From: Ruminococcus sp.
GTDB lineage: Bacteria; Bacillota; Clostridia; Oscillospirales; Acutalibacteraceae
Direction: 5' to 3'
Length of the DNA: 35,944 nt
Assembly (NCBI GenBank): GCA_023665555.1
Contig: JAMPDR010000019.1
Location: forward strand, 1-35,944
A program made the translations under genes and the position numbers. Positions 1 through 35,944 of this stretch are shown here, one piece after another. Position 1 is the first letter of the stretch. Every line of letters begins with the position of its first letter. The notes under the pieces were generated by a model. The model was not told where the DNA came from. It made no database searches and worked only from the letters and a program-made list of their open reading frames with translations.

Positions 1-740
1 TCCATTTTAGCAACCTCCTTGACTATTGTGCCAGGTTCTCTCTCAAGACTTGAAAGAACCTCAAGTTCAACACTGTATTTTTTTGCCATTTCAACCGAAC
101 GGTTGTTGAGTACCTGAGCGCCGAGAGTGGCAAGCTCAAGCATCTCGTCATATGTGATATCGTTGAGTTTCTGAGCGTTTTCGACCTTTCTGGGGTCAGC
201 TGTGAATACACCTGTTACGTCTGTGAAAATCTGACAACGGTCTGCATGAAGAACAGCGGCAATTGCAACTGCACTTGTGTCTGAACCGCCTCTGCCGAGG
301 GTCGTCAGGTCGTCGATTTTGTTGATTCCCTGGAAACCTGCAACAACAACGATTTTCTTTTTGTCAAGCTCACTTTGAAGTCTTTCAGCTTGAATGGTTT
401 CGATTCTCGCAGAACCGTATGCTTTGTTGGTTTTGAAACCGGCCTGCCAGCCGAGCAATGAAATTGCAGGACAGCCAAGCTTTTCAATTGCCATTGCAAG
501 CAGTGAAATTGAAATCTGTTCGCCTGATGTGAGGAGCATATCCATCTCTCTTTTTGAAGCCTTGGGATTGATCTCCTGTGCCTTTTCGATAAGGTCGTCG
601 GTTGTGTCGCCCTGAGCGGAAACAACAACAACAACATCGTTGCCTTGTTTATAAGTATCTGTTACAATTTTTGCAACATTCATCACTCTTTCGGCGTTCG
701 CAACGGAGGAGCCTCCGAATTTCTGAACTATAAGTGCCAT
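1..740 (-). CDS. lysC: Aspartate kinase, N-terminal part (truncated by window edge)
   Basis: Aspartate kinase phosphorylates L-aspartate with ATP, the first step towards lysine, threonine and methionine. The protein starts MALIVQKFGGSSVANAERV, the amino-acid-kinase signature, and later contains TLGRGGSDTSA and TDVTGVFTADPRKV, both typical of the family. About 246 codons are present and the reading frame is still open at base 1, so the end of the kinase domain and the regulatory ACT domains lie outside the window. The start at 740 is supported by a GGGAGG ribosome binding site a few bases upstream on the minus strand. It follows hom by 20 bp on the same strand, so the two are probably cotranscribed. 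Family identity is clear; whether it is lysine- or threonine-sensitive cannot be told. Confidence 0.95.
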   Translation of the reverse strand, partial: MALIVQKFGGSSVANAERVMNVAKIVTDTYKQGNDVVVVVSAQGDTTDDLIEKAQEINPKASKREMDMLLTSGEQISISLLAMAIEKLGCPAISLLGWQAGFKTNKAYGSARIETIQAERLQSELDKKKIVVVAGFQGINKIDDLTTLGRGGSDTSAVAIAAVLHADRCQIFTDVTGVFTADPRKVENAQKLNDITYDEMLELATLGAQVLNNRSVEMAKKYSVELEVLSSLEREPGTIVKEVAKM

Positions 741-760
741 AATTTACCTCCCGGTATAAA

Positions 761-1981
761 TTAATAATCTGTTACTCTGATTGTTGAAATTACATCAAGT
801 CCTGTTTTTTCAAGAGCCGCTGTAAGCTCTTTTTCTGCTCGTATATCAGTGATGAACATGAGTTCACCTTTCTTTTCTGTTATATCGCAAGACGGGAATG
901 TTGATGCGATCTTTTCTTTTGCAGATGCTGTGTCATCAGCCTTAACCCTGACAAACAGAGAAGTTTCAGCATCAAGATGTGAAACTGTGAAGTTTTCTTT
1001 TTCATCGCCCCAACCGAAGAATTTACGGTTGTCAGCATGAGATGCGCAGTCGATAACGTCGCCCACAACTGCACTTGCTGTTGCAAGCTTGCCCGCGCCT
1101 TTACCGTACATGAGAACATCGCCTGTTGCGTCACCTCTGACAAGGCAAGCGTTGAACACACCGTTAACACCTGCGAGCATGCTTTCTTTCTTAACAAGGG
1201 CAGGAGAAACCATGATTGAGATTTTTCCGCTTTCAAGCATTTTCGTTCTTGCAAGCAGCTTGATTACATAGCCGAGTTCACTTGCACATTCAACATCTTC
1301 AAGTGTGATTTTTGAAATGCCTTCGGTATAAACACCATCGGGATAAACATGACTTCCGAATGCAAGCGATGCAAGGATGCAAATTTTTCTGCAAGCGTCA
1401 AATCCTTCAACGTCAGCTGTGGGGTCTTTTTCAGCATAACCCTTTTCCTGTGCCAGTTTAAGCGCATCATCGAAGTTCATTTTATCCACTATCATTTTAT
1501 TTAAAATGAAGTTAGTTGTTCCGTTAAGTATACCTGCGATCTCGCTGATTCTGTTACCTGCCAGGCAACGGCTTATCGGACGAATGATGGGAATTCCACC
1601 GCCGACGCTTGCCTCAAACATAAAGTTAACGTTATTCTCTCGTGCATAGGTCAGAAGTTCATAACCTTTTTTTGCAACAAGTTCTTTGTTTGAAGTTACA
1701 ACATGTTTACCTTTTTTCAAACACTTTGAAACGAATTCAAAAGCAGGATTAACACCGCCCATTGTTTCAACAACAATGTCAACGGTATCATCATTCAGAA
1801 TGTCATCGAAATTTTTTGTCATCAGCGACGCAAACTCACTGCCTTCAAAATCTCTGATGTCAAGGATATATTTAAGCGTTAAATCAACATTGCTGTTACC
1901 CTTGATAACTTCGGCATTTTTTGTGATAACTTCGGCAACACCTGAACCGACAACACCAAAGCCTAAAATTGCAACATTCAT
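761..1981 (-). CDS. hom: Homoserine dehydrogenase with C-terminal ACT domain
   Basis: This NAD(P)-dependent enzyme reduces aspartate semialdehyde to homoserine at the threonine/methionine branch. The 406-residue protein has the Rossmann motif GFGVVGSG at residues 7-14, the catalytic-domain block NGTTNFIL, and EKGYAEKDPTADVEGFDACR, characteristic of the family. An ACT-like domain occupies roughly the last 70 residues, suggesting feedback control by threonine. The frame is open back to 2122, but I choose 1981 because GGAGG lies 8 bases upstream and the Rossmann fold begins immediately. Length is normal. It heads a hom-lysC operon running off the left edge. Confidence 0.95.
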   Translation of the reverse strand: MNVAILGFGVVGSGVAEVITKNAEVIKGNSNVDLTLKYILDIRDFEGSEFASLMTKNFDDILNDDTVDIVVETMGGVNPAFEFVSKCLKKGKHVVTSNKELVAKKGYELLTYARENNVNFMFEASVGGGIPIIRPISRCLAGNRISEIAGILNGTTNFILNKMIVDKMNFDDALKLAQEKGYAEKDPTADVEGFDACRKICILASLAFGSHVYPDGVYTEGISKITLEDVECASELGYVIKLLARTKMLESGKISIMVSPALVKKESMLAGVNGVFNACLVRGDATGDVLMYGKGAGKLATASAVVGDVIDCASHADNRKFFGWGDEKENFTVSHLDAETSLFVRVKADDTASAKEKIASTFPSCDITEKKGELMFITDIRAEKELTAALEKTGLDVISTIRVTDY

Positions 1982-2008
1982 TTTATACACCTCCGTTATA
2001 TTAATAGA

Positions 2009-2064
2009 CTGCAATGAACCATGAATCCGGAAGATTGCAGATTTATATAAATACAATATTATCA
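2009..2064 (-). promoter_or_regulatory. hom promoter (extended -10) and leader hairpin
   Basis: On the minus strand TGATAATAT at 2064-2056 is an extended -10 element; the -35 region is poor. Downstream, CTGCAAT (2034-2040 on the plus strand read in reverse) and ATTGCAG (2009-2015) form a 7-bp inverted repeat in the short leader just ahead of the hom ribosome binding site. The hairpin could be regulatory or incidental. Confidence 0.4.
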
Positions 2065-2121
2065 TATTTTGTCGTTTTATAAAAGTCTTTACGTCAAAAA
2101 AATTATATTTTGTTAAATCCA

Positions 2122-2150
2122 TTGATTTTATTCGCTCTGTGGGGTAATAT
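2122..2150 (+). promoter_or_regulatory. Sigma-A-type promoter for the 2252-4671 operon
   Basis: TTGATT (2122-2127) and TAATAT (2145-2150) are separated by exactly 17 bases. The transcript would begin near 2157 and carry a leader of about 95 nt containing a 7-bp inverted repeat (AAAGCAG 2182-2188 / CTGCTTT 2223-2229). Confidence 0.55.
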
Positions 2151-2251
2151 AATATAAATATATAACAAAAATTTACAGTTAAAAGCAGGTTTTCAGGCTC
2201 GATTTTTTTGTTGATCTCAGTTCTGCTTTCAAAACGGAAAGGGTGTTGTTT

Positions 2252-3487
2252 ATGAAGGATGTTGAAAAAAGGCGAAACACATTAATTAATTTTCTCTACT
2301 TCGCCATGATACTTGCAATCGTTGTTGTTGCATTGCGGTATGCGGTCGGAGTATGTCTGCCGTTCATAATTGCATTTGTAGTTGCGGCGGTACTGCAAAA
2401 GCCGAAAAACTTCATCGTCAGAAAAACTCCTTTGAAAAAAGGTGCCGCATCCGGTATTTGTGTTTTGCTGACAATTGTTATCATTGTTTCGCTTATTGCT
2501 CTTATTGGTGTGCGGGTGTCGACTGAAATCAAAGGGTTCATTGATTATATCATGATTCAACTTCAAGATTTTGACAAAGTTATTGATAACGTTGAAAATT
2601 GGATTATGAATCTTGTAAATTCTGCACCGGAATTTTTGAGAAAGACGCTTAATGAAAGCGTAACGCAGATGTTTGCTCAACTTCGCGATTCAATGAGCGG
2701 AAACAGTGATGAACTTGCATCGCAGATTAAAAATGGAATCGGCGGCAATTTCAGCCTTTCATGGATAACCACTCCGATAAATGGAGTTATCTCAACAGCA
2801 AAGCAGCTTCCGTCAGTTTTTGTTTCGGTTATTATTTCGCTTGTTGCCTGCTGTTTTATGACAAGTGAATTCCCGGAAATTATCAATTTCTTCAAACTTC
2901 AGTTCCCGGAGAACAGACGTAAGGATCTTTCAAGAGCAAAAGTAATTTTGAAGGACTCGCTCGGAAAAATGGCAAAGGCTTATGCGCTCATAATTGTTGT
3001 TACATTCGTTGAAATGAGTATAGGCCTGACTATTTTAAAACTGCTTCACGTTTTTGATTCTTCATATATTATTCTTATTGCGGCGGCAACTGCTATTGTT
3101 GATATTCTGCCGGTTCTCGGAACAGGTACAGTACTTATGCCGTGGGCATTATATTCATTCATCATTGGCAATGTCGGCATGGGAATAGGCTTGATCGTTA
3201 TTTATGCCGCAATCTCAATTATTCGTCAGGTTATTGAACCGAAACTCGTTGCCGGTCAGCTCGGACTTTCGCCGATTGTCACAATTGCAGCACTCTATTT
3301 CGGTTTGAAACTGTTCGGCGTTCTTGGAATGTTTGTAACACCGCTTCTGGTTATCATGCTTAAGCTGCTTAACGATGAGGGTATTGTTAAACTTTGGAAA
3401 TCTCCTGCAAAGGTTAAAGCTGCTCAGGCTGAAACTGAAAAGGCAAAACCCGAAGATAAGCCTGAAGAAAACGAAACGGAGAACTGA
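2252..3487 (+). CDS. AI-2E family (YtvI-like) integral membrane protein
   Basis: A 411-residue polytopic membrane protein of the AI-2E transporter/UPF0118 family (PF01594). Two N-terminal hydrophobic segments (about residues 10-45 and 60-90) are followed by a polar middle region (about 95-185) and a C-terminal membrane half with the family block VDILPVLGTG and IRQVIEPKLVAGQLGLSP. The pattern resembles the sporulation protein YtvI; others in the family export quorum-sensing molecules or Na+, so the substrate is unknown. The C-terminus is a short charged tail rich in Lys, Glu and Pro. I start at ATG 2252, 9 bases after GGAAAGG; the GTG at 2243 overlaps that site. The PI-PLC gene starts 2 bp after its stop, so they are one operon. 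Confidence 0.85.
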   Translation: MKDVEKRRNTLINFLYFAMILAIVVVALRYAVGVCLPFIIAFVVAAVLQKPKNFIVRKTPLKKGAASGICVLLTIVIIVSLIALIGVRVSTEIKGFIDYIMIQLQDFDKVIDNVENWIMNLVNSAPEFLRKTLNESVTQMFAQLRDSMSGNSDELASQIKNGIGGNFSLSWITTPINGVISTAKQLPSVFVSVIISLVACCFMTSEFPEIINFFKLQFPENRRKDLSRAKVILKDSLGKMAKAYALIIVVTFVEMSIGLTILKLLHVFDSSYIILIAAATAIVDILPVLGTGTVLMPWALYSFIIGNVGMGIGLIVIYAAISIIRQVIEPKLVAGQLGLSPIVTIAALYFGLKLFGVLGMFVTPLLVIMLKLLNDEGIVKLWKSPAKVKAAQAETEKAKPEDKPEENETEN

Positions 3488-3489
3488 TT

Positions 3490-4671
3490 ATGTCGATAAA
3501 AAAGATACTCTCTGTTTTACTGACAGTTCTATTGATATGTTCGCTTACGATTACGGCTTTTGCTGCTGATCAGCAGGTCGGCGGAGCAAATTGGATGAGT
3601 ACTGTTGACGGCAACAAAAAAATCACTTCAATAAATATTCCCGGCACTCACGACAGTGCCACAAGGAATAATTCAATTGCATTGATATCGACAACGCAGA
3701 ACCTTTCAATAATGCAGCAGCTTAATGCAGGTGTGCGATATCTTGATATCCGTGCGAAAAAGACAAATAACAATTACATCTCAGTACATGGCATCTCAAA
3801 TAATAAAACAAGCTACGGTGTTTTGTCGCAGAATCTCACAATCGGAGATATCATTAAAGAATGTAAAGATTTTTTATATAACAATCCGGGTGAAACCATT
3901 CTTTTTAAATTGAAAGAGGACAGCGGAAACGCAAAAGAAGCATTTTACACAGACTTTTACAAAAAGTATATCGCGGATGATAAGGATGCATGGTTTACCG
4001 AAAACAGAATTCCGACCCTTGACGAAGTGAGAGGAAAGATTGTTCTGCTCAGACATGCAAGCCTTGATTATACACTCTTCAATGACACGAACAGCGGAAT
4101 AGACTTCGGTGACTATCCATATATCGAGGAAAAGGAAGTCGGAAACTTCAAAACGGAATATATGGCAACGTCATGTTTCTATGAGATTATTGATGCCTTT
4201 GAGGATGTTGATGAATTTATTGAAGTTGATGATGAATGGTATCATGCAATGAAAATGCCGTTTTCATTTGGCAAAATGCTGGTTGAGGATGCATATCAAC
4301 TCAGCCCGAAGAAAAAGATTCAAGCGATTGAAATGTTCCTTGACGGAGAATATGAAAACGATGACACCTGTTTCAATATCTGCAATACCAATTCATCAGA
4401 TTCATCTTATCCCGAAAAGAATGCTGTGATAATCAATGAGTTTTTGTCTGACTATGAGTTTGTTGCAGATAAAAAATACGGTGTTATGTGCATGGATTTT
4501 GTGACACATGAACTTGCCGAAAAGGTGTATATGACAAACATTGGCAGTATGATAAATGAACCGAACAAACCGGTTGAAGTGGGTAGCTTTTATGCCGGTT
4601 TCGGACTTTGGGGTGAACAGATTAAGAAGATAAATGACTTTATTTTGAGAATATGTTTATTGTTTAAATAA
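3490..4671 (+). CDS. Secreted phosphatidylinositol-specific phospholipase C-like protein
   Basis: The 393-residue protein has a signal peptide (residues 1 to about 25, Lys-rich start, hydrophobic core, AFAAD cleavage region) and a bacterial PI-PLC X domain. Visible hallmarks are INIPGTHDSAT with the likely catalytic His54, RYLDIRAKK with Asp86/Arg88, YISVHG with His100, FLYNNPGETILFKLKED, and TLDEVRGKIVLLRH. The family cleaves phosphatidylinositol or GPI-type lipids by acid-base catalysis, so the enzyme would act outside the cell; the substrate here is unproven. The start has ACGGAGA upstream and lies 2 bp after the previous gene. The last 25 residues (LWGEQIKKINDFILRICLLF) form a hydrophobic/aromatic tail resembling the ends of other secreted proteins in this window. 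Confidence 0.85.
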   Translation: MSIKKILSVLLTVLLICSLTITAFAADQQVGGANWMSTVDGNKKITSINIPGTHDSATRNNSIALISTTQNLSIMQQLNAGVRYLDIRAKKTNNNYISVHGISNNKTSYGVLSQNLTIGDIIKECKDFLYNNPGETILFKLKEDSGNAKEAFYTDFYKKYIADDKDAWFTENRIPTLDEVRGKIVLLRHASLDYTLFNDTNSGIDFGDYPYIEEKEVGNFKTEYMATSCFYEIIDAFEDVDEFIEVDDEWYHAMKMPFSFGKMLVEDAYQLSPKKKIQAIEMFLDGEYENDDTCFNICNTNSSDSSYPEKNAVIINEFLSDYEFVADKKYGVMCMDFVTHELAEKVYMTNIGSMINEPNKPVEVGSFYAGFGLWGEQIKKINDFILRICLLFK

Positions 4672-4674
4672 CCA

Positions 4675-4707
4675 AAAACTGGCTGTCGTAAATAGGCAGT
4701 CAGTTTT
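4675..4707 (+). terminator. Hairpin terminator after PI-PLC gene
   Basis: AAAACTGGCTG (4675-4685) pairs with CAGTCAGTTTT (4697-4707), with one G-U pair on the plus strand that would be a mismatch on the minus strand. The run of T is inside the stem end rather than after it, so termination may be modest. It lies 4 bases after the stop codon. Confidence 0.5.
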
Positions 4708-4822
4708 GGTATGTGATTAAAATATGTGTTGAGTTTAAGATGATGTCTGCAATTATGTTTTGCATTTGTTTTGACATCATGTCCGTAGTTGCTAATCACA
4801 GTTGATTGCACATAAAATAAAG

Positions 4823-4848
4823 GGTCGCAGAGATTTTTCTCTGCGACC
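4823..4848 (-). terminator. Rho-independent terminator of the MATE gene
   Basis: A perfect 11-bp stem, GGTCGCAGAGA (4823-4833) and TCTCTGCGACC (4838-4848), has a 4-nt loop. On the minus strand it is followed by CTTTATTTTATG, a T-rich tract. It sits 22 bp beyond the MATE stop codon. Confidence 0.75.
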
Positions 4849-4870
4849 TCGATTATTTAGTCTTAACTTT

Positions 4871-6271
4871 TTATTCATTAGCAGCCTGTTCCTGTGTTTC
4901 ATCAACTGAATTTTGCTTTTCGCCGACCTTCAAAATAACATTCTTGTATACATATATATAGCACAGAACGCTGACGACAAGAGAAACTGCTTCGGCAATC
5001 GGAAATGCAAGCCATACTCTGTCGAGGATACCTGTTTTGGAAAGGAAGTATGCAACAGGGATGAGAACTATAAGTTGACGTGCAATTGAAACAATCATTG
5101 AGAAGTAGCTTTTGCCGATAGCCTGGAAAACAGAGCCGATACAGATGCAGAAGCCTGCGATTATAAATGAACAACTGATTGTTTTCAGTGCGGGAACACC
5201 AATTGCCATCAAATCATCTGATGCATCAAACAGACTGAGCATTGTTTCGGGAATTAACCACATCAAAAGTGTTCCGACTGCCATGATTGAGCAAGCTAAG
5301 ATAAGACTGAATTTGACGGTTTTTGTCATTCTCTGCCTGTTGCCTGCACCGTAGTTATAGGCGATGATCGGAATCGTTCCGTTGTTAAGTCCGAATATCG
5401 GCATAAAGATGAAGCTTTGAAGTTTGAAATAAATTCCGAACACTGCTGCTGCTGTGTCTGTAAAACCGAGAAGAATCTTGTTCATTGCATATGTCATAAC
5501 AGAACCGATACCTACCATGATGATTGACGGAATACCGATTTTGTATATTTCACCGATCATTTTGCCGCTCGGCTTGAAACCTTTGAATTTAAGGCTGATT
5601 TCCTTGTTAAAGAAGTGGTTGAGAATCAGGCCTGCGATGAATGCGACAATCTGTCCTGTAACTGTTGCGATTGCTGCACCTTTTGCCTCAAGGCGCGGAA
5701 ACGGTCCAAGACCGAGAATCAGTAACGGGTCGAGAATGATGTTGATAAGCGCACCGATAAGTTGAGTTGCCATCGAAAGAGTGGTTCTTCCCGTTGACTG
5801 CATCAGTCTTTCACATGTGACCTGACCGAACACACCGAATGAGAATATACAGCATACTGAAAGGTAGTCAACACCGTATGCATAAATAGGAGAGTCCGGT
5901 GAAATTTGAGAATTGAAGAACAGTTTTGTTCCGAATATACCGAAAAGTATAAAAAGTAACGTATTGACGAATGCAAGGAACATACCGTTTGATGCAACAG
6001 TATTTGCCTTGTCATAGTCTTTTTCTCCAAGACTTCTTGAAAGCAGAGCGTTGACACCGACACCGGTTCCGGTTGCAAAGCCTATCATGAGATTCTGCAT
6101 GGGAAATGCGAGTGAAACAGCCGTCAGTGCATCCTGGCTGACTCTGGAAACAAAAACGCTGTCAACAACATTGTAAAGTGCTTGGACGAGCATTGAAATC
6201 ATCATCGGCAAAGACATTGAGATGATCAGTCTGCCGATGGGCATTACACCCATTTTGTTTTCTTTTTTCAT
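4871..6271 (-). CDS. MATE-family multidrug/Na+ antiporter
   Basis: A 466-residue, twelve-helix MATE protein of the NorM/DinF superfamily, which exports cationic drugs or metabolites in exchange for Na+ or H+. The N-terminus MGVMPIGRLIISMSLPMMIS is typical, as are the ALYNVVDSVFVSRVSQDALTA block and the second-half repeat FGLNNGTIPIIAYNYGAGN. Length is normal. The start at 6271 has AAGGAG 9 bases upstream. A C-terminal tail of about 20 polar residues follows the last helix. It stands alone between a convergent plus-strand operon and a divergent phosphatase gene, with no regulator next to it, so no substrate can be inferred. Confidence 0.92.
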   Translation of the reverse strand: MKKENKMGVMPIGRLIISMSLPMMISMLVQALYNVVDSVFVSRVSQDALTAVSLAFPMQNLMIGFATGTGVGVNALLSRSLGEKDYDKANTVASNGMFLAFVNTLLFILFGIFGTKLFFNSQISPDSPIYAYGVDYLSVCCIFSFGVFGQVTCERLMQSTGRTTLSMATQLIGALINIILDPLLILGLGPFPRLEAKGAAIATVTGQIVAFIAGLILNHFFNKEISLKFKGFKPSGKMIGEIYKIGIPSIIMVGIGSVMTYAMNKILLGFTDTAAAVFGIYFKLQSFIFMPIFGLNNGTIPIIAYNYGAGNRQRMTKTVKFSLILACSIMAVGTLLMWLIPETMLSLFDASDDLMAIGVPALKTISCSFIIAGFCICIGSVFQAIGKSYFSMIVSIARQLIVLIPVAYFLSKTGILDRVWLAFPIAEAVSLVVSVLCYIYVYKNVILKVGEKQNSVDETQEQAANE

Positions 6272-6323
6272 TTTTTGGAACTCCTTAAAACGGAAAAATT
6301 TTGTTATCTCTTTTCAATACATA

Positions 6324-6332
6324 ATTATAACA
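6324..6332 (-). promoter_or_regulatory. Extended -10 promoter of the MATE gene
   Basis: On the minus strand the sequence reads TGTTATAAT, an extended -10 element about 50 bp upstream of the MATE start. No convincing -35 hexamer is seen. Confidence 0.45.
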
Positions 6333-6504
6333 TCTATATATGTGTGTTTCCATTGCTTTTATGTAGATTTTAACAAATTTTAGTCGAGCGCTTTTGTGCA
6401 TAATTCCAATGCTTTGTTTATTTTTACTAAAAAAACACTTTAATATTTGTAATCTAAAATATATAAAATTAATAAGATTTAGCTTCAATTTTAATAGACA
6501 TTTG

Positions 6505-6555
6505 TGGTATAATGACTAAGCTAAAACTTCACGGCGGCAAACTGAATTTTGCCGC
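6505..6555 (+). promoter_or_regulatory. Extended -10 promoter and leader hairpin of the metallophosphatase gene
   Basis: TGGTATAAT (6505-6513) is an extended -10 box. About 20 bases later GCGGCAAA (6534-6541) and TTTGCCGC (6548-6555) form a perfect 8-bp hairpin in the short leader, ending about 10 bases before the GAGGAGG ribosome binding site. The hairpin may stabilise the mRNA or influence initiation. Confidence 0.5.
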
Positions 6556-6580
6556 TAAAATTATTGAGGAGGAAATCAAC

Positions 6581-9500
6581 ATGAGGAAAGCAAAAAAAAT
6601 TCTTGCTGTGATTCTTGCTTTGGTAATGATTATCTGTGTTTCGCAGGTGTCAACCTTTGCTGAACTCGGCAGTGAGAAGGTAGTAAATTCTCTTCCTTTC
6701 GCTCAGATGTCGGATCTTCATTATTATCCGGAAAAACTTATGGGCGATAAGGGCGAAGCATGGCAAAACTTTTCAAGGCTTGAATCAAAAATGTATACGG
6801 AGTCTGAACAGATCATCCGAACAGGTCTTGACACCTTGGTTGCAAGAACGAAGGAAACAGGAATCAAATATGTCCTGCTTTCAGGCGACCTGACAAAAGA
6901 CAGTGAATATGAAGCACATATCGGTCTTGCAAAGATACTTAAGGAATATCAGGACAGATATGACATCAAGTTCATTGTAACAAACGGTAACCATGACATT
7001 AACACAACAAATGCCTGCACATTTGAAAACGGCAAAAAAGAGCAGACGAGAGCAATCACTGCTGCTGAATTTGTTCAGGTTTATGCTGAGTTTGGTTTCA
7101 ATGATGCAATCGCAAGATATGCTTATCCGGAAAACGGTGATAAGATTCAGGGTGCGCTTTCATATGTTACAGACCTTGACGGCGATTATCGCCTTATTGT
7201 AATCGACAGCAACAAGTATTCATTCGATGAGCCTATTAAAGCTCAGACAGACGGTATGGTAACAGAAGAACTCATGCAGTGGGTTAAAGTTCAGATCGAT
7301 GCTGCAAATGCTGACGGTGAAGTGCCGATGGTTATGCTTCATCACGGTTTGGCTGCCCACATGAAAACTGAGCCTTCAATCACATTCGCATTCCCGCTTG
7401 ATGATTACATGCCCGTTGCAGAGCAGCTTGCTGAATGGGGAATCCACTATGTTTTCACAGGACATCTTCACACAAATGATGCGTCGGCAACAATCAATGA
7501 TGACGGCGAACCGCTCTACGACTTTGAGGCGGCTTCACTGACAGGTTTCCCGAACAACTACCGTGAATTCATTATTGAAACCAAGGCGAGTGGTGAAACT
7601 CAAATCACAACTGATGCAATCGATTTTGACGATGTTGCACAGTTTACATTCGACGGCGTTACATACGACAACAACTCATATAAGTATAAGGCTTTTGATA
7701 TCTGCTTTGGCGGTGGAATGAGCGAGGACGGAAAAGCCAATGTTACATCTTTCCTGCTTGGCATCGTCAAAAACTATGTAGGACCTTATCTTACTCAGAT
7801 CACTGAAGCAGGCGGTGTTGTACCGTTCTTGAAAACAATGAATATCGACCTTGAGGGCATCCTCAAAGGATTCCTTGAGCCGTACATCGGTGACGGATTC
7901 AAAATCGGTTCATACAACATTTTCTCTGTTGATAATCTCATGTGGTTCATTAATGACCTTTGTGATCAGATTTCAACCCTTTATATCGACAATCCTGATA
8001 ATCTCTATGATCTTCTTGAGGATGTTATCAATCAGCTTGCAACGATTGAAGTTTCCGATCAGCCTTGCACGAAGTTCATTGAAAAATTCGGCTTTGGCGA
8101 TGCATCAAAACCGGGCAACCTTGGTGATGCAGTACTTAGTGCAATGTATTATTGGTACACAGGTAACGAGGATATTTCCGATGATGCGTTTGTTCAGGAT
8201 GTTCTTGATAAACTGGAAAACGGCGATACGGCTCACAGAATTTTCTATAAGCTGCTTGACCTGCTTATTGGTGACATTGTTGAAGATGGACTTCTTTCAA
8301 AACTTGAAATAAGAGTTGATAAACTTCTTGCTGATAAGGGACTTCAGAAGAAGATGGGTGAGGGTATAAACTACCTTCTAAGCTATGTTCTCAAAGGCGA
8401 CTTCACATACATGAACCTTGTGAATATAATTTTCGCACTTGAAGTTCTTCCGTATTCAAGCATTTATGATATTCTTGATCAACTGCTTTTGCAGAAATAT
8501 CTTACGGAAAGTCAGCTTGAATCAATTGGTATTTTCGTTGCATATGTTCTTGAGGACTTCTCAACCGATGTTAATCCGAAGCTTCATGGTGACTATGACA
8601 CAACATATTCTTCAGCTAAGTGCGAAGTTGTTGCAAATCAGGAAAATTACCGCATGCCTACAATGGTAAGCGTAACAATGGGCGAGGACTCAAAAACTCA
8701 GGCAACTGTCAACTGGTTCTCTAAATTCTCACTTGAAGATACTGATATCGAAATATATAAGGCAGACAGTGAGCCTAAGTTCACAGGCAAAGCAACAACG
8801 AATGCAGATTTCACAATTGAAACTGAATCAAAGAGTGTTGTAAGATCGTTCCCAGGTATTGACCTTGGCATATTCGGACTTTTCCAATATGAGTTCGATA
8901 TGCAGCAGCATACAGTTTCACTTTCAAATCTTGAAGCAGGTTCAACCTATTATTATCGCGTCGGTAACGAAGAATATGGTTGGTGGAGTCAGACAGGTAC
9001 GATAACAACCGCAGATGGCAGCAACAAAGTTACATTCCTGCATATGACCGACCCACAATCGCAGAACGCAAAGCAATACAACAGAGCATGGGCAAATGTT
9101 CTTGAAACAGCTTATGACATCTATCCCGATGCAAAGTTCATCATCAACACAGGCGACCTTGTTGACCATGGCGACAACAACAAGCAGTGGCAATATATGT
9201 TTGACTGCGGTGCATCAAGCCTTATGAATACATATTTGATGCCTGTTTCCGGCAATCATGAGGGCAAGGGCACAAATGCAACGGCAAACTACTTTGTTCT
9301 TCCGAACATGCCTGAGCAGGATACAACAACAGGTGTTTACTATTCATTTGACTATAACAACGTTCACATTGCGGTTCTGAACACAAATAACCTCAACGAT
9401 GATGAATCACTTTCAACAGACCAGGTAGAATGGCTCAAGTCTGACATGGCAAAGAGTGATGCTCAATGGAAGTTCGTTGCAATCCACAAGGCAATCTATT

Positions 9501-10096
9501 CACAGGGTTCGCACTATTCTGACAGTGACGTTTGTGCTCTTCGTGAGCAACTGAGTGTACTTATGCCGCAACTTGACATTGATATGGTGTTCCAGGGACA
9601 TGATCATGTTTATATGAGAACAGGCTCAATTGCAAACAACGAAAAGGTTGACACAGAAATAACCTATCTCAAAAAAGACGGCAACGTATACAAAACACAG
9701 GTTCTTCCCACAGGTACATCATATGTAATCACAGGCTGTTCGGGTGTCAAGTCATACATTCAAAACGATGTTACAAAGACTGATGATTATTTCCCGCGCG
9801 CTGAGAAAATCTATTCGGTTGACGCACCGATGTTTGCAGGAATTCAGATTGAGGATGGAGTGCTTTACTTCGATGCATACACCGTTCAGGACGGAGAAGC
9901 AACAGCAATTGACCGCTTTGCAATTCAGAAAGACTTGACACAGGGCGACGTTGTGAGCGATTACAAAGATGCAGAAGAAGAGGTTAAGACAAACGAACTT
10001 CTTGCAATGCTTAAGACACTTTCAGATTATATTCTGAAGATTTTCACAGTAATTATAAACTTCATTGAGATTTATATCCTTGATGTTAAACCGTAA
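6581..10096 (+). CDS. Large secreted protein with two calcineurin-like metallophosphatase domains
   Basis: A 1171-residue exported protein with a signal peptide (residues 1 to about 28, ending STFA). Metallophosphatase domain 1 (about 40-330) shows QMSDLHYY, LLSGDLTKDSE, VTNGNHDIN, VMLHHGL and FTGHLHTND. A helical region of about 400 residues without a recognisable fold follows. A fibronectin-III-like segment (about 695-805, ending STYYYRVGNEEYGWWS) precedes metallophosphatase domain 2 (about 810-1060) with HMTDPQSQ, INTGDLVDHGDNN, VSGNHEGKG, AIHKAIYS and FQGHDHVYMR. The FN3-plus-phosphoesterase part resembles purple acid phosphatases. Both metal-binding sets appear intact. The start at 6581 has GAGGAGG 8 bases upstream and begins the signal peptide; the open frame back to 6512 is rejected. 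The C-terminus is a strongly hydrophobic helix-like tail. It probably scavenges phosphate from extracellular organophosphates; the substrate is unknown. Confidence 0.88.
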   Translation: MRKAKKILAVILALVMIICVSQVSTFAELGSEKVVNSLPFAQMSDLHYYPEKLMGDKGEAWQNFSRLESKMYTESEQIIRTGLDTLVARTKETGIKYVLLSGDLTKDSEYEAHIGLAKILKEYQDRYDIKFIVTNGNHDINTTNACTFENGKKEQTRAITAAEFVQVYAEFGFNDAIARYAYPENGDKIQGALSYVTDLDGDYRLIVIDSNKYSFDEPIKAQTDGMVTEELMQWVKVQIDAANADGEVPMVMLHHGLAAHMKTEPSITFAFPLDDYMPVAEQLAEWGIHYVFTGHLHTNDASATINDDGEPLYDFEAASLTGFPNNYREFIIETKASGETQITTDAIDFDDVAQFTFDGVTYDNNSYKYKAFDICFGGGMSEDGKANVTSFLLGIVKNYVGPYLTQITEAGGVVPFLKTMNIDLEGILKGFLEPYIGDGFKIGSYNIFSVDNLMWFINDLCDQISTLYIDNPDNLYDLLEDVINQLATIEVSDQPCTKFIEKFGFGDASKPGNLGDAVLSAMYYWYTGNEDISDDAFVQDVLDKLENGDTAHRIFYKLLDLLIGDIVEDGLLSKLEIRVDKLLADKGLQKKMGEGINYLLSYVLKGDFTYMNLVNIIFALEVLPYSSIYDILDQLLLQKYLTESQLESIGIFVAYVLEDFSTDVNPKLHGDYDTTYSSAKCEVVANQENYRMPTMVSVTMGEDSKTQATVNWFSKFSLEDTDIEIYKADSEPKFTGKATTNADFTIETESKSVVRSFPGIDLGIFGLFQYEFDMQQHTVSLSNLEAGSTYYYRVGNEEYGWWSQTGTITTADGSNKVTFLHMTDPQSQNAKQYNRAWANVLETAYDIYPDAKFIINTGDLVDHGDNNKQWQYMFDCGASSLMNTYLMPVSGNHEGKGTNATANYFVLPNMPEQDTTTGVYYSFDYNNVHIAVLNTNNLNDDESLSTDQVEWLKSDMAKSDAQWKFVAIHKAIYSQGSHYSDSDVCALREQLSVLMPQLDIDMVFQGHDHVYMRTGSIANNEKVDTEITYLKKDGNVYKTQVLPTGTSYVITGCSGVKSYIQNDVTKTDDYFPRAEKIYSVDAPMFAGIQIEDGVLYFDAYTVQDGEATAIDRFAIQKDLTQGDVVSDYKDAEEEVKTNELLAMLKTLSDYILKIFTVIINFIEIYILDVKP

Positions 10097-10113
10097 AACT
10101 TAATAAAATTAAA

Positions 10114-10146
10114 GTACCACGCTCGGTCATCGGCTGAGCGTGGTAC
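10114..10146. terminator. Hairpin terminator after metallophosphatase gene
   Basis: GTACCACGCTC (10114-10124) and GAGCGTGGTAC (10136-10146) form a perfect 11-bp stem. The minus strand continues with TTTAATTTTATT, so it is a good minus-strand terminator; on the plus strand it still follows the phosphatase stop by 17 bp and probably acts in both directions. Confidence 0.6.
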
Positions 10147-10390
10147 TTGCGTACGGCTATGATGCGGGAAAGATTGCATAAAATTATAAATCAATACACC
10201 GCAGAGGAAGTTGGTGGCTGTCTTTGCAGTGATTTCTTAGTGAGGAATGAGGAACGGCGGTTGCGTGTAGGGTTCACAACGGTTTTTATATTCAGTCCGC
10301 AAAGGCAAAATGTGACAATTGTTATATATGTTCGATTATGTTAACACCCACGTTCTATGCTGAGCGTGGGTGTTGTATTGTATGTACAGT
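10147..10390. other. Gene-poor stretch with a second hairpin (10343-10374)
   Basis: No convincing gene is present; the open frame 10147-10344 has no start context and no recognisable product. AACACCCACG (10343-10352) and CGTGGGTGTT (10365-10374) form a 10-bp stem followed on the plus strand by GTATTGTATG, a weak terminator between the convergent genes. The text at 10240-10265 (GTGAGGAATGAGGAACGG) resembles the repeat text at 18240-18270. Confidence 0.4.
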
Positions 10391-12067
10391 TTAATAATGC
10401 GCTGCACCGCAGGCGCAGGTTTTATTTGTGTGAAAAACTTGATAGAAAATTTTAACAAGTGTCCAGAAGAAGCCTACAATTCCTGATTGATGGCACATGC
10501 AGTCACAGCTTTCAGTGTCGGGTTCGGTTGGTTCTGTGGGTGCAACAGAGGAGAGTTGTTTTCCACAGTTGTCACATTTACCATTATTGTCAGTATCGCT
10601 GTGGCTGTTTGTTGATGGAATGACAACATCATATGAATCACCGCAAGCGATGCAGACGTGAGTCATTGAGCCGTCCTTGTCGCAAATTGGGAGAACGATG
10701 TTCTTTATGTAGTAGTTGTGCGGAATTTTTTCGATAGGGATGAAGTCAAGTACATCACAATTTCTGCATGAATAGCATTTACCTCCTTCTTGTGTGCATG
10801 TAGGAACTATATCTAAATTCTCGCACCGGTAGTATTGATGCTGACTGTTTTTTTCGATGGTTGTAATATCTGTTTTTGCGGAGCAACGTTTACAATGATG
10901 TGATTTATAACCATTATAACCACAAGTGGAGTTACTATCAATTGTCCATTCCGTGGAATAGTCATGTCCGAGTGCAGGTATAACTTCGCCATATGAATAT
11001 TGACAGATGGTACAATAAAAATGATTGAAACCATCTTCAGTGCATGTCGGTTCACGTGTGCTTGATTCTAAAATATAATGATGTTCTCGTGGCATAACAG
11101 TTATGTCCACTGCTGCTTCAGCACAACGTATACAATGACGTGACTTGATTCCTTCTTCCAAGCATGTTGGTTCTTTGTCAATAGTCCATTCGTCTGAATA
11201 GTCATGTCCAAGTGCTGTTCCCTTGTCTATTATTTTGTCGGTTGCATCGCCACAAATGTCACAAATTGCTGTTTTTGTGCCGTCGGTTGTGCATGTTGCG
11301 TTATTATTTGAAATATAATTTGAAAATCTGTGACCAGTTGCTAAAATTGTTTCTGTAAGCTTTGCGCCACAGAAACATGAAGTTGACATTACACCGTTTT
11401 TAGTGCAGGTTGGTTGCGTGATGATTTCTTGTGAGGTATAGATAGGTTCATGAACACCGTTTAAGTGAACAACATTAGTTAATAGCTCGTTATGTTCACC
11501 TATTTCAACATTAGCCCAATCATCCTTGCTTCCTAAATAGTATGCATATTTAAGATTAATTGTTCCTCCATTAATTCCCAAAAGTAGAGAGAGATTTTTG
11601 TTAGCAAGATCAAAGGCACCGCTATCAATAAATTTAATGCTTTTTGGTATTACAATGCTAATTAAGGAACTACAATTGTTAAATGCTCCTATAGCAATAC
11701 TTGTAACGCTATCAGGAATGTTTATATTCATTAAATTGGTACAATTCAGAAAGGCAAATCCACCTATATTTGTAACACCTTTTGAAATTACAACACTTTT
11801 TATATATTGGGTATAAGCCTTCCAGGGACTATTAAGATTACGTCCAATGCCTGGATAGAATATCTGAGATGGTGTGTAATAATCCATCGCTCCCTCGCCC
11901 TCGATTTTCAATACACCTGACTCCGTATCAAGTGACCAAGTAACATTATCCCCGTTGGCACCGCACTCTCCTCCAACTGTTACCGCGCTTGCTGCCAATG
12001 GCACGGTGCAGATTAGCATAATTGCCGCAAGCAAAATTGATAATGTTTTTTTCGTGATTTGTTTCAT
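10391..12067 (-). CDS. Secreted BspA-like LRR protein with Cys-pair modules and CxCxCH tail
   Basis: A 558-residue exported protein with a signal peptide (residues 1 to about 28). Residues about 75-160 hold LRR_5/BspA-type leucine-rich repeats, e.g. GAFNNCSSLISIVIPKSI. From about 210 to 510 at least six related modules of roughly 45-50 residues follow, each with PTCTxxG, a CxxC pair and a LGHDYS-type linker, known from clostridial surface proteins. A Pro/Thr/Glu linker leads to a tail beginning CDCMCHQSG and ending TCACGAAHY, with FFWTLVKIFYQVF between. BspA-like proteins act in adhesion; the Cys pairs may bind metal or form disulfides. The start at 12067 has GGAGG 8 bases upstream. The element at 12083-12267 is its leader: that RNA's terminator T-run touches this ribosome binding site. 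Confidence 0.8.
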   Translation of the reverse strand: MKQITKKTLSILLAAIMLICTVPLAASAVTVGGECGANGDNVTWSLDTESGVLKIEGEGAMDYYTPSQIFYPGIGRNLNSPWKAYTQYIKSVVISKGVTNIGGFAFLNCTNLMNINIPDSVTSIAIGAFNNCSSLISIVIPKSIKFIDSGAFDLANKNLSLLLGINGGTINLKYAYYLGSKDDWANVEIGEHNELLTNVVHLNGVHEPIYTSQEIITQPTCTKNGVMSTSCFCGAKLTETILATGHRFSNYISNNNATCTTDGTKTAICDICGDATDKIIDKGTALGHDYSDEWTIDKEPTCLEEGIKSRHCIRCAEAAVDITVMPREHHYILESSTREPTCTEDGFNHFYCTICQYSYGEVIPALGHDYSTEWTIDSNSTCGYNGYKSHHCKRCSAKTDITTIEKNSQHQYYRCENLDIVPTCTQEGGKCYSCRNCDVLDFIPIEKIPHNYYIKNIVLPICDKDGSMTHVCIACGDSYDVVIPSTNSHSDTDNNGKCDNCGKQLSSVAPTEPTEPDTESCDCMCHQSGIVGFFWTLVKIFYQVFHTNKTCACGAAHY

Positions 12068-12082
12068 TTTTTAGACCTCCTA

Positions 12083-12267
12083 TAAAAAAGAAAAATGTGT
12101 GCAACCGAAGTCACACACACGAAAAATGCGACTTTCGATTAGCTACCACACTAAAATTCATTCTTTCACAACACACGAAATGATGAAACAGAAGTCAGCA
12201 TTTTTACCAAGGTAAAAATAGCCCACTCCGGGTATTGCAAAAGAAACTATTAAATTTTAGTGTGGTA
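12083..12267 (-). ncRNA. Structured RNA, dispersed fourth copy; leader of the LRR gene
   Basis: On the minus strand the transcript would start near 12267. A long stem, TACCACACTAAAATT (plus 12144-12158) with its exact complement at 12253-12267, encloses an inner hairpin with GGTAAAAATGCT. The conserved linker GCATTTTTCG follows, then a terminator hairpin (GTGTG 12097-12101 / CACAC 12112-12116) and a T-rich run at 12083-12095. The hairpin loop can pair with CGAAAGTC just upstream, allowing one bulged base. The order of parts matches the three tandem copies at 30735-31286, but the stems differ in sequence. The terminator ends 3 bases before the LRR gene's ribosome binding site, so read-through would be needed to express that gene from this promoter. 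I cannot name the family. Confidence 0.7.
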
Positions 12268-12272
12268 ACATC

Positions 12273-12301
12273 ATTATATCAAATAAACGCATGAACTGCA
12301 A
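12273..12301 (-). promoter_or_regulatory. Promoter of the dispersed structured RNA / LRR gene
   Basis: On the minus strand TTGCAG (12301-12296) and TATAAT (12278-12273) are separated by 17 bases, with TGA immediately before the -10 (extended -10). The predicted start falls on the first base of the long stem of the downstream RNA. Confidence 0.65.
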
Positions 12302-12308
12302 GAACATT

Positions 12309-12402
12309 TTGACACGTGTGTCCGCTACGAGAATTTATTTGTCATGTTTTCTTCGCCGCAGGCGGGGGAGCACAAATTAAATTCCGCACATTGGACACTA
12401 CT
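12309..12402. repeat. Palindromic intergenic repeat, copy C (diverged)
   Basis: This stretch matches, with substitutions, the better-preserved copies at 16711-16792 and 28668-28752: GTGTCCGCTACGAG, a TTTATTTG segment, a CGCCGCAGGCGG centre, and ATTCCGCACATTGGACAC at the other end. The central palindrome is partly decayed. Confidence 0.65.
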
Positions 12403-12417
12403 TTGACACAACAAAAA

Positions 12418-12438
12418 ACGCAGCCGAAAAAGCTGCGT
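12418..12438 (-). terminator. Terminator of the small InlB-like gene
   Basis: ACGCAGC (12418-12424) and GCTGCGT (12432-12438) form a 7-bp stem; the minus strand continues with TTTTTTGTTG. It lies about 30 bp after the stop codon of the gene at 12469-12906. Confidence 0.75.
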
Positions 12439-12468
12439 CTAAAATTTAATTTTCAATTTATCAAGTTC

Positions 12469-12906
12469 TCAGGTTTCTTTAGGACTCTTAGTGAAAATTC
12501 TTGAGATGTATTCAAAAATAGCGTTGATTCTTGCGAAAAGTGACTGAACAAGTTTCCAGAAAGTCGGAGTTTCAGCGTTGTCAACTTCACCGTAGTCAGC
12601 TGTGTAAGTTACGTCTTTTGATGCATAAATTTCAGAATTTCTGTAAACAATTTCTCCGTCATCGCCGATCCAGCTTCTGAAAATGTACTTATATTCCTCT
12701 GTTGCTGCTCTTTCGGGATTTTCGGGAACTGCAATTTTCTCACCCTCAGCGTATCTGTCAGCTGAAACAATACGTCCGTCATAGTCAAGGAAAACAACGG
12801 TGTATTCCTTGCTGTCAGCTGTTTCATCGGCTGCAAATGCGCATGTCATGCCGAATGCAGAGAAAATCATTAGAACTGATAACAATACTGCAATAACTTT
12901 TTTCAT
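12469..12906 (-). CDS. Small secreted protein with one InlB/Flg_new-like repeat
   Basis: A 145-residue exported protein. The signal peptide covers residues 1 to about 24 (cut near AFAAD). The single small domain, about 33-100, reads YTVVFLDYDGRIVSADRYAE, then GEKIAVPENPERAATEEYKY, FRSWIG and VTYTADYG, the pattern of the Listeria-Bacteroides (InlB B-type/Flg_new) repeat, usually found in tandem in surface proteins. The remaining about 35 residues form an aromatic/hydrophobic tail (FWKLVQSLFARINAIFEYIS) like those of other secreted proteins nearby. The start at 12906 has AGGAGG 9 bases upstream. Function is unknown; a truncated relative of a larger adhesin is possible, but signal peptide and terminator are intact. 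Confidence 0.75.
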   Translation of the reverse strand: MKKVIAVLLSVLMIFSAFGMTCAFAADETADSKEYTVVFLDYDGRIVSADRYAEGEKIAVPENPERAATEEYKYIFRSWIGDDGEIVYRNSEIYASKDVTYTADYGEVDNAETPTFWKLVQSLFARINAIFEYISRIFTKSPKET

Positions 12907-13009
12907 AGGTATTGCCTCCTTTTTAGATTAAATATACATAAATTATAGAATATTACAATTGTTTTGTCAATCCTTTGTGTGGATTATTTCGGTCTGATTA
13001 TAAAAATAG

Positions 13010-13038
13010 TTGACAAAACGGTAATAAAAGTATATACT
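13010..13038 (+). promoter_or_regulatory. Promoter of antitoxin RNA 1
   Basis: TTGACA (13010-13015) and TATACT (13033-13038) with a 17-base spacer make a near-consensus promoter. The counterpart at the 25-kb locus has the same two hexamers and spacing on the opposite strand. Confidence 0.8.
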
Positions 13039-13044
13039 AAAAAT

Positions 13045-13150
13045 ACAAGAGGGCACTGCGAGTAAGCAGCTGCTCCCGAGATGATGTTATTATAAGAAAC
13101 ACCACCATATTGGGATGCATGGCGGTGTTTCTTAATTTTTATGTAGCTTT
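13045..13150 (+). ncRNA. Putative type I antitoxin RNA 1
   Basis: An RNA of about 105 nt is predicted between the near-consensus promoter and the hairpin at 13094-13143 with its T-run. It contains no plausible coding frame. It converges on the small toxin gene at 13198-13308 and shares its terminator, so it would be antisense to the 3' end of the toxin mRNA. Its 5' part (ATACAAGAGGGCACTGC, then GCAGCTGCTCCC) is nearly repeated in the RNA at 25449-25541. GCTGCTCC resembles the arm that masks the toxin ribosome binding site. Confidence 0.65.
13094..13143. terminator. Bidirectional terminator shared by toxin 1 and antitoxin RNA 1
   Basis: AAGAAACACC (13094-13103) and GGTGTTTCTT (13134-13143) form the outer stem, which extends inward (CCAT/ATGG) with a G-U pair when read on the minus strand. 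The plus strand continues AATTTTTA. The minus strand continues ATAATAAC. Confidence 0.75.
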
Positions 13151-13197
13151 AAATTAAATCATAAAGATACACTCCCGACATTATAAAATGTTAGGAA

Positions 13198-13308
13198 TTA
13201 AGACTTCTTGTCCCTGTTATTGTTGTCTTTGCTTGAGAAAATCTCATAGCAAAGTGAAACAATAGCAACAAACAGATTAAAAAGTGCAATGACTTCCAAA
13301 ACTGTCAT
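13198..13308 (-). CDS. Type I toxin, putative holin-like small membrane peptide
   Basis: A 36-residue peptide, MTVLEVIALFNLFVAIVSLC, then YEIFSSKDNNNRDKKS: one hydrophobic segment (about residues 4-20) and a charged C-terminus. MTV.E...L is characteristic of the putative holin-like toxin family (Hol_Tox, related to TxpA/BrnT-like type I toxins of Firmicutes), thought to damage the membrane. AAAGGAGG lies 9 bases upstream. The leader can fold a hairpin in which TCGCTCC pairs with GGAGGCGA (one bulge), hiding the ribosome binding site. The convergent RNA at 13045-13150 is the likely antitoxin. A homologous toxin lies at 25289-25390; the two leaders and 3' untranslated regions are also similar, so the locus duplicated as a whole. 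Confidence 0.75.
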   Translation of the reverse strand: MTVLEVIALFNLFVAIVSLCYEIFSSKDNNNRDKKS

Positions 13309-13420
13309 GTGCCATCGCCTCCTTTCAGGGAGCGACCGCCTACCGTTACGCAGTGACACCTCAGGACTTCAACATTGAATACATTCACCAAAGTGTAAGT
13401 ATTCCCGTATTCGTATTGTT

Positions 13421-13449
13421 ATATTACTATAAATGTTGAATTTTGTCAA
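13421..13449 (-). promoter_or_regulatory. Promoter of toxin 1
   Basis: On the minus strand TTGACA (13449-13444) and TAATAT (13426-13421) are separated by 17 bases. The toxin mRNA would carry a leader of about 105 nt. Confidence 0.75.
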
Positions 13450-13529
13450 ATGAAAATATTGTAGTCTGATATTGTAGTCTGCATATTCTTTTTGCTTTTT
13501 TAGTTATTCGCTGGCTTGCGCAGTAAACG

Positions 13530-13600
13530 GTATTGAATTTTTGCTTCACCGTCTACGCGGGGGACACGTGGCAAACAAATTCTCATAGCGAACACTCCTC
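13530..13600 (-). repeat. Palindromic intergenic repeat, copy D (degenerate)
   Basis: Read on the minus strand this gives GTTCGCTATGAGAATTTGTT, then GCCACGTGTCCCCCGCG and a decayed second arm ending in AAAAATTCAA. It aligns with copy C (12309-12402) and less well with copies A and B. The rest of 13450-13747 shows no gene. Confidence 0.45.
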
Positions 13601-13747
13601 GCATTATCTTATTGCATGTATTTTTTTATAATTGGACATCTCTAATAATTAAGCAAAACAAGATGCTGTAAATGTTTATTTTGCGGACTGAGTCTTTCGT
13701 TAAGTACAAATCCTACCCGCAATATTAGCCGTACGCAGTACTCAATC

Positions 13748-13776
13748 TTTACATATGCACATTTTTATGGTAAAAT
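13748..13776 (+). promoter_or_regulatory. Promoter of the FAD oxidoreductase gene
   Basis: TTTACA (13748-13753), a 17-base spacer ending in TGG, and TAAAAT (13771-13776) make a good extended promoter 42 bp upstream of the start codon. Confidence 0.65.
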
Positions 13777-13817
13777 AAGGCGATGATCACAAGATGATTA
13801 TAAAGGAGATAATATAA

Positions 13818-15137
13818 ATGGGCAAGAAAATTATTGTTGCAGGCGCAGGTCACGGCGGTATTTTGACTGCTGCAAGGCTTGCCGAAAAAGGTTTTGATGT
13901 TACTGTTTATGAAAGAAAAGTCAGAGATGAACTCGGATATGACTGGCTTGACGCAATTGACCTGAAGATTTTTAATGATGTTGGTCTGCCGCTGCCGGAT
14001 ATTTCTAACATTTCTTTTAACGGCGATATGAGATTTTACAATCCGTCTTTTGAATCTCCGCTGACTGTTGAGGCTAACGGAAACGGCTCTGCAAAATTCG
14101 AGCGAAAAGAAATCTATAAAATTCTGATTGATTACGCAGAGTATAAAGGGGTTAAGTTCGTGTATAACACATATATTCTCGGCCCCATTATGGATGGTTT
14201 GAGGGTTGTCGGCATCGAAACTGCTGACGGCGAAATATACGGCGATATGGTTATTGATGCGGCGGGCATAAATTCACCGATAAGACGCAATCTTCCTGTG
14301 TGTTGCAATGTTGACCGTGACTATGATTACGGAGAAGCATTTTATGCTTACAGAGCATATTTCAACAAGATTGAGGGATATGAACCTGAGGTTGATTATG
14401 AAGTATTCCTCATGCCATATGGCGAAAAAGGTATCTCATGGACAGTTACTGAAAAAGACTGTGTTGATATACTGATAGGAAGAATGGTTCCTATTTCAAA
14501 AGCAGAAATAGAAGAAAACCTCCGAAAAATGCGCGAATTCAGTCCGCAACTGGGAACAGAATTGCTCCGTGGCGGTCAGCTTGCTCAGATTCCTGTTCGC
14601 CGTCCGCTGTCAGTCATGGTGTGTGACGGCTATGCTGCAATCGGCGACAGCGCATACATGACTGTCCCCATGAATGGTTCCGGTATTTGCGCTTCGCTTC
14701 GAGCAGGTGTAATGCTTGCCGATACTATAATCGCAGACAAAGAGTGCGAATATTCAGCTAAGACACTTTGGAGTTATAACCGCAGATACATCCTGCATTT
14801 CGGCTTGAACTTTGCATCAATTGACATCCTCAAAAATATCATGCTGTGCTTTTCAGCTGAGGGTGTAAACTTCCTGTTTGATAAGCAAATTATCACACAA
14901 AACGACCTTAATTTCGGTCAGGCAAAAGACTCAGAGGGTATCAGCGTTTCGGATCTGCTCGGCAGAGTGTCGAGAGGAATCGGTAAACTTCCTGTTTTAC
15001 TTCGCACAGCAGGCGCACTTTCAAAGGGTGATGCAGCCAAAAAGGTATATAGAGCCATCCCGGAAGAATACGATGAAGCTGCCGTGCTCAAATGGAAACA
15101 AGATATACTCGATGCTCATGTTCCAATGACGAGGTAA
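13818..15137 (+). CDS. FAD-dependent oxidoreductase, geranylgeranyl reductase/PHBH-like
   Basis: A 439-residue flavoprotein. The FAD-binding Rossmann motif IIVAGAGHGGILTAARLAEK is at the N-terminus with the acidic residue of the dinucleotide fold in VTVYERK. The second FAD motif, GDSAYMTVPMNGSGICASLR, is at about residue 275. The order fits the NAD(P)/FAD oxidoreductases related to geranylgeranyl reductase and p-hydroxybenzoate hydroxylase-type enzymes. Substrate is unknown: it could saturate a polyprenyl chain or oxidise another hydrophobic compound. AAAGGAG lies 10 bases before the ATG. No obvious partner is adjacent; the following gene is 180 bp away. Confidence 0.8.
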   Translation: MGKKIIVAGAGHGGILTAARLAEKGFDVTVYERKVRDELGYDWLDAIDLKIFNDVGLPLPDISNISFNGDMRFYNPSFESPLTVEANGNGSAKFERKEIYKILIDYAEYKGVKFVYNTYILGPIMDGLRVVGIETADGEIYGDMVIDAAGINSPIRRNLPVCCNVDRDYDYGEAFYAYRAYFNKIEGYEPEVDYEVFLMPYGEKGISWTVTEKDCVDILIGRMVPISKAEIEENLRKMREFSPQLGTELLRGGQLAQIPVRRPLSVMVCDGYAAIGDSAYMTVPMNGSGICASLRAGVMLADTIIADKECEYSAKTLWSYNRRYILHFGLNFASIDILKNIMLCFSAEGVNFLFDKQIITQNDLNFGQAKDSEGISVSDLLGRVSRGIGKLPVLLRTAGALSKGDAAKKVYRAIPEEYDEAAVLKWKQDILDAHVPMTR

Positions 15138-15319
15138 ACGCTGAGTAAATCACAGCACACAGCTCGCTTGTATAAACTTTCGTAATATCGCACAGAATTT
15201 AGTCATCGTTTATCAAGGAAATTTTTCCTGAACTTTTAAATCTATATAAAGGTTTGTGTGCAAGAATTACTTAGGAAAACTCTGAGTTGCTCCAATATGT
15301 TGGAAAAAGAGGAATGTTT

Positions 15320-16705
15320 ATGAATAAAAAGAAATATCTTAAAGAGAAGATAATTCTGTACTTCTTTAAAATTTTAATTTGCGCATTTTTCACAGGCGGA
15401 ATGTGCTATTGCTGGATGGTGTATTTCAATCCGTTTGTGCCTACTCCGTTCTATCGTTACGGCAACTATCTTATGGCGGTTGTGTTCCTTGCAGTTTATG
15501 TGGGATTTGTTAAGGTTTACGGCGGATTCCTTGTCGGAACATCGCCTGTTTCGGATTTGGTGTTTTCGCAGATAATTGCGATTGCATTTTTGCAGGTGAT
15601 ATCCTATGTTGTGTTCTCACTGCTGAGTTATCGCCTTGTGTCCGTGGTGCCGTTCCTCATAATGTTTGCAATCTTTTCAGCTTTTGCGGTTATATGGTCG
15701 TTTGCGGTTGATTTCGTGTATTACAAAATGCATGCGCCGAAAAAGACTATTGTTGTGTTCAACAATGTTGATTCATATCTTTCGCTCAAAGGTGTGCGAA
15801 GCATGGACAGAAGATTCCGCGTTGTGCGTACTGTGAACTCTGAAAAGACTTCGCTTGAAGAATTGTTTGATTATATGAAAAGTGTTGACGGTGTTTTCCT
15901 TTGCGGTGTGCCGTCCGATTATCGCAATGAAGTTGTTAAGCATTGCATTGCGGTTGGCAAGGTTGCATATATCAAGCCGAAAATTTCCGACACGATAATA
16001 CGCGGAGGCAGAACGATTCAGTTAATGAATATCCCTGTTTATCGCTGCAAAAGAAGTGACACAAGTCTTATCTATCAGTTCGGCAAAAGAGCGGCGGATA
16101 TAGTTTTTTCAATTCTTGCAATTATCATTTTAAGTCCTGTTATGCTGCTTACATCGCTTGCAATTAAACTGGACGATGGCGGCCCTGTGTTCTATAAGCA
16201 GACAAGACTTACCCTCAACGGCAAAAAGTTCAAAATAGTTAAGTTCAGAAGTATGCGCGTTGATGCTGAAAAAGACGGAATTGCAAGACTAGCCAAAGAT
16301 CATGATGACAGAATAACAAAGGTTGGCAGAATCATAAGAAAATGCAGAATAGACGAACTGCCGCAGATTTTTAACATATTGACAGGTTCAATGTCGATAG
16401 TCGGTCCGCGCCCGGAAAGACCTGAAATTGCAAAGGAATATGAAGAAAGCATGCCGGAATTTGCATTGAGATTGCAGGTTAAGGCAGGTCTTACAGGCTA
16501 TGCGCAGGTATACGGAAAATATAACACACCTCCTTATGATAAGGTACAAATGGACTTGATGTATGTTGCAAACCAGTCATTTTTGGAGGACATCAAGCTG
16601 ATTCTTATGACGCTGAAAATCATGTTCATTCCGTCAAGTACAGACGGAATAAGCAATAATCAGATAACAGCGATGAGAAAAGACAATAATGATAATATAA
16701 AATAG
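15320..16705 (+). CDS. Polyprenyl-phosphate sugar-1-phosphate transferase (exopolysaccharide)
   Basis: A 461-residue membrane enzyme that would transfer a hexose-1-phosphate from a nucleotide sugar to undecaprenyl phosphate, starting a surface polysaccharide. Four or five N-terminal helices (to about residue 145) and a soluble CoA-binding-like middle region precede the bacterial sugar-transferase domain (PF02397, about 255-455). Its hallmarks are GGPVFYKQTRLTLNGKKF, KFRSMRVDAE, RKCRIDELPQIFNILTGSM and SIVGPRPERPE. I start at ATG 15320, 7 bases after AAAGAGG; upstream in-frame ATGs at 15287 and 15314 lack a site. It is not inside a recognisable polysaccharide cluster, unusual for this family. 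Confidence 0.88.
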   Translation: MNKKKYLKEKIILYFFKILICAFFTGGMCYCWMVYFNPFVPTPFYRYGNYLMAVVFLAVYVGFVKVYGGFLVGTSPVSDLVFSQIIAIAFLQVISYVVFSLLSYRLVSVVPFLIMFAIFSAFAVIWSFAVDFVYYKMHAPKKTIVVFNNVDSYLSLKGVRSMDRRFRVVRTVNSEKTSLEELFDYMKSVDGVFLCGVPSDYRNEVVKHCIAVGKVAYIKPKISDTIIRGGRTIQLMNIPVYRCKRSDTSLIYQFGKRAADIVFSILAIIILSPVMLLTSLAIKLDDGGPVFYKQTRLTLNGKKFKIVKFRSMRVDAEKDGIARLAKDHDDRITKVGRIIRKCRIDELPQIFNILTGSMSIVGPRPERPEIAKEYEESMPEFALRLQVKAGLTGYAQVYGKYNTPPYDKVQMDLMYVANQSFLEDIKLILMTLKIMFIPSSTDGISNNQITAMRKDNNDNIK

Positions 16706-16710
16706 TGGTA

Positions 16711-16792
16711 GTGGCCACTACGAGGAGTTATTTGCCATGTGTTTCCCCGCCGTAGGCGGGGAAACACAGATTAAACTCCGCATTTGGACACT
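16711..16792. repeat. Palindromic intergenic repeat, copy A
   Basis: A near-palindrome of about 80 bp starts 6 bp after the sugar-transferase stop. The core is a perfect 14-bp stem, TGTGTTTCCCCGCC (16738-16751) with GGCGGGGAAACACA (16755-16768), around a 3-base loop. GGAGTT and AACTCC flank it, with GCCACTACGAG / CATTTGGACAC at the edges. Copy B (28668-28752) is nearly identical; copies C and D are diverged. Confidence 0.8.
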
Positions 16793-16817
16793 CTTAAAAT
16801 AGTTTAGGTGAGGATAA

Positions 16818-17435
16818 ATGAAAGTATTGATTATCAACGGCAGTCCGAGAATCAATGGAAATACTTCGATTGCTGTCAGAGAAATTGAAAAAATATTCAA
16901 GGCGGAAAATATTGATAGTGTTACGATGCAGATCGGAAACAAGGATATTCGTGGCTGCATTGCGTGCGGCAGTTGTGCCGAAACAGGAAAATGCGTGTTC
17001 AATGACGCAGTGAACGAAGCCGCAGAAATCTTTAAAGGTGCTGATGGTCTTATCGTTGCAAGTCCTGTGTATTATGCATCTGCAAACGCAACATTGATTG
17101 CATTTTTGGACAGACTTTTTTACAGCACTGATTTTGATAAAACCATGAAAGTCGGTGCAAGTGTAGTATGCGCAAGAAGAGGCGGTTGTTCATCAACTTT
17201 TGATGAACTCAATAAGTACTTTACAATTTCAAACATGCCGATTGCATCAAGCCAATATTGGAATTCCATTCACGGCAGAGAAAAAGGCGAGGCAGATATG
17301 GATGAAGAGGGTATGCAGACAATGCGTGTGCTTGCAAGAAACATGGCCTTTTTGATGAAGAGCATTGCACTGGGTAAGGAACAATTCGGATTGCCCGAAG
17401 TTGAAGAGCATGCATGGACACACTTCATCAGATGA
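16818..17435 (+). CDS. Flavodoxin-fold NAD(P)H-dependent FMN reductase
   Basis: A 205-residue protein of the NADPH-dependent FMN reductase / iron-sulfur flavoprotein type. MKVLIINGSPRINGNTSIAV is the phosphate-binding start for FMN. CIACGSCAETGKC gives four cysteines; CxxC...C is typical of this family in anaerobes and may hold an Fe-S cluster or a redox disulfide. DGLIVASPVYYASANATL is the second FMN-contact segment. The start has GGTGAGG upstream. The SDR gene begins 14 bp after the stop, so the two are likely cotranscribed. Electron acceptor and substrate are unknown. Confidence 0.87.
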   Translation: MKVLIINGSPRINGNTSIAVREIEKIFKAENIDSVTMQIGNKDIRGCIACGSCAETGKCVFNDAVNEAAEIFKGADGLIVASPVYYASANATLIAFLDRLFYSTDFDKTMKVGASVVCARRGGCSSTFDELNKYFTISNMPIASSQYWNSIHGREKGEADMDEEGMQTMRVLARNMAFLMKSIALGKEQFGLPEVEEHAWTHFIR

Positions 17436-17449
17436 AAGGGTAAACAGAG

Positions 17450-18235
17450 ATGAAAATTGCAGTTATAACAGGTGCAAGCAGCGGAATCGGTCTTGAATGT
17501 GCAAATCTGTTTTCACAAAGCGGATATAAGGTTTATGCACTGAGCAGACGCGGGGGAACAGATGAAAAAATAACGCATATCAAATGCGACGTTACCGATG
17601 AAAAGATGGTCGCAGATGCATTTGCAAAGGTGTTTGCCGCAGAGGGCAGAATAGACGTTCTTGTTAACAACGCAGGTTTCGGTATTTCCGGCGCAATTGA
17701 ATTCACTGAACTTGAACAGGCCAAGAAACAGCTTGATGTGAATTTCTTCGGATGTTTCAACTGTTGCAAGGCTGTTATCGGATATATGCGTCAGAACAAA
17801 GGCGGCAGGATAGTCAACATCAGTTCAATGGCGGCGCCGCTTGCAATTCCGTTTCAGGCATTTTATTCAGCTTCAAAGGCGGCAATTAATTCGTTGACGC
17901 TTGCTCTTGCAAATGAAGTCAAACCGTTTGGAATCACCGTTTGCGCTCTCATGCCGGGTGACGTGAAAACGTCGTTCACTGCTGTCAGAGAGAAAGAGAT
18001 GGCAGGAGATGAGTTCTATGGCGAAACAATCAAAAAGAGTGTTGCCGCTATGGAAAAGGACGAGCAAAACGGAATGTCGGCGCAGTCAATTGCAAAGGCT
18101 GTTTTGCGCCTTGCAGAGAAAAAGCACGTTAAACCACTTTCAACAACAGGTGCGCAATATAAGCTGTTTGCAGTACTTTCCAAAATATTGCCTATCAGTG
18201 TTATTAATAAAATTGTGGGAAAGATATATACATAA
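17450..18235 (+). CDS. Short-chain dehydrogenase/reductase
   Basis: A 261-residue classical SDR. The cofactor motif is TGASSGIG at residues 7-14, NNAG follows near 83-86, the catalytic Ser is in NISSM, and YSASK gives the Tyr/Lys pair. A basic residue after the second strand (SRRGG) favours NADP(H). The long C-terminal part, about residues 190-261, extends past the core and ends in a basic/hydrophobic segment. AAAGGG is a modest ribosome binding site 11 bases upstream. It follows the flavodoxin-like gene closely. Substrate is unknown. Confidence 0.88.
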   Translation: MKIAVITGASSGIGLECANLFSQSGYKVYALSRRGGTDEKITHIKCDVTDEKMVADAFAKVFAAEGRIDVLVNNAGFGISGAIEFTELEQAKKQLDVNFFGCFNCCKAVIGYMRQNKGGRIVNISSMAAPLAIPFQAFYSASKAAINSLTLALANEVKPFGITVCALMPGDVKTSFTAVREKEMAGDEFYGETIKKSVAAMEKDEQNGMSAQSIAKAVLRLAEKKHVKPLSTTGAQYKLFAVLSKILPISVINKIVGKIYT

Positions 18236-18237
18236 TA

Positions 18238-18476
18238 ATTAGGAATTAGGAATTAGGAGTGAGGAATGATGCGGGCGGGTTATGCAAGGCTTGAAGCTTT
18301 TGTCCGCAGAGTTAAATTGTTGCTTTCTTTATATTGTATTTTGCTGAAATATATTATTATAATTTACAATTTTTAGTTAGTATATAATGTTCTGTCGCGG
18401 GTGAAAAGTCAAAAATTGACGATATTTTCTTCGCGACTGCACTTATTCACTATTCCTTATTACCTATTACTTTATA
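18238..18476. repeat. MITE-like intergenic stretch with rough inverted ends
   Basis: No gene is seen between 18236 and 18530. The left end (AATTAGGAATTAGGAATTAG, then GAGTGAGGAAT) is roughly inverted at the right end (CACTATTCCTTATTACCTAT). Near the right, GTCGCG (about 18395) and CGCGAC (about 18433) close an imperfect hairpin containing TCAA/TTGA. Similar text occurs at about 10240, 32640 and 35860. The match is loose, so this is a candidate remnant only. Confidence 0.35.
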
Positions 18477-18530
18477 TGACGCTTCACTAACGTTATGATT
18501 AAAACAATGATTCTGAATGGTGGTGTTGAT

Positions 18531-19502
18531 ATGGTCGACAGATATTTTGAACAGAAATTTATCGAAAAAAGAGAAATAAGACAACTCGGTTTTCTTACCG
18601 GTTCGGCATTGATTTGCTATATATTGCTGCAAGATGTTTTTGCGTTGTTTATGAGAGCCGTTGGATTGCTGGATGCCTATATAAACAACGCTTTGTTGCA
18701 AACAGGTATTGATATTATTTTTTCAGTGGTGGATATTCTCGTACCGTTTATGATTTTCGGCAGACTGATGAAAAAGCAAACAGGTATTGCCGAAAGTGTA
18801 CCGCTAAGTAAGCCTAAAGATAAAACTCTTGCAATTCTTGCTGTGCCGGCAGGCCTCGGACTTTGCATGGCGGCAAATGTTATTACTACATATATAGTAG
18901 TGATAATTCAGAGTTTCGGATGTGAATTGTCATCTCCCGATTTGCCGAATCCGCAGGGCGCATTTGGATTTGTACTCTCGTTTGTCAGAGTTGCCGTGAT
19001 TGCCGCAATGGTTGAGGAAATATCACTTCGCGGATATGTAATGCAGCCGCTGAGAAAATACGGTGATAATTTTGCAATTGTTATGTCAGCGTGTGCGTTC
19101 GGTTTGATGCATTGCAATCTCGTTCAGGCACCGTTTGCACTCATTGCAGGAATAGGCTTGGGATATATTTGCATTAAAACAAACAGCATGTGGCTCACAA
19201 TAATCATTCACTCACTTAATAATGCCTTCTCAATAGGATTGTCATATCTGCTCGACTCAAAAATTCTCAGTGAGAACGTTGTAGGTTTGCTTAATAGTAT
19301 AATGATTTACGGTTTGATAATTATAGGTATACCATGTTTACTTGCATTTATAAGGCGCGCAAGAACGGTATCCCCATCATACAACGGTTCTTCAACGCTT
19401 AGTAACGGTGAAAAGGTAGCCGCATATATCGGAAATCCGACGATGATTGTTGCAATTGTTTTCATGCTTTATTTCACTGCTCAGTATATTTCAAGGCGGT
19501 GA
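18531..19502 (+). CDS. CPBP-family intramembrane metalloprotease
   Basis: A 323-residue polytopic protein of the CPBP (CAAX prenyl protease 2/Abi, Rce1-like) family. The catalytic motifs are EEISLRG (EExxxR), FGLMH and WLTIIIHSLNNAF (histidine and asparagine). About seven or eight hydrophobic segments surround them. Bacterial members process peptides or confer self-immunity to bacteriocins; no peptide gene is adjacent, so the role is open. I start at ATG 18531 behind GGTGGTG; the ATG at 18495 lacks a site. tadA begins 4 bp after its stop, so the two share a transcript. Confidence 0.85.
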   Translation: MVDRYFEQKFIEKREIRQLGFLTGSALICYILLQDVFALFMRAVGLLDAYINNALLQTGIDIIFSVVDILVPFMIFGRLMKKQTGIAESVPLSKPKDKTLAILAVPAGLGLCMAANVITTYIVVIIQSFGCELSSPDLPNPQGAFGFVLSFVRVAVIAAMVEEISLRGYVMQPLRKYGDNFAIVMSACAFGLMHCNLVQAPFALIAGIGLGYICIKTNSMWLTIIIHSLNNAFSIGLSYLLDSKILSENVVGLLNSIMIYGLIIIGIPCLLAFIRRARTVSPSYNGSSTLSNGEKVAAYIGNPTMIVAIVFMLYFTAQYISRR

Positions 19503-19506
19503 GATA

Positions 19507-19950
19507 ATGGAGAAAAGTTCTTTCATGAAACAAGCACTTGCACTTGCAAAGGCGGCAGGTGAGCGCGGCGAGGTTCCTGTTGGTGCAGTGGTTGTGCACA
19601 ACGGCATGATAATAGGCAGGGGCAGTAACAAGCGAGAAAACGAAAAAAACGCAGTTGCACATGCTGAAATTGAGGCAATATCGCAAGCATGCGAAACTAT
19701 AGGTTCATGGCGGCTTCACGAGTGTGAGATGTATGTTACCCTTGAACCGTGCCCAATGTGTTCGGGTGCAATAATCAATTCAAGGATTCGTAGGGTGATT
19801 TTCGGAGCGTATGATGAAAAAGGCGGAGCATGTGTGAGTTTGATGAACATGTTCGATTATCCGTTTAATCACAAGCCGCAAATAATCGGCGGTTATATGG
19901 AAGAAGAGTGCCGAAAAGTTTTGACTGAGTTTTTTGATGGATTGAGATAA
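19507..19950 (+). CDS. tadA: tRNA-specific adenosine-34 deaminase
   Basis: A 147-residue zinc deaminase that converts adenosine 34 of tRNA-Arg(ACG) to inosine. The zinc site is visible as HAEIEAI (His plus catalytic Glu) and PCPMCSGAIINSR (two Cys). GRGSNKREN and RRVIFGAYDEKGGACVSLMN are typical TadA blocks and separate it from cytidine or guanine deaminases. The start at 19507 lies behind GGCGGTGAG, overlapping the end of the CPBP gene. The frame is open further upstream, but that sequence is the CPBP reading in another frame. A terminator follows directly. Confidence 0.93.
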   Translation: MEKSSFMKQALALAKAAGERGEVPVGAVVVHNGMIIGRGSNKRENEKNAVAHAEIEAISQACETIGSWRLHECEMYVTLEPCPMCSGAIINSRIRRVIFGAYDEKGGACVSLMNMFDYPFNHKPQIIGGYMEEECRKVLTEFFDGLR

Positions 19951-19981
19951 AAAGCAGACAGAGTTTTTTTCTGCCTGCTTT
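19951..19981. terminator. Terminator between tadA and the minus-strand SLOG gene
   Basis: AAAGCAGACAGA (19951-19962) pairs with TCTGCCTGCTTT (19970-19981), one mismatch. The plus strand continues ATTTTTC and the minus strand TTTTATC, so it can stop both convergent operons. Confidence 0.75.
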
Positions 19982-20330
19982 ATTTTTCAATTTTTGGTTC
20001 GTCTGTTAATATTATGGTAATCCTTTTATTCATCTTTTTACAATTATCGATTACATGCTTTGTACCTCGTGACTTTCCATCCCAAAAGGCTATAACTTCA
20101 TCAGAATATTCAATGATTTCAATATTTCTTATCAATGGTGCTCGGCGTCCATATTTACTGTAGTCAGGCAAAAATTCTGTAAGTTTTAAGTTGTGTTTTT
20201 CAGCATATAATCGTGCGCAGCTGTCAACACCATGTGCGCCGCCTGAAACGATTTCAGTAATGTTATCCGGCAAGTATTTATCGAGATTGTTTATTACAAT
20301 ATTTCGTGAGCCTATAATTGCAATTTTCAT
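19980..20330 (-). CDS. SLOG-domain protein (DUF2493-like)
   Basis: A 116-residue single-domain protein. MKIAIIGSRNI, then EIVSGGAHGVDSCARLYAEK and IRNIEIIEYSDEVIAFWDGK match the DUF2493/YspA branch of the SLOG (SMF/DprA-LOG) superfamily, a Rossmann-like fold thought to sense or process nucleotide derivatives. These occur in prophage, defence and stress loci; the exact function is unknown. The start has GAGGTGC upstream and sits 10 bp after the stop of the HTH gene on the same strand, so the pair is an operon. Confidence 0.8.
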   Translation of the reverse strand: MKIAIIGSRNIVINNLDKYLPDNITEIVSGGAHGVDSCARLYAEKHNLKLTEFLPDYSKYGRRAPLIRNIEIIEYSDEVIAFWDGKSRGTKHVIDNCKKMNKRITIILTDEPKIEK

Positions 20331-20340
20331 TTAATGCACC

Positions 20341-20580
20341 TCATTTTGATAAGATAAAAGCATGGTATTCAAGTAAGTCACCGGGAGTGCATTCAAGCAC
20401 ATAGCATAATCTTGCGAGCACGTCTAAGTCTATACGCTGAATTTTTCCCTTGCAGTAGTTATTGAGTTGCGTACGCTGTATTTCAGCTTTGAAAGCAATT
20501 TTATTTTTGCTCAGTCCACTTTTATCAATCATTTCGTTCAACGTAAGTGCAACTTCACCATATTGTTCGTTCATCATCAT
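20341..20580 (-). CDS. Cro/C1-type helix-turn-helix regulator
   Basis: A 79-residue protein that is essentially one XRE/Cro-C1 (HTH_26-like) domain. LNEMIDKSGLSKNKIAFKAE, then IQRTQLNNYCKGKIQRIDLD, gives the helix-turn-helix, and VLARLCYVLECTPGDLLEY is the family's usual end. Several ATGs follow one another; I choose 20580 because AGGTGG lies 8 bases upstream, whereas the ATG at 20586 and the GTG at 20590-20592 overlap that site. Upstream lie an extended -10-like TGCTATAAT at 20609-20601, close to the ribosome binding site, and TTGTCA/TATACG further back. It probably regulates itself and the SLOG gene. Confidence 0.8.
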   Translation of the reverse strand: MMMNEQYGEVALTLNEMIDKSGLSKNKIAFKAEIQRTQLNNYCKGKIQRIDLDVLARLCYVLECTPGDLLEYHAFILSK

Positions 20581-20651
20581 GAACATCACCACCTGATATA
20601 ATTATAGCAATGTAACATTTAAAAATATAGTTGCATAATATCGTATAATGT

Positions 20652-20770
20652 GTTGACTATTCCTGACAAGAATACTAATATAATTATACCTGTGGGTTTA
20701 TACAGGTATAATTATTTTGAAAATAAAGATTGACCGTTTGAACATAGAGTTCAAGCGGTCTTTTGATATT
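20652..20770 (+). ncRNA. Possible small RNA between HTH and toxin-antitoxin operons
   Basis: On the plus strand TTGACT and TAATAT (about 20653-20680) with a 17-base spacer form a promoter. It is followed by a perfect 14-bp stem, ATAATTATACCTGT (20680-20693) / ACAGGTATAATTAT (20702-20715), and a second hairpin with a T-run at 20732-20764. A transcript of about 80 nt would result. The first stem overlaps the -10 box, so it could instead be an operator, and the second can end the minus-strand operon. Confidence 0.3.
20732..20760. terminator. Terminator of the Panacea/MazF-like operon
   Basis: GACCGTTTGAAC (20732-20743) and GTTCAAGCGGTC (20749-20760) form a 12-bp stem with one wobble or mismatch. 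The plus strand continues TTTTGATATTT and the minus strand AATCTTTATTTTC. Confidence 0.6.
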
Positions 20771-20842
20771 TATCTGCAATAAAATAGCCGACAATTAATA
20801 CGACTATTATTTTTACTACACAGGTTAATTGTTTTAAAGCTG

Positions 20843-21151
20843 TCAGTTCATTAACAGCTGTTCTAGTGACACAATATCTGCTAAGTCCAGTTTACCTATA
20901 CGTTTTATAATTTCAGAAGGATGTAATCTAAGTGTTTTACTAATTCTGACTACGGTTGGTTTTCTAAGACCTGCTTCTTTCCAGTTCCTCAGAGCATATT
21001 CGCCTTTGCGCGGAGATTGACTTGTCATCTTTAAACATTCTATCGGAACAAAGTTTCCGTCTTGCAATATGAGAACAGGACGTATTTTACTTTCGTCAAT
21101 ATCTTCAAATTTAACATTTGCAAGATAGATTTCCCACTTCTTAAAATCCAT
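20843..21151 (-). CDS. MazF/PemK-like type II toxin
   Basis: A 102-residue protein resembling the MazF/PemK-Kid endoribonuclease fold: WEIYLANVKFEDIDESKIRP, then VLILQDGN, a middle KMTSQSPRKGEYAL segment, and KPTVVRISKTLRLHPSEIIK near the end. The KIRPVLIL stretch is the typical second strand with the conserved Arg-Pro. Such toxins cut mRNA at short motifs. The start at 21151 is chosen because the earlier ATG (21172) would make the GGAGGAG ribosome binding site part of the protein. It starts 2 bp after the Panacea gene on the same strand, antitoxin first. RNase activity is inferred, since similarity to classic MazF is moderate. Confidence 0.7.
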   Translation of the reverse strand: MDFKKWEIYLANVKFEDIDESKIRPVLILQDGNFVPIECLKMTSQSPRKGEYALRNWKEAGLRKPTVVRISKTLRLHPSEIIKRIGKLDLADIVSLEQLLMN

Positions 21152-21153
21152 CG

Positions 21154-21687
21154 TTAAAGATACTCCTCCCATTCGGCATCTTCCGAACTGTCGTACCAGT
21201 CATTGGGGAGCACATCAACAATTTCAGAATTAACAGTAAGTCTTTTCACCGGATTTGCATTGAAGTAGCTAATCATTTCGTTTCTTGTGATTATGCTGTT
21301 GCCCGATTCCATTGCATTACTCCACGGAGTACCTGCTTTATGTGTCATGGCAACAAGGGCTGTGGCAGTATATTTGCCGTATTCTCGCATAACGTCAAGC
21401 AGTGTTTCGAGTTCTTCACCGTTCAGTGCGTTGGGAGCAAAATCATCATCTACTGTTTCAATTGCAGAACTTCCGCAAACTTTATATTTGCGATATATTT
21501 CTGAAACAACAGGACCGTATTTCCATGCTTCAATGTCAGCATCAAAAAGCGGTTCTCCTGTTCTTGAAAGGTGACAACCTTGTGCATAAAACAGTAACTT
21601 ATTCAATTTCAAATTAGTCATAAAATCTTCATCAATTTGTTTTGATACATAGATAAAAAAATTTGCAGCATTGTTTACGCTTATCAT
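21154..21687 (-). CDS. Panacea-domain (DUF4065) antitoxin
   Basis: A 177-residue protein of the Panacea/SocA-like DUF4065 family. ANFFIYVSKQ, LKLNKLLFYAQGCHLSRTGE and PLFDADIEAWKYGPVVSEIY are family hallmarks; HKAGTPWSNAM lies in the last third. Panacea proteins are antitoxins that pair with many unrelated toxins; the MazF-like gene just downstream is the natural partner. GGGAGG lies 7 bases upstream of the start. The acidic C-terminus (DSSEDAEWEEYL) could be the toxin-blocking tail. Upstream, two copies of CAAGGTA (21748-21761) are a possible operator. Confidence 0.85.
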   Translation of the reverse strand: MISVNNAANFFIYVSKQIDEDFMTNLKLNKLLFYAQGCHLSRTGEPLFDADIEAWKYGPVVSEIYRKYKVCGSSAIETVDDDFAPNALNGEELETLLDVMREYGKYTATALVAMTHKAGTPWSNAMESGNSIITRNEMISYFNANPVKRLTVNSEIVDVLPNDWYDSSEDAEWEEYL

Positions 21688-21954
21688 GATATATCCTCCC
21701 TTTTCAAGATTTTTTGAAAATATTAATAATTTGAAATCTCAAAAAAACAAGGTACAAGGTACTAGTTTCGCCATATTGCCCCAAAATCCTTCGTTTTAGA
21801 CAATCAGACGATAAAATTTGCACCGTCTTTACACTTCGCGTTTTTCGAGATTCCCAATTGCATTAATTAAAATCTCCCTATATTTATTATATACTAAATA
21901 ATCTAAAAAATCAACTGTCGTATTTAGCGATAAAGATTGAAGATAGCTGTTAAA
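21688..21954. other. Upstream region of the Panacea operon
   Basis: No gene is seen. A direct repeat CAAGGTACAAGGTA lies at 21748-21761, and GAGATT/AATCTC (about 21848-21875) can pair. The minus strand has a T/A-rich stretch (TTAGTATATAATAAA near 21900) that could be a promoter for the toxin-antitoxin operon. Confidence 0.3.
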
Positions 21955-21979
21955 AAGAGCGACTGAAACAGCCGCTCTT
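21955..21979 (-). terminator. Terminator of the rpmH-jag operon
   Basis: AAGAGCG (21955-21961) and CGCTCTT (21973-21979) form a stem that continues with CTG/CAG after one mismatch. On the minus strand it ends in TTTTTAAC. It begins 8 bp after the jag stop. Confidence 0.75.
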
Positions 21980-21986
21980 AAATCAT

Positions 21987-22973
21987 TTAGTTGATTTTAC
22001 CATAGAGTGAAACACCTGCTGCACCTGCGTCGGTTTTCGGTGCTCTTTGCGGAGCATCTCGTCTTGGTGCATTGTTGTTGTTTCTGCGACGATTATTGTT
22101 ATTTGGGCGACCGCCGCGTCCTCTGTTGTTGTATCCACCCTTTGACGGATGTGTCGGTTTAACGCCATCTTCAAGAGAAATAACAACTCTTCTGTCGGAA
22201 TCAGAACCGACTGAATATGAAGTTACACCCTCAATTGACTGAACCGTTGTATGAATGATTCTTCTTTCATATGGATTCATCGGCTCAAAAGTGAAGTTTC
22301 TGCCATATTTGAGAACTTTTGAAGCATTCTTCTTTGCAAGTTCTGAAAGGGTTTGTTTTCTCTTTTCACGATAATTTCCTATGTTAAGTGAAATTCTTGA
22401 GAAGTCACCTTCGGCCTTTTTCCTGTTTGCAGCAAGTCTTGTAAGATATTGAATTGAGTCGAGCGTTTCACCTCTTCTGCCAATAACAATACCATAGTCA
22501 TCACCGCAGTCAAGTTCAATAATTACCTCGTTGTCTGCACTCTTGAAGGCTTCAATGTTAACGCTGTTTACGCCCATACCCTTGATGATAGATGTAAGGT
22601 AATCAACAGCTGCTTTTAAGCCTTGGTTTGATTCAACGTCAACCTTTTCAAGTTTTGCAGGTTCCGCAGATACTGCTTTTGCTTCGGCTTTCGGCTCAGG
22701 TTTTTTCTCTGCTTTAGGGGCAGGAGTTGCCTTCTTAGGCTGAGCAGACTTCGGAGCAGGAGCAACTTTCTTTTCAGACTTAACCTCGTCGGGCACTTCA
22801 TAATATGCTCTTACCTTTGCAGGAGCACCGCCGAAAAGTCCGAGAACTTTTTTCTTTTGGCGTTCAATTACGTCAAACTTAACGTCTGCATCAAGCGGAG
22901 CACCAAGAGCAGCCTTTGCATTTGCAACTGCCTCGTTAACATCTGCGCCTGTTGCAATGGCTTCTTTGATCAT
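21987..22973 (-). CDS. jag: RNA-binding protein Jag/KhpB
   Basis: A 328-residue RNA-binding protein of the SpoIIIJ-associated (Jag/KhpB) family, involved in cell-division and cell-shape control in Gram-positives. Order: Jag_N domain (about 1-55, KKVLGLFGGAPAKVRAYYEV), a Lys/Pro/Ala-rich linker (about 60-120), a KH domain (about 125-205, DCGDDYGIVIGRRGETLDSI), an R3H domain (about 210-275, PYERRIIHTTVQ), and an unusual Gly/Arg/Asn-rich tail (NNRGRGGRPNNNNRRRNNNN) that may add RNA affinity. I start at 22973 with GGTGGTGAT upstream; the open frame to 22985 overlaps that site. It ends the rpmH-rnpA-yidD-yidC-jag operon. Confidence 0.93.
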   Translation of the reverse strand: MIKEAIATGADVNEAVANAKAALGAPLDADVKFDVIERQKKKVLGLFGGAPAKVRAYYEVPDEVKSEKKVAPAPKSAQPKKATPAPKAEKKPEPKAEAKAVSAEPAKLEKVDVESNQGLKAAVDYLTSIIKGMGVNSVNIEAFKSADNEVIIELDCGDDYGIVIGRRGETLDSIQYLTRLAANRKKAEGDFSRISLNIGNYREKRKQTLSELAKKNASKVLKYGRNFTFEPMNPYERRIIHTTVQSIEGVTSYSVGSDSDRRVVISLEDGVKPTHPSKGGYNNRGRGGRPNNNNRRRNNNNAPRRDAPQRAPKTDAGAAGVSLYGKIN

Positions 22974-23007
22974 GTATATCACCACCGTTATTTACAAATT
23001 AAATGTT

Positions 23008-23985
23008 TTATTCCGCACTGTTATTTGCCGAATTTTTAACGTTCTTTTCATATGAACGTCTGTCAATTGTTTCGTCAACCATAAGTTTTGCAATTGTCTT
23101 TCTCGGAGCATAAACATGACCGAGAACAAGAGTTTGAACAAAAGCGAATATGTTTGAAAGAATCCAGTACATACCCATACCTGCGGGGAACTGGAATGTG
23201 AACCACAAGGACATAAGCGGCATCATGAGCATCATGCAACCCATCATCTGTGCGTTTTCCATGTTGGGGTTGTTTTTCTTTTGTCTGACCTGAGTCAGTA
23301 CACTTGTGAGCATTGATGTTGCAAAGGAAAGAATCGGGATAAGAAGAAGTACCTTTGCCTGCGTTGTTGCTGAACCGAGAGCCTTGAATGTTGAAAAATC
23401 AGGAATAGCACCGAGGTCGATTCCGAACACGGTGAAATCGAAGTCACGAATTTTCTGAATTTCAGTGGCATAACGAGCAGCTGTTTCCGGAATCTTATAG
23501 ATGTAATTATCAATGTTTGCAATCATTGCGGTTTCAACATATGCACGGCTTGTGCCTGAAAGAGAAACAACTTCAGAAAGCGTATTGATAAGTTCGGTTG
23601 GAATCTGAAGAACATACTTAAGCGGTTCACGAACAACACCGTAGAGTCCCCAGAGAATGGGAAGCTGAATAAGCAACGGTGCACAGCCGGCTGTCATTGC
23701 GCTATATCCTTCACGCTGATAAAGCTCACTTGTTTCGGCTTGGATTTTCTGATTTCTTTCAGCAGGAGCATAGTCCTGATATTTCTGCTGAATTCTTCTG
23801 AGTTTCGGCTGTAATCTGACCTGCTTTGCCGAACTTTTCTGCTGCTTGATGTTTGTCGGCATGATGATAAGGCGGAAAAACAGTGTAAAAATCAAAAGAG
23901 CAAGACCGTAGTTTCCGATGAATCCGTAAAGAATTCTGAAGAGATAACCGAAAATCGAATAAAAAAATGCTAAAATAGATTGCAT
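23008..23985 (-). CDS. yidC: Membrane protein insertase YidC/Oxa1
   Basis: A 325-residue YidC/SpoIIIJ insertase that places proteins into the cytoplasmic membrane with or without SecYEG. Signatures are LALLIFTLFFRLIIMPTNIK with the hydrophilic-groove Arg, QPKLRRIQQKY in the cytoplasmic coiled region, GYSAMTAGCAPLLIQLPILW, and PAGMGMYWILSN near the last helix. About 120 residues separate the second and third membrane segments, including an external loop longer than in Bacillus YidC. No lipobox is seen. GGAGG lies 9 bases upstream of the start. The order after yidD is the canonical Firmicutes one. Confidence 0.94.
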   Translation of the reverse strand: MQSILAFFYSIFGYLFRILYGFIGNYGLALLIFTLFFRLIIMPTNIKQQKSSAKQVRLQPKLRRIQQKYQDYAPAERNQKIQAETSELYQREGYSAMTAGCAPLLIQLPILWGLYGVVREPLKYVLQIPTELINTLSEVVSLSGTSRAYVETAMIANIDNYIYKIPETAARYATEIQKIRDFDFTVFGIDLGAIPDFSTFKALGSATTQAKVLLLIPILSFATSMLTSVLTQVRQKKNNPNMENAQMMGCMMLMMPLMSLWFTFQFPAGMGMYWILSNIFAFVQTLVLGHVYAPRKTIAKLMVDETIDRRSYEKNVKNSANNSAE

Positions 23986-24044
23986 TTTGTTTTCCTCCGT
24001 AAAATTATTCCGTTTGACATTAAAGAGCTAAAAAAGACACTTGT

Positions 24045-24290
24045 TCACTTGCCTTGCCTGCAATTGTGCTTGTCCTTTTTTGGCGGAACCGGATCATATC
24101 CGCCTGCCGAAAGAGGATTACAGCGTAAAATTCTCCACACTGCAAGCAATACGCCTTTGAAACTGCCATGAGTTTCAATCGCCTCAACGGCATAGCAGGA
24201 ACAAGTCGGATAATATTTACACATCGGGGGCAGATGAACGGAAATATGTTTTCTGTAAAATCTGATTATTGCAAGCAAAAATTTTTTCAT
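24045..24290 (-). CDS. yidD: Membrane protein insertion efficiency factor YidD
   Basis: An 81-residue protein of the YidD family, which aids YidC-dependent insertion at the inner face of the membrane. [39 protein letters not shown] and an N-terminal amphipathic helix are characteristic, including three conserved cysteines. Its ATG overlaps the rnpA stop by 4 bp, implying translational coupling. Confidence 0.93.
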
Positions 24291-24649
24291 TGAGTTACCC
24301 CCAGCTGTTTAAAGCAATCGAGCATATACTCTTTGATTTTTGTGCTTTTGAGAAACTTTGTTTTTGTCCTTGCAACAAAAACAAAATCCCAGTTCCCTTT
24401 GATTGAATTATCCTTAAGTATCGATTGATAGGCGGCTCTAATAATCCTACGGGAGCGGTTGCGTTCAACTGCATTGCCGATTTTCTTGCTTGTTGTTATT
24501 CCTACGCGGCAAATACCCACACGGTTTTTCATTGCATAAACAACCAGTGCAGGCTTTGCACATGATTTTCCCCTGTAATAAAGACGGCGAAAATCAGTAT
24601 TCTGATTTAATGAAACGTAATTTTGCAAAGCAATCAAATCCCAACACAA
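24287..24649 (-). CDS. rnpA: Ribonuclease P protein component
   Basis: The RNase P protein that helps the catalytic RNA cleave tRNA 5' leaders. [20 protein letters not shown] is the usual substrate-binding start, and [20 protein letters not shown] is the RNR signature. Length is normal. No ATG is available: the frame opens with TTG at 24649, but the TTG at 24628 (giving LQNYVSLNQ) fits the family start better, so the true start is uncertain. It lies between rpmH and yidD and overlaps yidD by 4 bp. Confidence 0.9.
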
Positions 24650-24680
24650 TTAATGAACATGCGTTTTGCCGAGCAGATGA

Positions 24681-24815
24681 TTAATAAGTCAACTGCTTTC
24701 TGCCTTTTGAGCGTCTGCGAGCAAGAACTTTGCGGCCGTTTCTTGTTGACATTCTCTTGCGGAAGCCGTGTTCCATCTTTCTGTGGCGCTTCTTGGGTTG
24801 ATAAGTTCTTTTCAT
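24681..24815 (-). CDS. rpmH: 50S ribosomal protein L34
   Basis: A 44-residue protein, [20 protein letters not shown], then [20 protein letters not shown] and QLTY: the near-invariant L34 sequence. AGGAGG lies 9 bases upstream of ATG 24815. It is the first gene of the rpmH-rnpA-yidD-yidC-jag operon. In many Firmicutes dnaA is divergent from rpmH; here it is not, and a type I toxin-antitoxin locus occupies that place. Confidence 0.97.
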
Positions 24816-25099
24816 CTTGTTAACCTCCTTTTAGTTTTAATATTAAAACGGGACATGTCACTAAGTCGATGACAATCGGAGTCAATATGGTTTAAAGCAA
24901 CAGCTTTAAACTGCTTTGCACTCCAAAAATAAAGATTTGCGTGCAGTCGGGTATTTCAAGACGAAAAATGCCCGGATGTGCGTGAAGATTTGTTTTTTGG
25001 AGCATATCGCCTTCGATTGCCGTCGACTTAAGGAGTATGAGATGTTGAAGTGACACGCTGTCCGACGCTTTTGAAATAAACATAGGTTTACAAAATGGT
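24816..25099 (-). other. Long rpmH leader, about 275 nt
   Basis: The strong promoter at 25100-25129 gives rpmH an untranslated leader of about 275 nt. It contains a perfect hairpin, GTTTAAAGC/GCTTTAAAC (about 24890-24911), and a pair CGGG/CCCG around GCATTTTTCGTC. The 63-codon open frame inside has no ribosome binding site. A leader of this length could carry ribosomal-protein autoregulation, but I recognise no known element. Confidence 0.4.
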
Positions 25100-25129
25100 A
25101 TTATATAACAAGAGGGGGCTTTTTGTCAA
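25100..25129 (-). promoter_or_regulatory. Promoter of the rpmH operon
   Basis: On the minus strand TTGACA (25129-25124) and TATAAT (25105-25100) are both perfect consensus hexamers, with an 18-base spacer containing GCCCCCTC. Confidence 0.85.
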
Positions 25130-25178
25130 TGTTTTTTTCTGAGGAAGTTGAATGAGCAGCATGTACTTAAACTTATAT

Positions 25179-25207
25179 TTGACAAAAAACGACAAATATA
25201 ATACAAT
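25179..25207 (+). promoter_or_regulatory. Promoter of toxin 2
   Basis: TTGACA (25179-25184) and TACAAT (25202-25207) are separated by 17 bases. The toxin mRNA would begin near 25214 and have a leader of about 75 nt. Confidence 0.75.
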
Positions 25208-25288
25208 ACATGTGCAGTCTAATTAACGATTGCCTTGTAGAGTACTGTAAATAGCGTAGGCGGTTGCTCCGAAAGGAGGCGATAGCAT

Positions 25289-25390
25289 ATGACGGTTTCT
25301 GAAGTTCTCTTGCTTCTCACGTTCATTGTTGCTGTTGTTGACCTTTGTCGTAAAATCTTTAAAGATTTATTTAAGGATCACAACTCTTAA
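25289..25390 (+). CDS. Type I toxin, putative holin-like small membrane peptide (second copy)
   Basis: A 33-residue peptide, MTVSEVLLLLTFIVAVVDLC, then RKIFKDLFKDHNS: one hydrophobic helix and a basic/acidic amphipathic end. It shares MTV.EV, length, leader and 3' untranslated region (GGAGTGTATCTTTATGA, then AGCTACATA) with the toxin at 13198-13308. AAAGGAGG lies 8 bases before the ATG. The leader segment TTGCTCC can pair with GGAGGCGA, burying the ribosome binding site in a hairpin. The convergent RNA at 25449-25541 is the probable antitoxin. Family assignment to holin-like type I toxins (Hol_Tox) is from recognition of the N-terminal pattern. Confidence 0.78.
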   Translation: MTVSEVLLLLTFIVAVVDLCRKIFKDLFKDHNS

Positions 25391-25448
25391 TTAATCAAGT
25401 GTTGCTTAGGCGGCACAAGGAGTGTATCTTTATGACTTAAAGCTACAT

Positions 25449-25541
25449 ATAAATTAAGAAAACACCGCCCTCTGCAAATGCGGTGTTTTCTTATAGAACA
25501 TCAATTTTAAAGAGCAACCGCTTATTGCAGTATCCTCTTGT
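25449..25541 (-). ncRNA. Putative type I antitoxin RNA 2
   Basis: An RNA of about 93 nt is predicted on the minus strand between the promoter at 25548-25576 and the shared hairpin at 25456-25492, ending in AATTTAT. Its 5' part (ATACAAGAGGATACTGC, then AAGCGGTTGCTC) closely matches antitoxin RNA 1. GCGGTTGCTC is also found, in the same sense, in the toxin leader as the arm opposing the ribosome binding site. It overlaps the 3' end of the toxin mRNA. Confidence 0.65.
25456..25492. terminator. Bidirectional terminator shared by toxin 2 and antitoxin RNA 2
   Basis: AAGAAAACACCGC (25456-25468) and GCGGTGTTTTCTT (25480-25492) form a perfect 13-bp stem with an 11-base loop. The minus strand continues AATTTATATG. 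Confidence 0.78.
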
Positions 25542-25547
25542 ATTTAT

Positions 25548-25576
25548 AGTATAATCATACATCGGTATTTTGTCAA
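25548..25576 (-). promoter_or_regulatory. Promoter of antitoxin RNA 2
   Basis: On the minus strand TTGACA (25576-25571) and TATACT (25553-25548) with a 17-base spacer, the same hexamers and spacing as antitoxin RNA 1. Confidence 0.8.
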
Positions 25577-25632
25577 GAGCAGAATATTGATGTTTTTTTA
25601 GCAGATGACTGATATAATATATCAACTAAACA

Positions 25633-25673
25633 ATGCGGGCAGGAACTTACAATTTTGTAACTCCTGCCCGCAT
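25633..25673 (-). terminator. Terminator of the CHR transporter operon
   Basis: ATGCGGGCAGGA (25633-25644) and TCCTGCCCGCAT (25662-25673) form a 12-bp stem with a further TTAC/GTAA pairing in the loop; the minus strand continues TGTTTAGTTG. The GCGGGCAGGA arm recurs in the hairpin at 30408-30446. Confidence 0.75.
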
Positions 25674-25696
25674 ATTATTATAATATAAATTTCATC

Positions 25697-26278
25697 TTAT
25701 CCCATATGGAATATAATGCCTATCACTGCCGCTGCCGCAATGAATACAATCGGGTGTACCTTTTTGAACAGCTTCACGCAGACAAAAATCACCGCGCACA
25801 AAATTACGCTTTTATAATCTACCGCTTGGAAAAAACTGCCCGTCTGAGCAAAAACGTCACTTTTAAACATAGCAATTTTTATCACTGCAAAGCATGCAGC
25901 TGCAATCAAGCCGACCGATGCCGCACGAAGTCCGTAAAAAGCGCTGTCAACATATTTCGAGTCGCGGAACTTGATGAGTATTTTTGAAATGATGATGATA
26001 ACTATAATTGACGGTGTAATCAGTCCGAGCGGTGCTAAAATTGAACCTGCAATACCTGCAACCTGATAGCCGACGTATGTTGCCATGTTTACACCGAGCG
26101 GACCCGGTGTCGATTCTGAAATTGCAACCATATTTGAAATATCGAACGCTGTGAACCAACCGGTTGTTTCTCCCATTGACTGCAAAAACGGAAGTGTTGC
26201 AAGTCCGCCTCCGACCGAAAATAATCCCACAACGAAAAATCTTCCGAAAAGTTCACCTAAAAGAAGTAAAAAACTCAT
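25697..26278 (-). CDS. Half-size CHR (chromate) transporter, second subunit
   Basis: A 193-residue membrane protein with a single CHR domain. FSVGGGLATLPFL is the GG[GL]xxxPxL-type motif, and STPGPLGVNMATYVGYQ is the second hallmark (TPGP...GY). Short-chain CHR proteins work as pairs of unequal, oppositely oriented halves to move chromate or sulfate-like anions; the physiological ion is uncertain. Its ATG overlaps the stop of the upstream CHR gene by 4 bp, as expected for subunits made in equal amounts. Confidence 0.88.
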   Translation of the reverse strand: MSFLLLLGELFGRFFVVGLFSVGGGLATLPFLQSMGETTGWFTAFDISNMVAISESTPGPLGVNMATYVGYQVAGIAGSILAPLGLITPSIIVIIIISKILIKFRDSKYVDSAFYGLRAASVGLIAAACFAVIKIAMFKSDVFAQTGSFFQAVDYKSVILCAVIFVCVKLFKKVHPIVFIAAAAVIGIIFHMG

Positions 26279-26865
26279 GACTGTTTACCTCCTTCGGCTT
26301 TGTCAGTATCGTCGGCTGAACCTTTACCGCTGTCTTTTTTGCTCATTTTAATCACGATTCCGCATATGCCTGCAATGACAACGTAAATGGCAGGCGATAA
26401 ATCAGTGAAAATTGACAGCAGAGTCACTGCAATGAAAATAATAACAGTTGCAATGTCAATTAAAGATTTTTTTGAAAGCTTGATTACCGAACTGAGAATC
26501 AGTGCAACAACCGCGGCGCGGATTCCGCCAAATGCCCATTGTACTGCCTGTAAATCCTGGAAATTGGAAATAAAGGCGGCGATGACTGTGATAATTACTA
26601 TTGACGGTGTAACAAGACCAAGTGTTGCGAAAATACCGCCGATAACACCTTTTGTTTTATAGCCGATGAATGTTGCTGTGTTGACTGCGATAATACCGGG
26701 AGTGCATTGACCGATTGCAAAATAGTCCATCAGTTCCTCTTGGGTTGCCCATCCTTTTTTTTCAACGACTTCTTTTTGAAGCATGGGCAGCATTGCATAG
26801 CCGCCGCCGAAAGTAAAGCCGCCGATTTTTGCAAAAATCAAAAACAGCTGTAAAAGTGTTTTCAT
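26275..26865 (-). CDS. Half-size CHR (chromate) transporter, first subunit
   Basis: A 196-residue membrane protein with one CHR domain: GGFTFGGGYAMLPMLQKEVV at residues 14-33 and CTPGIIAVNTATFIGYKTKG near 54-73. About five helices follow, and the last 20 residues are charged. GGAGATGG lies upstream of ATG 26865. Together with the overlapping gene it forms the two-gene short-chain CHR arrangement. The hairpin at 26895-26930 separates it from the unknown gene upstream, so transcription may depend partly on read-through. Confidence 0.88.
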   Translation of the reverse strand: MKTLLQLFLIFAKIGGFTFGGGYAMLPMLQKEVVEKKGWATQEELMDYFAIGQCTPGIIAVNTATFIGYKTKGVIGGIFATLGLVTPSIVIITVIAAFISNFQDLQAVQWAFGGIRAAVVALILSSVIKLSKKSLIDIATVIIFIAVTLLSIFTDLSPAIYVVIAGICGIVIKMSKKDSGKGSADDTDKAEGGKQS

Positions 26866-26894
26866 TTTGTTCCATCTCCATATTGAATATGATT

Positions 26895-26930
26895 AAAAGC
26901 ATTTACCGTAAGTTAGCGGTAAATGCTTTT
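26895..26930 (-). terminator. Terminator after the unknown gene 26951-27835
   Basis: AAAAGCATTTACCG (26895-26908) and CGGTAAATGCTTTT (26917-26930) form a perfect 14-bp stem with an 8-base loop; the minus strand continues AATCATATTC after the TTTT in the stem. Confidence 0.75.
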
Positions 26931-26950
26931 GATAACGACATATGCCGCTT

Positions 26951-27835
26951 TTATTGCTGAGCGTTCATTCCTTGTGACATCATATTAGCAAAGAAACCTT
27001 TTTTCTTCTCTTTTTTCGGCTTATATGCAGGCGGATTTTTCATTTTTGCTTTAGCTTTTTTGCCGCTTCTTGTTGCAAGATATTTGTTGACTTCGATAAC
27101 AGGCGGTGCCATTGTTTCACTCATGTAATCAACACAGCGTGCAAGAAGAATTTGGTCGTTGTTAAGTTCACCGAGGATAGTAACAGCGATAAGGCTTTGT
27201 GTATCGTTGGTTCCGTCCTCATAAATTTCATTGAGGATCTGGAACAGCTTTTTCATTGTTTGCGGTTTGTTTTCCTTGATTGCTTCAATAACTTTCGGGG
27301 TTGCATGATTTACGAAGAAATCTTCCGAAAGAAATTCGCCGTATGTTGCAATGTTTTCCTTATGAATTTCTCTCAATTCGGGAAATACAAGGCAAAGTTT
27401 GCTCGCAAGTGTATTCGGGTCATAGAAAGAACCGTTTTTAACTGCATTTTTGGATACAGTCTGCGGAACCTTTTGAGCACTCTTTTTCTTAACTGATGTT
27501 TTTTGGCCGAATTTTTCGTTAAGACTTTCGTCCATCTCACTGACAACATACTTAACATCTCTTGCGTCAGCATTGTCGGCAAGAAGAGATGTGAGCATTT
27601 TAGTTGGGGTATCATCAGTGTTTTCAGTATCTGTGCCGGAATAAAGAATCACTCTTTCGTCAGTATAGACAAATTTAAGCACACCGCTTTCGCCAATATA
27701 TTTTGCACTTGCTTCCTCTTCAGAAACGGTGATGTAGCTTGAATTTTCGTCTTTCACAGCTTCAAAGCCAAGCTTTTTTAGTGATTCGTCAGTGCCGTTA
27801 AGCACGCTTTTAAACAGTTCAGTATTTATACTCAT
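26951..27835 (-). CDS. Unknown 294-residue cytoplasmic protein
   Basis: I do not recognise this protein. The N-terminal part (about 1-110) is acidic with alternating hydrophobic positions, a small alpha/beta domain pattern. A Lys/Ser/Gln-rich linker follows (about 112-135, KKKSAQKVPQTVSKNAVK). The helical part (about 137-255) contains LCLVFPELREIHKENIATYG, FLSEDFFVNHATPKVIEAIK and a LLARCVDYMSETMAPPVIEV segment. The C-terminus is strongly basic (PPAYKPKKEKKKGFFANMMS). No signal peptide or membrane helix is seen. AAAGGAG lies 9 bases upstream of ATG 27835. TGTTACAAT upstream is an extended -10 candidate. Confidence 0.75.
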   Translation of the reverse strand: MSINTELFKSVLNGTDESLKKLGFEAVKDENSSYITVSEEEASAKYIGESGVLKFVYTDERVILYSGTDTENTDDTPTKMLTSLLADNADARDVKYVVSEMDESLNEKFGQKTSVKKKSAQKVPQTVSKNAVKNGSFYDPNTLASKLCLVFPELREIHKENIATYGEFLSEDFFVNHATPKVIEAIKENKPQTMKKLFQILNEIYEDGTNDTQSLIAVTILGELNNDQILLARCVDYMSETMAPPVIEVNKYLATRSGKKAKAKMKNPPAYKPKKEKKKGFFANMMSQGMNAQQ

Positions 27836-27947
27836 TGAGTTGTTCTCCTTTTTAACGAAGATTATTACTGCTTATTGTAACATAAGTTTTTGCTTTTGTA
27901 TATAAAAATTTGAAAAATCGCTTGAATTTATTTAATGAAGAACTTTA

Positions 27948-28637
27948 TTATTCATTGTCCGTATCCGTTAGATTCTTTCTTGCCGAAACAAAGTGCTTGA
28001 TAAGATACACAATAACTGCAACAGGGATTGCACAGATTATGATTTTTACAATCAGATGAATCGGTATGTAATCATAAATCCCGTCACCGAGAATCGTGAA
28101 CAGTATTACTCGCGGCATAATTCCCAGCACTGATGCGAAAAAGTAGCGCGGAAACTTACACTTCGATGCGCCCCAGAACAGTGACACAAAATCAATCGGG
28201 AACACGGGCAGAAATCTGATGCCGAGCAGAACGGGAAAATTATTGTTCATCTCCATGTCGAGTATCTTTCTGCCGCCTTTGCTTTTGGCAAGCAGGTTGT
28301 TGACATATTCACCGCCGAGAAAAACACCGAGAAAATAAGTTACTACAACTTCAATGATTATTCCTGCCAGGTTAATGAGAATTGCCTGCCACGGTGAAAA
28401 TGCCATTCCGACCGAGATGTAAACCAGTGATGCAGGAATGACAAACAAAACAGACTTAACAAGATATATGCCGAGAATGGCGGCGACGGCAAAAATAACA
28501 CTTGAACTTGATTCAACAAGTGCTCTGACGTCAATGTTTTTCAGTTTGTCGTAGTTCACGATTGCAACAACAAAAATAATCATTGCAATTGCAACGCGCA
28601 AAAGTACTTTAAGGGTGTTCTTGGTTTTTTCATTCAT
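27948..28637 (-). CDS. TVP38/TMEM64 family (DedA-like) membrane protein
   Basis: A 229-residue protein with about six hydrophobic segments. The VTYFLGVFLGGEYVNNLLAK region, NFPVLLGIRFLPVFPIDFVS and FWGASKCKFPRYFFASVLGI follow the TVP38/TMEM64 (SNARE-associated/VTT) pattern, including the conserved GxRF.P..P.D. Members are proposed lipid scramblases or undecaprenyl-phosphate flippases. The frame is open into the palindromic repeat B, but the true start is ATG 28637 with GGTGG 7 bases upstream; the longer version would only translate the repeat. Confidence 0.87.
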   Translation of the reverse strand: MNEKTKNTLKVLLRVAIAMIIFVVAIVNYDKLKNIDVRALVESSSSVIFAVAAILGIYLVKSVLFVIPASLVYISVGMAFSPWQAILINLAGIIIEVVVTYFLGVFLGGEYVNNLLAKSKGGRKILDMEMNNNFPVLLGIRFLPVFPIDFVSLFWGASKCKFPRYFFASVLGIMPRVILFTILGDGIYDYIPIHLIVKIIICAIPVAVIVYLIKHFVSARKNLTDTDNE

Positions 28638-28667
28638 AATTAAACCACCGTTCGAAATATTTATTGG

Positions 28668-28752
28668 GAGTGGACACTGCGAGGAGTTATTTGCCATGTG
28701 TTTTCCCGCCGCAGGCGGGGAAACACAGATTAAACTCCGCATTTTGGACCTC
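28668..28752. repeat. Palindromic intergenic repeat, copy B
   Basis: Nearly identical to copy A: GTGGACACTGCGAGGAGTTA, then TTTGCCATGTGTTTTCCCGC, a GCAG centre, GGCGGGGAAACACA, and a second end with AACTCCGCATTTTGGAC. The whole element can fold into one long hairpin. It lies between the TVP38 start and the divergent radical SAM gene; the rest of 28638-28941 holds only A/T-rich promoter-like text. Confidence 0.8.
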
Positions 28753-28941
28753 TTTATTCATGTGATATGTTTATCTGAAAAATTTAATGCCGATAATGAG
28801 TATATAATATTGGAAGCGTAAAATCAACATTTATTAATATTTATGTCGATAAAAACTTTATTAAGATATCTCCAAATGTATGGACTTTTATTTTTTTATG
28901 TGTTATATTTAAAATGTATTGGAATATTACGAGGTGAACAG

Positions 28942-30381
28942 ATGAATATTAAAGAAAAAGCCGAACGTAAGGCGGCAGAGGTTACTTTAAATCAGCTTCT
29001 GAAATATATTGATAAAAATCCACAGGCTAATATGCTCAAGCTTTTGGACATTGTTGAAAAACTTCTCGGCGGAATTTTCCCGCAGAAAAACCTTGACGGC
29101 ATGAAAAAGGCGATTGAAAAGGGCGAGGGTGTTTATTACGATTTCGCAATGAGTATCCTCAATCAGATCGATCGCAATATTATCAAAAACATGTTGCTTG
29201 CAATGGGACTCGGCGCAGGAATTCACGGAACAAAAGCTGTTCGCGCCAACAGAGAAAAGTATAAATGCAACATACCGTTCCTTATTCTTATGGATCCCAC
29301 AAGTGCATGCAATCGTCATTGCAAAGGCTGTTGGGCCGCTGAATACGGTCATAAGGAAAGCTTGTCATATGATGAAATGGCAAGCGTTGTTAGCCAAGGT
29401 AAAGAATTGGGAACACATTTCTATATGTTCACAGGCGGTGAACCACTTATCAGAAAAGACGATCTTATCCATCTTTGCGAGGAAAATCCCGATTGTGCAT
29501 TTCTTGCATATACTAACGGAACACTCATTGATGAAAAGTTCTGTGATGAGCTTATCAGAGTGGGCAATATGACTCTTGCGCTGAGCATTGAGGGCACTGA
29601 GGACACAACCGACGACCGCAGGGGTGAGGGCAGCTATAAGGATGTTCTTGCCGCAATGCAGCTGCTTAAGGATAAGGGTTGTCTTTTCGGCATGTCGGTG
29701 TGCTACACAAGTGCAAATATCGATCAGGTTACAAGTGACGAATTCATGGATAAGATGATTGAGATGGGTGTAAAATACGGGCTGTATTTTAACTATATGC
29801 CTGTTGGTACAAATGCTCCTGTGGATTTGATCCCAAGACCTGAACAAAGGGAATATATGTATAAATGGCTGAAAAAGACACGTAACGGTCAGACGGGCAA
29901 GCCGCTTTTCATCATGGATTTCCAGCATGACGGCGAGTATGTTGGCGGATGCATCGCAGGTGGACGCAACTATTTCCACATTAACGCGGCAGGTGATATG
30001 GAACCTTGTGTGTTTATTCATTTTTCCGATGCAAATATCAGAAAGAACACACTGCTTGAGGGACTTCGCAGTCCGCTCTTCATGGCATACAGACATGATC
30101 AGCCGTTCAATGATAATCATCTCAGACCGTGTCCGATGCTTGAAAATCCTGATTGCCTGAGAGATATCATCAACCGCACCGGTGCAAAATCAACAAACCT
30201 TGAAGGCGAAGAAACCGCCGAAGCACTTTGCAGTAAGTGCGACAAATTTGCAAAAGCATGGGCACCGAAAGCAGAGGAACTTTGGAAGAGTTATTCGCAT
30301 CCGAACCCTAAAACACAGTTTTATCGTGATACCCCCGAAGGTAAGGCAGAGTTTGACGCAAAGAACGCAGACGCTGAATAA
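28942..30381 (+). CDS. Radical SAM protein with C-terminal Cys-rich (SPASM-like) region
   Basis: A 479-residue radical SAM enzyme. The N-terminal about 110 residues are helical with no cofactor motif. The radical SAM core starts with CNRHCKGCWAAEYG (CxxxCxxC binds the 4Fe-4S cluster) near residue 118, followed by FYMFTGGEPLI (GGEP, SAM contact) and LSIEGTEDTTDDRRGEG. A C-terminal region carries CIAGGRNYFHINAAGDMEPC, RPCPMLENPDC and ALCSKCDKFAK, suggesting auxiliary Fe-S clusters as in SPASM proteins. Those often modify peptides, but no precursor peptide gene is seen nearby, so the substrate is unknown. The start is ATG 28942 behind GAGGTG; the longer open frame runs through A/T-rich upstream DNA. 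Confidence 0.87.
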   Translation: MNIKEKAERKAAEVTLNQLLKYIDKNPQANMLKLLDIVEKLLGGIFPQKNLDGMKKAIEKGEGVYYDFAMSILNQIDRNIIKNMLLAMGLGAGIHGTKAVRANREKYKCNIPFLILMDPTSACNRHCKGCWAAEYGHKESLSYDEMASVVSQGKELGTHFYMFTGGEPLIRKDDLIHLCEENPDCAFLAYTNGTLIDEKFCDELIRVGNMTLALSIEGTEDTTDDRRGEGSYKDVLAAMQLLKDKGCLFGMSVCYTSANIDQVTSDEFMDKMIEMGVKYGLYFNYMPVGTNAPVDLIPRPEQREYMYKWLKKTRNGQTGKPLFIMDFQHDGEYVGGCIAGGRNYFHINAAGDMEPCVFIHFSDANIRKNTLLEGLRSPLFMAYRHDQPFNDNHLRPCPMLENPDCLRDIINRTGAKSTNLEGEETAEALCSKCDKFAKAWAPKAEELWKSYSHPNPKTQFYRDTPEGKAEFDAKNADAE

Positions 30382-30407
30382 ATAACAGTTTAATAATAAT
30401 GAAAATA

Positions 30408-30446
30408 TGCGGGCAGGAGATTCGTCGATTGAATCTCCTGCCCGCA
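30408..30446. terminator. Strong hairpin terminator between convergent genes
   Basis: TGCGGGCAGGAGATTC (30408-30423) and GAATCTCCTGCCCGCA (30431-30446) form a perfect 16-bp stem with a 7-base loop. The minus strand continues TATTTTCATTATT, so it ends the small minus-strand gene; it also follows the radical SAM stop by 26 bp. Confidence 0.75.
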
Positions 30447-30480
30447 ATGTTATGGAGGTTTTACTTGATACAAAGTTTTA

Positions 30481-30708
30481 TTAGGAATTTAAAATCAATG
30501 ATACAGCGGTTTTGAAGCCTTGTTCAAAAGCAGCTGCATTTTCAATTTTGCGTACTTCGCTTAAAGCATCAACAATGCCTTCTTCTAAAGTCTGATTCTT
30601 AATCAAGCTGATATTTCCGTAAAGAGTTTCGAGTGCCTGCTTTTCTTCTTCTGTAGTGACTATATCGTTGTTCTTTTTCATGTATTTATAAATCTTTTTC
30701 GCATCCAT
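30481..30708 (-). CDS. Small DUF6809-like protein behind the structured RNA array
   Basis: A 75-residue soluble protein, MDAKKIYKYMKKNNDIVTTE, rich in Lys and Glu and predicted all-helical, with AAFEQGFKTAVSLILNS at the end. The pattern resembles DUF6809, small helical proteins of unknown function in Clostridia and their phages; this is recognition, not proof. I start at ATG 30708 with AGGAG 7 bases upstream; the open frame to 30747 runs into the RNA terminator. Only about 13 bases separate that ribosome binding site from the T-run of structured RNA copy 1, leaving no room for a separate promoter, so expression should depend on read-through. Confidence 0.65.
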   Translation of the reverse strand: MDAKKIYKYMKKNNDIVTTEEEKQALETLYGNISLIKNQTLEEGIVDALSEVRKIENAAAFEQGFKTAVSLILNS

Positions 30709-30734
30709 ATGTTTACTCCTTTGTTTTTGATAAA

Positions 30735-30882
30735 TAAAAAAGTGCACCCAAACGAGTGCACCGAAAAATGCAATCTCGTTTGTTTGCAGTTAAATTGAAT
30801 TCGCCCACGGAGAATATCAAAATAGAGATAGCACTTTTACCAAGTTGCTACCGTGAGCCGCAATTTTATTCAATTTAACTGC
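30735..30882 (-). ncRNA. Structured RNA copy 1 (gene-proximal)
   Basis: Predicted transcript of about 148 nt. The outer stem GCAGTTAAATTGAAT (plus 30786-30800) is perfectly complementary to 30868-30882. An inner stem (plus 30803-30810 with 30851-30858) has one U-G pair on the minus strand that would be A-C on the plus strand. The apical hairpin carries GGTAAAAGTGCTATCTC. After the outer stem come AAACGAG, ATTGCATTTTTCG, and a terminator hairpin GTGCAC/GTGCAC (30742-30747, 30756-30761) followed by TTTTTTATTT. The terminator loop contains CTCGTTT, complementary to AAACGAG. Confidence 0.75.
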
Positions 30883-30888
30883 ACGAAT

Positions 30889-30917
30889 AATTTACCATAC
30901 TTTGGCTTGAAAATCAA
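30889..30917 (-). promoter_or_regulatory. Promoter of structured RNA copy 1
   Basis: On the minus strand TTGATT (30917-30912) and TAAATT (30894-30889) are 17 bases apart, with TGG before the -10. The start would fall at the base of the outer stem. Confidence 0.65.
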
Positions 30918-30930
30918 TACAAGTATGATA

Positions 30931-31088
30931 AAAATAAAAAAGTGCGCCCAAACGAGCGCACTGAAAAATGCAATCTCGTTTGTTGCAACACAAAAAATGA
31001 ATTCACCCACGGGGAATATCAAAACTGAGATAGCACTTTTTCAAAAGTTGCTACCCGTGGGTTGTGAATCTTTAATTTTTTGTGTTGC
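30931..31088 (-). ncRNA. Structured RNA copy 2
   Basis: Predicted transcript of about 158 nt. The outer stem is GCAACACAAAAAAT (plus 30985-30998) with its exact complement at 31075-31088, a different sequence from copies 1 and 3. The inner stem is CACCCACGGG/CCCGTGGGT. The apical AAAAGTGCTATCTC segment, the internal TTTTGATATTC, and AACGAGATTGCATTTTTC are conserved. The terminator stem is GTGCGC/GCGCAC (30942-30947, 30956-30961), a compensatory change from copy 1, followed by TTTTTTATTTTTAT. Confidence 0.75.
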
Positions 31089-31094
31089 ACGAAT

Positions 31095-31123
31095 AATTTA
31101 CCACACTTTGGCTTGAAAATCAA
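31095..31123 (-). promoter_or_regulatory. Promoter of structured RNA copy 2
   Basis: On the minus strand TTGATT (31123-31118) and TAAATT (31100-31095), 17-base spacer, TGG before the -10. Confidence 0.65.
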
Positions 31124-31135
31124 TACAAGTATGAT

Positions 31136-31286
31136 AAAAATAAAAAGTGCGCCCAAACGAGCGCACTGAAAAATGCAATCTCATTTGAGCGATTAATTTG
31201 AATTCCACATCGAGAATATCAATTTGAGAGATAGCACTTTTACCAAAGTGTTATCTCGATGTGAAAAACTTATTCAAACTAATCGC
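31136..31286 (-). ncRNA. Structured RNA copy 3 (distal)
   Basis: Predicted transcript of about 151 nt. The outer stem is GCGATTAATTTGAAT (plus 31189-31203) with 31272-31286; one position is a G-U pair on the minus strand and a mismatch on the plus. The inner stem is CACATCGAG/CTCGATGTG, again unlike the other copies. The segment before the linker is AAATGAG, which still pairs with the loop CTCGTTT through a U-G pair. The terminator is GTGCGC/GCGCAC (31147-31152, 31161-31166) with TTTTTATTTTTAT. Confidence 0.75.
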
Positions 31287-31292
31287 ACGAAT

Positions 31293-31321
31293 AATTTACC
31301 ATATTTTATGATGAAAATCAA
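31293..31321 (-). promoter_or_regulatory. Promoter of structured RNA copy 3
   Basis: On the minus strand TTGATT (31321-31316) and TAAATT (31298-31293), 17-base spacer. The spacer differs from copies 1 and 2 but keeps its length and the TGG, so the hexamers appear selected. Confidence 0.7.
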
Positions 31322-31398
31322 TAGTTGATGCAGAAAAGTAGGTGTTAGTTTAATAAGAAAAATCTGACAACGATACAACAAATGAAATTGATGTATTA

Positions 31399-31428
31399 TT
31401 GTCACCTTAGATATATTGAAACTATAAT
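31399..31428 (+). promoter_or_regulatory. Possible distal promoter of the fic gene
   Basis: TTGTCA (31399-31404) and TATAAT (31423-31428) with an 18-base spacer, upstream of the palindrome at 31450-31486. The rest of 31322-31449 shows no gene. Confidence 0.4.
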
Positions 31429-31449
31429 AATTATCGCATAACAAATCGA

Positions 31450-31486
31450 CTATTCTCCTAAAACGTACCATGTTTCAGGAGAATAG
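31450..31486. promoter_or_regulatory. Large palindrome upstream of fic, candidate operator
   Basis: CTATTCTCCTAAAAC (31450-31464) and GTTTCAGGAGAATAG (31472-31486) form a 15-bp inverted repeat with one mismatch. A further half-site, TATAGGAGAA, overlaps the proximal promoter's -10 region at about 31527-31536. No T-run follows, so an operator is more likely than a terminator. Confidence 0.5.
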
Positions 31487-31498
31487 CTGCATAATTCA

Positions 31499-31527
31499 TT
31501 GACTTTTCTCATAAATTATACTATATT
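31499..31527 (+). promoter_or_regulatory. Proximal promoter of fic
   Basis: TTGACT (31499-31504) and TATATT (31522-31527) with a 17-base spacer, about 20 bp before the start codon, giving a very short leader. Confidence 0.6.
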
Positions 31528-31549
31528 ATAGGAGAAAGACGGTGATGTT

Positions 31550-32602
31550 ATGAGAAAATTTGATTACTCAGAATTAATAACCCGAAATTGGGATAATGAA
31601 ATTTTGGGTTATGTTGCTCAGATTCATGAATTTAAAGGCAGACAAGAACTTTATTTAAAGCAGAAGCCTGTTGAACTTGACAGGCTGATTGAAATTGCAA
31701 AAATACAAAGTACAGAGGCATCAAATGAAATTGAGGGTATACGCACAACGAGTACAAGATTAAAGCGGCTTTGTGAAGATAAAACTATGCCGAAAACTCG
31801 TGATGAAAGAGAAATAATGGGCTACAGAGATGTTCTCAACACGATTCATGACAGTTATGAATATATTCCTCTGAGATCCAATTATATTTTACAGCTTCAT
31901 CGAGATTTATATAGATATTCTGAAAAGGGAATCGGTGGAACATTTAAGAATACTCAAAATTATATCAGCGCAACAGATTTAAACGGAAATAGCTGTGTTC
32001 TTTTTACACCTCTTGCACCGTATGAAACACCGACTGCTATCGATGATATTTGTGAAAGTTTTAATCATGTAATTGATACACAGGAAATTGACCCGTTGAT
32101 TTTGATTCCGATATTTATACATGATTTTCTTTGTATTCATCCATTTAGCGACGGAAACGGCAGAATGAGCCGCTTGTTGACGATCTTACTTTTATATAGG
32201 AGCGGTTATTTTATCGGAAAGTATATTTCAATTGAAAGTAAGATAGCTAAGAATAAAGTGCTTTACTATGATGCACTTGAACAAAGCCAATATGGGTGGC
32301 ATGAAAACACTGATGATCCAACGCCGTTTATAAAATATATGCTTTCAATAATATTGTCGGCATATAGAGATTTTGAAGAAAGAGTGGACCTTGTTGGAGA
32401 AAAGCTTTCTGCAATTGAACTTGTTAAACGTGCCGCCTATGGTAAAATAGGAAAATTTACCAAGACGGAGATCATGGAACTTTGTCCGACTATCAGTAAG
32501 GCATCGGTTGAAATTTCAATGAAAAAGCTGGTTGATGATGGAACACTCATTAAGCACGGAAACGGACGTTCCACTTTTTATACAAGAGGAGATGCTGAAT
32601 AA
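31550..32602 (+). CDS. Fic-domain protein (AMPylator) with winged-helix C-terminus
   Basis: A 350-residue Fic protein. The active-site motif HPFSDGNGRMSR (HPFx[D/E]GNGRxxR) lies near residue 203 and is complete. SNEIEG near residue 62 is the inhibitory-helix motif ([S/T]xxxE[G/N]) placed before the Fic core, so this is a class II, self-inhibited enzyme. An N-terminal Fic_N-like segment precedes it, and the last about 60 residues (IGKFTKTEIMELCPTISKAS, then VEISMKKLVDDGTLIKHGNG) form a winged helix that may bind DNA. Such proteins transfer AMP to target hydroxyls and can autoregulate. The start at 31550 lies behind GGTGAT. No antitoxin gene is adjacent, which fits built-in inhibition. Confidence 0.88.
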   Translation: MRKFDYSELITRNWDNEILGYVAQIHEFKGRQELYLKQKPVELDRLIEIAKIQSTEASNEIEGIRTTSTRLKRLCEDKTMPKTRDEREIMGYRDVLNTIHDSYEYIPLRSNYILQLHRDLYRYSEKGIGGTFKNTQNYISATDLNGNSCVLFTPLAPYETPTAIDDICESFNHVIDTQEIDPLILIPIFIHDFLCIHPFSDGNGRMSRLLTILLLYRSGYFIGKYISIESKIAKNKVLYYDALEQSQYGWHENTDDPTPFIKYMLSIILSAYRDFEERVDLVGEKLSAIELVKRAAYGKIGKFTKTEIMELCPTISKASVEISMKKLVDDGTLIKHGNGRSTFYTRGDAE

Positions 32603-32745
32603 ATCCTCTATCTGCGGACGATATCTTCCTAATAGCACATACTCCCCCGCATACCTATTAATTATTCCATTTTACCTCTTATTTAAGTTGTTAACCCTGT
32701 TAATTATTTTTAATAGTTTATATGGAAAATTTTAACTGAAAAATA

Positions 32746-32775
32746 TTGACTTTTGTCTATGATTTATGTTAATAT
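32746..32775 (+). promoter_or_regulatory. Promoter of the riboswitch-ATPase transcript
   Basis: TTGACT (32746-32751) and TAATAT (32770-32775) are 18 bases apart, about 30 bases before the riboswitch stem. The preceding 32603-32745 shows no gene. Confidence 0.6.
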
Positions 32776-32808
32776 TCAATCAAGGTAACAGAAATGTTAT
32801 CTGGAAAA

Positions 32809-32955
32809 GTAAAAACCTTTTTAAAGGGGAGTAGCTTTCGCTGCAAATCACCATCGCGCCTTAATCGGCTGGTTTGCAGGTCGTATATCGGCAGCAAGAC
32901 CTTTAACAGAGTTTACGGCGAAACACGCAACGTGAATTCTGCTAAAGGTCTTTAC
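32809..32955 (+). ncRNA. yybP-ykoY-type manganese riboswitch
   Basis: The conserved AAGGGGAGTAGC core (32824-32835) is the hallmark of yybP-ykoY RNAs, which sense Mn2+. The 5' strand GTAAAAACCTTT (32809-32820) pairs with AAAGGTCTTTAC (32944-32955), with one offset base on each side, closing the aptamer. GCTGCAAA (about 32840) / TTTGCAGG (about 32872) forms an internal arm, and GGCAGCAAGACC follows. It precedes a P-type cation ATPase, a known target of this riboswitch class. Identification is by recognition of the core and context. Confidence 0.85.
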
Positions 32956-33053
32956 TTTTTAGATAGTTCTGAATAATCAAATCTGCACACCTTTGCTTAA
33001 TCAGAACTTCCTTGGGAAACTCTGAATTGATTAGATTTTCCTCATTTTAGAGT

Positions 33054-33112
33054 GTCGGACTAAAGAGCCTGAATTCAGGCAAATATAATTAAAGAGTCCG
33101 GCAGACTTTTTT
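33054..33112 (+). terminator. Terminator/expression platform of the riboswitch
   Basis: GTCGGACT (33054-33061) and AGTCCGGC (33095-33102) form an 8-bp stem with one G-U pair; the loop holds a perfect palindrome, GCCTGAATTCAGGC (33067-33080). TTTTTT (33107-33112) follows, directly before the AAAGGAT ribosome binding site of the ATPase gene, so ligand could control transcription read-through. Confidence 0.65.
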
Positions 33113-33130
33113 CAGAAAGGATGAACCAGA

Positions 33131-35824
33131 ATGAAGTACTATCTTCAAACAGTTGATGAGACTTTTGAGTCGGTTCAAAGCTCACCAAACGGTATCACGG
33201 AAAATGATGCCGCCGCCCGTCTTGAAAAGAACGGCAAAAACAAACTTAAAGAGGGGCAAAAGACCTCGATGATTTCACGCTTTCTCAATCAGCTGAAAGA
33301 TCCGATGATCATCATTCTTATTATTGCCGCTGTAATTTCTGCAATTACAGGATTTTTTGAAGCGAAAGCTGCAGGCGAAACATTTATTCCAACCGACACA
33401 ATAATCATTATGGTTGTTGTTATCATTAATGCGGTTCTCGGTGTTTTGCAGGAAAGCAAAGCAGAAGCTGCAATTGAGGCCTTGCAGGAAATGTCTGCCG
33501 CAACGTCAAAGGTAATTCGTGACGGCAAGCAGATAAGCGTTAAAAGTGAGGACCTTGTTGTCGGTGATGTAGTCGTGCTTGAAGCAGGTGATGCAGTTCC
33601 TGCTGACTGCCGAATTTTTGAATGTGCAAGCATGAAAATCGAAGAAGCCGCACTCACAGGTGAATCTGTTCCGGTTAACAAAGTGCTCGAACTTGCCAAC
33701 GTGAAAGACAACGGAGATGTTCCTCTCGGTGACAGAAAGAATATGGCTTACATGGGTTCGACTGTTGTATACGGCAGAGGTAAGGCAGTGGTTGTTGCGA
33801 CAGGCATGGACACTGAAATGGGTAAAATTGCTGATGCGATTGCTAAGGCTGAAGATAACGAAACTCCGCTTCAGAAAAAACTCAATCAGCTTTCAAAGGT
33901 ACTCACATGGCTTGTGCTCGGTATCTGCGTATTCATCTTTGCTTTCCAAATCATCATGACTATTGTCAGAGGTGAATCACTTTCATTCGACCTTGCATTG
34001 TCAGTGTTTATGACTGCTGTATCACTTGCGGTTGCCGCTATTCCTGAGGGTCTTGCAGCTGTTGTTACAATTGTTTTGTCAATCGGTGTTACAAACATGT
34101 CAAAGAAAAATGCGATTATCAGAAAGCTTACAGCCGTTGAAACACTCGGTTGTGCTCAGATAATATGCTCTGATAAAACAGGTACTCTCACTCAGAACAA
34201 AATGACTGTTGTTGACCATTACGGCGATGACGAAAATCTTATTGCAAAAGCAATGGCTCTTTGCTGTGACGCTGATATAGATGAAAACGGTGAAGTTATC
34301 GGTGAGCCGACTGAAGCCGCACTTGTTAACTATGCAAATAAACTTGGCATGAACAAACGTAATCTTGTTGCAGAATGTCCGAGAATCGGTGAAGCACCGT
34401 TTGACTCAGGCAGAAAGATGATGTCAACTGTGCATCAGACTTCAGAAGGTATTGTTCAGTATACAAAAGGTGCTCCCGATGAGATATTGAAAAAATGTAC
34501 ACATGCTTTGATAAACGGACAGATCGTTGAGTTTACACAAGATATCAGAAATGAAGTTCTTAAAAGCAACAAGGCAATGGCTGATAAGGCGCTTCGTGTT
34601 CTTGCTGTTTCAATGAGAAAATATGATGCTGCACCGAGCGATTTCTCACCTGAGGCACTTGAAAATGACCTTGTGTTTGTTGGTCTGACAGGTATGATCG
34701 ACCCGGTTCGTCCGGAGGTTAAAGCGGCGATTGAAGAATGCCGCAAAGCCGGTATCACACCAATCATGATTACAGGCGACCACAAAGACACTGCCGTTGC
34801 AATTGCAACAGAACTTGGTATCATAGATGATCCTTCACATGCAATCACAGGTGCTGAACTGAACGAAATCAGTGATGAAGATTTTGCCGAAAAAGTTACA
34901 CAGTATTTTGTATATGCGCGTGTTCAGCCGGAACATAAAACAAGAATTGTTAATGCATGGAAAGCTCGCGGTATGATCACCGCAATGACCGGCGACGGTG
35001 TTAACGATGCACCGTCAATCAAAAGTGCTGACATCGGTATCGGTATGGGTATCACAGGTACAGACGTTACAAAGAATGTTGCAGACATGGTGCTTGCAGA
35101 TGATAACTTTGCAACAATTGTCGGCGCAGTTTCAGAGGGCAGACGCATCTATGACAACATCAGAAAAGCAATTCAGTTCCTGCTTGGTTCAAACCTTGCA
35201 GAAGTGCTTTCAATCTTCGTTTCGTCAATGCTTAACTTCACGATTCTTCGTCCGCCACACTTGTTGTTCATCAACCTTGTAACCGACTGTTTCCCGGCAC
35301 TTGCACTCGGACTTGAAAAGCCTGAAAACAATCTTATGCAGCGTCAGCCGAGAAAGAGTGATGATGGCATATTTGCAGGCGGTATGGGTATAGATTGTCT
35401 GTATCAAGGTGTACTTGTAACACTTCTTACACTTGCAGCATTTTTTATCGGTGAATACAGAGATGCAGGTCACTGGGCATTTATGAACATTGCAGATTGC
35501 GCAGAGGGCATGACAATGGCTTTTCTCACAATGTCAATGTGCGAAATTTTCCACTCATTCAACATGCGTTCACAGCGCGGCAGTGTTCTTGCAATGAGCA
35601 TTAAATACAAGTCGCATAACAAAGCCTTGTATCTTTCGATGATCGCATCGCTTGTGCTGACAACTGCGCTTATTGAAGTTCCGTTCCTTGCAGATGCATT
35701 CGGCTTCACAAGACTCGGCGGTGTTGATTATGCAATTTCAATCGGCCTTGCAATAAGTATTATCCCGATTGTTGAAATTATCAAACTCATTCAGCGCGCA
35801 ATAACAAAGAGCAAGAATAAATAA
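33131..35824 (+). CDS. P2A-type cation-transporting ATPase (Mn2+/Ca2+ efflux)
   Basis: An 897-residue SERCA-like P-type ATPase. An N-terminal cation-ATPase domain (about 1-70) is followed by TM1-2, the actuator with LTGES, TM3-4 with AAIPEGLAAVVTIVLSIGV, the phosphorylation site SDKTGTLTQNKM, the nucleotide-binding domain, the hinge MITGDHKDTAVAIA and MTGDGVNDAPSIKSADIGIG. The membrane end has SNLAEVLSIF and INLVTDCFPALALGLEKPE. The PEGL, N..E and NLVTD residues match the SERCA cation-site ligands. Ca2+ would be the default reading, but the upstream yybP-ykoY riboswitch argues for Mn2+ export, as for YoaB-type pumps. AAAGGAT lies 10 bases before ATG 33131. Confidence 0.93.
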   Translation: MKYYLQTVDETFESVQSSPNGITENDAAARLEKNGKNKLKEGQKTSMISRFLNQLKDPMIIILIIAAVISAITGFFEAKAAGETFIPTDTIIIMVVVIINAVLGVLQESKAEAAIEALQEMSAATSKVIRDGKQISVKSEDLVVGDVVVLEAGDAVPADCRIFECASMKIEEAALTGESVPVNKVLELANVKDNGDVPLGDRKNMAYMGSTVVYGRGKAVVVATGMDTEMGKIADAIAKAEDNETPLQKKLNQLSKVLTWLVLGICVFIFAFQIIMTIVRGESLSFDLALSVFMTAVSLAVAAIPEGLAAVVTIVLSIGVTNMSKKNAIIRKLTAVETLGCAQIICSDKTGTLTQNKMTVVDHYGDDENLIAKAMALCCDADIDENGEVIGEPTEAALVNYANKLGMNKRNLVAECPRIGEAPFDSGRKMMSTVHQTSEGIVQYTKGAPDEILKKCTHALINGQIVEFTQDIRNEVLKSNKAMADKALRVLAVSMRKYDAAPSDFSPEALENDLVFVGLTGMIDPVRPEVKAAIEECRKAGITPIMITGDHKDTAVAIATELGIIDDPSHAITGAELNEISDEDFAEKVTQYFVYARVQPEHKTRIVNAWKARGMITAMTGDGVNDAPSIKSADIGIGMGITGTDVTKNVADMVLADDNFATIVGAVSEGRRIYDNIRKAIQFLLGSNLAEVLSIFVSSMLNFTILRPPHLLFINLVTDCFPALALGLEKPENNLMQRQPRKSDDGIFAGGMGIDCLYQGVLVTLLTLAAFFIGEYRDAGHWAFMNIADCAEGMTMAFLTMSMCEIFHSFNMRSQRGSVLAMSIKYKSHNKALYLSMIASLVLTTALIEVPFLADAFGFTRLGGVDYAISIGLAISIIPIVEIIKLIQRAITKSKNK

Positions 35825-35829
35825 ACAAG

Positions 35830-35860
35830 AAAAGCTGTCTTGAACGAGGCAGCTTTTTTT
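35830..35860 (+). terminator. Terminator of the cation ATPase gene
   Basis: AAAAGCTGTCT (35830-35840) and AGGCAGCTTTT (35847-35857) form an 11-bp stem with one T-G pair, followed by TTT. The last 84 bases of the window after it show no gene; GAGGGAATAGTGGATAGG resembles the intergenic repeat text at about 18240-18470. Confidence 0.8.
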
Positions 35861-35944
35861 AGGTAAGAGGGAATAGTGGATAGGTATGTGGGGAAAGTTG
35901 TATAGTAAAAGTAGACACAAAGAAGAATGAATGATAAAATATAT

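Follow-up and report, generated by a model that had tools for sequence, protein, structure and literature searches.

We identified three head-to-tail units on the minus strand (31321-30737) of the window (the whole stretch of DNA that was analysed, 35,944 nt), each consisting of a promoter with an extended -10 box, then a long basal stem (P1) with an apical part and, last, a terminator; they belong to a large paralogous family with about 25 copies in their own genome. Each unit is, in our judgment, quite likely a cassette of a promoter and a cis-acting transcription attenuator, in which two complementary stretches (block1 and block2) and the terminator would form a switch answering to a trigger that the copies share. 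The architecture, the promoter positions, the gene context, and the covariation of the named helices are each directly supported by the data given below.

The promoter of unit A (31293-31321) has TTGATT at 31321-31316, a 17-nt spacer ending in TGG, and TAAATT at 31298-31293; the predicted RNA of this unit (31142-31286) contains P1, P2, and a hairpin P3, with block1 at 31241-31228, block2 at 31182-31169, and the terminator at 31167-31146. Unit B has its promoter at 31095-31123 (TTGATT 31123-31118, TAAATT 31100-31095) and its RNA at 30937-31088 (block1 31040-31027, block2 30977-30964, terminator 30962-30941), and unit C has its promoter at 30889-30917 (TTGATT 30917-30912, TAAATT 30894-30889) and its RNA at 30737-30882 (block1 30838-30825, block2 30777-30764, terminator 30762-30741), all on the minus strand; all three promoters are assigned by their sequence and by positions that are fixed in 115 copies. 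The predicted spacing of successive RNA starts (at about 31286, 31088, and 30882) is thus 198 and then 206 nt. When nine further copies of this genome, all from outside the window, were used to build a covariance model, it found units A, B, and C with E-values of 1.5e-14, 1.1e-15, and 1.4e-15 (reporting unit C as 30737-30883); since the model was not built from them, the units are not chance folds. An earlier interpretation made from the letters of this DNA (the sequence-only reading) had proposed three tandem promoter-RNA-terminator units on this strand, and direct reading and the predicted terminators bear this out; its TTGATT-17 nt-TAAATT promoter with TGG before the -10 box is present in all three, and its basal stem of 14-16 bp, different in each unit and still paired, measures 14-15 bp in the minimum-energy folds, with a sequence unlike in each of the three units.

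The same reading spoke at one point of four copies; the array has three, and a fourth is found at a distance from it, at window positions 12092-12266 (minus strand), where the covariance model matches a copy with a block1/block2 variant (GACTTC / GAAAGTC) and a TATAAT box upstream. The gene behind this fourth copy (10391-12067, minus strand) encodes a 558-aa BspA-type LRR_5 protein, and its start codon is about 25 nt past the RNA. The gene presumably regulated by the array (30481-30708, minus strand) encodes a 75-aa protein and has an SD and ATG 28 nt beyond the unit C terminator; the protein matches DUF6809 weakly (E 9e-5, 23.7 bits, below the Pfam cut-off of 27). There is also a strong 16-bp hairpin at 31449-31487 (GCTATTCTCC...GGAGAATAGT), between the array and a divergent Fic-domain gene (31550-32602).

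Alignment of 115 copies on the first P1 base revealed T(93%)T(90%)G(84%) at positions -35 to -33 and, in the extended -10 region (TGnTAnAnT), T(92%)G(93%) at -15/-14, T(93%)A(94%) at -12/-11, A(84%) at -9, and T(95%) at -7, with a 17-nt spacer in the consensus. Because these positions are fixed relative to P1, transcription should start at the base of P1, where the sequence-only reading had also placed it, and the promoter belongs to the conserved unit. It is the fixed positions, not the count of mismatches, that point to a promoter: the count discriminates weakly (at most four mismatches to the consensus in 103 of the 115 copies vs 359 of 575 shuffles), and a simple promoter scan of the window does not list the promoters of units A-C.

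With the array as BLAST query, the own genome (2.6 Mb in 120 contigs, 98% complete) yielded 15 further matches, all on other contigs, and the nine-copy covariance model located 25 sites in it at E <=1.2e-4 (one being merely a 3′ remnant), together with two weak antisense shadows. The family extends to relatives: 38 of 59 related genomes, including the own genome, have a match at E 0.01, among them 27 of the 33 others of the same genus. With a second covariance model, matches were found in at least 136 of 394 genomes sampled at the level of the order (E 1e-4) and at least 93 of 391 sampled at the level of the class (E 1e-6), the own genome included in both; both counts are lower bounds, since just seven candidates were scored per genome. 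A pattern of 19 fixed bases matched 14 named stretches, 11 of which are from Clostridia or Oscillospiraceae MAGs (ruminant-derived where the host is named), so that we assign the family to the Clostridia; the other three are in unrelated genomes and are probably chance matches. The 115 copies come from a search of 100 of 104 distinct places (L038, L125, L128, and L133 were left out, and overlapping duplicates among the own-genome places are uncounted in the 104), and another 29 copies from 27 order-level loci bring the set used for gene context to 144; 62 chosen sources were used to build a model, R2.

No Rfam 15 family reaches its gathering threshold anywhere in the window, in keeping with the sequence-only reading, which could name no known class and asked that the drum and skipping-rope motifs be excluded. 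A permissive scan of the array (E up to 5) gave 22 weak matches, each scoring far under its threshold (the best 27.1 bits against 186), and neither motif is among them; the Rfam library scanned presumably includes the drum motif. Skipping-rope is Rfam family RF02924 (PMC7779021). For one other own-genome copy the best match scored 17.8 against a threshold of 46, and 20 loci with further copies gave 5S rRNA and tRNA outside the element and nothing else; a T-box model is absent among the Rfam matches of the window, the array, this other copy, and the 20 loci. The element is recognisable in no title or abstract start among the literature matches listed, and this family of leader RNAs is apparently undescribed. 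Carriage by phages was considered and found no support: two exact patterns of the element matched no stretch in viral contigs, and one DUF6809-like protein had no confirmed relative there.

In the RNA, P1 encloses P2 and P3. Block1 is the 3′ strand of P3, and a conserved GGTAAAAGTGC..TCTC block makes up the P3 loop and block1; block2 (GAGATTGCATTTTT) lies 3′ of P1 after a few bases (a conserved rCAA). Block2 is complementary to block1, and its left part is also complementary to the terminator loop. The conserved blocks had earlier been described as unpaired: they are indeed conserved, but GGTAAAAGTGCTATCTC is the loop and 3′ strand of P3 and is complementary to the downstream GAGATTGCATTTTT. 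Strong conservation is found mostly in these switching strands, the P3 loop (GG.AAA), the outer part of P1, and the rCAA after P1; other apical parts are little conserved, and we saw no large conserved unpaired core beyond the switching strands.

We exchanged strands between 99 non-redundant copies (drawn from the 115, with redundant or short rows dropped) and found that each copy's own pairing is far better for P1 (z -31), P2 (-37), P3 (-14.5), block1:block2 (-16.8), block2 with the 5′ strand and loop of the terminator (-15.4), and the terminator (-16.2), as compared to four control pairings with z between -1.3 and +1.5. Finer swaps in 76 copies (kept from 102, which came from 88 chosen sources) gave z -9.7 for the left part of block1 with the right part of block2, -10.0 for the right part of block1 with the left part of block2 (the outer part of this pairing), and -12.8 for the left part of block2 with the terminator loop, against four controls between -0.7 and -2.2, two of which reach -2.1 and -2.2. 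The right part of block2 is complementary to the terminator 5′ strand without covarying with it (swap z -1.0 in the 76 copies; no kept double changes in 51 contrasts), and this is the pairing by which block2 would actually shut out termination. An extended antiterminator using the 3′ strands of P1 and of the terminator was set aside as weak (z -2.2).

Relatedness among copies was handled by 51 disjoint nearest-neighbour contrasts, in which compensatory double changes exceed the null in P1 (86 vs 7.3), P3 (32 vs 5.4), the inner part of block1:block2 (13 vs 1.9), block2:loop (9 vs 2.8), and the terminator (10 vs 0.8); for outer block1:block2 pairs, significant in the swaps, these contrasts show no significant excess (1 vs 0.7). 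Telling against the switch, one-sided changes break the pair in 44 of 85 cases in P3 and in 27 of 52 in the middle of block2:loop. Across 102 aligned copies, P1, block1:block2, and the terminator together have 95.0% of cells paired (shuffles 83.3%, slid alignments at most 62.3%), and P1, P3, and the antiterminator together 87.3% (shuffles 74.1%, slid at most 53.5%), figures that favour P1, P3, and the terminator, to which the alignments were fitted, block1:block2 being outside the model; the middle of block2:loop is paired in just 62-72% of cells. The covariance-model search of Clostridia that the sequence-only reading had called for thus yielded homologues, the swaps and contrasts show covariation beyond chance in them, and its view of a selected RNA, rather than a decaying duplication, is supported by the helix covariation.

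We compared the closest pair of copies in each of six arrays (31123-30737 of the window and loci L013, L164, L076, L185, and L010): identity is 0.88-0.96 in the promoters, 0.83-1.00 in block2, and 0.88-1.00 in the terminators, whereas on the 5′ side of P2, which is still paired, it falls to 0.50-0.69, compared to 0.56 for random 20-mers. The 3′ side of P2 is 0.59-0.82 identical in these pairs, its cut taking in a partly conserved joining stretch, and in the B/C pair of the window the identity of P1 is also just 0.46; other pairs within arrays are less alike throughout (for example, unit A has promoter identities of 0.80 and 0.82 with units B and C). These identities indicate that the stems change faster than their flanks while remaining paired. 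Such turnover could come from insulation of the copies from one another, from gene conversion of the flanks, or from template switching that corrects palindromes. A purely DNA-level account, in which palindromes are kept perfect by replication template switching and no selection acts on RNA, would explain what resembles a rapid replacement of arms between near-identical promoters; we consider it highly improbable, because the covariation also joins separate segments outside any single palindrome (block1 with block2, and block2 with the terminator loop) and because the position before genes, the U-run, and the promoter are all conserved.

Some copies depart from the common form. At L010:4488-4574 (minus strand), a 3′ remnant of block2 and terminator alone stands just past a coding region, where it may have been reused as a plain terminator, and an own-genome copy at L015:2928-3186 (minus strand) has an enlarged apical part and is about 259 nt long. 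A further shared piece, GCGTATGACGTCTAACCGC, and its close variants occur after the terminator in L014, L016, L017, and L018 and between array units in L013; in four copies it precedes the SD of a long exported protein.

The copies lie immediately upstream of genes. Downstream of 120 of the 144 copies, a same-strand ORF with its own SD begins no more than 300 nt away (at a median of 30 nt); 16 copies have another copy next in line, seven are without a same-strand gene or further copy, and one is at a contig end. A start codon occurs within 50 nt in 80 of 124 copies, compared to 145 of 2880 random sites and none of 104 mirror sides, and within 150 nt in 111 of 124, compared to 482 of 2880 and 8 of 104. 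In 79 of the 120 copies no more than 50 nt separate leader and gene, leaving little space for a second promoter, so expression should often need read-through; in 8 of the 120 the start codon is more than 150 nt away. The 120 ORFs were called mechanically, and some may be spurious, since for some copies the nearest long ORF is on the opposite strand (e.g., at L097, L102, L104, L155, L156, L158, and L172). This placement suggests 5′ leaders in which RNA polymerase has to pass the terminator to reach the gene and, as in an attenuator, an intrinsic terminator is predicted by sequence between the promoter and the start codon. An attenuator working through a leader peptide was rejected, there being no conserved short ORF in the leader (an SD-preceded ORF of at least six codons in just 16 of 102 copies, scattered over several different positions).

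The sequence-only reading had instead taken the units to be independent RNAs. As stand-alone RNAs, they would each end at their own terminator after about 150 nt and act in trans or bind a protein. Every window unit does have its own promoter and terminator, the promoter positions are conserved, array units except the last (the 16 copies above) precede another unit and no gene, and the seven copies noted above lack a nearby same-strand gene. Such RNAs would not account for the tight one-sided position before the SD and start codons of unrelated genes, or for alternative pairings that engage the terminator loop, and block1 pairs far better with its own block2 than with the block2 of other copies; we therefore regard stand-alone action as improbable.

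The downstream genes often encode surface proteins. A hydrophobic N-terminal segment was found in 86 of the 120 downstream proteins, compared to 8 of the 23 ORFs of 150 aa or more in the window, which serve as a rough control. We scanned 110 of 117 distinct downstream proteins against Pfam (those of L078, L061, L097, L102, L015, L131, and L158 were out, and long ones were cut to 400 aa): 29 of the 110 match BspA-type LRR_5, and the other families, of 39 in total, include DUF6273 (6), DUF6809 (4), ABC_tran (3), SHOCT (3), and CHAP (3). No toxin of the ToxN/CptN/TenpN type is among the 25 of these 39 families that were listed.

We infer regulation in cis, a direction for the switch, exclusion of the terminator by block2, and a dedicated signal, as follows. 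RNA polymerase would start at the base of P1, and P1, P2, and P3 would fold first; block2, emerging just after P1, would then have two possible partners, either block1, in a pseudoknot with P1, or the terminator's loop and 5′ strand. As long as block1 stays in P3, block2 would be free to invade the terminator, and transcription would continue into the gene (on); if block1 leaves P3 and takes block2, the terminator would form and transcription would stop (off). One signal common to many loci probably tips the choice between the two states. Which state is on and which is off is deduced from the order in which the parts are transcribed; that block2 would exclude the terminator is suggested by complementarity and by covariation with the loop only. 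The mean predicted energies are -9.6 kcal/mol for P3, -13.9 for the antiterminator hairpin, -14.5 for block1:block2, and -13.9 for the terminator; over the 106 of 115 copies evaluated, the off state has a mean advantage of 4.9 kcal/mol (sd 6.4), and in 61 of these 106 the two states are within 5 kcal/mol of each other. Alternative states of fairly close energy would suit a switch.

The sensor may be of more than one kind. In one version of the switch model, an RNA-binding protein acting on P3 or the block1 loop would control antitermination, a possibility that we hold at somewhat less than even. The pattern of conservation described above fits it, with most of the apical domain little conserved; many metabolite aptamers are more conserved than this. 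The families tested offer no candidate in the own genome: CAT_RBD (BglG-type) has no match, and LoaP none above the cut-off, the one NusG-like match having counterparts in 13 of 14 control genomes, so that a BglG-type or LoaP-type antiterminator was set aside as the factor. Little conservation beyond the switching strands may fit a small-molecule aptamer as well as a protein factor. A further candidate, c-di-GMP, may be the ligand but is not an obvious one: the own genome yields four hits to the c-di-GMP-I riboswitch and a single match to GGDEF, so nothing points to a second c-di-GMP class. The four hits occur as two close pairs (C27:256-351 and C27:1-70; C81:2363-2492 and C81:2689-2776, of genome G000), and the C27 pair shares its contig with the only GGDEF match of the genome (C27:8813-9250).

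Overall, the family probably consists of on/off leader switches before many genes, often surface-protein genes, in Clostridia. For a still broader reading we see even chances: a regulatory RNA used across the class Clostridia as a portable promoter-attenuator cassette, placed before surface and lineage-specific genes and answering to one signal, be it a new riboswitch ligand or an antitermination factor. Under that reading, the competing-strand switch would be conserved while P2 is replaced almost wholesale between neighbouring copies, possibly for insulation. Should the switch model hold, Rfam 15 lacks a switch common to about 25 loci of one genome and matched in at least 93 of 391 sampled genomes of the class, and this switch would offer a handle on the choice of surface proteins in little-cultured Clostridia, as well as an orphan-ligand or orphan-factor problem that comes with a ready structural model and testable pairings.

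Compared to known systems, the element looks like a transcription attenuator or the expression platform of a riboswitch, and as far as tested it is no member of Rfam 15. The preQ1-I, fluoride, and ZTP riboswitches terminate transcription through a pseudoknot that competes against a terminator; like them, the element is a leader RNA directly before genes with such a competition, but it has no Rfam match or evident conserved unpaired aptamer core, and it occurs in many copies per genome before unrelated genes with the promoter conserved within the unit. The c-di-GMP-I riboswitches (RF01051), which control surface genes in Clostridia, are likewise multi-copy leader RNAs; the four hits in the own genome are separate from the element, none being in the window or in the 20 copy-bearing loci. 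The SLH motif is a riboswitch candidate of Clostridia that is often found before surface-protein genes, with about 60% of its members preceding genes for S-layer homology domains (PMC6429828). Like the element, it is an orphan as to its signal. The two may even be the same RNA, the distinction drawn here being one of gene context and not of alignment: the element precedes genes for BspA-type LRR proteins and many others. Among multi-copy sets of sRNAs, such as the csRNAs and Qrr, there are likewise several paralogous RNAs per genome with their own promoters; unlike these, the element lies immediately before genes and has competing pairings around its terminator.
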